Below, piece by piece: positions 1 to 64,000 of a stretch of 64,000 nucleotides of DNA. The position numbers were made by a program, and so were the translations under genes. Source of the stretch: a virus; IMG/VR virus record IMGVR_UViG_3300021963_000051, positions 1 through 64,000 of that record. One strand, written 5' to 3'. The notes beneath the pieces were generated by a model, which saw only the letters and a program-made list of their open reading frames with translations, was not told where the DNA came from and made no database searches. Positions within the stretch are counted from its first letter, which is position 1. Each line of letters starts with the position of its first letter.

Positions 1-605
1 CTTGTGGCCCTTGTACTCCTTGTGGCCCTTGAGCGCCTACTGGTCCTACCACTGTACCTACATCAGTCCAAGTATTTGAACCCCACACCCATAAATGTCC
101 ATTATTTGCTGTAACATAACCAGTACCAGTGGTAAAAGCGTTAGGATAGGGAAGTCCTGCTTGTGTAGCAGTTGTTCCTTGAATGGTTATCGATGTACCG
201 TCGGCTCCTCGAGGACCACTTGGTCCACTAGGTCCGGTAGGTCCTTGTACTCCCTGAGGTCCCTGTACTCCTTGCGGTCCTTGTGGCCCTGTTATAGCTG
301 GTCCGGTAGGACCTTGTACTCCTTGTGGTCCTTGAACTCCTTGTGGTCCTTGAGCTCCTACTGGTCCTACCACTGTACCTACATCAGTCCAGGTATTTGA
401 ACCCCATACCCATAGATGACCTGTGCTAGATGTTATATAACCAGTGCCAGTGGTAAAAGCGTTAGGATAGGGAAGTTGAGCTTGTGAAGCTACTGTTCCG
501 TTAATAGTAACAGAAGAACCATCTCTTCCAGGTGGTCCACTTGGTCCAGTTGGTCCAGTTGGTCCTTGAACGCCTTGTGGTCCTTGTACTCCTTGCGGTC
601 CTTTT
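1..605 (-). repeat. Collagen-triplet blocks alternating with a repeated WVWG domain
   Basis: Inside the left-edge fibre gene, a non-collagen segment at about 382-545 recurs at about 61-224, offset by 321 bases (107 residues). Both copies carry the motifs YPNAFTTGTGY and WVWGSNTWTDVGTVVG. Between and around them lie GPQGVQGP-type triplets at about 1-60, 206-381 and 527-605. This is a coding repeat and a likely site of recombination or length variation. The number of copies beyond the left edge is unknown. Confidence 0.8.
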
Positions 606-1831
606 AAAGTCCCACCTACTGTAACAGTGGCTAGATTATTCAATGTCAAGGTCAGTGTACCTTGAGCGGACACTGTCGCTGTTGTAACGTACGGTCCTGT
701 TGGTCCTGTAGCACCAACAGGTCCTGTAACTCCAGCTGTACCTGCTCTAGCTGATAAACTCACTAACCAAGAACTCGAACTTGAGGCACCTACAGCATAG
801 TCACTCAAAACTTGTAGTGTTATACCATTGTTAGTTGAATTTATTACAGTACCTTCAAAGTAATTGGTACTACTAGAACTAACTAAAATTCTACTTCCAG
901 GTATGAAATAATGAGTATTAGTGTTAACATTTAAGATTTTACTACCTGTACCGCATACAATGGTGCTTGTTGATTGTAAAATTAATGCGCTGCCGCCACT
1001 GGTTTGTAATGGCACACCATTTACCGCAAGATTACTTCCTATGACTGAAACAGCATTTCCGCCAAGATAGATTGTACTGGAACTTACATATAAACTACGC
1101 CATTGCGTACTGCTAGTTCCTAGATCATAAGTTATATTTGCTGTAGGTATAAGATGACTACCTACTCTGCCTGCGGTTAATGTACCATCAATAGTAATAT
1201 TACCTTTAACGCCAAGATTTTTAAGGACAGTTAATCCTGTATTAATTTGTGAAGGACTTGTGGTATTAAAATAAAATAAACTTGTAACAGTATTAGCGGT
1301 AAAAGTTGTAGTACTTATGAGTAAAGTTGGATAACCATAACTATATACAGCACTGACTTTTTTAACTTGATTTGTTATATCTTCTCTTAAACTGTTTAAG
1401 GTCGAAGGTGGCTCAATTCCAAATTTGCCAAGTGTACTACTTACAGCAGGTCCTATTAGTTTCCAACTACCATCATAAACTCTAAATTGATTATTTCCAC
1501 TATCAAACCAAAAATCCCCTTCAGCAGGGTTAGCAGGGGCGGTTCCGCTTACTTGAGCTTGATACGTCGGTTTGAAAGAACTTCCATCATAGACTTTAAG
1601 GATTTTTTGATCTGTATCAAAAAATAACTGTCCAACTTGTGGATTAGTAGGAGAATTAGGAGTAGTATTAGCGAAACTAGTTAATAATTTAACAAAATTA
1701 TTATTAACAATCTCGCCATAATTATTAACGTTTTTTCCTATAAGTGATAAACTGGTGGTCAAATCGTCAATTTCATTATTTGAAATGACAACAAGAACAG
1801 TTCCGTTATTATTATATACTGTATATGACAT
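1..1831 (-). CDS. Collagen-like tail fibre protein (3' end beyond window)
   Basis: A start codon at 1831 (MSYTVYNNNG) opens a frame of 610 codons that runs off the left edge with no stop. Residues 1-90 resemble the N-terminus of the neighbouring fibre at 1902-3716 (SL-L-G, NYG, NFVKLL, then GQLFFDT), so this end probably anchors the fibre to the tail. Two DxxNxxxxVYDG-like strips follow, then a DLGTSSTQWRSLYVSS motif typical of marine phage fibres. From about residue 372 the chain turns into Gly-Pro-Gln/Val collagen triplets interrupted by a repeated small domain containing HLWVWGSNTW. Collagen triplets in phage fibres form trimeric rods. Role inferred: distal host-recognition or side fibre. 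The receptor-binding tip is outside the window. Confidence 0.8.
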   Translation of the reverse strand, partial: MSYTVYNNNGTVLVVISNNEIDDLTTSLSLIGKNVNNYGEIVNNNFVKLLTSFANTTPNSPTNPQVGQLFFDTDQKILKVYDGSSFKPTYQAQVSGTAPANPAEGDFWFDSGNNQFRVYDGSWKLIGPAVSSTLGKFGIEPPSTLNSLREDITNQVKKVSAVYSYGYPTLLISTTTFTANTVTSLFYFNTTSPSQINTGLTVLKNLGVKGNITIDGTLTAGRVGSHLIPTANITYDLGTSSTQWRSLYVSSSTIYLGGNAVSVIGSNLAVNGVPLQTSGGSALILQSTSTIVCGTGSKILNVNTNTHYFIPGSRILVSSSSTNYFEGTVINSTNNGITLQVLSDYAVGASSSSSWLVSLSARAGTAGVTGPVGATGPTGPYVTTATVSAQGTLTLTLNNLATVTVGGTLKGPQGVQGPQGVQGPTGPTGPSGPPGRDGSSVTINGTVASQAQLPYPNAFTTGTGYITSSTGHLWVWGSNTWTDVGTVVGPVGAQGPQGVQGPQGVQGPTGPAITGPQGPQGVQGPQGVQGPTGPSGPSGPRGADGTSITIQGTTATQAGLPYPNAFTTGTGYVTANNGHLWVWGSNTWTDVGTVVGPVGAQGPQGVQGPQ

Positions 1832-1901
1832 AATTTAGATATTTACCAAGTATAGGATTTAAAAATTCTAACTATATTTGATAGGTACGCTCCAAAAAAA
1901 T

Positions 1902-3716
1902 TTAGGTTTTTATAATATATCTTAAATAGACTCCTACACCTGTACCAGTTGTGACATAGGTAGTGGTGCTCATATCTGGAACCCTAAATGTACCTGCTCC
2001 GCCTATCCCAAATATATTACCAATTCGAGCAAACAAAGCCGGATAAAGTGTAGCAGTGTGGACTGCTCCTAATCCAGGAGTCCCCTCATTAGTACAAAGT
2101 AAATATCCATTTGGAGCAGTTGTTCCCCCATATGGTAATATAGTGCCTGGTAAAACCAATCCGTTATAGACATCCGCTAAAAAATTATCCTTAGATATCT
2201 TTTCAATTGTAGTAGTTGAGGTAGATGTGTTTAAAACTAACAAGGTATAGGTGCTTGTCGCAGCAGCTAAAGAAGCAGCATCATCAAATATTTTTCTAGT
2301 TATAGAAGCTGTAAAAACTACATTAGCACTGCCATCAAACAATATAGAAGTACCTGTTATGTGACCAGTTATTCCAACTTCTCTTTTAGTTTCTAATTTT
2401 GTACTAGTTCCAACAAGTCTGCCATAAAATACTGTAGTAGCTGTTCCAGTGCTACCAATGCCAAGACTATAACCTACTGATTGCGCATGGATTTGACGGA
2501 ACCTTGTAGAAGTGCTACCGATATCATAAACATCGTGTTTATTAGGCTGAATAATAATTCCAAAACTCGATGTTGACCCTACAACGATTTTACCTATACT
2601 TGTTGTAACACCTGTTACATTAAGATTACCTCGTATGACTAAATTTTTATCGATTCTTGCAGATCCAGCAATAGCAATTGAATTAGACGATGAATTTATA
2701 ATACTCAAGGTTCCTGCGAATCGAGCAGAACCATTTACGTCTAATGCGGGACTTTGGCTGTTAGTAACTGTATTCACACCTACACTGCCCGCTATTGGAT
2801 TAAAGGTTATAAATGTACTGGTGTTTATACCTACATAAAAATTTTTAGTATTATCCAAAAATTGAAGTAAAGCACCATCTATACCACTATACAGTCTAAT
2901 TGTTTGATTATAAGTCGGATTAATAACGTATAATCCGTTAGTATCACTTATCTTAAAAGTACCTGTATGAGTTTGTGATGTAGCCCTATTGCGTAAAATA
3001 TCGTTCGATCTTAAAACACTATTACCAGTAACTACTAATGATTCTGCCTTTTCTGACACTCCGTAATATTTGGCATTATTCTTATTGGTTAGATTAGAAC
3101 CTACTCTAATTATAGTGAACCCTTCTATCACTGCTCTTGGTGTAAATTCATGATTAGAAATTACAGAGATAACCTTGTTATTGGCCCAATTTAGTATAAC
3201 TGGATAAAACTCTCCCGCAACACTTTCTACATTGGTAAATTCTGGTCCACTTTTTATAGCACCACTACTTGCACTAGGTCCAACTAATTTCCATATATTA
3301 CCGTATCGTATTTTTAATTGCGCATTTTCAGTATCTACCCAAACATCACCTTCTCTAACAGTAGAACCATACTGCACATATGGATCATTAGGTTGTTGAA
3401 ATATTCCACTAGACGGAGTCCATCTACTAGAATTATTGGAACCGTTGTTTATTCTTAAAATTTTACGTGTAGGTTCGCTGGTATCATACCAAAGTTGACC
3501 TTCGATAGGATTCTCAGGAGGATAAGGACTAGAAAAATTTTCAAGAAGTTTAACAAAATTCTGAGAATACGCAAGTCCATAATTAGTATAACCCGGACCA
3601 ACTAAATCTAAACTGGTATCATAATCATTTTTTCCAGAAGTTTCTATAGCTGTAGGAACAATTATTGTACCTGTTTTGAAAGGATCAGAAAATGTAAGAG
3701 TGTAAGGGCTTGCCAT
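1902..3716 (-). CDS. Tail fibre/collar-domain structural protein
   Basis: 604 residues. The N-terminal 90 residues (MASPYTLTFSD, DTSLDLVG, NYG, NFVKLLENF, GQLWYDT) match the N-terminus of the next fibre gene downstream, so the two are paralogues in their attachment region. The middle is beta-rich, with a DIGSTSTRFRQIHAQSV motif and a FDGSANVVF strip as in cyanophage fibres. Residues about 517-604 (GTILPYGGTTAPNGYLLC to TFRVPDMS) match the phage tail collar domain family seen in T4 gp12 and many short fibres. Only about 70 bases separate it from the next gene, so co-transcription is likely. Inferred role: short or side tail fibre. Exact attachment site unknown. Confidence 0.75.
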   Translation of the reverse strand: MASPYTLTFSDPFKTGTIIVPTAIETSGKNDYDTSLDLVGPGYTNYGLAYSQNFVKLLENFSSPYPPENPIEGQLWYDTSEPTRKILRINNGSNNSSRWTPSSGIFQQPNDPYVQYGSTVREGDVWVDTENAQLKIRYGNIWKLVGPSASSGAIKSGPEFTNVESVAGEFYPVILNWANNKVISVISNHEFTPRAVIEGFTIIRVGSNLTNKNNAKYYGVSEKAESLVVTGNSVLRSNDILRNRATSQTHTGTFKISDTNGLYVINPTYNQTIRLYSGIDGALLQFLDNTKNFYVGINTSTFITFNPIAGSVGVNTVTNSQSPALDVNGSARFAGTLSIINSSSNSIAIAGSARIDKNLVIRGNLNVTGVTTSIGKIVVGSTSSFGIIIQPNKHDVYDIGSTSTRFRQIHAQSVGYSLGIGSTGTATTVFYGRLVGTSTKLETKREVGITGHITGTSILFDGSANVVFTASITRKIFDDAASLAAATSTYTLLVLNTSTSTTTIEKISKDNFLADVYNGLVLPGTILPYGGTTAPNGYLLCTNEGTPGLGAVHTATLYPALFARIGNIFGIGGAGTFRVPDMSTTTYVTTGTGVGVYLRYIIKT

Positions 3717-3719
3717 TTA

Positions 3720-4331
3720 TTAAATTCCTGAACTCAAACTTTGTATTCTTACTGTATAATCTACCTGTATCATTCTGTTCAATGACTTTTGTACAGGATG
3801 GAAAATTACATGAGTTAGCAATAATCCTTCATCTAATCCGGCAGGGCTATAGGATCTTAAACCTATCTCATCAAAAACATAGGTACTATTACTATATATG
3901 TCATTGTCAAATGCTAATTGATCTGCAGGTTCGCTAAAATCTAACAGACAACTTACTAAAATATCACTATAAAAAGTACCAGCCCTGTGCCTTACTTCCA
4001 TATAATTTCTTGCCGGATCTCTATTTACAGCAAGCCTCTTACTATCAACACTTTTTGAATAAGTTTGATAATACAAGCTCCCTTCTCCAATAACATTGGG
4101 AGTTCTATAAGTTATTATTCCGGTAGGATCAATTCTTGTTCCTCCGCTACCAAAACACATTACGCCTATAAATCCAGTATCTTGATTGCTCATAGCTTCA
4201 GCCAACGCATAGCTAAAATTTTCGTAATGAATAGCATTACGCTTATTAACTATAACTTCTTCAGTTAAAGGATCAAAAATTTTAATATGTCCTTCTATAT
4301 GAAAAAATCCATTATCTTTTGGGTTGTTCAT
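3720..4331 (-). CDS. Conserved structural protein of unknown function
   Basis: 203 residues, starting MNNPKDNGFFHIEGHIKIFD. Its position, first in a short fibre unit and 3 bases before the collar-domain fibre, suggests a baseplate or fibre-connector role. I do not recognise a named family. Visible features are a beta-rich soluble chain, no membrane segment or signal peptide, and the motif IGVMCFGSGGTRIDP. A GATAAATA late-promoter-like motif lies about 20 bases upstream, so this gene may start a separate late transcript with the two fibres. Confidence 0.6.
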   Translation of the reverse strand: MNNPKDNGFFHIEGHIKIFDPLTEEVIVNKRNAIHYENFSYALAEAMSNQDTGFIGVMCFGSGGTRIDPTGIITYRTPNVIGEGSLYYQTYSKSVDSKRLAVNRDPARNYMEVRHRAGTFYSDILVSCLLDFSEPADQLAFDNDIYSNSTYVFDEIGLRSYSPAGLDEGLLLTHVIFHPVQKSLNRMIQVDYTVRIQSLSSGI

Positions 4332-4350
4332 TTTATTTTATCCAATACGA

Positions 4351-4358
4351 TATTTATC
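4351..4358 (-). promoter_or_regulatory. Late-promoter-like GATAAATA upstream of 4331
   Basis: On the minus strand the sequence reads GATAAATA, one mismatch from the T4 late consensus TATAAATA recognised by gp55. It sits 20 bases before the ATG at 4331, in the only gap of more than 40 bases between the upstream structural genes and this fibre unit. Functional use is inferred. Confidence 0.5.
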
Positions 4359-4373
4359 CTCATAAAATATCCC

Positions 4374-6050
4374 TTAGGTTTCTAATTGTAATACCGTAAG
4401 TGTAACTGTTACAGTAGATGCAGCTGAATGCTGATTAGTTACATTAACAAAAATCTGATCGTCCACAGTAGGTTGATCATTAAATCCTATTAAAGCAGGC
4501 GTTAACCGTGTTGTTAACGAACCCGATGTTGTAACAACTTCAACTAGAACATTTCTACTAACTGGCGGATCTTGAAATTGCGGCCTCGTTACATCTGTTG
4601 ATTGTCCGACACTGGTTGCATATATCCTTACCCAAGCAGCAACATTAGTCTGAATTTTTGATAAAACATAAGTTTTAAACCCTTGTATGGAAACAGATGC
4701 TGTTGATCCCACTGATAATAAAGCGGTAGATGTTACTACACTTGTTCTAGAAGACAAACCTGCACTAGAACCTCCTCCAGAACTACCTGGCATAATAACG
4801 GTTGCGCTGTAAAATGTAGCAGAACTTGTGGTTAATACGGCAATCGTAGTGCCACTATTATCTTTAAAAATATGTTTGGCACTTTGATATACATTTACAG
4901 TATCTTGTAAATCAAGTCTAGTAGTAATTGTAGAAGATCCTGTATTGGCCGTTGTTATAACCGCTCTCGATCCATTTGTACCGGTTGAGAAATTTTCTAA
5001 GGCATAATAAGATATACCGCCTGTAGATGTCCCTGATTGATATAAAGTAGCAGAAGTTAAATATTGACCCCTAAATAAAATATTACCTATACTATCATCT
5101 TTCCTTAACGGATTTTTTCTCAAATCACTAGCACTTCTTCTACTAGAAATAAATGTTAAATTGTTAGATCCAGATAATGTAGGATTATCAACTGAAACTA
5201 CATCCTCAGAAGGCACACCATCAATACTAAATTTGGTATTTAAAAATTTTATTTTTGAGACGCCTTCATGATTTAAAACCAATGAAGTATCTCTAACGAC
5301 AAATTTTTGACCGTTTATACCAGATCCAAACAATAAAAGAGGAGTTGGTGTCTCTCCTTCCATTTCCCAACTCTGTTTCAAATGTAAATGGGTATAATCA
5401 TCTCCACGCATTTTAGTTTTAATAGGATTAGTTCCTAAATAAAATTCAACTCCTCCAGCTAAAACTTCCTGAGGATTGTCTGTAAAATTTTCAGCAGCTC
5501 TAAAGGTCAGCTGTCCTGAAAAACTATTCGTTTTTTCAATGGTCCAAAATCTTCCAGAAAAACCGCCTACACCTAAAGTAAGCAATTTTTCTCCTCCTAG
5601 AGTTGGCAAGGGATCATCTAAAATACGATTGGCTCTTTCTCCAGCAATGATAGGCCAATTTGTTACAGTATTGACATATTTGTCACCGTATCCTCTTATA
5701 CTTAAATAAGTGTTCTTTCTAGAGTTAGGATTTCGCAATCCATTTGTTACGAATAGAGTAGTCAAATGATTGTCAAGACCAGTTAATGGAGCACGTTCTC
5801 CACCGATAAGGGCCGATTCAAGAACAAATAAATTTTTACAAAGCAGTGTTCCAGTATTAAGTGTAATATTAGCAAACCTCACTGAAGAGGTTGTGGCTAA
5901 ATTCTGATCTGCTCCAGTTATGCTTACCCTGAGTAAATCAAACAAATCACTATACCTAAGCCTTTTGGTGACTCTATTATCTACAATAATAAATTGATGT
6001 GAACTGCCTGCTTCTATACCTGTAAATTGTAGATCAGTTACTCTTGTCAT
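4374..6050 (-). CDS. Virion structural protein with a shared C-terminal beta domain
   Basis: 558 residues (MTRVTDLQFTGIEAG). The N-terminal two thirds are beta-rich without a named domain that I recognise. A Gly-Ser linker (PGSSGGGSSAG) at about residue 417 leads to a C-terminal domain of about 130 residues containing AAWVRIYATS, LVEVVTTSG, TPALIGFND and TVTLTVLQLE. That domain recurs at the C-termini of many marine phage structural proteins and is probably a small beta-sandwich used for trimerisation or attachment. The start lies 1 base from the stop of the upstream gene, implying translational coupling in the baseplate/fibre operon. Function not established. Confidence 0.6.
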   Translation of the reverse strand: MTRVTDLQFTGIEAGSSHQFIIVDNRVTKRLRYSDLFDLLRVSITGADQNLATTSSVRFANITLNTGTLLCKNLFVLESALIGGERAPLTGLDNHLTTLFVTNGLRNPNSRKNTYLSIRGYGDKYVNTVTNWPIIAGERANRILDDPLPTLGGEKLLTLGVGGFSGRFWTIEKTNSFSGQLTFRAAENFTDNPQEVLAGGVEFYLGTNPIKTKMRGDDYTHLHLKQSWEMEGETPTPLLLFGSGINGQKFVVRDTSLVLNHEGVSKIKFLNTKFSIDGVPSEDVVSVDNPTLSGSNNLTFISSRRSASDLRKNPLRKDDSIGNILFRGQYLTSATLYQSGTSTGGISYYALENFSTGTNGSRAVITTANTGSSTITTRLDLQDTVNVYQSAKHIFKDNSGTTIAVLTTSSATFYSATVIMPGSSGGGSSAGLSSRTSVVTSTALLSVGSTASVSIQGFKTYVLSKIQTNVAAWVRIYATSVGQSTDVTRPQFQDPPVSRNVLVEVVTTSGSLTTRLTPALIGFNDQPTVDDQIFVNVTNQHSAASTVTVTLTVLQLET

Positions 6051-6051
6051 A

Positions 6052-8631
6052 TTAATACCTTCTTATAGTTATACCATCATCAGTTGTAATTGGTTCATTG
6101 TTTGTATCAAGCAATCTCGGATCGCCACCATAATAATATAGATCAGGCAATTCTGCTTCTTTCTGCCTAATAAATCTAGATACCCTATCGTTGCTGGTCA
6201 AAATAGATTGTGTCCCAGTAAAGATTAAACCTATTTTTTGTAAAACTTGAACCTGTACTCCTGAAATAATTCCTCCATCTATATTTAATATTAATAACTG
6301 ACTAGCAGTATTGATACTAAATTCAGGAGGAAATGATACTAAAGTAGTGCTAGTCACAGAAGTATATCCGTTATAAGAACTTTTTCTAAGTTTTCTTCCG
6401 CTATAATAAACTTCAAGTTGGTCTATAGCTTGTACGTAAGAATCTATAGTAATTCCATCCCCCCAATTTGTAGAACTGGTTATTGTAGATATAGCATATG
6501 TATTAGTAGACGTTGTTAGGAATTTTTGTACCTTCAATGTGTCTTCATATGGAATTGTCTGTAACACACCCTGATCTACTACCTTAGTACCTTCATCTAA
6601 GTAAAAAGCAGGACCAGTACCTAACGTTCCTCTTCTTAAAATTTGTAATTCATTATTATCGGTTCTAAAAAATTCAATTCTTTCTCTATCAATCAAGGCT
6701 ACTCCGGGAATATTTTGGGCATAATTACTAGGACTTAAAGCTCCAGGCTCAAAAACTGGAAGTTTTTCACTAGTATATGTCACAAATCCTGTTAAAAAAG
6801 TAGTATGATCTACACTTATTCTTTTATAGTGAGTTCTACCAAAAAAGTCATTAAAAATTCTATAAGCATACACTCTACTGGCCATATCTGGTTGTGATAC
6901 TATAGTAGCAATTATTTCGCTTGAATCCGTAGCTTCTACTTCATCACTAAATTGGATAGTTCTACCATCAGGCATTATTTCAAAATCAAACCTATGAACT
7001 AGGGGCCTGCCATCTAAATAAACCCAAATTAAGTTATCATCTATAACAGGGTTTAATAAAGTTACACGTCTAATGGAATTCCACGGACGAGTTTCAGTTC
7101 TAAAGGATTTGTCAATATGATCATTCCAAGTTAAAATTCTAATATTCTTATCTGATAATGGAGTAGGAAAATATAAAATATTATCGTTTATAATATAATC
7201 GTACTCAATTCCTGTAAACTTGGAACTTACAACAGCGACACGAGTTCCGTCAGGAAAAAGAGTATTCTGCAGAATAATATTGTTATTAGGTAAATCAAAA
7301 TAAAATTCAATACCTGCTTGTAATCTTACTCCATCGGCGTATACAAATACTTCTGATGTTAAAAAATAATTAGGTGGATAAGCTATGGCATTATGGATAC
7401 TATATGTTAAATTATTACTTTCTTTTACATAATAACTCGTGTAAGGTGGACTCAATCTTTTTCTATCAGTAGAACTTGAACTGGTACTGATTTCAACAAT
7501 TGCTTTATCACTGTACGGTTGAGCCGCTAATGGTTGACCAGGAAGATATGTTAGTATAAATGTTTGACTACTTGCAGATGATGGTACTGTTATAATTTGC
7601 TCGTTAAGTTTGCTATATCTAACGTATGGAGTGTTAAAAAACCAAGCATCAACCTGAAATTTTCTATTGTCAACCGTTGATCCTACAAAGTCGGGCATAT
7701 TATGTATTCTTACTGCTGCTCTGTTCCAATCTGTCCAACTAGGTTCAATACTGAAACCATAATCAGTGGTAGTTGTTATCTGCTGTACTTCTTGTCCATT
7801 AACTAAAACAAAAGCACTATGAACATCATCATACGCTGCCAAACTTTCTACAATACCAGAATTAAGGTCCTCAAATAAGGCAGAATTACTATCAATTAAA
7901 CCAATACCACCAATTCTGACAAAAGTAAATCCTCCTACACCGCTAGTGGTTTGAGGAGGTAGGACAATGTTATTTCCATCTATAAAAAATTGATTATCTG
8001 TAATTACTGTAGATGTACTTCTATTAAAAATTTTACCTTCATAGTATACACTAATATAACCATAGGCGTCAGGTAATACACTGATTCTAGCCGTAGTTGT
8101 CGTTCCTGCAACTATAGGAAAAGTTCCTGAGATTATTACAGCATTAGTATCTGTACCTTGAGTATAAATTGTAATTCCTAAACTATCTTGAGTATGACCC
8201 GGAACTAACTCTTCAGGAGCAAAGCTAACGCTCGGAGACATAAACCGATCTCCGTCAATAATTATATCAGAAGGAGCCACACCAAGAGCATCGCTCAGTA
8301 TACCGTTAGACCAGGTCCCACCTACGAGTGCAGTATCTAACGGTGAAAAATTAAAATCGTTTTTCCAAAATTCAATTGTGGGATTAGAATAGAGAGTGGC
8401 AGAAAATATATAACAAACACCACTATTTAAATTATTAACTCTCACTAGAGCTCTACCAGGAACAACTGTATCAGATGCTGTTTGATACCATATAGTAGTT
8501 GTATTTCCAGGATTAACGCTGCTTATCAAGGTATTATTTACAAAAAAACTCGTTGTAGAAATTTCCGACAGAGGATTATCTGTAATAATTACTACAGAAT
8601 TTGCTGTGGAGATTTGATCAATTATTTTCAT
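6052..8631 (-). CDS. Large baseplate-cluster structural protein
   Basis: 859 residues (MKIIDQISTANSVVIITDN). Its start overlaps the stop of the giant gene by 4 bases. The chain is Ser/Thr/Asn/Ile-rich and predicted beta throughout, with DWNRAAVRIHNMPDF, PPNYFLTSEVFVYADG and EYDYIINDNILYFPTPL as landmarks. Similar long proteins lie between gp6 and the fibres in marine T4-like phages and are detected in virions. I cannot match it to T4 gp8, gp9 or gp10 by eye, although its position would suit a peripheral wedge or fibre-attachment protein. No signal peptide or membrane segment. Confidence 0.6.
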   Translation of the reverse strand: MKIIDQISTANSVVIITDNPLSEISTTSFFVNNTLISSVNPGNTTTIWYQTASDTVVPGRALVRVNNLNSGVCYIFSATLYSNPTIEFWKNDFNFSPLDTALVGGTWSNGILSDALGVAPSDIIIDGDRFMSPSVSFAPEELVPGHTQDSLGITIYTQGTDTNAVIISGTFPIVAGTTTTARISVLPDAYGYISVYYEGKIFNRSTSTVITDNQFFIDGNNIVLPPQTTSGVGGFTFVRIGGIGLIDSNSALFEDLNSGIVESLAAYDDVHSAFVLVNGQEVQQITTTTDYGFSIEPSWTDWNRAAVRIHNMPDFVGSTVDNRKFQVDAWFFNTPYVRYSKLNEQIITVPSSASSQTFILTYLPGQPLAAQPYSDKAIVEISTSSSSTDRKRLSPPYTSYYVKESNNLTYSIHNAIAYPPNYFLTSEVFVYADGVRLQAGIEFYFDLPNNNIILQNTLFPDGTRVAVVSSKFTGIEYDYIINDNILYFPTPLSDKNIRILTWNDHIDKSFRTETRPWNSIRRVTLLNPVIDDNLIWVYLDGRPLVHRFDFEIMPDGRTIQFSDEVEATDSSEIIATIVSQPDMASRVYAYRIFNDFFGRTHYKRISVDHTTFLTGFVTYTSEKLPVFEPGALSPSNYAQNIPGVALIDRERIEFFRTDNNELQILRRGTLGTGPAFYLDEGTKVVDQGVLQTIPYEDTLKVQKFLTTSTNTYAISTITSSTNWGDGITIDSYVQAIDQLEVYYSGRKLRKSSYNGYTSVTSTTLVSFPPEFSINTASQLLILNIDGGIISGVQVQVLQKIGLIFTGTQSILTSNDRVSRFIRQKEAELPDLYYYGGDPRLLDTNNEPITTDDGITIRRY

Positions 8632-11600
8632 TGTACAAATCCTCTCGGGGGAGATTCTCTCAATATAATATCTCCTAATGAATTTTTCATACGACTAATA
8701 TCTAGCTTGTTATAATTTACTCTGTAATATCCATCTTTGCCTACGTTCACAGCATCAGGGTTGAATAACATTACCTCCTGAGCTAAGACACCTTGCTCTT
8801 TCTTATCAAATAACATATATTCATATAGACCGAACCCTAATTGATGAATTCCGATCTTTTTAATATCGGACTTTAGTCTAGCATCTGATAATTCTCCACC
8901 AGGATCTAAAAAAACAGTATCAAACACAGTAGTTTGTGCATCAACCTCAACATAATAGGTTCCGCTTGCTATTACCACTCCAGATGTAGATGTTGATATT
9001 TCTATAGTTAAATTAAATTTAGCTACACTCGGTCCGACGCCGGTATAATTTGCACTGGCGTACCATCCTAATTGACCGTTTACAGGTGTACTGGCTGCTG
9101 TAGCAATAGTTACCCAAGAACCGTTTACCTGATTATATTGATAAGTATTCAAATAAGCAACATCAATAATTGAGCCAAAACCCGGTCCTGTAAACGATAC
9201 ATCAGCTGACCATTCATTGAGAGGATCTAACCTAGCTCTTACATATAATCCTGTTAATCCTGTTGAATCTATAGCCCAACGCTGAAGATATGGAGTAACA
9301 TACACACCGGATCCATAGGCTGCATCAATTGGTTGTATACTTAAATTAAACGTACCTGAACTTTCTATTACTATTCTACCGAAAGCAACATTATTATTTA
9401 CAGTCTTACTAACTAATCGGCTAGGTGTTTGACCAAATTCATTTACTACCTGATCTGTTATTGAAACATCAATATATGATTGACCATAAACCATACCGAT
9501 ACTGCTGACCACCGTTGGTAATGTAAACCTAAATGTCTCAGTCGGTTCTGATAAAGCATCTACTGCTATATTAAACTGTTTTTGTACGCTAGCTTGGGTT
9601 GGTATAGCTGTTGTAATTAATGTTAATGTTCCGACATAGGAAGAAGTAGATAAATCTGCTAGAGAAATATTACCGGTCACTGTAGATATCGAATAAGGAA
9701 CCTGATGTCCATTAGGAAGATTTAGTGTTGTAAGAGTGATTGTAACTATAGAACCTTCACCTACAGGACTATTAGATGTTAATGTGTATGATGGCGGATT
9801 TGTAAACGATGTGTCATTAATTGTTATTGTAGTTGAAGTGCTAAAAGTACTAGAAGTGACTTCTAATACATTTAACCAAGTTTTAAGATATACACTGAAA
9901 TTTTCTGTTCCCTCTGTTAACAAATCTTCAGATATTTGAACATCAAAGGAGATAGGTAATTCGTCTAAACTATAAAGAGGTGCGCTTGTGGCCGTTAAAA
10001 CACCTGCCGTAATATCTCCAGTGGTTATATTTGTACCACTTCCTATAACTTGTAATATTCTACCGTCACTGCCAAAATCTACATTAGTTGCACTAATTAC
10101 ATAACTTATAATATCCCCTTCGTTTACAGGAGAAGAAACTAAATTTCCATTTTTGTAGGCACTAATATAATAAGCAGGAGGTCCAGTTGGTCTATCTCTC
10201 AACTTCATGCTAGTTGTTGCTACTGGGTAAGTGTTCACTGTTCCGCTGGTTAGATAGCTATAAACACTTACATAGAAAGTTTCTGTACTCTCAACTGTTC
10301 CATCACTTAAAGTGGTAATACTAAAGTTTAAAGGCAAAGATGTAACCGAAGTAGAAATTGTTCCGGTCAATCCCCCCGCAAAATCCCCGCTGGTGATATT
10401 AGTTCCAGTGATTAAATACCCTATCGTCTTCCCTGTACCATAATATAAATCTAGCCCGCTAAGAGTAAAGGTAGCAGTATAACCTTCCATTATAGCAGGA
10501 CTTCTTGCTGTTAAAATATATTCCTCATTAAAGCATGGTCCAATTTGAAAATTAATAGATCCTAAAACTCTATTGTTGACAGCAATATTATTTAAAATAC
10601 TACAAACTGTAACTGTCGCTGTAATAAAATTTGCCGTTACAGCAGAAAGAATTGAAGTTGCTGTTACCACAAAAGTGTTGTTGTCATTTATTTCATAGAT
10701 AGTGTATCGACCATTGAATCCGCCAGTTACTACTCCAGATATTTGTATTTGATCCCCTGTTCTTAAAGCCCCATTAAAAGGTTGTCTTGTATCAATTCTA
10801 ATATAACTACCAAGAGCAGTTGAAGTACTAACCGCATTGGCTATTTCATATACAGGTATAGTGATATCAATAGTATTTGTAATTGAATTTACACTTTGAA
10901 CAACCGTATCTGTTCTAAAATAATTACTTGTTGTACCTAATAGTGTTAAAATCTGACCAGGTACTATTCCTTGTATACTTTCTAAAGCCAATGTTCTATC
11001 AGAAACTGTTGCCTGAGATCTTAACTTACTCTTAGCGTAATTATTTGTTAAATCATTCCAACCTAACGGTGATCCTTGACCCAGAGGAGGGGAATAATCA
11101 AATTTTAATCCATTAAATTGAGTATAGGGATATTCTAATCCCTTGATTAATAGAGGTAAACTCTTTTCAACCATATTTACAGTAGGCTGATAAAATTCTT
11201 CAATTCTATCAATAGCATTATAAAGATCGATATGTTTATTAAAAACAATTTGTAAAAACTGCCCTTGGGGAGGTATAAAATTGACAAATATAAATTTACT
11301 ATAATTTTTAGCAAATTTATTAGTATCTTTACTAAAATGTTCTATTCTATAGTTAGATCCTAGAACTATTTTCTTATTCAAGGTCACAAAAATGGATAAT
11401 TTATCTGCTTCCGCTTTATATGGTAATTCAAATTCAATTTGTGAACCATTAGTAACAGTCTCAAAAATTATCTGTCTATTTCCAAGCTCAGACGATCGTG
11501 TATATCTATCAAACTTGATACCTATTGTGTTAGATCTAACCTGTCGATTTTCAATTATTACCGAACCACTGGCATGCCTAGTTACTGCACCACCATTAGT

Positions 11601-14600
11601 AAAACTTAATTGAGGTTGAGATCTATATCCATAACCGGGATCGATTACTTCAACCTTATATACACTACCATTTCTAACATATGCTTCTGCCCTAGCATGG
11701 TAACCTCCAGAAACTATATCTCCAATAAAAACTACTGTAGGTTTGTTTGTATAACCAGAACCACCATCTGATATATATATTTCCTTTACTGTAAAGTACC
11801 TATTCTGATACCAATCATACACCGTTCCTGTGTTTAAACTAGAACTGTATGAAGACCAAACTTGATTATGACTAGCTCTTATAGTATCGTATCTTTCTAA
11901 ATCTTTATTGTAAAAAGCCGGAACATCAAAATCAGAAAAATAAGAATTACTATTTTCCAAATAATTATTGACATTATTAAAATTACGAACTGTTGTCTTG
12001 AATGGCTTTATCTCATTAATATAGTCTTCTATGTATTTAGAACTATCTAAACTATAGGCAGGACGTTGATCTAAATAATTTGTGCTGCTTTTTACAATAA
12101 CAAAACTTGTCTTAAAAGCCCAATCTATAAAATATTGTTCTGATATAACATATTTTAAGACAGTGAAGAAAAACTTGTTCCAATAAACTTTCAAACCTTC
12201 TGTAAAGATGTCATTTTTTAAGGCAGACAAAATATTAAAAAGCTCTACATCAGGCAATTGATCAAAAAGAGTTTCATCAAGAGATGTAGCGCTGAATCCA
12301 TAATTTGTATTTTTATTCCATAACACATCTTTAAATTTTATAGTTCCATTTCTTTCATATACAATATCAAATTCTTTGGAATAATTTCCAGAAACATTAT
12401 TACTAACTTTACGTAAGACAGCAGGATTACCATTGCCTATATTAGCAACTTTTATATAATCTTGTTCTTTTAGGTCGGTTAGAGACGATAATTCAAAAAC
12501 ATCGTTTAAAATTGCCACATAAGATTTATATGGATCATAATCATTTAATTGAAAATCAACATAGTCCCAATATAGAGAAGTATTATATAACTGAGTCCTA
12601 ATTTTATTCCAGCTGTTCAATGAATAATTAAATGAATATAAGCTCCATCTGTTAGCCGATTGTGAATCAATCTCAACCAATACTGTGTGTGATCTAACAT
12701 CAACAGTTGGTGAAGAAGTATATCCATTTCCTGCCTTGTTGATTACTATATCGACGATTCTCCCTTCTGCATCAATTAAAGCAGAAAGACTCGCATCCTT
12801 ATTTGGTAATATAACAATTTTAGGTGAAAATTTATATCCATAACCGGGATCAATTATATTAACACTTACTATTTTTCCATTATTTACAGTAACAGATATT
12901 CGTGCCTGTTTAAATTTTTCATATCTTATTGAATTCAAATCATTATATTCTGCAACTAGATAATCATACTCACCGGATTCTTCAATTGGGGCTGATTCTT
13001 TTTCTAATAATTTTGTAAAATCATATATACTAGTAGTTCGATTTTCACTCAATGTAGAGTTTACAAAAGAAAATATATTTCGTATAGCTTCAAACCTATT
13101 TTTAAAGATAGTTTGCTGAGGACGAATTGACAACCCGTATCTATTTCTAAATGATAGATTAGGATCAGGAACTAAGTTTCCTAAAGTATCTCTACCTACC
13201 ATACTATCAAAGATTTTCTTTTCTAAATAAGCATTTGGCACAGAAGTAATATCACCCTCGCGCATTAGCATCCATTCTGTATGCTTTGGAATATCGTTAG
13301 TTATATCTGAATAGTTTATATTCAAACTTTCATTTACACTGCTTCCTAAATTTGCCACGGCTATAGAATTTTTTGAAATTATTTCTATAAATCTATGCCC
13401 ATAGCCTAGTGGATCGGCTATCAATCTAGAAACATCAATAGCGCTGATACGACGAGAAGTTTTCTCAGGAACAATTGTTTTATTTTTTACCCAATAAAAA
13501 TATACATTCTCAAAGGCACCAGTAATAGTATTCAAAACCTGTTTAACAGACATGACCGAGTTATCTGGATATTTAGGTTGACCACTAATCCCTTTAGTTA
13601 TTCCCTTGGTGGTATCGGCAATAGCTGCCCATTCACTGGGTAATAGAGTTGATCTTACCCATTCATAAATATCGATGCTGGCGCCAGGAAACAACTTACC
13701 CCAATTATTTTTCCTATAAATTTCATTGCCTTGTTCATACCAAATATATTTCGCTGCGCTAAGATCCCACCATAGTTCTCCAATATGCGGATCAATCCAA
13801 TTAATTTGATTATCCACAACGGTGCTACCTATTCCAATTGAGTAAACGGCGGGGTCGGCACTGAGTTTGTATTTAATTTCTTGATCTGCTATACCTGGTA
13901 TTCTGCCTTTTATAGGATCATATATATCTAAATAATCAATTACTTCCTCATTTTCTAAACTAATTCTACTAACTTTGTTAATTTTGCTTACATCTACCAG
14001 GTCTTCCTCATATCGTAATCTATTCCAAATCTTCTTATTTTTATCTATAATATTGAATTTATAGAAACTAGAAATGTCAGTATCCGATGATATAAAATCT
14101 ATTGTAGGAGCGCCTACATAAATTTCATTGTTAGTTATATTCACAGAATATCCATAATCACTGCCTTGGTTAATATCCTCAGGTAGTAATTCAGTAGCTC
14201 CTATAAAATAATCATTTAGGTTCTGATATATAAAAGTTGATCCGGAATCTGGAACAACTGTAATAAATCTTGTCTGATTAGAATCAAATGTAGTTTCTGT
14301 ATTCCTATTAAAGGCTGTTTTATAAAACTTAACAACTTCTGATTTGTTTGTTCCTAAAGCGGTAATTGCTAACATCTGCTCATTTTCTGAAATATCAATA
14401 TCTTGAGCAAAAATTAAATCTGAATTCTGTATTGGGTTAGAAATAATCTGATTGAGTGAAAATGTTAGATCTGATTGCTTTTTATAGACAGCTACTCTGC
14501 CCAAGGTCTTTCTATCATATGATGCCTTTCTTGAACCGACGAATAAAAACTTACCTGTATCAGAAACAACTACCGTAGTCCCAAATTCATCTGAGCTAGA

Positions 14601-17600
14601 AAAAGGAGATATAATTGTCTGTTTCCAATTTAAATTATTATCAAATATTTGAACAATACCTTTAGCACCATTATCAAAATAATTAGGAGCACTAATAGCT
14701 ATAGTATTTCCAAATCTATCACCCGCTATTTGATATCCCCATTTAGCTCCGCCATTTATTACTACACTAGATGTGCTTACTACTTCTATAGTATTTGTAC
14801 CAAAAAACGGAACTATATCTATAGTTCCTTTTCTTTGATATAATTTATTATTGGTAAATGACCTTGCGTAATCAAATGATAAAGGCTGGGCATCTACAGC
14901 ATTAAAAAATATGTCAATAAATGCTAGACTGTTTGAGTCATATCCATTATTAATTACAATTCTGACCCAGTAGTCCAAGCCGTCACTATCAGGATCTCTG
15001 AACAAACCATATCTTATACCATTAGAAGTATTGTAGATATTATTAGAAACATAGAATGGTAAAATAGATAAAGCAACATTTTTAAAATCATTGAAACCAT
15101 AAGATCCTCTGTATGCTTCTACAAAATTATCTATGTTAAAATCTAAAATATCTACATTCAATAAATTAACTTTATAGGCAAACACCTTACCAGAATAGAT
15201 ATGTCTAGCATTACCCGGAGCTCCTATCAAAAGTGTAGTTGAACTAGTTAAGGCAGTTTGATTTATATAGATAGAATGGCCGAATCTAGAATTAGAATTA
15301 GTTAAAGTATTGTAAGGCTGTGTCAAAACTACTTTAGTCAACTCTCCAGTACTTCTTATATTTAAGGTGCTGATTTTTACCACACCTTCCGACATATAAC
15401 CTCTGCTATTTAAAGTTTGTGAGCTTATAGATACAAGCTGACTAGTAGAAGTAGTGGCTCTAATATTGCTAGCCTTCGGCGCTCCAGCAAAAATAAGTTC
15501 TTTTGAGATATCAAAGTTTAAACTATACCCAAAATCAGTAGAGGTGTTCATTTGAACATAGTTCTGAGTTGAATTCAAAGGATAGGAAAATAATTTATTA
15601 AGATTATTATTAAAATCTTTTCTATAAATCCCTACAGCACCGTAATTTATGGTACCAGGAGCATTATATTCTAAACTACTTACAATGACAATGTTAGTCA
15701 GAGTACTTGCAAATATTGCGCTTCCTAATTTTTGATTAAGAGGTACAGGAGCAGTTTTATATTGGCTTCCTAATGAAATATTCTGTATTTTTTCCAAAAC
15801 TACCCATTTACCATTTTCATCATTGTCGATCCAAACTTTATCACCTTGAGATAAATTGAATTGATTTAAACTAGAATTCCAATCTTGATAATTTTGAAAT
15901 CTTGCCTTTTCAAACTTTAACAATGAGCCGTAGGCAATTAGTTCGTCATTTTCTATGCCTACTATACGAGAAGCTACAGTAAATTGTGTTAGATTAGGAA
16001 TCTCTTGAACAATATAAACACCATTAACTTGATAATTAAACCCAACTACACTTATTATATCACCAATAATTAAATTATGGTGTCCGCTGGTCACAAAGGT
16101 TATCGAGGAACCAGGACTTTGTACAAATACTCCTGTAATTTTAGCCTTTTGCTTTAGATACCTATAAACATCCCAACCACCGTTTTCTAAAAACCCTAAC
16201 CAAATAGTATCACCGTTTTTAATTAAACTATTATTAGCAATATCTAGTAAACTATTTTTATTGTAAGCTGTACCAGTAATATCATCCTGTCTTACATATC
16301 CTGCAGTTCCCATAATAACAGTATTAGAAGCAGTTGAAAAAACATTTTCAATATCTATATTAGTAGGTAATATCAAAAAATCAGTAGTAGAATTGTATTG
16401 AATAAGTTTATTATTTGATTGAGAATTTGAAAAAGAAACAACATATGGATTTTCTACTGTTTGATTTTCTCTAAGTTCAAATTCAATTTCTTTTACACTT
16501 GAGATTGAACCATATTCACCAACTCTTACGGCCCACTCTTCTTGTATTTCTATAGAAGATGTTGCTTTGTTTTTTCCAACCTTTAGAATATTTTCTAAGG
16601 CTTTAATTGTGCCTTTGTCTTTAATAAATCCTTGATAAAATTTATATTGCGCAACCGGATCTGTAATAATTTTATCAAGATAAGGTCTTGGACTATATCC
16701 AATTAAATGTTGAGCGAATTTTTGTTGTTCAAAGTCAAAATTGTCAATATCCAAACTATAAAAATCTTCAAATTGATTAATTTTATATTCAAAATTAGGT
16801 AATAAAACATTATCATATTTTTCATAAAGAGCGGACCATTGATCGAAATTAAATGTTTGACTGCTTTGTATGTTTTCATTTGCCTGATAATATTGACCAT
16901 TGAATCTTACTATATCTGATATAGTATAGGCAGCATATGGTTCCCAATCAGTGTAGTCTCCTGGATAGAATAAAAATCCAGGATTTGATAAATCACCGTT
17001 CCAATTCTTAGTTTTAAATCCGGTTAATTTGATTCTAAATTGTTTATATCCGGTTGGCTTGTCGAAAATTGTATCATTGAACACAGTCGTATTGTTTAAA
17101 ACTAAAATGTGCTCTTTTTGTATAATCTTTAAAGAAGCAAAAAATAATCCGTCCTCAGTATTTTTTACAAAAATTGTAAATCCTTCACTATTACGAACTA
17201 CATCAATATTTTCTTTTGGAAAAAATTTTCCATCAGCATTTTGTAAATTGTACTCTACATTTTCTTTAAAAAGATCCTCTACTACATAATTTTTACTAAA
17301 AAATTTAATTTTGTCAGAGAAAGGAGATAATGTTATTAAATTTCCAGTGGCCCAGTTTTGTGAGGACCAATATAAAAATTCTTTAGCGCTAAAATTCCAA
17401 TTAATTATTTCAAGTAGATCTCTATTATAATTGTCAAAAATAAATCCTAAAGATTCAAGATATTGACCATAACCAATTATCACATCATAGACCTGTTGAG
17501 CAGTAGCAAAGGTCGCTCCGTAAAATATAATAGATTCTTGATTTTCGAAAACATCAGTATGTTGTACAGTGACGCCTCCTGAACTAGGCTGTTTATCTAA

Positions 17601-20600
17601 TAATGTAAAAAACTCACTTTGAAATATCCTGTCTGCACTATGACTTACAATAACTCTATAATATCTCGAATTATAAAAAACCAGTTGACCTTTTTTATAA
17701 AATTTGCTAGTATAAGATCCTGCTGTAGCAATATCAACTGAACTCAATCCTCCTTTTTCACCGCCGTAGTAAGGTTGCCATATACTATAAGGTTCTGGAA
17801 TTCCCCCAATAGTAATTTCTTTAGAATTATTAGAATAAATGGGTTTAAAAATTTTAAAATAAGAATTATATCTATTATATCCCTTAATAGCGTAGCCATT
17901 TTCTATTTTTTGAACTATAATTCCTGATATATCAAATTGCTTTATAGGATCACTTTTATATAATTTAATTGTATAATCTTCATTGGGCAAAACTAGACCA
18001 GGACTATTGCTGTCAGGATCAACTGCATTAATCAAGACTTTTAACTTTTCCTTAGTACTATACCCTCCTAATTTATAGGCAAGATTACTGTCAAGATTGG
18101 CAATATTTTGAGATAATTCTTTCCTATAGTCCTTATCAATAAAAGTACCATACTCTAGAATAAAATTGCCATACCCTGCTGCCGAATCTACGTCATAGGC
18201 TTCTACTAATAATTTCTTAGGACTTAAAAATAAATTATCTTCTTTCCAGACAAACTGTCCTCTAGAATTTATAGAAATTCTAGAGACATCAAATAATCTA
18301 CTCATATAATCTAATGGAGAAATTAATATCATGCATATTTGTAAGGCATAAGGATAAATGCTAGACTGTCTCCACGCTACTTCTGCCGGACTGTGATCTC
18401 CAAATATCCAACTATTATCTCTATTAGATTCTGATTCATTAACCAAAAAGGATTCTATAGGTCTTAAATTTCCAGAAGAATCAGCGGGAATCTGAGCAGC
18501 TAATGATACTCCAGAAGATCTAATTAGGTAATTTATAACTCTGTTGTTTCCTGGCTCTCTGACAAATCCATTAAAAATATCAGTCCACATTGTTGTGTTG
18601 GTTGAACTATAATTACCGGTATAGACAGAGTCCCACCAAATAGGTTTTTCTGCAAAATTTAAACATTCCCATGGATGTGAGTGAGGTCTATCAGTATCAT
18701 ATAAATCTTTAAGAATAGACCTATATGTCCCGTTGTGTACTTTATTAATAATATTATCTATAACATTTTTAAAATTATGAGTTCTTGTATTACTATTGTC
18801 AAATGTTGTATTTTTTCCTACCTCAATTCCATTTTTTACAGCCCAATTAGAATATTCTTTTTCTAGAAAACCGTTAAACTCATCTTTATTAAAATTTGTA
18901 GTCCTAAACGAACCCGGAATCTTATCAAAAATATTAAAAATATTACTACTATAATGTATCTTCAAATTGTTATAGACTCTTAATTCATATTCTAAAAGAA
19001 TAGTATCTCTAAAATCATTAAACGCCTTAATTATAGATCCATCATGACCTACTATTACATTAACAGATCCATAAGAATATCTATTATCAGTAGTAATAAT
19101 AGGTTTAGTAGCAGGATATAATCCCAACTTTGTAGGAGTAGGTGCAATAAAATTACCCAATGTATTTGAATAATAATTTATTGTAAATTTATTACCTATT
19201 AACCATTGACTGTTATCTACTAAAATTGTAAATGTACCATTATTGTAATTTAAAGAATAATCTATTCCATAGATTAACATTCTACCACTGTAATAAATGT
19301 AAAAGGCTTTGTATGATAATCTTGTTAAATCAAATTGATCAGGTAAAGGAAAAGTTTTTTGAATTTGGCTTACGATAATATATTCTTTTGAAAATTTTAC
19401 ATTTCCAAATCCAACCATATCGGAATTATAAAATGATTGATTAGAAAATTTTGTTGTACCTAATTCTAATAAAATATTATCTAAAGCAGCAACAGGATCA
19501 TTAGTGTAATTATAAAGTTCAATTTTTCTTAATAGATTTTGTTTAAAAAAATTATACTGATTTCCAACCCATCTTATGGAATTAATTACATTAACGTCTG
19601 ATTTTCCTAAAAATAATTGAAGAAATGAAATAGGATTTTCATTCATTATAATTCTATTACCAAGTCCCCAATCTAAAGGCGGCCTATCTCTTAAATTACT
19701 TCTTCCTGGAAACACTCCTCGAAATCTCGTATCCTTAAAAACAATTGTTTCTATATGATCAACTAATTGACTATAAGTTATAGTTGAAATTTTTTCATTG
19801 AAAGGGTTGTTTTGAAGACTAATAACAGGTGCATAATAACCATTTGAATTAGGAGTTTGAGTTGAAATTGTACGGAGCGTTACAAAATTATTCTCTGCTA
19901 TGACACGCGATGAATTTATTACTATTCCAAAAGAAGTCACAGTAAAACTAGATGTTGTAAACCGATCATTTACAGATAAAAAGGTTCTTGTAGGGGTATA
20001 AACTGGATTATCGAAGGCACTAACCTTGAAACTATTTGTAGATTCTGTAGTAATAAATGATTCAATTACCACTTGGGGTAATTGAAAAGAAGTACCATAA
20101 AGATTTCTCAAAAAGGGAACATAGGTAACATCCTCAATTCTATACTGTTTGAAAAAATATTCTTCTACAGATTTTTCAACAGAAACACCATCTATGATAA
20201 AATTTATAGATTCCGTTCCTTGATAATTTTCAAATTGAAAACTGCTTATACCAACTAAATTTTGATTTACAGAAATAGGAAATCCCAAAATTTCATCATT
20301 TTTACCACTACCAATCTTATATCCAAATAATTTGGTTCCAGAAAAATTATTTTCAGCTGAGATATCATTAAGTCCTATGCCTTCCGAATCATATAAATCA
20401 AACAGTGGTGCTTGATTTAGTTTAGTCTTATTTTGAGATTCTACCCAAGTATCATCAGTATCATTATAATGAAAAGATTTACCTTTATACTTCACACCTA
20501 AGTTTACAGAAATAGAATCATTATCTATAACCGATACATTTACATCTTCAGTAAAGTAAATTAAGTTAGTCCCTGTGGTAAAATTAACAATATAGATCTT

Positions 20601-21671
20601 TTTCCTATCATTAACATTTTGATTAGCATTAAAAATAACTCTATAATTCTTATCTAATGGCACGCCATCTATATAAAATCCTATGTTACCAGTAATAGTA
20701 TCCAAAGGAACTTCTAAATTATCATCATAAAGGTCAATCGATCCAACACTTTTTAATCCGAAATTAAATAATTTGAGATTATAAGCAAACTCTACAATAG
20801 GTCTTTTAGCCCTCAAGCGATAATCATATAAAGGCAGTGTATTATTATACTGAGCACTGATAGCAATTATATCTGCATGAAACCATCTATTATATCTAGA
20901 CCAGGGATTTAAATCCCTACTGCCTCTATTAATTGTTACATATTCCGGAACAGTAGCAGCAGGATTACTGCTGTCAAATCCATAATAGTCAAATGGAAAA
21001 CTATCAAATGTCTCGCTGATCATTTGAGTAATATCACTGTTTAAAACTAAATTATCAAATTTTACAAGGGAGATCTTACCTCCAACTCCTTCAACAATGT
21101 ATTCAGTAGCAGATGAAATATAAGTTCCAGAAGATACATATGATGTAGTTGTTATAACCTTCATTCCATTTGATAATATTATTCCATTGGTAAAAGTATA
21201 TCTGTCTCTATTGATAAAATCTTCACTAGGAATAACAATCGGATCTGGTCCGTTAGGAAGCCAATAATACTGGTCATAATTGGAAAATTTATCAAAATCA
21301 ATTGGGGGAGCGTAACTATATACGACAGTATTAAACAACCTATCTAAATTTTCAGTAAAAGCACCTTCTATAGTTAATCTGTTTAATATATCTTCATAAA
21401 AAATACTATCTGTAACATTACCTTGAATATCTTTAAAAATTAAAGCAGGCTCAAACTGATAGGCAGACCTCCTATCTACAATGTCTTGTAGATAAACATC
21501 ATTTACAGGATCATAAGTTGGTGTCAGTTTAGATCCAACATACCCATCAATCCTCTCTAATTCTGGGTTTTGTAAAAGTTCATCTAATGTACTAGACAAA
21601 AACTTTTTATTCTTATCGGTTTGAAGATAATCAGGAAGAAAATTAACAGATTTTTTATTAGAGTCTGCCAT
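8628..21671 (-). CDS. Giant 4347-residue baseplate-region protein with FG-GAP, Calx-beta and S74 domains
   Basis: An uninterrupted frame of 13 kb. The N-terminus (LPDYLQTDKNKKFLSSTLDE, then NYDQYYWLPNGPD) is the type found in long structural proteins downstream of gp6 in marine T4-like phages, where T4 has gp7. A Trp-rich block with HPWECLNFAEKPIWW lies near residue 1004. Residues about 2000-2550 hold FG-GAP-like beta-propeller strips (FGYSLNFD, FGHSIYI, FGNTIAISAP, FGTTVVVSD, YGYSVNI). A DUF4214-like insert (YGLFRDPDSDGLDYW) lies at about 2203-2264. GYGY/GSGYT strips occur near 2947, 3311 and 3348. Three Calx-beta-like repeats (EGDIISYVISATN, TEGTENFSVYL, INDTS) cover about 3713-4077. The C-terminus from Ser4262 (SDARLKSDIKKIG) is a peptidase S74 intramolecular chaperone. 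It is coupled to gp6 by a 1-base gap. Inferred: baseplate wedge plus an adhesive arm. Confidence 0.8.
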   Translation of the reverse strand: MADSNKKSVNFLPDYLQTDKNKKFLSSTLDELLQNPELERIDGYVGSKLTPTYDPVNDVYLQDIVDRRSAYQFEPALIFKDIQGNVTDSIFYEDILNRLTIEGAFTENLDRLFNTVVYSYAPPIDFDKFSNYDQYYWLPNGPDPIVIPSEDFINRDRYTFTNGIILSNGMKVITTTSYVSSGTYISSATEYIVEGVGGKISLVKFDNLVLNSDITQMISETFDSFPFDYYGFDSSNPAATVPEYVTINRGSRDLNPWSRYNRWFHADIIAISAQYNNTLPLYDYRLRAKRPIVEFAYNLKLFNFGLKSVGSIDLYDDNLEVPLDTITGNIGFYIDGVPLDKNYRVIFNANQNVNDRKKIYIVNFTTGTNLIYFTEDVNVSVIDNDSISVNLGVKYKGKSFHYNDTDDTWVESQNKTKLNQAPLFDLYDSEGIGLNDISAENNFSGTKLFGYKIGSGKNDEILGFPISVNQNLVGISSFQFENYQGTESINFIIDGVSVEKSVEEYFFKQYRIEDVTYVPFLRNLYGTSFQLPQVVIESFITTESTNSFKVSAFDNPVYTPTRTFLSVNDRFTTSSFTVTSFGIVINSSRVIAENNFVTLRTISTQTPNSNGYYAPVISLQNNPFNEKISTITYSQLVDHIETIVFKDTRFRGVFPGRSNLRDRPPLDWGLGNRIIMNENPISFLQLFLGKSDVNVINSIRWVGNQYNFFKQNLLRKIELYNYTNDPVAALDNILLELGTTKFSNQSFYNSDMVGFGNVKFSKEYIIVSQIQKTFPLPDQFDLTRLSYKAFYIYYSGRMLIYGIDYSLNYNNGTFTILVDNSQWLIGNKFTINYYSNTLGNFIAPTPTKLGLYPATKPIITTDNRYSYGSVNVIVGHDGSIIKAFNDFRDTILLEYELRVYNNLKIHYSSNIFNIFDKIPGSFRTTNFNKDEFNGFLEKEYSNWAVKNGIEVGKNTTFDNSNTRTHNFKNVIDNIINKVHNGTYRSILKDLYDTDRPHSHPWECLNFAEKPIWWDSVYTGNYSSTNTTMWTDIFNGFVREPGNNRVINYLIRSSGVSLAAQIPADSSGNLRPIESFLVNESESNRDNSWIFGDHSPAEVAWRQSSIYPYALQICMILISPLDYMSRLFDVSRISINSRGQFVWKEDNLFLSPKKLLVEAYDVDSAAGYGNFILEYGTFIDKDYRKELSQNIANLDSNLAYKLGGYSTKEKLKVLINAVDPDSNSPGLVLPNEDYTIKLYKSDPIKQFDISGIIVQKIENGYAIKGYNRYNSYFKIFKPIYSNNSKEITIGGIPEPYSIWQPYYGGEKGGLSSVDIATAGSYTSKFYKKGQLVFYNSRYYRVIVSHSADRIFQSEFFTLLDKQPSSGGVTVQHTDVFENQESIIFYGATFATAQQVYDVIIGYGQYLESLGFIFDNYNRDLLEIINWNFSAKEFLYWSSQNWATGNLITLSPFSDKIKFFSKNYVVEDLFKENVEYNLQNADGKFFPKENIDVVRNSEGFTIFVKNTEDGLFFASLKIIQKEHILVLNNTTVFNDTIFDKPTGYKQFRIKLTGFKTKNWNGDLSNPGFLFYPGDYTDWEPYAAYTISDIVRFNGQYYQANENIQSSQTFNFDQWSALYEKYDNVLLPNFEYKINQFEDFYSLDIDNFDFEQQKFAQHLIGYSPRPYLDKIITDPVAQYKFYQGFIKDKGTIKALENILKVGKNKATSSIEIQEEWAVRVGEYGSISSVKEIEFELRENQTVENPYVVSFSNSQSNNKLIQYNSTTDFLILPTNIDIENVFSTASNTVIMGTAGYVRQDDITGTAYNKNSLLDIANNSLIKNGDTIWLGFLENGGWDVYRYLKQKAKITGVFVQSPGSSITFVTSGHHNLIIGDIISVVGFNYQVNGVYIVQEIPNLTQFTVASRIVGIENDELIAYGSLLKFEKARFQNYQDWNSSLNQFNLSQGDKVWIDNDENGKWVVLEKIQNISLGSQYKTAPVPLNQKLGSAIFASTLTNIVIVSSLEYNAPGTINYGAVGIYRKDFNNNLNKLFSYPLNSTQNYVQMNTSTDFGYSLNFDISKELIFAGAPKASNIRATTSTSQLVSISSQTLNSRGYMSEGVVKISTLNIRSTGELTKVVLTQPYNTLTNSNSRFGHSIYINQTALTSSTTLLIGAPGNARHIYSGKVFAYKVNLLNVDILDFNIDNFVEAYRGSYGFNDFKNVALSILPFYVSNNIYNTSNGIRYGLFRDPDSDGLDYWVRIVINNGYDSNSLAFIDIFFNAVDAQPLSFDYARSFTNNKLYQRKGTIDIVPFFGTNTIEVVSTSSVVINGGAKWGYQIAGDRFGNTIAISAPNYFDNGAKGIVQIFDNNLNWKQTIISPFSSSDEFGTTVVVSDTGKFLFVGSRKASYDRKTLGRVAVYKKQSDLTFSLNQIISNPIQNSDLIFAQDIDISENEQMLAITALGTNKSEVVKFYKTAFNRNTETTFDSNQTRFITVVPDSGSTFIYQNLNDYFIGATELLPEDINQGSDYGYSVNITNNEIYVGAPTIDFISSDTDISSFYKFNIIDKNKKIWNRLRYEEDLVDVSKINKVSRISLENEEVIDYLDIYDPIKGRIPGIADQEIKYKLSADPAVYSIGIGSTVVDNQINWIDPHIGELWWDLSAAKYIWYEQGNEIYRKNNWGKLFPGASIDIYEWVRSTLLPSEWAAIADTTKGITKGISGQPKYPDNSVMSVKQVLNTITGAFENVYFYWVKNKTIVPEKTSRRISAIDVSRLIADPLGYGHRFIEIISKNSIAVANLGSSVNESLNINYSDITNDIPKHTEWMLMREGDITSVPNAYLEKKIFDSMVGRDTLGNLVPDPNLSFRNRYGLSIRPQQTIFKNRFEAIRNIFSFVNSTLSENRTTSIYDFTKLLEKESAPIEESGEYDYLVAEYNDLNSIRYEKFKQARISVTVNNGKIVSVNIIDPGYGYKFSPKIVILPNKDASLSALIDAEGRIVDIVINKAGNGYTSSPTVDVRSHTVLVEIDSQSANRWSLYSFNYSLNSWNKIRTQLYNTSLYWDYVDFQLNDYDPYKSYVAILNDVFELSSLTDLKEQDYIKVANIGNGNPAVLRKVSNNVSGNYSKEFDIVYERNGTIKFKDVLWNKNTNYGFSATSLDETLFDQLPDVELFNILSALKNDIFTEGLKVYWNKFFFTVLKYVISEQYFIDWAFKTSFVIVKSSTNYLDQRPAYSLDSSKYIEDYINEIKPFKTTVRNFNNVNNYLENSNSYFSDFDVPAFYNKDLERYDTIRASHNQVWSSYSSSLNTGTVYDWYQNRYFTVKEIYISDGGSGYTNKPTVVFIGDIVSGGYHARAEAYVRNGSVYKVEVIDPGYGYRSQPQLSFTNGGAVTRHASGSVIIENRQVRSNTIGIKFDRYTRSSELGNRQIIFETVTNGSQIEFELPYKAEADKLSIFVTLNKKIVLGSNYRIEHFSKDTNKFAKNYSKFIFVNFIPPQGQFLQIVFNKHIDLYNAIDRIEEFYQPTVNMVEKSLPLLIKGLEYPYTQFNGLKFDYSPPLGQGSPLGWNDLTNNYAKSKLRSQATVSDRTLALESIQGIVPGQILTLLGTTSNYFRTDTVVQSVNSITNTIDITIPVYEIANAVSTSTALGSYIRIDTRQPFNGALRTGDQIQISGVVTGGFNGRYTIYEINDNNTFVVTATSILSAVTANFITATVTVCSILNNIAVNNRVLGSINFQIGPCFNEEYILTARSPAIMEGYTATFTLSGLDLYYGTGKTIGYLITGTNITSGDFAGGLTGTISTSVTSLPLNFSITTLSDGTVESTETFYVSVYSYLTSGTVNTYPVATTSMKLRDRPTGPPAYYISAYKNGNLVSSPVNEGDIISYVISATNVDFGSDGRILQVIGSGTNITTGDITAGVLTATSAPLYSLDELPISFDVQISEDLLTEGTENFSVYLKTWLNVLEVTSSTFSTSTTITINDTSFTNPPSYTLTSNSPVGEGSIVTITLTTLNLPNGHQVPYSISTVTGNISLADLSTSSYVGTLTLITTAIPTQASVQKQFNIAVDALSEPTETFRFTLPTVVSSIGMVYGQSYIDVSITDQVVNEFGQTPSRLVSKTVNNNVAFGRIVIESSGTFNLSIQPIDAAYGSGVYVTPYLQRWAIDSTGLTGLYVRARLDPLNEWSADVSFTGPGFGSIIDVAYLNTYQYNQVNGSWVTIATAASTPVNGQLGWYASANYTGVGPSVAKFNLTIEISTSTSGVVIASGTYYVEVDAQTTVFDTVFLDPGGELSDARLKSDIKKIGIHQLGFGLYEYMLFDKKEQGVLAQEVMLFNPDAVNVGKDGYYRVNYNKLDISRMKNSLGDIILRESPPRGFVQ

Positions 21672-21672
21672 T

Positions 21673-24600
21673 TTAGGTACCTGAATTTATAGATAACTGA
21701 TTCATTGTAATAGCATCTATTATTTCTATATCATCAATAGTTGCCGCACTTATTAAAATTTCATTAGGCAAACAATCTATTTCAAATAAATTACCGAATA
21801 TACTTTTATCTTTAGATACAATTACAAAATTTGTAATATTAGGAGAAACTAGATTCATTACATATGTAGATAGTTCTGTAAAATAAAATTTTTGACCAAA
21901 TTCCCAATTATCAACAGCAAAAAACTCATTAATTGCTGTTAGTATTTTAATTTTTAAATCATTATCATTAGTGACCATTTTACTATTTTTAACAGCTCTA
22001 AAAGTAGCTTGAAGTCGTGTATTTGCTTTCACACCAAATAAGGGCTTGTAAATGACTGAATTAAAAATGATTTCATCGCTTATTGATTTTATTGTATCTA
22101 AACTTTCTTTATAATTTTTTTCCAATTCTTGCGAAGTAGGTGCCAGTGGCTCAGATATTGAATTCCCAATTATATAATTTCTATATTCAGTATCATAAGA
22201 ACTAGTTAGAACATAGATGTCGATTATATTTGATTTACTGGGATCAATTCTTCGTTGAGATCCTGTATTATGTATATAATGAAACTTAAGATCAGATCTT
22301 CCTTGTCTGGCTATATACTGATCTGTATAAACAAGTAAAGATAAATTTGAAGACCAATACTTCATCGTATCTATGTTTGTGAAATAGAATAATTGATTGT
22401 CAACCTTCATCTCGTCAATAACCTGATCTTCACTTGTTAATTGTATCACAGACTCTTTTGTTAGATTATAACTTTTTCCGTCGACAGTTTTTTTAAAATA
22501 AACAAATTTATCTTGTACTATTGTTTCAAAACTATCGATTTTCAAATATTCTCCAGCATTATTATAATCATATAGACTTACATAAACTTTTTTATTATTT
22601 ACAAAGCCATCAGTCTCTATTACTAGGCTATCAATTTGCCATATATTATCTTCTCCAATAGATTCTTTCTCAGCAACATTAGGAGTAAGATTAACTGGCA
22701 AAATTTCTATTTTATCTTTCAATAGAGTATTAGTAGTATAGTCAAAATTTACAGAACTATTATCTACATAAAACGCAGTCTGAAGTACACTTTCAAATAT
22801 ATAAATTAATGAACGACTTCTAATTCTATAATTTCTGCCATTCCATACAAAGGCAACTAACCAGCTTGCATCTAAATTTAAATCTGTAGTATTTTCTTGA
22901 AAATCTAAATTAAAATCTGAATTTAAATCTAAATTAGAATTTAAAATGAATTCCCATTCTCTGGTAATTCGGTTTATGGTCAATCCAAAATTTCTATAAC
23001 CTAAACATTGATTAGCTATTTCATTTTCTATAGGAAATGATAAAATACTTTTGTATACAGAAACTACTTCTATGGGAATAGAACCTGAAGGAACTCTAGT
23101 AGAAAGAATAATCGGACCGGTTCCATCTTCTAATAAACTGGCGCCGTCGTTTACTACCTGTTTGACTGTTGCCCAAATATATGTTCTGCCGTTACTAGGC
23201 AAATTCCTAGGTATAGGATTATAACCTCCGCCCGCCTGTTGTACAGTCCAATACGGTTTATTACCACTCAAAGCTCTATCTGAATCAATTAAATCTGATG
23301 CAGTAAAAAAACTATTTAAAAATGCAGGAGTAGAAATATTATATCCAAGTCTCAAACATTCATCAGTCCAATATTTTAAGCCATCATAGTCCGGATCTCT
23401 ATATAGACCATATCTTGTTCCTGCTGTAGTAGAGTACGCAGAATTTCCCGTATATAATGGTAATATATTCAGTGCTTTGATATAGTATTGTTTAAAGGTA
23501 TAATCACCTCTTGCCAAATCTACAAACTTTAAAATATCAAAACCTAAAACATCCTCTTCTTGTAAAAATTGAAGTCGATTTTGTTCATCAAAATACATAC
23601 CATCAGGAGCTGAAAATTTTATTTTAGATCCAACTTCTACGTATTGTAAATTATTATCTGTATACTTAGAACCAACTTTATAGGTACCATTGCTATTGTA
23701 AAAATAACCTCTACTCTGTCCTGGAGTTTCATTAACTTCTTGCCACTTTAATCCTAAATAAATTAGACTAGGTTTTTCATAGTGATCATAATAAAACGAT
23801 GAAAGTTTAGGACTGTTTATTATGGATGCTAGGTTATTTTTTAAAACACTAAAAATTTGATTCCTATTAACAAAGGTAAAATCAAAGAACTGTTCTTCGA
23901 TTTCTTTGTAAAGTATTCCATCATCTCCAAAAATATTTGTCGAACTGGCTTTGCCTGTAACATCAATTAGATCAAAATATCTACTGATTCCGCTTGAAAT
24001 TCTATTAACGCTCTTTACTTTAAGAATACCAGAACCTGCATTTAAAGGTCCTATATTGTAATCTTCAGCAGTGATCATCCTATTTTGTAGATAATAGGTC
24101 TGGGGTGCTTTTAATTTTATATCTGAATCTGATTCCGCACCAGAACTATTAGAAATAGTGTATTGAAGTCCTAATGTAACTGATAATGTGTGTTCTTGTC
24201 CTGAGACATTTTTATAAGGAACTAGAATAGTAATACCCGCTAGATCATCCGGTTTAATTACATAGGTTAAACCATTGCTCTGTCTATAAAATAATCTAAA
24301 CTCCCCCTTGGGCAAATCTCCGAACACCCCATCTGTAAAATTTAAATCAATTTGATCATCTGCTCTAGAAGTTACTGAATACAAATTTTTCTGTAATTTG
24401 CTAATACTGTTATAGATAATATTATTTCCAACTACAGAAGGAATTTTTTCCCATAATGTTTCAAAATTTCCCTGTTTGTTTAATTGCCATAACCAAACAT
24501 CTGTATCATTAATGTTTGGTGTATTGATTCCTATAATTTCATTTGGAACTGGATTACTAATATTGAAATTGGCTAAACTCAAATTGCCTTGCTTGAATAA

Positions 24601-25359
24601 TAAAAAGAATCCGCTGTTTGCACTGCCCGATCCTTGTTTGTCATCTCTAAAAACTAAATTAAGCGGATTAGCTGGTCTTGGAGGACTTTCATAGATATAA
24701 TCTTTACCATCGAATGTACAAGATACCACTTCAAATGTCATATTGGTATTGCTTACAGACTTAGTAAAGTTATACAAAGGAACATCAGTATTTACAGTAT
24801 TAAAACTATAGGCTTCTGTTCTAATCCCATCAATATTTTTAAAGGATTTAGATGATCCGAATTTAGTTATTAATGCTGAATTTATAATGTTTATAAACTG
24901 TTGGTACCAATCGGCATTTAATCCATCGTTCCAAAGTATTGTTACATCTGATAAGTTTACCCCGTTTGAATCAAATACATTATCAGTTGTACTGATACCT
25001 GTTATTTTAAGAAGTCCACTAGCTGGAATATTCCTGTGCGGATTATAACTAATTAATTGAGCTAATTTTAATATACTATCTCTGCGCTGCGCAGTTTCTA
25101 AAAAATTTTCTCTGGCATTAAGATCTATCCTAAAACTTAAATTTTGCCCTAAAAAAGCAATTAAATCTATTAGAGCAATGTATTCACTCGATTCTATATA
25201 GTCATTAAAATCTTCAGGATAATTTTCCTGCAGATATGAAATCATTACCCTTCTAATAGTATCAAAATCATAACTTTTAAAATCAGCAAACTTGAAAGAT
25301 TGATAAATTTTGGTCCAATCTTGATTTACTAATAATTTTTTTCTAGAATCAGGAATCAT
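21673..25359 (-). CDS. 6: Baseplate wedge protein gp6, enlarged
   Basis: 1228 residues, about twice T4 gp6 (660). The N-terminus (DWTKIYQSFKFADFKSYDFD, then SSEYIALIDLIAFLGQNLSF and RENFLETAQRRDSILKLAQL) is the conserved gp6 signature. The C-terminal half keeps gp6-like segments such as YVMNLVSPNITNFVIVSKD. gp6 forms the ring that closes the six wedges around the hub. A DUF4214-like cassette at about residues 623-710 (YGLYRDPDYDGLKYW) is an insertion that closely resembles one in the giant protein downstream. Gene order gp25-gp6 is as in T4-like phages. A late-promoter-like AATAAATA lies 25 bases upstream of the ATG. Confidence 0.93.
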   Translation of the reverse strand: MIPDSRKKLLVNQDWTKIYQSFKFADFKSYDFDTIRRVMISYLQENYPEDFNDYIESSEYIALIDLIAFLGQNLSFRIDLNARENFLETAQRRDSILKLAQLISYNPHRNIPASGLLKITGISTTDNVFDSNGVNLSDVTILWNDGLNADWYQQFINIINSALITKFGSSKSFKNIDGIRTEAYSFNTVNTDVPLYNFTKSVSNTNMTFEVVSCTFDGKDYIYESPPRPANPLNLVFRDDKQGSGSANSGFFLLFKQGNLSLANFNISNPVPNEIIGINTPNINDTDVWLWQLNKQGNFETLWEKIPSVVGNNIIYNSISKLQKNLYSVTSRADDQIDLNFTDGVFGDLPKGEFRLFYRQSNGLTYVIKPDDLAGITILVPYKNVSGQEHTLSVTLGLQYTISNSSGAESDSDIKLKAPQTYYLQNRMITAEDYNIGPLNAGSGILKVKSVNRISSGISRYFDLIDVTGKASSTNIFGDDGILYKEIEEQFFDFTFVNRNQIFSVLKNNLASIINSPKLSSFYYDHYEKPSLIYLGLKWQEVNETPGQSRGYFYNSNGTYKVGSKYTDNNLQYVEVGSKIKFSAPDGMYFDEQNRLQFLQEEDVLGFDILKFVDLARGDYTFKQYYIKALNILPLYTGNSAYSTTAGTRYGLYRDPDYDGLKYWTDECLRLGYNISTPAFLNSFFTASDLIDSDRALSGNKPYWTVQQAGGGYNPIPRNLPSNGRTYIWATVKQVVNDGASLLEDGTGPIILSTRVPSGSIPIEVVSVYKSILSFPIENEIANQCLGYRNFGLTINRITREWEFILNSNLDLNSDFNLDFQENTTDLNLDASWLVAFVWNGRNYRIRSRSLIYIFESVLQTAFYVDNSSVNFDYTTNTLLKDKIEILPVNLTPNVAEKESIGEDNIWQIDSLVIETDGFVNNKKVYVSLYDYNNAGEYLKIDSFETIVQDKFVYFKKTVDGKSYNLTKESVIQLTSEDQVIDEMKVDNQLFYFTNIDTMKYWSSNLSLLVYTDQYIARQGRSDLKFHYIHNTGSQRRIDPSKSNIIDIYVLTSSYDTEYRNYIIGNSISEPLAPTSQELEKNYKESLDTIKSISDEIIFNSVIYKPLFGVKANTRLQATFRAVKNSKMVTNDNDLKIKILTAINEFFAVDNWEFGQKFYFTELSTYVMNLVSPNITNFVIVSKDKSIFGNLFEIDCLPNEILISAATIDDIEIIDAITMNQLSINSGT

Positions 25360-25383
25360 ATCTGTATTTTATTATGTTTATAA

Positions 25384-25391
25384 TATTTATT
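25384..25391 (-). promoter_or_regulatory. Late-promoter-like AATAAATA before gp6
   Basis: The minus strand reads AATAAATA, one mismatch from TATAAATA, in the 50-base gap between gp25 and gp6 and 25 bases from the gp6 start. It could boost transcription of gp6 and the giant gene. Use is inferred from motif and position only. Confidence 0.45.
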
Positions 25392-25409
25392 TTGCTATTA
25401 TCTCAGTAG

Positions 25410-25847
25410 TTATTGAACCTTTAATCCTACCTTTTGATCAAATGCTAAACGCAAAGTAGCAGTCTCATTAGTACTTTTTATTAGTAAAGTTATCTCTACA
25501 AGATAACCTTGATCATATTCATTAATTTTAATTTCTAAAGGTGTAGTTCTAGGATCAAAACTACAGATATTTTTAATATCAGCGGTAAGCAAATCCCTAA
25601 TTTGATCAGTTAATGGTTCCATAATAAGGTCCCAAATTATAGTACCAAACTCGGGATTCATAACTCGTTCTCCCTTTCTAGTATTAAAATGATTCAATAT
25701 ATCTTGCTTGATTAATTCAAAATCAAATAACTTTGCGTCGCTGTTGAGGTTATCAACCGTGCTAAAGCCCTTATAAATGTGCCTTCTCACATTGGCTTGG
25801 CTAACTGTGTAAGGAGTTGGAGATAATTCTATATTTTTGTAAGGCAT
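25410..25847 (-). CDS. 25: Baseplate wedge protein gp25 (GPW/gp25 family)
   Basis: 145 residues, close to T4 gp25 (132). The motifs GFSTVDN, LIKQDILNHFNTRKGERVMN, PEFGTIIWDLIMEPL and the trailing ADIKNICSFDPR are the gp25/GPW signature (EPR-like core, lysozyme-like fold without catalysis). In the baseplate it contacts gp6 and gp53 and starts sheath assembly. The start (MPYKNIELSP) lies 7 bases after the gp5 stop. Very secure family call. Confidence 0.93.
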   Translation of the reverse strand: MPYKNIELSPTPYTVSQANVRRHIYKGFSTVDNLNSDAKLFDFELIKQDILNHFNTRKGERVMNPEFGTIIWDLIMEPLTDQIRDLLTADIKNICSFDPRTTPLEIKINEYDQGYLVEITLLIKSTNETATLRLAFDQKVGLKVQ

Positions 25848-25854
25848 TGACTAT

Positions 25855-28200
25855 TTATGGTCCTGCAGAACCTGTTCTAATAGGGTTTCCACTTGAATCT
25901 GTCACTATACCGCCTGTACCTGAACTGAGTGTAGTACCTTTTAGTTGTCCTAAGAAACATTCATAATAACCTTTTTTCTTTGCCTTAATGTCAGGAGTAT
26001 TAAATCCTACACTGGCACAAGCAGCTTCAAAATATCCACCATCATTAGTATTGGCTTTACATCTGTCTAACAAATATAAAACACTTACTTGAGCCGCTAT
26101 TTCACTCTTGTTTAGCAAGGTAGGATCATCTAATAAAGAAGTTGGAGTAGGTAACAATCTTTTATCATACATTTGTTTGCTATATTTGGCATAATTTGCT
26201 CTACCGGTCAACTGAATATAGCCCCTACCAATATACTTACCACCATCGCCGGGTTGAGTATTACCAAGTCCTTTACCCTTATTTGTTTGGTATCCATACA
26301 AAAACTCAGGCAAACTGTTATTTGGATTTCCAGCATATTGCTGTGCTAGAGCCTGATCCCCTTTGAATACACTAGGGAATACCTGTAACAATCGTTGTGC
26401 TGAATAATTAAAGTTTTCTTCGACAAGTTTCCAACTACACTCGCCACCGGCTATACCTAATAGACTAGCCACAGCATAAGGACTAGTGAAACCTAATTGA
26501 TTACAAGCATTTTTTAAAGCAGCTATTCCTGCCTGTGCAGAAGAATTATTGATATCTTTAGCAAATTTAGGATCACAAGTCCCTGCATTAACTTCAGGCT
26601 GATTGGCTGGTTGTTGCGGATCAGAGGCACCGCCAGCTGCACCAGCAGGGTTAGGAGCAATACCATCTTTTGTTCTATCGGCTAATGTTACATCAGTAGC
26701 GGCAGGGCTAAACTGAGCAGGGTTTATGTTTTCATGTTGATCCCAGGGCTCATGAGTAGGAACTCTCTGCATAATACTTTTAATCGGTTCAGATCTATAA
26801 AATATATTACCTTCCCATCCTTTCTTCTTTTCTCGATTTGGTAGGGTAAACAATGGAAGAATAGGAGGAGATTCTGCCTGCGTTGCTATAGCTGGTGAAT
26901 CGGCCGCTGGGCCATTTAAATCTATTTGACTACCGGTCACATAGACATTACCATTAGCGCCTATATGTAACGACGCTCCACTGCCTATTTTTACATGATC
27001 TTCTCCGCTAAGATCTAGCCCACCGGAAGCACTAGCTACAAGATTTTTTCCTGTCAATAATTCTAAATTTCCTACTACGGTACTTTTATAAACTCCGCCA
27101 ATAATTTGATCTTTATTTCCTCTTACACTGATTTTAGCATTATCTTCAACTGCTAAAAAATAGTATCCCCCAATATTGGTTTCATAATTTTTACCTGCTC
27201 TAACATGAATATTTCTCCCCGCTTCAAAATTTATATCTCTATCAGCCCTAAAATTAAAATCATGCTGGGTATGTATACTAACACTATCGTAAGCGAAAAT
27301 ATCTATCTTTCCATTACTGGTTAATTCTATCCAGGCAGTACCCCTACTGTTGCCAATATAAATCAAATCACTACTATTATGTAACAGCACTTGGTGTCCT
27401 GTACGAGTTCTTATTCTTACTAATTCATTTTTACCTTCAGCATCACCATCATCCATTATAAAGGTTGTACCCCCTAACCTGCTGACAAATGCTTCAATAC
27501 CATCTCTAGATTTTGTTTTATAACCTATTTTGCCTCGTTTAGCACCATCTGAATCATCTATCGGGCCAGGAGTACTAATACCGTAAACTGAGTTAGGTAC
27601 CTCACGCCTTGCTCCACTACTTGTTACACCCCTAATTACATCTTTCAAAAGTCCTTGATTTAATAATCTATCGGCAAAGGGATGTACAGGTTTAGGTTTT
27701 CCAGCTGGACTTGCCCCATCCTTTAAACTAGTCTTATGTCTTTCTGCTACGGGTAAGTATGAAGTTTGATACTTTCTCATCTGAGCATCTGTCATCAATA
27801 CTTCAGTGCTGGCAGCTAGGCCTGGCAGCATGTGATTTTGAAAAGGATCTTGAACACAACCAAACCAATAACATTGATTAGCATCGCCACCGACAAAAAT
27901 TACCATAACAGTAGTACCGATATCAGGAGGCACAAACCAAAATCCGTAACTTTTCTGAACATCGTTGAAATCACCAGGATTATTGCCTTCAAACCTTACT
28001 GATGTAAATCCCATAAATGGACTACAGTAATTCGCTACATAAACCTCTGCTTGAAACTCTGTACTACTGGGCACAGTTTTAATAAGAGCTACTTCAAGTC
28101 GACCCATATACATTGGATCTAAGTGATTAGTGACTTCAGCTAGAAATGGTCCTGCTGAAGGAGGGGGACTTCTTTTTCTTGTTTCAAAATTTTGAGTCAT
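25855..28200 (-). CDS. 5: Baseplate hub spike gp5 with C-terminal GH19 muramidase
   Basis: 781 residues. Residues about 15-140 are the gp5/VgrG OB-fold (AEVTNHLDPMYMGRLEVALI, then GFWFVPPDIGTTVMVIFVGG). Residues about 250-430 give short alternating strips (NFRADRDINFEAGRNIHVRA, GNVYVTGSQIDLNG) typical of the triple-stranded beta-helix needle. A Pro/Ala/Gly linker precedes a glycoside hydrolase 19 domain at about 557-735, with AGGECSW (candidate catalytic Glu), EENFNYSAQRLLQVFP and GRGYIQLTGRANY. T4 gp5 instead carries a GH24-type lysozyme between the OB fold and the helix, so both enzyme and position differ. Role: local peptidoglycan cleavage during tail penetration. The start overlaps the hub stop as ATGA. 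Confidence 0.9.
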   Translation of the reverse strand: MTQNFETRKRSPPPSAGPFLAEVTNHLDPMYMGRLEVALIKTVPSSTEFQAEVYVANYCSPFMGFTSVRFEGNNPGDFNDVQKSYGFWFVPPDIGTTVMVIFVGGDANQCYWFGCVQDPFQNHMLPGLAASTEVLMTDAQMRKYQTSYLPVAERHKTSLKDGASPAGKPKPVHPFADRLLNQGLLKDVIRGVTSSGARREVPNSVYGISTPGPIDDSDGAKRGKIGYKTKSRDGIEAFVSRLGGTTFIMDDGDAEGKNELVRIRTRTGHQVLLHNSSDLIYIGNSRGTAWIELTSNGKIDIFAYDSVSIHTQHDFNFRADRDINFEAGRNIHVRAGKNYETNIGGYYFLAVEDNAKISVRGNKDQIIGGVYKSTVVGNLELLTGKNLVASASGGLDLSGEDHVKIGSGASLHIGANGNVYVTGSQIDLNGPAADSPAIATQAESPPILPLFTLPNREKKKGWEGNIFYRSEPIKSIMQRVPTHEPWDQHENINPAQFSPAATDVTLADRTKDGIAPNPAGAAGGASDPQQPANQPEVNAGTCDPKFAKDINNSSAQAGIAALKNACNQLGFTSPYAVASLLGIAGGECSWKLVEENFNYSAQRLLQVFPSVFKGDQALAQQYAGNPNNSLPEFLYGYQTNKGKGLGNTQPGDGGKYIGRGYIQLTGRANYAKYSKQMYDKRLLPTPTSLLDDPTLLNKSEIAAQVSVLYLLDRCKANTNDGGYFEAACASVGFNTPDIKAKKKGYYECFLGQLKGTTLSSGTGGIVTDSSGNPIRTGSAGP

Positions 28201-31200
28201 GATTTAACCGATGGAAGATTATAGGTTGATCTGCTTACTAATTTATCCAAGGGATTCTGTCCAACAGACTTAGATCCGAACCTACTGGTTACTGAACTTG
28301 AAGCATTATAATCTTGAACGAACTTATCACCAACTAAAGGATTTAACATAACTTTGCCAGATTGGATCCTATTGTTTAAAATTTCATTATCAATTTGATT
28401 TGTATCTTTCCTTAAATTGCTTAAAGGATTATTTTGTCCGGCAGGAGATTGTTGTAGGGCATCGAAAATGTTTTGTTTAGATACTAGAGATCTGCTAATA
28501 TTATTAACGTTATTAGTGCCATATAAACTGGCAATCGCAGAAGCACCGCCAATAGCAGCAATTCTTTTTAGATTATCTATATTAGTATCAGGCAAAGGAG
28601 CAGCAGTATATGGTTGGGTGGCAGGTAAATTTTTAAATTCGCTGGAACTTATATATTCTAACTGTAGTCCTCTATCTAATTCTTCTCTTAGATCAATATT
28701 GTCAGGAACAGACTTAAAATCTGAAATCTGATTTGACATTTTACTAGTGAATTTACTGCTTAATCCAGACACCTTACTTAAATCAACACCTGCACGGGAT
28801 CCTAGTCCTAGAGGATCTGCCTTACTACCTAATAAAGATCCTATCTTATCTCTCGAACTAGATAAAATATTACTTGATTGATTGAACAAATTTGAGGCAG
28901 AATCTATTTTAGTTGAATCAATTTTTGACGGCAATCCTGATACATAGGATAATTGTTCAATGGTTAGATTATCATCAGATCTTAGAATATTTGTTACACC
29001 TTCTCCTATTCCACTGCCTTTAGTCTTTACCATAAGATTTTGAGCAACATAACTAGATATCATGTCATTAGATAAATTTGCATAATCCACTTTAGAACCC
29101 CCAGGAAATAGTGTGTCTATAGTAGATTTAACTTTTATTGCATTTTCTATAGAACTTTGACTGAGTGACGCTAATCCAATTTGATTCAGCCTAACATTTC
29201 TAGAAAAATCTGTGGGCAGTGAGGATCCTATTTGACTACTTCCAGAATCTAAAGAATCGGAAGCTGAGAAAGAGCCTAGTAAAGAACTTTTTAGAACATT
29301 AGAATCCCCCCCTAATCCACCAGGCGAATCTACGAAGTTTACAGACTCGCCTGGATTTCCAGAGTCCGGAATACCTCTGTTGAATTGTTCTTCAAGGGTA
29401 GAACTATCAACTCTTTGTCCAAAATCAATGGCTTGAGTAGTACCTTCTTTAATCTTATCGTCATTATTAGGTTTAAGAAGTAGAAAATCTTTAGGATCTT
29501 CAATTGGTATTTGTTGATCAATCACCTGCCCTGGTACCCTAATCATGTCTAGTTTTTGATGAAATAGACCGTCCTTGAAAATACTTTGACACTTAGTAAC
29601 CTTAAACACTCCAGAGAATGGAATTCTGTTAGAATCAAAATACATCATTCCACCTTCTTCAAAGCTCTTTATATCAATAGGATTCCTAAAGTTTACAGCA
29701 ATTAAAACTTCTCCTCGTATATTTGCTGCTTCACCATCTTCGGTTTCGAGATGAGATACCATTGTAGGACTATAATTTCCTATACCGCCAGTTACCACAA
29801 AAAACGGATCTCCTAATATTTCTAATTCCCCTCTAGAAAAGGATACACTATTCATCATCTTTTCATGCATCACCCTTGCCAGCACACTGAACGGATCATT
29901 CTTAGGTAATCCAGCATTATAGGTATTGGGCATCAAGACTTCTGTGGCTCCTGGATCTGCTTTTTTAGAACTCTCCGGTACTGAGGAAGTTGAGGAAATA
30001 GGACTATCTTTGAAATTAGGCACAGGCTTTCCCGAATTCCTGGCAGCCGTTTTGGCACCCGGTTGATCTTTTTGACCGGCATCAACAGGCACGGCCTCAA
30101 AAAATAAATTATTAAATTGTATTTTAAAATTTCTTACTTCTGTATTTTTACCTGTATAGATATAATCATACTCTCTTAATACTGACCGTTTAAGCTTCTT
30201 TTCATCTGTCTTTACATTACCTAGATTAGGAATGCTGGAAAAATGACACCTATAAGGAGTAACCACGTAGGTGTAAACATGATCAGGTTCTCTGGTCTTT
30301 GGATTTATATTGGCCTTATTTCCAACTTCAACTCTAATCATAAAATATTCTATCATCCCGTCATCATCAACGGGCAGTTTTTCTATAATGTTACTAATAT
30401 ATTCACTATCTCTTATGATCGAGCCTATAATATCATGAATATTTGCACCTTCTGGAAATTGTGCTACACTTTGTTTGGGCTCATAAGGGACTTCTTCTTT
30501 GACAGACTCAGTTTGAACCTTTCTTTCTTGGGCTATCTTATAGGCATTTTTCCTTTTATTTTCTGCAGGATCTACCATCCTATAGATATTGCTGTCAACT
30601 CCTAGTTCTGCTAATTTAGAGCTTCCTATGACTCCTTCTCTATCTTCTATCCATGATGTTCCAGATAGCTTTTCAAACCTTATCTTATATTCATCATAAC
30701 TTGAAGGAGTTCCAGATTTTTCTGCGTTTTGTATTTCCTGATCTGTTAAATTTAACATTAGGTCTTCTAATATTTCGTAGACCTTTTCTCCAGAAACCTT
30801 TGTAGCCTTTTTTAATCTACCTGCCTGTCCAAATGTTTTTTCATTATTAGGAATACATTTGACACTATATTTTGTACCTCTTTCAGTTACTTCAACTTCA
30901 GCACTGGCTATTTTTATAGGAAAAAATCTTGTGGCCTTAGGTACCTCTTCAGGTTCACCAAATTCAGAACTATCAGGATATCCCTTAAATTCCAATTTCA
31001 ATAAGAATGTAGCTGCCTTATAGTTGGCATATCCTGCCTTAACTGCTGCTACATGAAGAGCTTCTAAAAATCCATTCATACTGTAAGGTTCGATAATATC
31101 GAAACGCATAGAGGTAGGCAATGTCATACCACTGTCTTTTGTAAAAGACATTGCTGTCTCAATTTCTGCGTTATCAATAAAAAAATCAAAGCGTCCAGGA

Positions 31201-31658
31201 CTGTCCTTGTTAAATCCCTGTACAGCCTGCATATTTTCTAACCTACCTTTTGATCTAGCTACTTGCCTACCTTTCAACCCTAAATCATCCTGTATATCTC
31301 TTATATTTTTTTCTAATTCAATTTGCTGGGGATCTGGATTGGCTATACCTTCGGAACCTTTTCCGCCACTTCTTAAAATTAGTAATTCCTCAACGCTTCG
31401 TCTATATGCCTTAGGATCTTTAATATCTTCTTTATAGATAGCAGATAGTGTAAAATTATAAGTGCAAGACCTATAACTAGTCAAAACATTTTTCTTGCCA
31501 GTTATGGTAAATTCAGACTTTTTATCTTCATCTTTTGAGGCTGTATTACCAGTTTTCTCAGAAGTAAAAGTTTTTCGTTCTACCGTAGGATCATTAGATT
31601 CAGCAGGGGTAGGTACAAAGGCCGATTCATAACCTGTATAATTATATTGTTCTGCCAT
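28197..31658 (-). CDS. Large baseplate hub protein, probably the gp27 counterpart
   Basis: 1153 residues (MAEQYNYTGYESAF). Landmarks are VLTSYRSCTYNFTLSAIYKE near residue 54, a segment with IHDIIGSIIRDSEYISNII and YVVTPYRCHFSSIPNLGN, and RNFKIQFNNLFFEAVPV. These resemble the hub proteins of marine T4-like phages. It lies directly before gp5, as gp27 partners gp5 in the T4 hub, and is translationally coupled to it (ATGA). The last 350 residues are Ser/Asn/Leu-rich and look like a long flexible or fibrous tail absent from T4 gp27 (391 residues). The gp27 equivalence is inferred from position and length of the central part; it could be a different hub or fibre-anchor protein. Confidence 0.55.
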   Translation of the reverse strand: MAEQYNYTGYESAFVPTPAESNDPTVERKTFTSEKTGNTASKDEDKKSEFTITGKKNVLTSYRSCTYNFTLSAIYKEDIKDPKAYRRSVEELLILRSGGKGSEGIANPDPQQIELEKNIRDIQDDLGLKGRQVARSKGRLENMQAVQGFNKDSPGRFDFFIDNAEIETAMSFTKDSGMTLPTSMRFDIIEPYSMNGFLEALHVAAVKAGYANYKAATFLLKLEFKGYPDSSEFGEPEEVPKATRFFPIKIASAEVEVTERGTKYSVKCIPNNEKTFGQAGRLKKATKVSGEKVYEILEDLMLNLTDQEIQNAEKSGTPSSYDEYKIRFEKLSGTSWIEDREGVIGSSKLAELGVDSNIYRMVDPAENKRKNAYKIAQERKVQTESVKEEVPYEPKQSVAQFPEGANIHDIIGSIIRDSEYISNIIEKLPVDDDGMIEYFMIRVEVGNKANINPKTREPDHVYTYVVTPYRCHFSSIPNLGNVKTDEKKLKRSVLREYDYIYTGKNTEVRNFKIQFNNLFFEAVPVDAGQKDQPGAKTAARNSGKPVPNFKDSPISSTSSVPESSKKADPGATEVLMPNTYNAGLPKNDPFSVLARVMHEKMMNSVSFSRGELEILGDPFFVVTGGIGNYSPTMVSHLETEDGEAANIRGEVLIAVNFRNPIDIKSFEEGGMMYFDSNRIPFSGVFKVTKCQSIFKDGLFHQKLDMIRVPGQVIDQQIPIEDPKDFLLLKPNNDDKIKEGTTQAIDFGQRVDSSTLEEQFNRGIPDSGNPGESVNFVDSPGGLGGDSNVLKSSLLGSFSASDSLDSGSSQIGSSLPTDFSRNVRLNQIGLASLSQSSIENAIKVKSTIDTLFPGGSKVDYANLSNDMISSYVAQNLMVKTKGSGIGEGVTNILRSDDNLTIEQLSYVSGLPSKIDSTKIDSASNLFNQSSNILSSSRDKIGSLLGSKADPLGLGSRAGVDLSKVSGLSSKFTSKMSNQISDFKSVPDNIDLREELDRGLQLEYISSSEFKNLPATQPYTAAPLPDTNIDNLKRIAAIGGASAIASLYGTNNVNNISRSLVSKQNIFDALQQSPAGQNNPLSNLRKDTNQIDNEILNNRIQSGKVMLNPLVGDKFVQDYNASSSVTSRFGSKSVGQNPLDKLVSRSTYNLPSVKS

Positions 31659-31659
31659 A

Positions 31660-31959
31660 TTATCTAGATAAAACTTGATTTAAAACACTAAGTTTAGGCA
31701 GGTAGATCTTTACTCCTGCTTTTAGATCAAAAATAGGGTCCTTAATTAAATCTTTATTTCTTATAGCGAAAACCCACCATAATTTTGTATCTTTATATAA
31801 ATCATAGGCCAATAAGTCCGGCCTATATTGATATAGTGATGTTACTTCAAATAAGATATCATCAGACTGACTAGGAATATTTGTAAATGATAGAACATCT
31901 AAATAATCATTTACTATTCCTGTTTTATAATACGGGCTTCTATAACTATAAATGGCCAT
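31660..31959 (-). CDS. 53: Baseplate wedge protein gp53
   Basis: 99 residues. YRPDLLAYDLYKDTKLWWVF, then IRNKDLIKDPIFDLKAG and IYLPK form the gp53/LysM-like signature of baseplate wedges. T4 gp53 is longer (196), so this is the compact form. It binds gp6 and gp25 in the wedge. One base separates its start from the stop of the upstream gene and one base its stop from the hub start, indicating tight coupling in the baseplate operon. Confidence 0.88.
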   Translation of the reverse strand: MAIYSYRSPYYKTGIVNDYLDVLSFTNIPSQSDDILFEVTSLYQYRPDLLAYDLYKDTKLWWVFAIRNKDLIKDPIFDLKAGVKIYLPKLSVLNQVLSR

Positions 31960-31960
31960 G

Positions 31961-32902
31961 TTATAGATATCCTAGACCGTTAAACCCGCCATTAATATAT
32001 TTGGTAACAGAAAATTGCTGCATTTCATTTCTACTATATACGGGTAAGACTGTTACAGAGATAGTGCTTAACACTGGTACACTCGATACTGTGTCTGATC
32101 CAAATTCACCTTGTGAATTAGCTTTTTTATAGGTAAAATAATCTACACTATCTGGATATTCAAATCTAAAATTTTGGATTACCACAGGTACATTATCAAA
32201 CATAAAAGATCCATGTCCATTTAATCTACATACAGGAGGAGGAGCTCCTCTATCTACGTCGCTACCAAAACGCATTTTAGTTAAAGATCGAAGACAATGC
32301 ATGGTGCTAATAAGAATATCAGCATCGTTTTCATTTGATACAGTGAATTTACCAGTTATAGAAATAGGATTTACCTTGCTTCTTTGATAAAAATATACAG
32401 TATAATTACTGTGAATAGGTGCAGATGTACCATAATCAGCCCCTACTTCAAATTGAATCTGAGGTGTATAAGGGAATAAAATTCCGTGATGTAGGCTTAA
32501 AGGTGCTGCTATTCCTTCTAAATATTTAGGTGGTACTTTTATTTTAACACGCAGATCTTTGCCCAATTTATTACCGCGTCTATCAATAAAGCTAGTTGTA
32601 GTTTTGAAATCAGTTACTTTTTCTGCTCCAGCGGTAACTCCCGGAGGCAGTCTTTCCTGTATATTAAAAACTTTATTATTATTAGAAACCCTAGATTCAA
32701 AGCCATTAGTAAGGTCGACTACTGAAGCATTTGAATATCTATCTGCTGTTTCTGCTTCACTGGCACTGGCATTTGTAGATGCTATACGATTTGTAGCCTG
32801 CTGATCAGCTACTCGTTGTTCCTGCTGTTCTACGCTTATAGGGGCAGGATCTACCGATGTCGCGAGCTGTGTAGTAACTGATATAGGAGACAATGTGGAC
32901 AT
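31961..32902 (-). CDS. Baseplate tail-tube cap/initiator protein (gp48/gp54-like)
   Basis: 313 residues and the first gene of the minus-strand late block. The first 90 residues are polar and low-complexity. The core (FPYTPQIQFEVGADYG, SITGKFTVSNENDADI, LRSLTKMRFG, APPPVCRLNGHGSFMFDNVP) is the pattern of the T4-like proteins that cap the baseplate and start the tail tube. T4 has two related proteins, gp48 (364 residues) and gp54 (320). I cannot tell which one this is, and no second copy is in the window. It sits next to gp53, which fits baseplate completion. Confidence 0.65.
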   Translation of the reverse strand: MSTLSPISVTTQLATSVDPAPISVEQQEQRVADQQATNRIASTNASASEAETADRYSNASVVDLTNGFESRVSNNNKVFNIQERLPPGVTAGAEKVTDFKTTTSFIDRRGNKLGKDLRVKIKVPPKYLEGIAAPLSLHHGILFPYTPQIQFEVGADYGTSAPIHSNYTVYFYQRSKVNPISITGKFTVSNENDADILISTMHCLRSLTKMRFGSDVDRGAPPPVCRLNGHGSFMFDNVPVVIQNFRFEYPDSVDYFTYKKANSQGEFGSDTVSSVPVLSTISVTVLPVYSRNEMQQFSVTKYINGGFNGLGYL

Positions 32903-32922
32903 GATAAAAATTTGTTATTTTT

Positions 32923-32930
32923 TATTTACC
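32923..32930 (-). promoter_or_regulatory. Late-promoter-like GGTAAATA before the baseplate operon
   Basis: The minus strand reads GGTAAATA about 20 bases before the ATG at 32902, where the 32 kb baseplate/fibre block begins. It has two mismatches to TATAAATA but keeps the TAAATA core. It lies back-to-back with an exact plus-strand TATAAATA that ends the same divergent gap. Confidence 0.4.
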
Positions 32931-32931
32931 A

Positions 32932-32939
32932 TATAAATA
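32932..32939 (+). promoter_or_regulatory. Exact late-promoter motif TATAAATA before gp55
   Basis: TATAAATA on the plus strand, 69 bases before the gp55 ATG at 33009. It matches the T4 late consensus exactly. If used, gp55 would drive its own transcription along with gp47 and gp46. Confidence 0.55.
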
Positions 32940-33008
32940 AAGTGCGTTTTTCCATTGACAATCCCTACATTTTCTAGTACAATTCCAAAAAAAAGGAATA
33001 ATAATACG

Positions 33009-33902
33009 ATGACTGTACCTAATAAAAGAGTCAAATATCTAAACAATCGAGATCTACTATCAGAAATTCACAAAAGCAAATGCTCTTTCAGCAGTTTTTC
33101 ACAAAAAGACTTTAGTCAACACGATATTATTGTTGCTGATCTCAAAAAAATTACACAAAAAATTATATTAGAAGCCAAAAAAAATCGTGCCAAGCGAATA
33201 GGAATTAAAAATTTTATCATAGAACGTGATCAGGGAAATAAAAAAGTCAAATTAGCAGACCTAATACCAGATTATAAAAAAATCCCTAAAACTGATATTA
33301 TCTTCAGAATAATGACCTACGATCATATTCCACTTAGCCCAGGTAGAAAAAAAAGCACCAAAACAACTTCCGATGCTCACGAAAAGATAAACTTCCCCCC
33401 GTTTCAACACTGGAAATTTAACGAAGAAGATGAGCTTGTTTGTGTAGGTAAAAGTCATTGGAAAGGCGGAATGAAAACTGGAAAATTTTCTAAAGAACAT
33501 GGACGCATTACCGAAGAACTAGGTAAGATGTTTATCAAACTTTCAGAAAGGTATGCTCAACGTAGCAACTGGCGTGGCTATACTTACATTGACGAAATGC
33601 GCGGGCAGGCTATTCTGCAACTCAGTCAAATTGGTCTACAGTTTGATGAATCAAAATCAGAAAATCCATTTGCTTACTATACAGCAGCGGTGACAAATTC
33701 ATTTACTCGTATTTTAAATATTGAAAAGAAAAATCAAAATATCAGAGACGACATGTTGATAGAAAACGGATTAACTCCAAGCAGTACAAGACAGCACGCT
33801 CATGAGTTCGCAGAAGAAACAGCTAGACAAGCTAATTTATATAAAAATACAAGATTACCGAAAGCCGAAGAAAACATAGAAGATGAAGAGGAAACTACTT
33901 GA
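33009..33902 (+). CDS. 55: Late-transcription sigma factor gp55
   Basis: 297 residues from the ATG at 33009, which has AAAGGA about 11 bases upstream. A longer frame could open with TTG at 32955, but that has no comparable ribosome site. The conserved region (RSNWRGYTYIDEMRGQAIL, then NPFAYYTAAVTNSFTRILN and EKKNQNIRDDML) is the gp55 sigma-2-like core that recognises TATAAATA late promoters with host RNA polymerase and the sliding clamp. It is longer than T4 gp55 (185), with a Lys-rich N-terminus and an acidic tail (AEENIEDEEET). gp55 next to 47 and 46 is a known T4-like order. Confidence 0.9.
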   Translation: MTVPNKRVKYLNNRDLLSEIHKSKCSFSSFSQKDFSQHDIIVADLKKITQKIILEAKKNRAKRIGIKNFIIERDQGNKKVKLADLIPDYKKIPKTDIIFRIMTYDHIPLSPGRKKSTKTTSDAHEKINFPPFQHWKFNEEDELVCVGKSHWKGGMKTGKFSKEHGRITEELGKMFIKLSERYAQRSNWRGYTYIDEMRGQAILQLSQIGLQFDESKSENPFAYYTAAVTNSFTRILNIEKKNQNIRDDMLIENGLTPSSTRQHAHEFAEETARQANLYKNTRLPKAEENIEDEEETT

Positions 33903-33944
33903 CATTTATATCTGTAGTTGCTATTATGCCACTGAGGAGTTTCT

Positions 33945-34958
33945 ATGGCATTGTTTAAAAAGGTAGCATGTTTCACAGACTTACATGTAGGTGCTAAATC
34001 AAATAGCACAGTCCATTTACAAGACTGTGAAGAATTTGTAGATTGGTTTATTGAAAATGCCCAACGTGAAAATTGCGAAACCGCAATCTTTCTCGGAGAT
34101 TGGAGCCATAACCGAAACAGTCTAAATTTATACACATTAGATACAAGTTTGAGATTATTAGAAAAACTTGGCGCAGCATTTGAACAATTCTTTTGGTTTC
34201 CAGGCAATCACGATCTGTTCTATAAAGATAAACGTGATATTCACAGTTCAGCATTTGGCAGGCATATTCCAGGCGTTACTGTCGTAGACACTGTGACCAC
34301 TCTAGGTGATGTAACTTTAGTTCCCTGGTTGATAGGTGACGAATGGAAAGCAATGAAAAGCGTAAAGAGCAAATATGTGTTCGGACATTTTGAACTACCG
34401 AAATTTATGATGAATGCCATGGTTCAGATGCCCGATCACGGCGAACTTCGTGCTGAAGATTTTCGAGGTCCTGACTATGTGTTTAGTGGGCACTTTCATA
34501 AACGTCAACAGAACGGTTGTGTGATATATATAGGCAATGCCTTTGCTCATAATTATTCAGATGCTTGGGATGATGATCGAGGAATGATGACCTTAGATTG
34601 GGGTGGAGAGCCAAAGTTTCACAACTGGGAAAATGCTCCGAAATTTAGAACAATCAAACTCAGTGACCTCATTGATCGCAAAGATGAACTGATGAAATCA
34701 AAAATGTATCTAAGAGTGAACCTAGATATAGATATAAGTTTTGAAGAAGCTAACTTCATTAAAGAAGAATTTACAAAAACATATGATATAAGAGAAATGA
34801 GTCTTATTCAAGATAAAAGTAACTTAGAAGCTTCTTATGAGGACAATCCAGATACTAAATTTGAAAGCATAGATCAAATTGTATCCGAGCAACTGACCAA
34901 TTTAGACAGCGGTAATTTTGACAAAAAACTATTAATGGACATTTACAATGACCTTTAA
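33945..34958 (+). CDS. 47: Recombination endonuclease subunit gp47 (Mre11/SbcD-like)
   Basis: 337 residues, near T4 gp47 (339). The metallophosphoesterase motifs are all visible: D12-x-H14 (FTDLHVGA), GDWSH with Asp52, GNHD at 87-90, GHFE near 147 and SGHFHKR near 182. The start has GAGGAG just upstream. gp47 pairs with gp46 to resect DNA ends for recombination-dependent replication and host DNA breakdown. Its end overlaps the gp46 start by 11 bases, implying coupled synthesis of the two subunits. Confidence 0.95.
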   Translation: MALFKKVACFTDLHVGAKSNSTVHLQDCEEFVDWFIENAQRENCETAIFLGDWSHNRNSLNLYTLDTSLRLLEKLGAAFEQFFWFPGNHDLFYKDKRDIHSSAFGRHIPGVTVVDTVTTLGDVTLVPWLIGDEWKAMKSVKSKYVFGHFELPKFMMNAMVQMPDHGELRAEDFRGPDYVFSGHFHKRQQNGCVIYIGNAFAHNYSDAWDDDRGMMTLDWGGEPKFHNWENAPKFRTIKLSDLIDRKDELMKSKMYLRVNLDIDISFEEANFIKEEFTKTYDIREMSLIQDKSNLEASYEDNPDTKFESIDQIVSEQLTNLDSGNFDKKLLMDIYNDL

Positions 34959-36735
34959 AATTCAATCATTAACAGTGAAGAATTTTATGAGTGTGGGCAA
35001 TCAAACTCAAGCCGTTGATTTTGATCAAGAGCAGTTGACCCTGGTGTTAGGATCTAATCTTGACCTGGGTGGCGATGACACAGGTTCCAGAAATGGCACA
35101 GGCAAGACCACAATAATCAACGCCTTGAGTTATGGCCTATATGGTCAGGCATTGACCAACATTAAAAAAGAAAATCTAATCAACAAGATCAATAATAAAC
35201 ATATGTTGGTCACAGTTGAATTTGAAAAGAACAATCTAAATTATCGCATCGAACGTGGTCGTAAACCCAACATTCTCAAATTATTTGTCAACAATCAAGA
35301 AATTACCGCAGACAATCAAGGAGACGATGAAAGCCAAGGTGACAGCAGAGAAACACAAAAGTCAATTGAACAAATGTTAGAAATGAGTCATACCATGTTC
35401 AAACACCTTGTGGCTCTCAATACCTATACCGAACCTTTCTTGGCCATGCGGGCTGCTGATCAACGTGAAGTTATTGAACAACTGTTAGGCATAACCCTAT
35501 TGTCAGCAAAGGCAGAAGAATTAAAAAATCGTATAAAAGAAAACAAAGATTTAATTGCCAGAGAAAATTTTAGAATTGAAGGTATCAAATCAGCCAACGA
35601 AAATGTTCAGAAGAGTATAGAAAGTCTAAAACTAAAAAGTTCGGCGTGGTTCAATAAACATGACCAAGAATTAGAATCATTAGGTCGTGCCATTGTTAAT
35701 CTTGAAGCAGTAGATATTGAAGCGGAGATACAGGCGCATACAGCCTTAAAAACGTGGTCGGACAATGATAAAAAATTAACCGGCTTAAGAAAACAAAAGG
35801 CAACTTTGGAAACTGCTGTCATGCAGGCAGAAAAGACTGTGAAAAAATACACAGCAGAAGTAGAAAAATTAAAAGATCATAAATGCCATGCTTGCGATCA
35901 AAAACTTCAAGATCATAAACATAAAGAAATGTTAGATGATGCTATCAAGCATAAGATAGAAGCAGATGAATATGCTTTAAAAGTAGTCAATGACTACGGA
36001 CTTGTTGTCAATGACATTGAAAAAATCGGCAACCAAGGAGCAAAGCCTACTACATTTTACGAAACTGAAGCAGAAGCATTAGGTCATAAAAACAATTTAG
36101 GCAACTTAGAAAAGGCACTGATACAAAAATCAGAAGAATCCAATCCCTATGAAGAACAAATTGATGAACTAAAAAATTCTGCCATACAAGAAATAGACTG
36201 GACAGTAATAAACGAATTGACCAAGTTGCGTGATCATCAGGACTTTCTTTTGAAATTGTTGACAAATAAAGATAGTTTCATACGAAAGCGTATTATCGAT
36301 CAAAATCTTTCATATCTTAATAAAAGGTTAAGTTATTATATTGACAAATTAGGATTACCGCATCGTGTGGTGTTTCAAAATGATCTCACAGTGGAAATAA
36401 CTCAACTGGGACAGGATTTAGACTTTGATAATCTCAGCAGGGGTGAACGTAATAGATTAATTTTGAGTATGAGTTTTGCCTTTAGAGACGTATGGGAAGG
36501 ACTATACCAACCTATCAACTTATTATTCATTGATGAACTTGTCGATTCGGGCATGGATTCAGCTGGTGTAGAAAGTGCTTTGGCAGTATTGAAAAAAATG
36601 GGCAGGGAACGTAATAAGAATATATACCTTATCAGTCACAAAGATGAGCTACAGGGCAGAGTAAACAACGTACTAAGAGTAGTAAAAGAAAATGGATTTA
36701 CTAGTTACTCAAACAGTTTAGAATATGTCAACTGA
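34948..36735 (+). CDS. 46: Recombination endonuclease subunit gp46 (Rad50/SbcC-like)
   Basis: 595 residues (T4: 560). Walker A NGTGKTTIINAL lies near residue 49. A coiled coil flanks a zinc hook HKCHACDQK (Cys313 and Cys316). The ABC signature LSRGERNRL lies near 495 and Walker B LLFIDE near 525-530, followed by ISHKDE. This is a complete SMC-like ATPase that clamps DNA with gp47. It overlaps the gene before and the gene after by 11 bases each. Confidence 0.95.
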   Translation: MTFKIQSLTVKNFMSVGNQTQAVDFDQEQLTLVLGSNLDLGGDDTGSRNGTGKTTIINALSYGLYGQALTNIKKENLINKINNKHMLVTVEFEKNNLNYRIERGRKPNILKLFVNNQEITADNQGDDESQGDSRETQKSIEQMLEMSHTMFKHLVALNTYTEPFLAMRAADQREVIEQLLGITLLSAKAEELKNRIKENKDLIARENFRIEGIKSANENVQKSIESLKLKSSAWFNKHDQELESLGRAIVNLEAVDIEAEIQAHTALKTWSDNDKKLTGLRKQKATLETAVMQAEKTVKKYTAEVEKLKDHKCHACDQKLQDHKHKEMLDDAIKHKIEADEYALKVVNDYGLVVNDIEKIGNQGAKPTTFYETEAEALGHKNNLGNLEKALIQKSEESNPYEEQIDELKNSAIQEIDWTVINELTKLRDHQDFLLKLLTNKDSFIRKRIIDQNLSYLNKRLSYYIDKLGLPHRVVFQNDLTVEITQLGQDLDFDNLSRGERNRLILSMSFAFRDVWEGLYQPINLLFIDELVDSGMDSAGVESALAVLKKMGRERNKNIYLISHKDELQGRVNNVLRVVKENGFTSYSNSLEYVN

Positions 36736-37063
36736 AAAAATAGACGAATATAGAAGACTTTACTCAGAATACATCAGCCTAAGTGTAGATTTACATAACT
36801 ACCATTTAAGTTTTCTAAAATACAAAGGAGGAGAGACAGGAAGATCTTGTAAACGTACAATTAAAAAAATGAGGAAAATATTGTACTACATGGATAAAAT
36901 AAACTTTTTTGTTAGACGAGAACATTTAGATAATTGGAAAGCAGAAGTGGAAAGTAGAAAAACCATACAACCAGATGGTACAATTAAAGTAAAAAGAAAA
37001 ACACCCTACAAGAGAAAAGCAAAAAATGGAAACAACAACAACACAGCTACAAAAATTGTTTGA
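36725..37063 (+). CDS. Conserved small basic protein downstream of gp46
   Basis: 112 residues (MSTEKIDEYRRLYSEYIS). Small proteins with the pattern EYxxLYxEYISLSVDLHNYH are found beside recombination genes in marine T4-like phages, with no assigned role. The N-terminal 80 residues look helical. The last 30 are very Lys/Arg/Asn-rich (VKRKTPYKRKAKNGNNNN), suggesting nucleic-acid binding. It overlaps gp46 by 11 bases and the next gene by 38, so it is part of the recombination operon. Confidence 0.7.
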   Translation: MSTEKIDEYRRLYSEYISLSVDLHNYHLSFLKYKGGETGRSCKRTIKKMRKILYYMDKINFFVRREHLDNWKAEVESRKTIQPDGTIKVKRKTPYKRKAKNGNNNNTATKIV

Positions 37064-37223
37064 AGAATTTATAAAAGAAGATACTAAATTTACCAGCGGC
37101 AATGCAGCAGCAGGAACTCGTGCTCGTAAAGCTCTAGCAGAAATTTCTAAAACCGCCAAGGCTAGACGCAACGAAATTACAGAAGAAAAAAATGCTCGTA
37201 AGGAAGCTAAGGCAACCAAATGA
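37026..37223 (+). CDS. Small histone Hc1-like DNA-binding protein
   Basis: 65 residues (METTTTQLQKLFEEFIKED). The pattern KFxxGNAAAGTRARKALAEI followed by Lys/Arg/Glu-rich helix (RRNEITEEKNARKEAK) matches the N-terminal part of the chlamydial histone Hc1/H1-like family, also reported in marine phages. Predicted to be two amphipathic helices that bind DNA without sequence preference. Role inferred: nucleoid or genome condensation, or protection of phage DNA. It overlaps the genes on both sides (38 and 4 bases). Confidence 0.65.
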   Translation: METTTTQLQKLFEEFIKEDTKFTSGNAAAGTRARKALAEISKTAKARRNEITEEKNARKEAKATK

Positions 37224-37945
37224 TTGAAAATAAATTCAACGACTTATGTTGCAAAGTATGCGGTGGAAACACTAAAGTTTATGGTATAGTAGACTTCAAC
37301 AAAAGTTGCGAGGAATTGAATGGTAAATTTTTACCTTACTCAGGGCAAGCTGTTTATTATCATCAATGTACCAACTGCCAATTTATTTTCACAACAGACT
37401 TTGACAATTGGACATTGACAGATTTCTCAGATAAAATCTACAACGATGATTATGAATTAGTTGATCCCGAATATTGGGAAACTAGACCTAAAAATCTAGC
37501 TAAATGGATTCAACCCTTACTTAACGGTAACAAAGAACTAAACATTTTTGATTATGGTGCAGGAACCGCGGTGTTTGGTGATGAATTAGAAGATCAGGGA
37601 TATACAGTTGATTCTTGGGATCCATTATGGGAAGACCCGTTAGACGAAAGTAAAAAAAATTCTTATGATGTTGTTACAGCATTTGAAGTCTTAGAACATA
37701 GTCCTACTCCTTTTGAAACAGCTAAGGAAATAGCTGATTTCAGTAAAAAAGGAGAAGGACAATTAGTTATTATGACTTTAGCTAATGATATCATTAGAGG
37801 TGAAGGGGTAAACTATTGGTATTTGGCTCCAAGAAATGGACACGTTTGTATGCATAGTAATAAAAGTATAGAAATTTTATTCGACAAATTAGGAATGTAT
37901 GTTCAACATCTAGCTCCAAATACTCATATAGTTTCATGGAAATAG
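37220..37945 (+). CDS. SAM-dependent methyltransferase with N-terminal zinc ribbon
   Basis: 241 residues. The N-terminus carries two Cys pairs (CCKVCGG near 10-15 and CTNCQF near 51-54), a zinc-ribbon layout. The Rossmann core shows motif I as FDYGAGTAVFGDEL, an acidic strand end (VDSWDPL), and DVVTAFEVLEHSPTPFE as motif IV region, typical of class I methyltransferases of the type 11/12 group. The substrate is not predictable; C-methyl or O-methyl transfer to sugars is common for this zinc-ribbon type. It is coupled to the histone-like gene by a 4-base overlap and abuts the GIY-YIG gene. Confidence 0.75.
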   Translation: MIENKFNDLCCKVCGGNTKVYGIVDFNKSCEELNGKFLPYSGQAVYYHQCTNCQFIFTTDFDNWTLTDFSDKIYNDDYELVDPEYWETRPKNLAKWIQPLLNGNKELNIFDYGAGTAVFGDELEDQGYTVDSWDPLWEDPLDESKKNSYDVVTAFEVLEHSPTPFETAKEIADFSKKGEGQLVIMTLANDIIRGEGVNYWYLAPRNGHVCMHSNKSIEILFDKLGMYVQHLAPNTHIVSWK

Positions 37946-38380
37946 ATGTCATGGTATTATAAAAATGAAATAATAACCGAATTACCTGACACCACTGTAG
38001 GATTTGTATATATTATAACAAATAAAATTACAGGCAAAAAGTACATAGGCAAAAAATTATCTAAATTTAGCAAAACCACATACAAAACAATAAAATTAAA
38101 AAACGGCACAAAGAAAAAGAAACGAATCAAATCAAAAATAGACTCAGACTGGCAGACATATTACGGCTCAAACGATCAACTTTCAAAAGATGTAGCACAA
38201 TTAGGCACAGACAAATTTCATAGAGAAATATTATATTATTGTAAATCAAAAGCAGAATGTTCATACATTGAGGCACGAGAACAATTCACAAGAAAAGTAT
38301 TAGAATCAGACGAATATTACAACGGACAGATTTCTGTTCGTGTCCATGGCTCCCATATTAAAGGCAAATTACTCGGTTAA
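37946..38380 (+). CDS. SegE-like GIY-YIG endonuclease family protein
   Basis: 144 residues. GFVYIITNKITGKKYIGKKL is the GIY-YIG motif (first part GFVY, second YIG). A Lys-rich loop follows, then SDWQTYYGSNDQL and SYIEAREQF with a candidate catalytic Glu. This matches the free-standing SegE-like proteins common in marine T4-like phages rather than an intron endonuclease. It begins directly at the methyltransferase stop. A homing role is possible but the family may serve DNA repair or processing. The unusual GC-rich non-coding stretch begins at its stop. Confidence 0.75.
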   Translation: MSWYYKNEIITELPDTTVGFVYIITNKITGKKYIGKKLSKFSKTTYKTIKLKNGTKKKKRIKSKIDSDWQTYYGSNDQLSKDVAQLGTDKFHREILYYCKSKAECSYIEAREQFTRKVLESDEYYNGQISVRVHGSHIKGKLLG

Positions 38381-38381
38381 A

Positions 38382-38710
38382 GGCTAGCGCAGGCTAAATT
38401 CATGCGCCCTAGACCTGGACTTCGTGTCGCAGGGATGGATCGCTCACCGCCGAAGTGAGAACTCAACCACTACCCTACCCGGATGAAGATCACTAATCGC
38501 CGTGATTTGGTTGTTTGAATAGGTTAAACCCAAGGCAAAAAGACGCTCTTAATAGAGCACGTTTTACAAGTATGATAGCGTATACGTGTAAAGCCGCCGT
38601 TGTATGAAGACTGGGATGGAGGTACCGGACAACCGCCTCTGCTAAACACCCTAACGCTGTGTGACTATGCTACTCAGATGATGCCAAACTTCGCCCGCCC
38701 TGGGCGAAGT
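38382..38710 (+). ncRNA. Candidate structured RNA of unknown class
   Basis: The interval between the GIY-YIG gene and the next gene has no supported ORF and is about 50% GC, whereas flanking coding lines are about 20-35%. Hand folding gives seven local helices. 38382-38415 pairs GG-CTAG-CGCA with TGCG-CTAG-CC. 38419-38424 pairs with 38451-38456. 38464-38468 pairs with 38509-38513, enclosing 38487-38493/38502-38508. 38545-38549 pairs with 38554-38558. 38561-38573 pairs with 38582-38594 (one mismatch). 38619-38622 and 38626-38628 pair with 38633-38639 (3-base bulge). 38688-38696 pairs with 38702-38710. G-U pairs at 38488/38507 and 38562/38593 would be A-C on the other strand, favouring plus orientation. 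No tRNA T-loop, tmRNA ends, RNase P or group I intron core was found. Function unknown. Confidence 0.5.
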
Positions 38711-38749
38711 GTGACCACTTAATCTAGATGATACTAAAAGACAAAAACG

Positions 38750-38793
38750 CTTCGAGTCTCGTAGACGAAGAAGCGAACGAACGCAGTTCGTTC
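38750..38793 (+). other. Two adjacent hairpins before a late promoter
   Basis: The first hairpin (38750-38770) pairs CTTC-GTCT with AGAC-GAAG around a CGT loop, with a 2-base bulge. The second (38775-38793) is a perfect 8-base inverted repeat GAACGAAC / GTTCGTTC with a GCA loop. It ends exactly where ATAAATA begins. No T-run follows either, so they are not typical intrinsic terminators. They could end or stabilise the upstream RNA or bind a regulator. Confidence 0.6.
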
Positions 38794-38800
38794 ATAAATA
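38793..38800 (+). promoter_or_regulatory. Late-promoter-like CATAAATA before 38821
   Basis: CATAAATA, one mismatch to TATAAATA, 20 bases before the ATG at 38821. It abuts a perfect inverted repeat on its upstream side. It would give a very short leader for the first internal-head-protein gene. Confidence 0.5.
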
Positions 38801-38820
38801 TTAAAATATCAATACAAAAA

Positions 38821-40233
38821 ATGAAATTATCAAATATTATTATAGAACAACATTTAAAAGATGGATTAATTCTATTAGAGTCTGTATGTCAAAATCTGAC
38901 TGAGGAACAATCTAGGATTATTAAGGGAATTTATAATGAATTTAAACCTTTAATAGAAGCAAGTTTAAGCCAAGATCAGATACTACAAGTATTCACAGGT
39001 GTTGAACAACAGGCAACAGGATCGGGTAATAATAGGACACTGATAGGTAAAGGGGTTGATCTTAAAAATCAAGTAAACGATATAATCAATAAAACAGGGC
39101 AATGGCTTCAAAATACCGCTCCGGTACAGTTCGCTGATCAGAAGTTTGAAGAACTTAAAACAAAAGTTGCTGCTAAGTTCCCTAACTTAGATCGTCAACT
39201 TACTGATCTTGGTACCTGGATGAAAGACAATCCAGGTAAAAGTGCTGCTATCATTGGCGTATTAACTGCTATTGCTTCATTGGCGGGTGGACCTGCAGGT
39301 GGTGCTATAGCTGGACAGGCTCTTAGGGGTGCTGCTGAACTTATAAAAGGTGAAAAACTTTCAACTGCTGTTGGAAAGGGTATTAAAACTGCGGCATTAG
39401 GTTATCTTTCAGGTAAAGCATTTCAGATGCTTGGCGACTGGGTAGGTAGTTTTAGAGAACAATCAATACCATTTGGTCCGGAAAATACTGGCCTTGAAAA
39501 AGTTAGTTGGGGTGCTCGCAGTTCGATTACAGGTCCTGGAATGGAATGGACAAGGACTACACAGGGATTTAACGCATTAGTTCGTCCTCAAGAAGCAGAA
39601 GTCATTAGAACAGCAATGGCAGGAATCAAAGCAGGAGAACCTGGTGCATTTGATACATTGTATAAGGTAGCAAGAGAAGTAAACTCAAAAGAATATAAGC
39701 AGGCCTTAAATGGTGTAGTTCAAGGAGCCTGGGAAGCAGCTAAGTCTAATGATAGTATACTTCAATTTATTAACGTTACAAAACAAGGATTGCAAGCAGG
39801 TGCGCAAGGTGCTGTTGCAGCGTCAACTGGCAGCAAATCTACTACAAAAACAGAAAGTTTAACTAAATCCACAATAAACAAATTATTTTATAATGTAGAT
39901 CGAGCCAATATGGTATTAGATGAAGGTATATTTGATAAGATTAAACAATTTGGTCAAAACTTAACCACTAAGATCACCGCAGATAAATTAAAAACAGCGT
40001 GGACTAAGGCAGGGTCTCCTACAGATAGCGATCAAGTTGCACATTTTTTAAAACAGGCCGGTGTAAATGACACTATAATTTCTAAGGTGTTTGGTGATAT
40101 GAATATTTCTTATTCGGGAAAAACAACACCTTCAACTAACAATCAAACGGTAAATACCAATGATATTGTAGTGAGAATACAAAAACTAACTCCTGCGCAA
40201 CAAAAAGAAATTTTAGCCTTACTAGGGAAATAA
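38821..40233 (+). CDS. Probable internal head (injected) protein with capsid-targeting N-terminus
   Basis: 470 residues from ATG 38821 (MKLSNIIIEQ). An in-frame ATG at 38728 would add 31 residues, but that stretch crosses two hairpins and the late promoter. The N-terminus resembles T4 internal protein targeting peptides (MKTYQEFIAE in T4) and contains I-I-E, a candidate gp21 cleavage site. Residues about 137-177 form a Gly/Ala-rich hydrophobic stretch (AAIIGVLTAIASLAGGPAGG) that could span a membrane. The C-terminal part (KAGSPTDSDQVAHFLKQAGV, then IQKLTPAQQKEILALL) is a helical module also seen in other marine phage proteins. No enzyme motif. Inferred to be packed in the head and ejected with DNA. 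No strong ribosome site is visible. Confidence 0.5.
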   Translation: MKLSNIIIEQHLKDGLILLESVCQNLTEEQSRIIKGIYNEFKPLIEASLSQDQILQVFTGVEQQATGSGNNRTLIGKGVDLKNQVNDIINKTGQWLQNTAPVQFADQKFEELKTKVAAKFPNLDRQLTDLGTWMKDNPGKSAAIIGVLTAIASLAGGPAGGAIAGQALRGAAELIKGEKLSTAVGKGIKTAALGYLSGKAFQMLGDWVGSFREQSIPFGPENTGLEKVSWGARSSITGPGMEWTRTTQGFNALVRPQEAEVIRTAMAGIKAGEPGAFDTLYKVAREVNSKEYKQALNGVVQGAWEAAKSNDSILQFINVTKQGLQAGAQGAVAASTGSKSTTKTESLTKSTINKLFYNVDRANMVLDEGIFDKIKQFGQNLTTKITADKLKTAWTKAGSPTDSDQVAHFLKQAGVNDTIISKVFGDMNISYSGKTTPSTNNQTVNTNDIVVRIQKLTPAQQKEILALLGK

Positions 40234-40234
40234 C

Positions 40235-41089
40235 ATGAGAATAACTGAAATATTAAGTGAAAATCAAATTGACGAAGGATTCAAAGACGCCCTAGCAAAA
40301 GGAGTAGGTGGAGTAGCACAAGGTATTGGAGCCACAGCAGGTGGATTGGCAGGGGCTTGGGGACGTATGAAACAAGGTTATCAGGCAGGAAAAGCAGCCG
40401 TAGCTAATCCCGATGCTTACTTTGCTCAGCAAGACCAGCAGCCTATTGCAGCGAATACTGCTACAAATGCTTCTTCAACAACACCACCTACAGGTTCTGC
40501 TACAACACCTCCAGCAGGCGCTCCGGCACCAACTCCTGCTACAACTACAGCTCCTGCTCCTCAAGCCACGCCTGACGAATTACAAGACCTTAAGAATATT
40601 ATTGGAAAATTAAATCCTGATCAAAAACAAGACATAGCAGCACAATTGACCAAACCTGAAATACAACAACCTTCAGAGCCTGCAGCTACACCAGCTCCTG
40701 CAGCTACACCAGCTCCTGCAGGTACAAGTGTAGACATAGGACAGGTTAAACAACAAAGTGCTCAAAAGGCACAGGCAGCACAGGCTGACAAACAAACAGC
40801 TCAACAACAAATTGCCGCGACTCAAGCAGCTAATGCAGCAAAAGCCAAACAAGATGCGGCTGTAAAAGCAGCAAAGGACACTGCTATGGCAAAACCAGGA
40901 TTCCAACAGACAGCAGCGGACAAGTTAGCCATACAAAAAGCACAGCAAATGGGCATCAGAGAAGCAGTTAAGGAAAGCAAACAACCTAAAAAACCTGCTC
41001 CTAAACAACCAGCCAAGAAACCTGTTCCAGGTAAGAAGAAAAAAATAGTTGTAGAATTTAACAGTAAATTTTTAGGACAAAAGATTTAG
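40235..41089 (+). CDS. Low-complexity probable internal head protein, Lys-rich C-terminus
   Basis: 284 residues (MRITEILSENQIDEGF), starting 1 base after the previous stop. The N-terminus is alike in style to its neighbour and holds L-S-E and I-D-E, candidate gp21 cleavage sites. A Gly-rich stretch (GVGGVAQGIGATAGG) leads into a Pro/Ala/Thr/Gln-rich middle including two exact 18-base repeats, then an Ala/Gln/Lys helix and a basic tail (KKPAPKQPAKKPVPGKKKK) that could bind DNA. Its stop codon overlaps the stop of the convergent gene. Inferred role: DNA-bound internal protein. Low complexity prevents a family call. Confidence 0.5.
   Translation: MRITEILSENQIDEGFKDALAKGVGGVAQGIGATAGGLAGAWGRMKQGYQAGKAAVANPDAYFAQQDQQPIAANTATNASSTTPPTGSATTPPAGAPAPTPATTTAPAPQATPDELQDLKNIIGKLNPDQKQDIAAQLTKPEIQQPSEPAATPAPAATPAPAGTSVDIGQVKQQSAQKAQAAQADKQTAQQQIAATQAANAAKAKQDAAVKAAKDTAMAKPGFQQTAADKLAIQKAQQMGIREAVKESKQPKKPAPKQPAKKPVPGKKKKIVVEFNSKFLGQKI
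40682..40717 (+). repeat. Two exact 18-base tandem repeats (AATPAP)
   Basis: GCAGCTACACCAGCTCCT occurs twice in direct succession, encoding Ala-Ala-Thr-Pro-Ala-Pro twice within the Pro/Ala-rich linker. Likely slippage product; copy number may vary between relatives. Confidence 0.85.
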
Positions 41090-41304
41090 AAGAAAGGTAG
41101 TCCTGTTTCTTTAGTTGTGGCTAGATTAGCTTCTACAAGTTTACCAATAAGTTCTCTATCTTCTGGTGTTAATAAATGAGCCTGATTAAAATCTAATCCT
41201 CCCCTCATAAACCAACTTAATTTTAAGAGCTCCTCTTTTAAGGCTTTTGTATTTTTTTCATAGCTCTTTACTAGATCCTCGATTTCACTTACATCGAGGT
41301 ACAA
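41086..41304 (-). CDS. Small tail-assembly ORF, probably made by -1 frameshift from gp26
   Basis: The open frame gives about 72 residues. It has no ATG in the first 32 codons. The only near start is TTG at 41304, with a weak AAGG. Read upstream, the frame stays open through the end of the gp26 gene in the -1 frame and reaches the slippery heptamer at 41316-41322. The sequence (LKLSWFMRGGLDFNQAHLLT, EDRELIGKLVEANLATTKET, ending GLPFF) is a short helical protein of a kind conserved in T4-like marine phages. In T4 the gene next to 26 is 51, also a hub/tail assembly factor. Inferred: C-terminal part of a gp26 fusion of about 362 residues acting as a tail-assembly chaperone. Independent TTG translation is the alternative. 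Confidence 0.65.
   Translation of the reverse strand: MYLDVSEIEDLVKSYEKNTKALKEELLKLSWFMRGGLDFNQAHLLTPEDRELIGKLVEANLATTKETGLPFF
41277..41299 (-). other. Perfect 7-base hairpin downstream of the slippery site
   Basis: On the minus strand CCTCGAT (41299-41293) pairs with ATCGAGG (41283-41277) around a 9-base loop. It begins 16 bases past the slippery heptamer, further than the usual 5-9, but it could be part of a larger fold. Candidate frameshift stimulator. Confidence 0.6.
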
Positions 41305-41309
41305 AAGCC

Positions 41310-49501: not shown

Positions 49502-50677
49502 ATGTCAAAACTTTTAAATGAAAGATGGTCAGAGACCAAAGACGCTCTGCTTGAAGGCCTACAAGGTAACCGTCGTCAATCCATGGCAGTTTGCTTGGAA
49601 AACACACGTCGTTATTTGGCTGAGGCTGCAACAGCAGGTGCAACCAGCACAGGTAACATCGCTACATTAAACCGTGTGATTCTGCCAGTAATCCGTCGTG
49701 TTATGCCAACAGTTATTGCTAACGAAATCGTTGGTGTTCAGCCAATGACAGGTCCAGTTGGTCAAATTCATACTCTACGTGTTCGTTACGCTGACAGCGG
49801 TGACGGCGTTGTAGCAGGTGAAGAAGCACTAAGCCCATTCAAGATTGCTGCTGCTTATTCTGGAAATAACGTAGATGCTACACCTAAGGCTGCTGTAACA
49901 AGCCAGTTAGAAGGTGCTCCAGGTAAGCGTATGAGCATTCAAATCTTGAAGACACCAGTTGAAGCTAAGAGCCGTAAGCTATCAGCTCGCTGGACATTCG
50001 AGGCTGCTCAAGATGCACAGGCACAACAAGGTATCGACATTGAGGCAGAAATTATGGCCGCTCTAGCTCAAGAAATTACAGCTGAGATCGACCAAGAAAT
50101 CCTAGCTTCTTTACGTGGTCTTGCTGCTGTTGAAGAAACATATGACCAGTCATTAGTTTCTGGTACAGCTACATTCGTTGGTGACGAGCACGCCGCTCTT
50201 GCTATTCAGATCAATCGTGTAAGCAACTTAATTGCTCAGCGTACACGTCGTGGTTCTGCTAACTGGGCAGTTGTTTCTAACCAAGCTCTTACAATTCTAC
50301 AGAGCGCAACAACTAGTGCTTTTGCTCGCACAACAGAAGGCACATTTGAAGCTCCAACAAACACCAAGTTTGTAGGTACATTGAATGGAGCAATGCGTGT
50401 ATATGTAGATGCATACATGAGCGACACAGTTGATAACAACCAAGTTTTAGTTGGTTATAAGGGTTCAAGCGAAGCCGATGCTGCTGCTTTCTACTGCCCA
50501 TATATTCCTCTAATGAGTTCTGGTGTTGTTCTAGATCCAGCAACATTTGAACCAGTAGTTGGCTTCTTAACACGTTATGGCTATGTTGAGCTAACAAACA
50601 CAGCTAGCTCTCTAGGTAACGCTGCTGACTATCTAGGTAAGGTTGCAATTACATCTGCTAATGTAAGCTTCAAGTAA
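49502..50677 (+). CDS. 23: Major capsid protein gp23
   Basis: 391 residues with AAGGAG upstream. This is clearly shorter than T4 gp23 (521). RNRRQ-like N-terminal helix, then the prohead cleavage site RRYLAE|AATAG after Glu41, GNIATLNRVILPVIRRVMPT, NEIVGVQPMTGPVGQIHTLR and RWTFEAAQDAQAQQGIDIEA are gp23 signatures. The C-terminus ends FLTRYGYVELTNTASSLGNA. The shorter length suggests the insertion domain of T4 gp23 is reduced. Codon use is GC-richer than its neighbours, as expected for the most highly expressed gene. An intrinsic terminator follows. Confidence 0.96.
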   Translation: MSKLLNERWSETKDALLEGLQGNRRQSMAVCLENTRRYLAEAATAGATSTGNIATLNRVILPVIRRVMPTVIANEIVGVQPMTGPVGQIHTLRVRYADSGDGVVAGEEALSPFKIAAAYSGNNVDATPKAAVTSQLEGAPGKRMSIQILKTPVEAKSRKLSARWTFEAAQDAQAQQGIDIEAEIMAALAQEITAEIDQEILASLRGLAAVEETYDQSLVSGTATFVGDEHAALAIQINRVSNLIAQRTRRGSANWAVVSNQALTILQSATTSAFARTTEGTFEAPTNTKFVGTLNGAMRVYVDAYMSDTVDNNQVLVGYKGSSEADAAAFYCPYIPLMSSGVVLDPATFEPVVGFLTRYGYVELTNTASSLGNAADYLGKVAITSANVSFK

Positions 50678-50701
50678 TAGTTTATATACAGATGATACAC
50701 G

Positions 50702-50725
50702 AAGCCCGCTAAATGCGGGCTTTTT
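50702..50725 (+). terminator. Intrinsic terminator after gp23
   Basis: AAGCCCGC-TAAAT-GCGGGCTT followed by TTT, an 8-pair stem with a 5-base loop and a T-run. It begins 24 bases after the gp23 stop and would end the head transcript. Confidence 0.9.
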
Positions 50726-50799
50726 GTTAAATATAAAGTCTTTATGATTTATGCGGCACCCACCGCGTAGGGCATAGAACGCTCAATAAGGAGAAACAA

Positions 50800-51225
50800 A
50801 TGGGACGTCCATTAAAGAAAAAATTTTTTAGCGCAAATGCTAATAATAACATTAAAGTACAATTTCATAACGGTACTTCAAGCGTAGCTGGTTACATTGT
50901 TCACCAAGTAGGTGCTCGTAGATTTCAGTGTAGTGACGGAACAAATCGAAGAGTATGTAAATTAGTGAACAAAGCCTCTGCAGCTATTGCGGCTGGGGAA
51001 ATGACCATTACAGTGAAACAAGATGATGGTACTATAGATCAAGTTCTTAAAATTTCAGGAAGAATGCTAACAACCTTAAATGCTGGTGGCAATACGATTC
51101 GTAGACCTTGGAATTTCAGTACTTCAACTAGTGACAGTTATGTGCAAGTTGAAGAAGCTGGTACTTCGACTAGCGCAGTTACAACAGCAACTGGTGCAAC
51201 CAACCTTGAAGGTGATGCTCAGTAA
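50800..51225 (+). CDS. Conserved small virion protein (MGRPLKKK type)
   Basis: 141 residues with AAGGAG upstream. The opening MGRPLKKKFFSAN, then AGYIVHQVGARRFQCSDGT and RVCKLVNK are shared by small proteins of marine T4-like phages found near capsid or fibre genes. The C-terminal half is Thr/Ser/Gly-rich beta. It is flanked by intrinsic terminators on both sides, so it forms its own transcript, which fits a high-copy virion protein. Capsid decoration is possible but unproven. Confidence 0.65.
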   Translation: MGRPLKKKFFSANANNNIKVQFHNGTSSVAGYIVHQVGARRFQCSDGTNRRVCKLVNKASAAIAAGEMTITVKQDDGTIDQVLKISGRMLTTLNAGGNTIRRPWNFSTSTSDSYVQVEEAGTSTSAVTTATGATNLEGDAQ

Positions 51226-51240
51226 TTCCTAAGCATCTAT

Positions 51241-51265
51241 AAAAGGGGGCTAGACCCCCTTTTTT
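51241..51265 (+). terminator. Intrinsic terminator after 51225
   Basis: AAAAGGGGG-CTAGA-CCCCCTTTTTT: a 5-pair G/C stem extended by A-T pairs and followed by a T-run. It starts 15 bases after the stop codon of the preceding small virion gene. Confidence 0.92.
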
Positions 51266-51283
51266 CATAAGGTAAATAAAGGT

Positions 51284-51808
51284 ATGGCAAGTAATTGGGC
51301 TCTCCCTAACACAATTATTCAATATGCTGAATCAGGATTTGAAAATATTCATGTAGCCTGGGATAACAGCAGGCAGTTTTCACCTCTAAAAAATAAAGAC
51401 GGTATTCATACAAAGACTGTTAGAGACCTTATTCACATAGCTAGAGATCCTAAACATGACATTGTAGAAAAAACCTATTTTTTAAAACTTACAGGTTTTA
51501 ATTTTACAAACATACCTATTTTTCTATCAGGAATAGAAGTTAAGGTAACTATGAACAGATACGGTAGAATTACCGACGACGAAATAAATCTTTGCTTAAA
51601 CAATGAAACAATAGGTACAAATCAAGCAGATAGAGAATTAAGTCCTATTAAAATTTATGGTGGTCAATCTTATCTATGGGAAACAGGTTTGACTATAGCA
51701 GATTTATCAAATAGTTCTTTTGGCTGTGTATTTAGATTTCAAAGTCATCCAAATTGGCCTCATAAGTGTAGTGCGCTAATTGATGCTGTTGAGATAAGAG
51801 TTCATTAA
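51284..51808 (+). CDS. Virion structural protein of unknown function
   Basis: 174 residues (MASNWALPNTIIQYAE). Beta-rich, ending with FGCVFRFQSHPNWPHKCSAL and DAVEIRVH, a C-terminal pattern recurring in marine phage structural proteins. GGTAAATA lies just upstream but too close to the ATG to be its obvious promoter. It precedes the long adhesin and may be a fibre-associated or capsid protein. No catalytic motif. Confidence 0.55.
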   Translation: MASNWALPNTIIQYAESGFENIHVAWDNSRQFSPLKNKDGIHTKTVRDLIHIARDPKHDIVEKTYFLKLTGFNFTNIPIFLSGIEVKVTMNRYGRITDDEINLCLNNETIGTNQADRELSPIKIYGGQSYLWETGLTIADLSNSSFGCVFRFQSHPNWPHKCSALIDAVEIRVH

Positions 51809-51810
51809 AA

Positions 51811-51818
51811 AATAAATA
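51811..51818 (+). promoter_or_regulatory. Late-promoter-like AATAAATA before the 2352-residue adhesin
   Basis: AATAAATA on the plus strand, 17 bases before the ATG at 51836, with a TGAGGA ribosome site between. One mismatch to TATAAATA. It could start the distal fibre transcript. Confidence 0.45.
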
Positions 51819-51835
51819 CACTGAGGATCAATTAA

Positions 51836-54800
51836 ATGGCAACCAGCGTACAACAATATCCAGGGAATCTTAAAGTATCTGTATATAACGGATTCATTGT
51901 TATTGATGCTAAAGATCAAATTTCAATAACTTCCCAATTTGGATACATAAGAACAGAAGCAGGACTCTATATTACCAACGAAGCCACTGGGGGTTATCTT
52001 AGAAATATAGCATCTCAAGAAGTCTTAATAAGATCAAATTTAAGTTATGTAGAGGTAGATGCTAATGATTATATAAGATTAACATCCAATAGTAATTATA
52101 TTCAATTAAATGCTGCTCAATACGCTAGAATTTCAGCAGGCGATTATGTAGAGTTAAAGCCTCAAAGTTATTTAAAATTTGATGTAACTACGTATCATCA
52201 AAGTCAAATAGGTGATTATTCTGTCAGTGTAATCGGGGGTTATCAAACTGTTGATGTTGCACAATATATTGAACAGTCTGCTGGTAATTATTATAAAATA
52301 TCAGCATTAGGTGGAAGAATTACATTAGAAGCTAATAGCTTTGTAGAGATTGACGCCCAACAGCAAGTCACAATTACTTCTCAAGGAAGTTTTATAAATT
52401 TAACCGCTGTATCTGTTATTGGCACAGATGCTCAAGAAATTGAATTAGGAGCTAATGATACTCAAGATGTTATTCCTAATGCAAAATTTAAAAAGGATCT
52501 CTTTGTTAGAGATTCTACAACATATGATATAGGAGCATCTGGGGAGACATGGAGAGGACTCCACATTGAAACAATTGACAGTTATGATCAAGGCAATGTT
52601 CAAAATCCTTATTTCAGAGTATTCGATCCAAATGATGTTTACGGCGCCGCAATAGGTAATGCTGGTCAAATAGCCATAGCGAATGCTCAACGAGCATCAG
52701 CACCTGTGTATTTTAGAGGTGGTGTAGGTATAGCAAAAGATTTAAATGTTGGCGGATTCATTTATGGTAGAATTGAAACAGCTAATACCAGTTTAAGTAT
52801 TAATGTAACTGCTACAAATATTGATCAAGTTTTTTACAATACCTTTGCAGTAAGTACGGGTAATCAATTTTTATTCATAGACTCTACAGGATTACAAGGA
52901 GGATATACCTATAATCCAAGTCGAGGTCTACTTACTGTTGAACGGGGGAGAGTAGTAGCTACAGATCAAAGTGTTAGTACTACAACAGGTGCATTTACTG
53001 TAACAGGCGGAGTTGGTATTGGCAAAGATGTTTATATTGGTGGCAATATTTTACCTGGAACTGCTAATACTAGCAGTATAGGCCTACAAGATTTAGAATG
53101 GGCTACAGGATTTATCAATAATTTATATTCCGAATTTATTGGGAATACCAATACTAATATAATTATGCAGCCAGATATCACTGCAAATAAAGGCAGAGTT
53201 GATATTTTCGGTGACATTAGAGTACGCGGTAAAGATCCTGTAGGAACTGCTCCAGTTGTAAGGAATACTCTATATGTCACTATGGATGGTAATGACACTA
53301 ATGATGGTAGAGCAATGGATGCCAGTCGTGCTTGCAGAACAATTAGTGGAGCTGTTAAGAGTCCGTATTACCAAGAAGGAACACAAATTCTAGTTAGTGC
53401 AGGATTTTATCTTGAAGATAATCCTATAAGGATGAAGCCTTACACTAGTATAAGAGGTAGTGATATTAGAACTACCTTTATTGAACCAATCAATAAAACG
53501 CAGGATTTATTTCATGTAGAAAGTGGTTGTTACCTAAACTATATGACCTTTTTAAATGGAAGAAGTGGCTTACTTGAAGGTCCATATGAACAGGGCTTTA
53601 ATAGAGGAGCGTATTGTACAGCATTTCCTCCATTAGAAGGTGATGACAGAATAGACTTGTTCCATAGTCCTTATATTCAAAACTGTACAAATCAAAGCGG
53701 TCCTTGGCTCAAAGACGGAACAATGTTTATACCGAATTCCACTGTACAAATTCCAAGAGCTGTAGGAACAGGAACATGGGAAGCAAACACTACAACTATA
53801 GTAGTAAAAGCTAATACAGGCACAATTGCCAAAGGCATGAGTATAAACGCAGGTAATCAAAATCCAGGATTTTTTGATGCTCGTACGTTAATGTTGGCAA
53901 ATAAGGCATTCATTCAAGAACAGGTAGTTGCTTTTGTAGATCAAACATTTAATAGTGGAAATTTTGTCTACGATCAAATTAAATGTGCTAGAGACACAGG
54001 TTTGATTTTAGAAAGTATTGCCATTGATATGCTTCAAGATAGCACAAGCGAAAGCATTTTTGCCGGCCTTCAGTACTGGAGACAGAGCGGATATGTAGAT
54101 GCTATAGGTAGTCAATTTACAGCAACAATAAATTCTATAGGATATCTAGCTACTCTTGCTGTTACTACAGCATCTAATGCAGGTGGTGGCGCACAAGGAT
54201 CTATTGTCAATCAGCGTTTTCAAAATATTTTAACAATTCTTAATACTAGTACAGCAACTTTAGCTAATGGTTCATTTAGTGAATGGATAACAAATAGTAT
54301 TGTAAGTAATGGTACCGCTACAAATAATGTCAATACTGTCTTGGCCTACAATGCTTTATTAGCCGCTAAAAATAGTTTAAAAGAAGGCGTAATATCTTAT
54401 ATAACTAGTAATTTTCCAACATTGGTATACAACTCATCTACATGTCGAAGAGATGTAGGATTTATAATAGACAGTGTAGCATTTGACCTATTACATGGCG
54501 GAAACAAACAAAGTATTAAATCTGGAGTTTACTATTTTGGCTATACTTCAACCATTAGTGAAATTAATACAGGTTCTAGTAATATTACGAATGAAATTCC
54601 ACAAACAACTGCTGCTTATAGATTCTTGAAAGGTATCGTTTCAAATGTCGTTCAAGGAATTCCTGTACCTACAAAATATCAAAATTCTATCCTACAAACT
54701 ATCGCAGGATATAACAGCGGTACTATTCATCAGGCTGAAGATTTATCAGATAGGATAGATATTATCACAGGTATAATTAGAAATGGCCCTTCTGATTATG

Positions 54801-57800
54801 CCGAAACTGGTAAACGTATTCCTATTAGTCTTGAAACAAATACTACGACGCAAGTTTCAAATGCCTATAATTTATTACAAGCTAATAAAAATTTTATAGT
54901 TGCTGAAACTATTGCTTATATTAATTCAACATCAAATTACTTCGAATATAATAGAGAAAAATGTAGACGTGATGTTGGAATTTTAGTAGAAAATATAAGT
55001 TATGATGCTACATTTGGTGGTAATGAAAAAGCTGTAGAAAGTGGACTTGCCTATTTCGATGGTGTAATAAGCAAAATTTCCGGACAAGAAGTTCAAACTA
55101 TTTCAGCTATAGATTATCTAAATTCTTTAGCTCAAAAAATAATAAGAAATCAAACCTGTACAAATCTTTTAGGATTTACTGCAACTCATGTACAAGTAAT
55201 TAATACAGCATTAACTGGAGGAGCAGTAAGTTCAGATACTATAGATTATCTATTTGATATAGTTACAACAATTATAGATAATGGTCCTACCGCAGCACCT
55301 ACCATTTATAATAGCCCAGGACCGGATAGCGCATTTGTAAGTGCTCAAACTCTTATTCAATCTAATAGAGCATTTATACAACAAGACACGATAAACTATG
55401 TTAATAATGTTTTATTACCTACTTTATATCCAGGATATTTTTCATACAGTGAAATAAAATGCCGTAGAGACACTGGATTAATTATTGATTCTATCGCTAT
55501 TGATTTATTGTATCCAACTGCGGCAAGAAGTCAAAGTACATTTGCCGGATTACAATACTGGAATCAAGATGCATATGTTGGAGCTATTGCAGATCAATTA
55601 AATCCTACTGTAGATGCTATTAAGTACCTTAAAGATCTAGCAAGAAAAATTGTCTTATGTATTACACCTAGTGATGATTTAGTTAATAGATATCAAACAG
55701 CCATTCCCCAGGTTACAAATTTAGAACCAGGAACAGATAACGAAGTAACTATTTTAAATGCTAGATTTGATGAACTTATAGAAATAGTAAACGGAAATAA
55801 ATCAGGTTGGACAAACAGAATTATTCCCAATGGAAAAACAAATAGTTTATTAAATTACAAAAATGCTTACAATCTATTAATAGCAAATAGAGCATACTTA
55901 GGTGCTGAAGTAAATGCCTATGTCCAGGCAACAAATTTTGGATTTACTTATGATACAGCCAAGTGTGCTAGAGATGTGGGATACCTCACAGAAGCTGTAG
56001 GCTTTGATATGCTTCACGGAGGAAATAGACAAACTGTTCAAAACGGTTTATATTATTACGGATTTACTTCAACTACAAACATTTATAATGAAACTACTCA
56101 GACTGTTGCTGCCTTCAACACGTTAAGTTATATCATAAGTCAAGTTGTACTTAATACTCCTGTTAATCGTAGACAGTTTAAAAAAGTTCAAACATTTTTT
56201 ACAACTACTGCTACAATAAGCGAAGTTAATTTTATTAATACTACTGTTAATACAATTACAAGCATCATTTTAAATGGACCAAGTGTAGCAGCATTACCAG
56301 CTGGTGTAGCAATGACAGCCAGTAATTCCGCAAGTGTAATCACAGCCTATGATTTAATTTATGCTAATAAAGATTTTATTATCGAAGAAGTAATTAGTTT
56401 TATAGATCAAACTTATAATGCAGGTAGATTTAACTATGATGAAGCTAAATGTTTTAGAGATGTTGGGTTAATTTTAGACGCTGTTACTCAAGATGTAATT
56501 TTAGGGGGAAATAGTAAAAGTATTGAAGCAGGATTGGCATATTGGAGTGGAGGTTATAATTCTGTAGGAGATCAAATTACCACTACAACTATGGCAATTA
56601 ATCACGCACGAGATATGGCGATCACAGTGGCTAAAAATCAAATATTTACAGCTACTACTGGTACATTACTAACGCAAAACATTATTCCATTTTTTCAATA
56701 TGGTGATGAATACGGTCCACAAGAAGCTATTCGTAGAAACTTTAATATAATTACTACTATTATAGAAAAAGGTCCTTTATATGCTCCGCCAACTTATGCT
56801 GGAGGAGGACTCTTTAGTCTTGTTGGTATTAACGGTGCAGATGTTAAGATTGCTCCTAAAGTTATTAGTGTTTCTACTATTACTACAGGCACATATAGGA
56901 TCGGGCTTGATATACCTACTATAGGATTCGGTGTTAATTCTACTCTATACTTTGGAGATACACAGATATTTCCTTTAAGAGATAAAGAAGTAGATGAGCA
57001 AAGTTTTGAATACGCAGGAAACACTTCAACATGGGCACTTAGAAAAATAGACCCAGTCGGTGGTATGGGAGGCAGTTTAGTAGATGGTGGGGTGATAAGT
57101 GATAGATCTCCTATTCAATCATTTGTGTATGATGCCTTTACTCAACTTACACAGGGCGGCCGTGGCGTTCATATCATTAGAGATGGTTATGCTCAGTTAG
57201 TTTCGGTCTTTACTATTTTTGCTTCTAAGGGTGTAGAAGTTGAAAGTGGTGGTATAGCCAGTATTGTTAACAGTAACGCTAACTTCGGAGACATCTGTTT
57301 ACAGGCTAAGGGCTTTGGCAAACGTAAATTTACAGGGCATATTTACAATCCTTCATTTAAGTCTTATCCAGAAAGTCCAAATTTAATAGGAGGGGAATAT
57401 TTAAATCAATATTATCCTAGCGGATTTTGGCCTAACAATGCGCAGGTTATGGTCTTTTTACCAGATTTAGATGATCGTCCGCACATTTCTTTAGTAATGG
57501 AGGTTATTCCTCCGGAGACTGTACGAGATTATACAGGAGAACTTGTAGCACAGGTTAATGAACAAGGCTTTCCGGGATTTTTAAATGCTAGTCCTACTAC
57601 AAGCACTTTGTCTACAGGAAGTATAACTATCTCTGGAATAGACACAACTAATATCTTTGTGGGTAACCGTGTATATGCTAGAGATCAATTTGGAAGAAGC
57701 ACAAGCTCGAATATAGATGTTAATGGTGACTGGATACCATATGTAGATGACGAGACATTTGTTACTGGGTTAGAATATCAAACAGTTACACTGAGTAAGC

Positions 57801-58894
57801 CATTATTATCGGGTGGCGCTGATCCAGATAATACTGCTTTGAGTATAAATGATAATTATTTTGATTTGTATTTTTGTGGTAATGCATATTATACAGTATT
57901 AAGTAGTGAGGTTGGATCAAATCCGCAATATGCCGGCACAGGAACAACTTTAATACCTGATGGAGAAAATATTCTATCTGCTATAAGTCTAGGTTTACCT
58001 GTTGGTCAAATTAATGAACATATAGCTACACTAAATTACCTTAATACAATCACAAATAGAGTGATAAGTAACCTTCCAGTTACAAGTTTACAGACAGGAA
58101 CAAGTACAACAACTCAATATATTAACTTGTTAGTACAAGGTGGGGGGGAAGCTACATCGTTCATAGATTTAAGGTTTGATGATTCTATAAACATCATAGG
58201 AGCAGCTAATCTTACTGCGGCAGAAGCAGTGGTTAGACCTAGTCTTAGAACTACCTCTGGAGCACCTGTACAAGGGGCAGGTAGTGCTGTCAGTTTAATA
58301 GAACAAAATATAGAATTTTTAGCAGACGAAGTCAGCGCATTTGTACGAAATAATTATTTTTCAACAAATTTTGTAACATTAAGTCAAGCAGACAAAGATA
58401 AAATTTTCTACAAGTGTCAGCGAGATACAAAAATTATTCTACAAAGATTAATATACGACATAGAAACTGGAGGCAGGTACAATATGGTAATGGTTGGTCT
58501 TAGCTATTGGAGAAGACAGGGTACCTATCATATTGTTAGTTTGGGAGAGGCAGTGACAAGAACTGATTTATTCCCAGACGGTGCTACAGTTAATTTCTAT
58601 CAAAGAAGCTATATGAGTGCCAGTGGTTACGTATTTGAATATGTAGGAGCGGGTATCGATTACGGAGCACTTCCACAGCGTGGGGTAGCAGATCCCCAAC
58701 AAGGTAGAGAAGTAGTTCAGCTAAATGCCGGTAAGGTATTCTTTACTTCAACTGATCAAAACGGTGACTTTAGAATAGGTCCAGGATTAGTTATTAGTCA
58801 AGCAACTGGTGTGCTTAGTGGTAGAACATTTACACGATCATTATTTGCTAATTTAACACCCTTTATTTTAGCTATTGAAGCAGGTGGGGGCTAA
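51836..58894 (+). CDS. Giant modular adhesin/fibre protein with KCxRDxG repeats
   Basis: 2352 residues. Residues 1-220 are short beta strips (NDYIRLTSNSNYIQLN, GDYVELKPQSYLKF) resembling a beta-solenoid. A GAFTVTGGVGIGKDVYIGG fibre motif follows near 385. Residues about 479-620 (MDGNDTNDGRAMDASRACRT, then TSIRGSDIRTTFI) resemble a pectate-lyase-type beta-helix. Six modules of about 165 residues, each opening with KCxRDxG, start near 715, 868, 1041, 1207, 1375 and 1537; a seventh lies near 2192. The C-terminus has GDFRIGPGLVISQATGVLSG. Such modules are found in cyanophage virion proteins of unknown role. Inferred: a long tail or capsid fibre for surface binding. It heads the plus-strand fibre array. 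Confidence 0.75.
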   Translation: MATSVQQYPGNLKVSVYNGFIVIDAKDQISITSQFGYIRTEAGLYITNEATGGYLRNIASQEVLIRSNLSYVEVDANDYIRLTSNSNYIQLNAAQYARISAGDYVELKPQSYLKFDVTTYHQSQIGDYSVSVIGGYQTVDVAQYIEQSAGNYYKISALGGRITLEANSFVEIDAQQQVTITSQGSFINLTAVSVIGTDAQEIELGANDTQDVIPNAKFKKDLFVRDSTTYDIGASGETWRGLHIETIDSYDQGNVQNPYFRVFDPNDVYGAAIGNAGQIAIANAQRASAPVYFRGGVGIAKDLNVGGFIYGRIETANTSLSINVTATNIDQVFYNTFAVSTGNQFLFIDSTGLQGGYTYNPSRGLLTVERGRVVATDQSVSTTTGAFTVTGGVGIGKDVYIGGNILPGTANTSSIGLQDLEWATGFINNLYSEFIGNTNTNIIMQPDITANKGRVDIFGDIRVRGKDPVGTAPVVRNTLYVTMDGNDTNDGRAMDASRACRTISGAVKSPYYQEGTQILVSAGFYLEDNPIRMKPYTSIRGSDIRTTFIEPINKTQDLFHVESGCYLNYMTFLNGRSGLLEGPYEQGFNRGAYCTAFPPLEGDDRIDLFHSPYIQNCTNQSGPWLKDGTMFIPNSTVQIPRAVGTGTWEANTTTIVVKANTGTIAKGMSINAGNQNPGFFDARTLMLANKAFIQEQVVAFVDQTFNSGNFVYDQIKCARDTGLILESIAIDMLQDSTSESIFAGLQYWRQSGYVDAIGSQFTATINSIGYLATLAVTTASNAGGGAQGSIVNQRFQNILTILNTSTATLANGSFSEWITNSIVSNGTATNNVNTVLAYNALLAAKNSLKEGVISYITSNFPTLVYNSSTCRRDVGFIIDSVAFDLLHGGNKQSIKSGVYYFGYTSTISEINTGSSNITNEIPQTTAAYRFLKGIVSNVVQGIPVPTKYQNSILQTIAGYNSGTIHQAEDLSDRIDIITGIIRNGPSDYAETGKRIPISLETNTTTQVSNAYNLLQANKNFIVAETIAYINSTSNYFEYNREKCRRDVGILVENISYDATFGGNEKAVESGLAYFDGVISKISGQEVQTISAIDYLNSLAQKIIRNQTCTNLLGFTATHVQVINTALTGGAVSSDTIDYLFDIVTTIIDNGPTAAPTIYNSPGPDSAFVSAQTLIQSNRAFIQQDTINYVNNVLLPTLYPGYFSYSEIKCRRDTGLIIDSIAIDLLYPTAARSQSTFAGLQYWNQDAYVGAIADQLNPTVDAIKYLKDLARKIVLCITPSDDLVNRYQTAIPQVTNLEPGTDNEVTILNARFDELIEIVNGNKSGWTNRIIPNGKTNSLLNYKNAYNLLIANRAYLGAEVNAYVQATNFGFTYDTAKCARDVGYLTEAVGFDMLHGGNRQTVQNGLYYYGFTSTTNIYNETTQTVAAFNTLSYIISQVVLNTPVNRRQFKKVQTFFTTTATISEVNFINTTVNTITSIILNGPSVAALPAGVAMTASNSASVITAYDLIYANKDFIIEEVISFIDQTYNAGRFNYDEAKCFRDVGLILDAVTQDVILGGNSKSIEAGLAYWSGGYNSVGDQITTTTMAINHARDMAITVAKNQIFTATTGTLLTQNIIPFFQYGDEYGPQEAIRRNFNIITTIIEKGPLYAPPTYAGGGLFSLVGINGADVKIAPKVISVSTITTGTYRIGLDIPTIGFGVNSTLYFGDTQIFPLRDKEVDEQSFEYAGNTSTWALRKIDPVGGMGGSLVDGGVISDRSPIQSFVYDAFTQLTQGGRGVHIIRDGYAQLVSVFTIFASKGVEVESGGIASIVNSNANFGDICLQAKGFGKRKFTGHIYNPSFKSYPESPNLIGGEYLNQYYPSGFWPNNAQVMVFLPDLDDRPHISLVMEVIPPETVRDYTGELVAQVNEQGFPGFLNASPTTSTLSTGSITISGIDTTNIFVGNRVYARDQFGRSTSSNIDVNGDWIPYVDDETFVTGLEYQTVTLSKPLLSGGADPDNTALSINDNYFDLYFCGNAYYTVLSSEVGSNPQYAGTGTTLIPDGENILSAISLGLPVGQINEHIATLNYLNTITNRVISNLPVTSLQTGTSTTTQYINLLVQGGGEATSFIDLRFDDSINIIGAANLTAAEAVVRPSLRTTSGAPVQGAGSAVSLIEQNIEFLADEVSAFVRNNYFSTNFVTLSQADKDKIFYKCQRDTKIILQRLIYDIETGGRYNMVMVGLSYWRRQGTYHIVSLGEAVTRTDLFPDGATVNFYQRSYMSASGYVFEYVGAGIDYGALPQRGVADPQQGREVVQLNAGKVFFTSTDQNGDFRIGPGLVISQATGVLSGRTFTRSLFANLTPFILAIEAGGG
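53981..56930 (+). repeat. ABC-ABC super-repeat of KCxRDxG modules
   Basis: Six modules start near 53981, 54440, 54959, 55457, 55961 and 56447. Modules 1 and 4 share FAGLQYW and AIDxL. Modules 2 and 5 share DLLHGGN/DMLHGGN and YxGxTST. Modules 3 and 6 share GGNxK-EAGLAY or ESGLAY. The spacing between like modules is about 1.48-1.52 kb, so a three-module block appears to have been duplicated once. Confidence 0.75.
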
Positions 58895-58905
58895 AAGGAA
58901 AAATT

Positions 58906-59322
58906 ATGGCATTAATTCCATTAAATAAATTTGTTACGAAAACAGTCATTTTAAATACATCTAGTTTTTATTATAATTATTCTGGAGTGAGTACAACAAC
59001 TGTATATACCGCTCCAATTGGTGTAACTAGTATTGTATTGATGGCTCAAGTATCTAATATCAGTACAGGTACACAAGCAGTGAATTTTATTCATCACAGA
59101 AATAGACCAATTTTAGCAGACGCTCAAGGTAACGGTGCTCAACCTGCCAATGTAGATAGCTTTCTTGTTAAGAATTTTGAAATTCCTAGCGGTGATGCCG
59201 GTACTGTTTTGTCAGGTAAACTCGTAATTGAAAGTTTAGATAGTTTAAGAGCATTTGTCAGTTCTAACAACTCCAACACTGTACAACTTGTTCTAAGCGT
59301 TTTAGAAACAGCAAATAATTAA
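58906..59322 (+). CDS. Conserved small virion protein after the adhesin
   Basis: 138 residues with AAAGGA upstream. TVYTAPIGVTSIVLMAQVSN, then FHHRN-like FIHHRNRP, KNFEIPSGDAGTVLSGKLVI and VQLVLSVLETANN are a pattern seen in small beta-sandwich proteins of marine T4-like virions. It lies between two fibre genes with 11- and 10-base gaps. Possibly a fibre connector or capsid decoration protein; no direct evidence. Confidence 0.6.
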   Translation: MALIPLNKFVTKTVILNTSSFYYNYSGVSTTTVYTAPIGVTSIVLMAQVSNISTGTQAVNFIHHRNRPILADAQGNGAQPANVDSFLVKNFEIPSGDAGTVLSGKLVIESLDSLRAFVSSNNSNTVQLVLSVLETANN

Positions 59323-59332
59323 AGAGAAATTT

Positions 59333-64000: not shown

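Follow-up and report, generated by a model that had tools for sequence, protein, structure and literature searches.

A structured phage RNA behind a GIY-YIG gene with a seven-letter word kept alike in two places

Described RNA classes and the locus

The omega RNA of TnpB and IscB is a nuclease-linked guide RNA, and covariation in RNA normally takes the form of letters that stay complementary. GOLLD and ROOL are large pseudoknotted phage RNAs of unknown function (PMC12286853). The Polynucleobacter-1 motif (Rfam RF01718) was graded 'probably' cis-regulatory in a 2010 table, which places it in Burkholderiales from fresh water or an estuary (Weinberg et al. 2010, PMC2864571); the authors of that paper usually presume cis-regulation for motifs lying 5' of genes, and the motif annotation resides in supplementary files. 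Literature searches for Polynucleobacter-1 or RF01718 returned PMC2864571 alone, and GIY-YIG combined with RNA-guided, noncoding RNA and phage returned nothing related.

The window, the whole 64,000-nucleotide stretch of viral DNA analysed, contains a GC-rich region directly behind a GIY-YIG gene, which a sequence-only reading had proposed as a new structured RNA of the plus strand. GC content reaches 0.468 in 38381-38820 and 0.494 in 38382-38792, against 0.353 for the 64-kb window, and only 0.24% of the window's 410-nt stretches match or exceed the region. The plus-strand fold (-124.8 kcal/mol, z -3.55) was equalled in stability by 0 of 100 shuffles, compared with 9 of 100 for the minus strand (z -1.60). 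The structured, plus-strand character was thus borne out, as was the neighbour, which Pfam assigns to SegE_GIY-YIG; the RNA begins two bases past the last stop base of that gene. The region 38382-38793 is, on comparative evidence, a real plus-strand structured phage RNA with covariation in its homologues (Table 1). Its 5' end is taken from the start of the Rfam model and its 3' end from the last conserved hairpin.

The claim of novelty fared differently along the RNA. For the first 135 nt it fell, since the entire 141-position RF01718 model matches 38382-38516; for the remaining ~277 nt, which include PK2, P7-P10 and the twin word, it stood, as no Rfam family matched although the sequence is conserved in homologues. 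Conservation and covariation continue past the 141-nt model to about 38793. The 111,966-base virus record containing the window has one RF01718 match, and 38300-38900 matched nothing else in Rfam up to an E of 5, including the models of GOLLD, ROOL and the group I intron core. The earlier failure to match a tmRNA or a group I intron was likewise upheld in 38300-38900; ARAGORN found neither tRNA nor tmRNA in the whole window, and Rfam matched neither in 38300-38900. No reading frame longer than 41 aa lies entirely within the RNA; a listed ATG frame (38728-40233) overlaps its last 66 nt, and the start of the downstream gene is assumed to be 38824. Elsewhere in the window, a freshwater-2 RNA (Rfam RF02980, 55.8 bits) occupies 50731-50802 (+), in the gap that separates two successive genes.

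Table 1. Positions in the window of the RNA, its parts and its immediate neighbours
Feature	Position	Strand	Evidence
SegE-type GIY-YIG endonuclease gene	37946..38380	+	Pfam PF19835 SegE_GIY-YIG E 1.8e-31; PHROG 447, 7363
Whole structured RNA	38382..38793 (about)	+	100 unique full-length homologues including the window
5' domain, Rfam RF01718 Polynucleobacter-1	38382..38516	+	cmscan 105.7 bits, gathering 37
Possible pseudoknot P0, crossing P1	38382-38385/38392-38395	+	88.5% paired; shuffle mean 84.8%, maximum 87.1%: weak
Helix P1	38387-38391/38403-38407	+	99.3% paired; 88/425 both-side cells; shuffled mean 80.2%
Helix P4	38464-38469/38508-38513	+	100% paired; 67/510 both-side cells
Helix P4b, inside P4	38489-38493/38502-38506	+	100% paired; 56/425 both-side cells
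Long hairpin P6	38563..38592 (38563-38573/38582-38592)	+	lower part 95.3%, upper part 95.6% paired
Kissing pseudoknot PK2	P6 loop 38577-38581/38654-38658	+	97.2% paired, shuffled mean 87.0%
Helix P7	38599-38603/38629-38633	+	94.9% paired (85 sequences); 97.4% (48 sequences, two clades)
Helix P9	38613-38615/38649-38651	+	92.9% paired (85 sequences); 82.6% (48 sequences, two clades)
Helix P8	38619-38622/38636-38639	+	95.3% paired (85 sequences); 97.4% (48 sequences, two clades)
R1: CUC + word AGAUGAU (38676-38682) + G	38673..38683	+	homologue comparison
Hairpin P10, between the twin words	38688-38696/38702-38710	+	91.7% paired (one clade); 71.2% (two clades)
R2: UCU + identical word AGAUGAU (38726-38732) + A	38723..38733	+	homologue comparison
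Hairpin P11, GAGCG..AGCGAA-like tip in many homologues	38749..38774	+	by eye from homologues
Last hairpin P12, GAACGAAC-GCA-GUUCGUUC	38775..38793	+	three covarying pairs near the 3' end, E 0.006-0.011
ATAAATA box before next gene	38794..38800	+	in 48/52 co-oriented, 5/33 convergent loci

Helices, sister clades and neighbouring genes

The structure was assessed on an alignment of 85 non-redundant sequences (<93% identity, window included) reaching down to 55% identity to the window, with per-helix pair counts compared with 300 shuffles and covariation scored by a home-made, tree-based test (FastTree, parsimony null). Looking for covarying pairs in homologues, as the sequence-only reading had suggested, yielded 26 column pairs at E<0.05, comprising 22 of pairing type, which fall in P1, P3, P4, P4b, P5, P6, P7, P8, P9 and the last hairpin, and 4 that are non-complementary. 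Pairing in P1, P2, P4, P4b, P6, PK2, P7, P8, P9 and P10 exceeds the highest of the 300 shuffles. Two helices drawn from the single sequence, one of 12 pairs in 13 positions (38561-38594) and one of nine pairs (38688-38710), recur in homologues as P6 and P10, while the ACTTCG/CGAAGT helix placed at 38419-38456 gives way to P2 (87.9% paired) and, less clearly, P3. Both P3 (74.9%) and P5 (64.2%) lie above their shuffles but are weak, and P3, though part of the Rfam model, is doubtful in this alignment because it pairs equally well (74%) when slid by one column. The candidate P4a was rejected, its pairing in the 85 sequences not being above shuffles.

Both-side changes fill 158 of 510 cells in the lower part of P6 and 87 of 340 in the upper, PK2 shows 14 further pair types in the 85 sequences, and P7 crosses both P8 and P9, giving an interlocked pseudoknot. 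A test on 48 sequences from two clades gave 114 both-side cells against 34.7 in shuffles and a score of 0.390 against 0.164, which 0 of 500 shuffles reached. Comparison of homologous sequences thereby supports P1, P4, P4b, P6-P10, PK2 and the twin word. Within the Polynucleobacter-1 domain, positions of about 38473 and 38484 show a non-complementary swap (U/C in 43 of 85, C/U in 42 of 85) that goes with the type of the intervening loop.

A GIY-YIG protein search (pattern matches in viral contigs) gave at least 573 relatives, of which 80 were kept, and RF01718 was present in 38 of the first 50 records of these. The motif pattern returned 112 stretches, and the full-length profile 183 hits in the fetched loci, copies included, with 100 unique full-length sequences. 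From the 3'-core pattern came at least 120 stretches; among the matches listed, 99 of 114 new hits fit the profile, and 38 of 91 profile-matching hits had no recognisable Polynucleobacter-1 domain. By eye, many such loci carry a different 5' half with the motif GCTCTGTGAAAAAGATACA, a scan for which gave at least 120 stretches, 89 of them unique among the matches listed. A third 5' part stands behind the GIY-YIG gene in L033, L040 and L041, in two after an extra small frame. Six loci of the second type had no Rfam match at E 0.1, and RF01718 was absent from 7 of 8 (L525 matches), 8 of 9 (L402 matches) and 10 of 10 further sister-clade loci, where the other Rfam hits were a tRNA in L513 and a below-threshold c4-a1b1 in L566. 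L525 combines the RF01718 domain with the GCTCTGTGAAAAAGATACA-type motif. A model built from the 48 two-clade sequences scores the window, itself one of its members, at 134.5 bits.

Two further clades thus share the twin-word end while carrying other 5' parts, mostly without an Rfam match, and the RF01718 motif is a 5' section, separable from the rest, of a larger RNA that is frequent in uncultivated phage contigs. The motif loci in bacterial genomes, among the matches listed, are without the upstream CCCTA motif. Neither the RNA at full length nor its sister clades nor the twin word turned up in Rfam 15 for the loci scanned or in the literature searched, largely open-access main texts, and blastn with six queries did not find the RNA in 50,697 named phage records. 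The first third of the RNA is accordingly already known, and the rest, the sister clades and the twin word appear to be undescribed in Rfam.

The GIY-YIG gene precedes the RNA in 102 of 105 loci, including 52 of the 55 found by pattern rather than by that gene, in 68 of 83 and 67 of 83 in other sets (among the matches listed), and in 19 of 25 third-clade loci, some of which are chance coding matches. The RNA occurs without a recognisable upstream GIY-YIG gene in 3 of 105 loci and, among the matches listed, in 15 of 83 and 16 of 83, although a profile places such a gene within about 3 kb in two loci of the latter group. Eight of eight named phages with a GIY-YIG homologue had neither RF01718 nor the 3' core. 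The residues E109 (81/82) and N126 (82/82), which we take to be catalytic, are conserved. By a rough longest-frame choice, upstream neighbours fall into 7 groups (79, 15, 3, 3, 1, 1, 1 of 103) and downstream neighbours into 17 groups among 77. In the window, a methyltransferase-domain gene (PF13489, 37220-37942) lies directly 5' of the GIY-YIG gene, and the two downstream genes, which the sequence-only reading took for probable internal head proteins, matched no PHROG at 0.001 and no Pfam family at 0.01.

This arrangement bears on whether the RNA is a cis-acting leader of the downstream gene, as the 'probably' cis-regulatory grade in the 2010 table of PMC2864571 would favour. Such a role is highly improbable: the next gene, taken as the longest frame within 1.4 kb past the RNA, is convergent in 33 of 84 loci, and the ATAAATA box, like a late promoter, stands 3' of the RNA, within 180 nt, far more often when the next gene is co-oriented (Table 1), which argues that the RNA is not the leader of that gene. 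The box resembles the T4 late promoter core. In the window as a whole, TATAAATA, which we take to be that core, was found 3 times where 13.9 occurrences would be expected, a deficit suggestive of avoidance.

The twin word

Hairpin P10 is flanked by R1 and R2, which carry one and the same 7-nt word w. Three non-complementary column pairs, 54 columns apart, hold identical letters (GG 44/AA 41; GG 80/CC 3/AA 2; AA 49/GG 36), each agreeing in 85 of 85 sequences, and all seven word columns are equal in 85 of 85, in an alignment made without using the word. The preceding triplets are never alike, CUC standing before the R1 word and UCU before the R2 word in all 85. By parsimony, four positions changed 20, 4, 9 and 6 times, with equal counts for R1 and R2, which makes about 39 coordinated changes within one clade, and no one-sided state exists among the 85 sequences. 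When the word was read per sequence, with a pattern that fixed three of the seven positions and restricted a fourth, the copies agreed in 99 of 100 unique full-length homologues.

The agreement extends to other sets. In the separately retrieved 3'-core set, the word agrees in 81 of 84 (among the matches listed), against a between-sequence identity of 0.16 and 0 of 4200 shuffles; the exceptions are L392, where one copy is lost, and L468 and L479, which were unplaced. The second clade gave 73 of 83 with loose flanks (shuffles 33/4150) and 72 of 83 with strict flanks (shuffles 2/4150), in both cases among the matches listed, and L412, L441, L486 and L495 are counted in both the 84-set and this 83-set. 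Among its exceptions, inspected by eye, a single-letter difference accounts for L598, L542, L566, L584, L617 and L585; in L565 the words match between other flanks; L515, L521 and L531 were unplaced. In the third clade, 21 of 33 unique hits agree (shuffles 1/1650); eight of the other 12 look like coding chance matches, and L636, L640, L647 and L656 differ by one letter. Two single loci were noted besides. L392 (about 8530) has lost R1 and hairpin P10 and kept R2 and the 3' hairpins, and L069 (about 3240-3340) has, by eye, a diverged RNA behind the GIY-YIG gene with the word GGTGAAT twice, the first copy preceded by GAC.

Anchors independent of the word could not place 13 of 218 sequences; the two copies agree in 195 of the 205 non-redundant sequences that remain. 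Of the ten disagreements, four (L617, L542, L566 and L585) are true one-letter differences, and the other six look like placement errors, L598 among them having a one-letter difference too. Dealing R2 among sequences gave 48, 74, 90, 92, 49, 94 and 61% identity at positions 1-7, against an observed 96.6-99.5%; excess identity, weaker, also appeared at -12, -11, -9, -6, -5, -4, +9 and +10, while position -7 agreed less often than dealt. The non-redundant seven-of-seven cases contain 25 distinct words. In a set of 230 sequences, position 2 reads GG 181, CC 40, TT 6 and AA 3, and the mismatches fall on position 1 (2 cases) and position 7 (7 cases), the ends of the word, with inner positions biased to agree because the set was selected for at least 6/7 identity; an inner mismatch (ATATAAT/AGATAAT) occurs in L179, outside this set. 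At word positions that vary between A and G, A in one arm with G in the other was not seen.

Two RNA places that keep the same letters while these vary freely are unlike the usual complementary covariation, and we know of no described RNA class with two such words. Translation was rejected as the cause, the spacing being 47-59 nt and in all three frames (23, 40, 37 of 100), as was an internal partner, for which there is just a weak wobble match to GUUGUUU that fails for several words. A search of five phage records for a copy or complement of each genome's own word found no shared place except the RNA itself: the 24 aligned rows obtained from 139 sites all map, by position, to the RNA locus, and eight swapped-word controls gave 0, 1, 0, 7, 0, 5, 0 and 0 rows, in a test that compares translated surroundings and could therefore miss a poorly conserved non-coding partner. 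Non-coding word sites were also inspected by eye; a pair in G067 separated by 57 nt and a site near position 50690 of the window look like chance occurrences, and the own word is not enriched in the phage records.

Possible partners of the word and known systems

Because the word is constrained to likeness with free letters, the explanations that remain are an outside partner, contact between the arms, one protein and strand movement. We rank the outside partner highest, since mismatches gather at the word ends and the RNA travels with a nuclease gene; the RNA would then be a two-armed recognition RNA whose twin word is read by a partner outside the phage genome, at a rough probability of 0.35. 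On this view large tailed phages would have a separate gene for this non-coding RNA, transcribed either independently or as the 3' end of the GIY-YIG message, and the RNA would fold into a compact pseudoknotted body that holds out the arms R1 and R2, one on each side of P10. One and the same partner might read both arms; most simply, both would hybridise to the same short sequence, of the host or of a competing phage, so that a change of target would force a change in both. A partnership with the neighbouring GIY-YIG nuclease is suggested by linkage only. The end-located mismatches would fit a fraying duplex. An RNA partner is disfavoured, since G-U pairing would permit an A/G difference between the arms; the partner would have to be DNA or something that reads more strictly. 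Against recognition, seven letters are too few for specificity alone.

The arms might instead touch each other, in one fold or across a dimer, through a parallel non-Watson-Crick contact of like with like. The coupling is as tight as in the best Watson-Crick helices (100% in P4 and P4b), just two letters would need to change jointly, and no internal segment tracks the word, yet all four letters occur at word position 2, and the unlike CUC and UCU directly precede the words. We know of no precedent for seven consecutive like-with-like contacts of mixed size, and consider such a contact unlikely.

A dimeric protein with one sequence preference could bind both arms, protein and arms changing together. 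By eye, the arms are built alike, each with UG(A/G), a short spacer, an A, CUC or UCU, and w. Against a tree-based null, four GIY-YIG columns go with word position 5 more than expected (family-wise p 0.035 for one column and 0.000 of 200 for the other three), ties likely caused by shared deep ancestry. No column is tied to position 1, the most-switching one (best family-wise p 0.605). Each switch would need three changes, in about 39 switches that left no one-sided state, and words such as AGATAAT, ATGAAGA, ACGAAAT and ATAGCAG share little, which makes this explanation doubtful as well.

Hepadnaviruses have two direct repeats, DR1 and DR2, and a primer or strand moves from one to the other. 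Were the words repeats of this kind, or were one copy to overwrite the other and so keep them alike, it would make sense that identity counts and sequence does not, and that the flanks at -6 to -4, +9 and +10 also agree more than dealt. Copying should, however, also homogenise the CUC and UCU triplets, and the loss of R1 and P10 in L392 does not, by eye, run between repeat borders; we regard movement or copying as distinctly improbable.

More broadly, the RF01718 domain may be a single 5' version within a wide, undescribed superfamily of phage RNAs whose hallmarks are the twin-word module and the link to a SegE-type GIY-YIG gene, with the word as a freely rewritable address that is read twice. 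This reading as a whole, in which the pair would amount to a new kind of RNA-directed system, is a speculative proposal, with the odds well against it.

Set beside the known systems, the window RNA continues where the Polynucleobacter-1 model ends, before P5-P12, PK2, P7 and the twin word. It resembles GOLLD and ROOL in being pseudoknotted and phage-borne, and differs from them in being shorter, in lying next to a GIY-YIG gene rather than tRNAs and in having the twin word. Like the omega RNA of TnpB and IscB, it lies directly 3' of a nuclease gene, but that nuclease is of the GIY-YIG type, RNAs of this kind are also found without that gene upstream, and in place of a single variable terminal guide the window RNA carries an internal 7-nt word twice.

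Follow-up and report, generated by a model that had tools for sequence, protein, structure and literature searches.

Two adjacent open reading frames on the plus strand, A and B, were analysed within a window of 64 kb (the whole stretch of DNA under analysis) taken from a 111,966-base IMG/VR virus record. The gp23 of the window is ~70% identical to gp23 of the jumbo T4-like phages Phosso, Vibrio phage 2.275.O, GAP32 and 121Q, and the source is an uncultured giant (jumbo) T4-like phage. Both frames and their N-terminal peptides lie where the first-pass annotation had placed them (Table 1). Upstream is a SegE-like GIY-YIG gene; downstream follow, in order, a minus-strand gp26-like baseplate gene and the genes for a 785-aa virion protein, the portal, an acidic core protein, gp21, a gp22-position protein and gp23. 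The presence of gp21, claimed earlier, is thus borne out together with that of gp23 and the portal, and the phage that carries A and B also encodes a gp21-type protease, as expected for T4-type internal head proteins. The order gp46 - SegE - A/B - gp26 - portal ... gp21-gp22-gp23 is conserved in uncultured jumbo T4-like phages.

Table 1. Positions of the features discussed, numbered from the first letter of the window
Feature	Position	Strand	Remarks
gp55 gene	32955-33902		
T4-late-promoter-like box, CATAAATA	38793..38800	+	28 b before ATG of A
ORF A	38821..40233	+	470 aa; one copy per record; family unnamed
Leader of A, residues 1-46	38821..38958	+	gp21-type sites, both conserved: LLE20|S (codon 38878-38880), LIE46|A (codon 38956-38958)
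Hydrophobic Gly/Ala hairpin of A, about residues 138-190	39232..39390	+	possible membrane segment; conserved
Compact alpha/beta domain of A, residues about 220-310	39478..39750	+	pLDDT mostly >90
E368 codon in VLDE|G of A	39922..39924	+	conserved internal gp21-type site
ORF B	40235..41089	+	284 aa; unnamed family
T4-CTS-like leader of B, MRITEILSENQIDE14|G	40235..40276	+	strict pattern match; E14 codon 40274-40276
Gly/Ala-rich amphipathic region of B, residues 15-60	40277..40414	+	conserved in relatives
KLNPDQK module of B	40571..40654	+	common to C-terminus of A (40153-40230)
Lys-rich tail of B, residues 244-284	40964..41086	+	net +11; ends in EFxSxFLGxxI
gp21-type prohead protease	47741..48370	+	Peptidase_S77, 5.7e-25
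gp22-position scaffold candidate	48389..49480	+	phrog_10922; many LxE|A/S/G sites
gp23 major head protein	49502..50677	+	conserved LAE41|A

The late-promoter-like box CATAAATA retains its TAAATA in relatives. An alternative in-frame ATG for A at 38728 was rejected, since it lies upstream of this box and inside a conserved RNA stretch, and it is also contradicted by the relatives, which align or start at the equivalent of 38821. Between SegE and A, the Rfam Polynucleobacter-1 RNA (RF01718, 105.7 bits) matches 38382-38516, and it occurs between the same genes in six related records (L013, L018, L022, L033, L058 and L073). Because the conserved structured stretch extends ~300 nt past the Rfam model, to about 38800, with compensatory changes in 25 of its 109 predicted pairs (six sequences), the RF01718 match seems to belong to a larger RNA of the phage. 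A freshwater-2 RNA (RF02980, 55.8 bits) lies downstream of gp23 at 50731-50802, directly before the ORF at 50800.

The structure model of A, of low confidence overall (pLDDT 67), has a helical leader (residues 1-46) and a helix at the C-terminus, and Foldseek returned no fold match for it at E<=0.001. The Gly/Ala hydrophobic stretch described in A by the first-pass annotation was recovered and is conserved, the maximal 19-residue Kyte-Doolittle mean being 1.5-2.1 in 31/31 relatives, at much the same position in each. E368 precedes a small, helical AWxxAGSPTDS domain (about residues 387-435). B, likewise modelled at low confidence (pLDDT 59), is basic and predicted to be mostly disordered, with Pro/Ala linkers and a long helix (168-219); the Lys-rich tail ascribed to it earlier is real and conserved in relatives. 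IMG/VR holds 182 relatives of A, the best 80 of which were kept for analysis, and conservation was read from alignments of 31 diverse members for A and 23 members for B. In the uncultured records checked, A occurs once per record wherever found, mostly in the conserved position gp46 - SegE - A - gp26 - portal and occasionally elsewhere, and B relatives directly follow A in many A-bearing records. Two further relatives of A lie on two contigs (L176 and L177) of a marine Neomarinimicrobiota MAG from the Red Sea, which are probably phage contigs binned into the MAG. In five records (L015, L024, L028, L086 and L089), A-like proteins are fused behind 100-670 aa of extra N-terminal sequence; some of these begin MNLFDLFE or MKVTEILVE and carry additional [IL]xE sites between the parts, a polyprotein-like layout.

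Neither protein matches a Pfam, PHROG, NCBIfam or PADLOC family beyond isolated weak hits. The proposal that their bodies are unlike known T4 internal proteins held, as searches of Pfam, PHROG and NCBIfam gave no match to IPI, IPII, IPIII or Alt; there was likewise no family match to the T4 core proteins gp22, gp67 and gp68. The profile of A found no match in the PDB, and tblastn with A, B, the C-terminal domain of A, one B relative (L017) and one A relative (L056) found none in 50,697 phage records. Profile A1 had no match in Vibrio phage 2.275.O, Phosso or GAP32; a weak match of profile A3 to NVP2275O_437 of Vibrio phage 2.275.O (E 0.0017) was discarded because the full protein lacks a CTS-like start and appears unrelated. 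Since A is not found in the nearest cultured relatives with the same head genes, it appears to be dispensable for some such heads.

T4 gp21 cleaves after L/I-X-E (PMC9026906), and sites of this type are strongly conserved in both families, far above controls. Columns with at least 80% Glu were taken without preselecting sites and were compared with a fixed rule (P3 I, L or V; P2 free; P1' small) that was set after earlier results, those for gp23 among them, had been seen. The 31-member alignment of A has five conserved Glu columns, three of which (E20, E46 and E368) bear the gp21 signature, the other two having no hydrophobic P3. At E20 (Glu 97%), P3 is I, L or V in 29/29, P2 is taken by ten different residues and P1' is S or G; at E46, Glu and a P3 of I, L or V are both found in 31/31, with eleven residues at P2 and A or V at P1'; at E368 (Glu 96%), P3 is I, L or V in 26/26 and P1' is G or A. 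The fixed rule matched three columns in A, two in gp22 and one at the gp21 C-terminus, against 0/76 conserved Glu columns in eleven control proteins (gp55, gp47, gp46, SegE, gp26, m41086, gp_31961, gp_31660, gp_28197, the 785-aa protein and the portal), counts that cannot be read as probabilities because related sequences are not independent. The portal protein of T4, gp20, is uncleaved (PMC5694885).

In B, E14 is Glu in 23/23 with P3 I, L or V in 22/23; B fails the fixed rule, as its P1' varies between G, L and I and so is not always small. In two relatives (L035 and L065), ~60 aa are inserted before the site and [IL]xE|G is still kept. The first-pass annotation had placed the sites at E9 of each protein, a position that gives way to E20, E46 and E368 in A and to E14 in B as the best conserved; [IL]xE at residue 8-11 is found in 10/31 A relatives versus 18/23 B relatives, and E9 of B (codon 40259-40261) is less conserved than E14. 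Its claim for gp23 fared better, LAE41|A being conserved in 19 relatives as LxE41|A/S/T, a site that the strict rule missed with a smaller sequence set, and its NLIAE in the acidic core protein was not recovered as a conserved site. A conserved hydrophobic-x-Glu may also be structural.

Conserved sites of this kind would also be expected if A and B were scaffold-like assembly-core proteins, as T4 gp67/gp68, that shape the prohead, are cut up by gp21 and are expelled, with nothing ejected into the host. This is the main rival reading: A resembles T4 gp22, gp67 and gp68 in carrying several conserved L/I-x-E sites, one of them internal, the core proteins of T4 undergo cleavage at several points (PMC9026906), and every uncultured record checked has a single A. 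We nevertheless hold it to be possible rather than likely, since A (net charge +9) and B (+12) are basic, not acidic, the predicted mature stretch of A (47-368) has a conserved compact domain between sites and no conserved site inside, and the partners at the A locus vary, unlike a scaffold. A role as tail or baseplate proteins (e.g. hub or tape-measure partners) that carry [IL]xE by chance would agree with the neighbouring gp26-like hub gene and 785-aa virion protein and with a single weak PHROG tail-fibre match (E 0.0018); however, that match was rejected as present in only 1/31 A members, and gp26, the 785-aa protein and gp_28197 have no site-like columns against three in A, which makes such a role improbable.

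Likeness of the start peptide is by itself weak evidence, because about 13% of the phage's own ORFs of at least 125 aa (10/75) carry [ILF]xE at residues 7-12, and the bare motif was left out of the evidence because its position profile across whole genomes is only weakly enriched at the N-terminus. A strict T4-CTS pattern, which among 220 T4 ORFs picks IPII, IPIII, gp21, gp24 and gp2 (null 0.36), selects 1/88 ORFs in this genome, namely B (null mean 0.09). Of the two T4-like targeting peptides originally proposed, that of B therefore stands; A does not match the strict short-CTS pattern and has instead a longer, 46-aa leader with two conserved sites, closer in kind to the propeptide of gp23. 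Within 2.5 kb of A and on its strand, 29/219 ORFs match the strict pattern versus 3/431 elsewhere in the loci (Fisher 9e-12, a value inflated by relatedness). The tagged bodies, several of them unrelated, include B, a family C whose gene immediately precedes A (starting MRLNEILxExQLDEAP...) and single proteins in L017, L027, L067 and L025, so that one N-terminal peptide on different bodies, which the first-pass annotation had suggested seeking among relatives, does occur at this locus. A short KLxPxxKxxLLxxL segment is common to A, B and C (A versus B: hhalign E 1e-5, probability 83%, 31 columns). Elsewhere, five ORFs of one virus record of 347 kb start MR[AS]xEF[LVI]xE (null 0.3), one of the five having DUF6321; starts of this kind, located at L086 5364-7084 and G015 43329-43901 and 247028-247782, form another CTS-like tag class in large phages.

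T-even internal proteins form a diverse defence set in which the CTS alone is conserved (PMC3012670), and one tag on many bodies is seen here too, as would suit injected counter-defence proteins like T4 IPI whose bodies are selected by host restriction or other defence. We consider this unlikely for A and B, which resemble neither IPI nor Alt nor any PADLOC model, A moreover being kept in each uncultured record and not hypervariable. Like T4 IPII and IPIII (CTS MKTYQEFIAE) and IPI, the present system combines a short N-terminal tag, M[KR]..E[hydrophobic][IL]xE, with a gp21-type protease in the same genome, a basic body and diverse bodies behind one tag (PMC9026906). It differs from them in that the bodies are dissimilar and the genes sit in a head/baseplate cluster; in addition, B carries a second site, E14, that is better conserved than the first, and A combines a longer two-site leader with an internal site. 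The sites also recall the gp23 and gp24 propeptides of T4 (LxE|A/S with P2 free), the start of B resembling gp24 MAKINELLRE|S, although A and B are not shell proteins. By analogy with the ejection proteins of podoviruses and of the giant phage SPN3US, the latter head-internal and protease-trimmed (PMC5694885), A and B may be expected to behave as head-internal proteins, but no sequence similarity to these was found and the protease family is different.

Together, these data argue that A and B are probably prohead cargo cut by gp21. This reading is supported by a site signature found at three of five columns in A, at none in the controls including the portal and again in gp22 and gp21, by synteny with head and baseplate genes, the late-promoter-like box and the conserved hydrophobic segment, by CTS-like starts that cluster at A on unrelated bodies while the strict pattern finds only B here, and by the B insertions that spare the site. 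It is weakened by the lack of any match to A in the nearest cultured relatives, the failure of A to fit the strict CTS pattern, the possible structural role of hydrophobic-x-Glu, the variable P1' of B and the low-confidence models.

Extrapolating from T4, we propose that the N-terminal leaders dock A and B in the prohead core and that, as the prohead matures, gp21 would cut after (I/L/V)-x-Glu. The cuts in A would follow E20 and E46, with a probable internal one behind E368, and those in B would follow E14 and perhaps E9. What would remain in the head with the DNA is a helical mature A that includes the hydrophobic hairpin and the compact alpha/beta domain, along with a mature B that is basic and mostly disordered and bears the amphipathic Gly/Ala helix and the Lys tail. 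Because the families carry conserved sites for the phage's own capsid protease, packaging in the head and delivery with the DNA seem probable for such cargo, although for ejection along with the genome, taken separately, we would put the chances slightly below even. The likeliest role might then be DNA crossing or holding at the inner membrane, through the hairpin of A and the Gly/Ala helix of B, while B may coat the DNA; both suggestions are guesses from composition, and a membrane role is rather doubtful. Host take-over or counter-defence would be a possible alternative function. More speculatively, and with little confidence, the A locus may serve uncultured jumbo T4-like phages as a dedicated site for loading cargo, in which a constant membrane-active ejection protein, A, is accompanied by changing CTS-tagged partners (B, C and others), the shared KLxPxxK peptide docking them on A or the core and A forming or feeding a delivery conduit for the tagged proteins.

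If the prohead-cargo reading is right, capsid-targeted injected proteins would be recognisable in uncultured phages by a conserved cleavage signature and a tag at a fixed locus, with no need for similarity to any known protein. The unnamed families A, B, C and others would then provide a list of proteins that probably accompany the DNA into the host, some of them candidates for a part in membrane passage or in host take-over, and T4-style packaging rules would become testable across giant phages.
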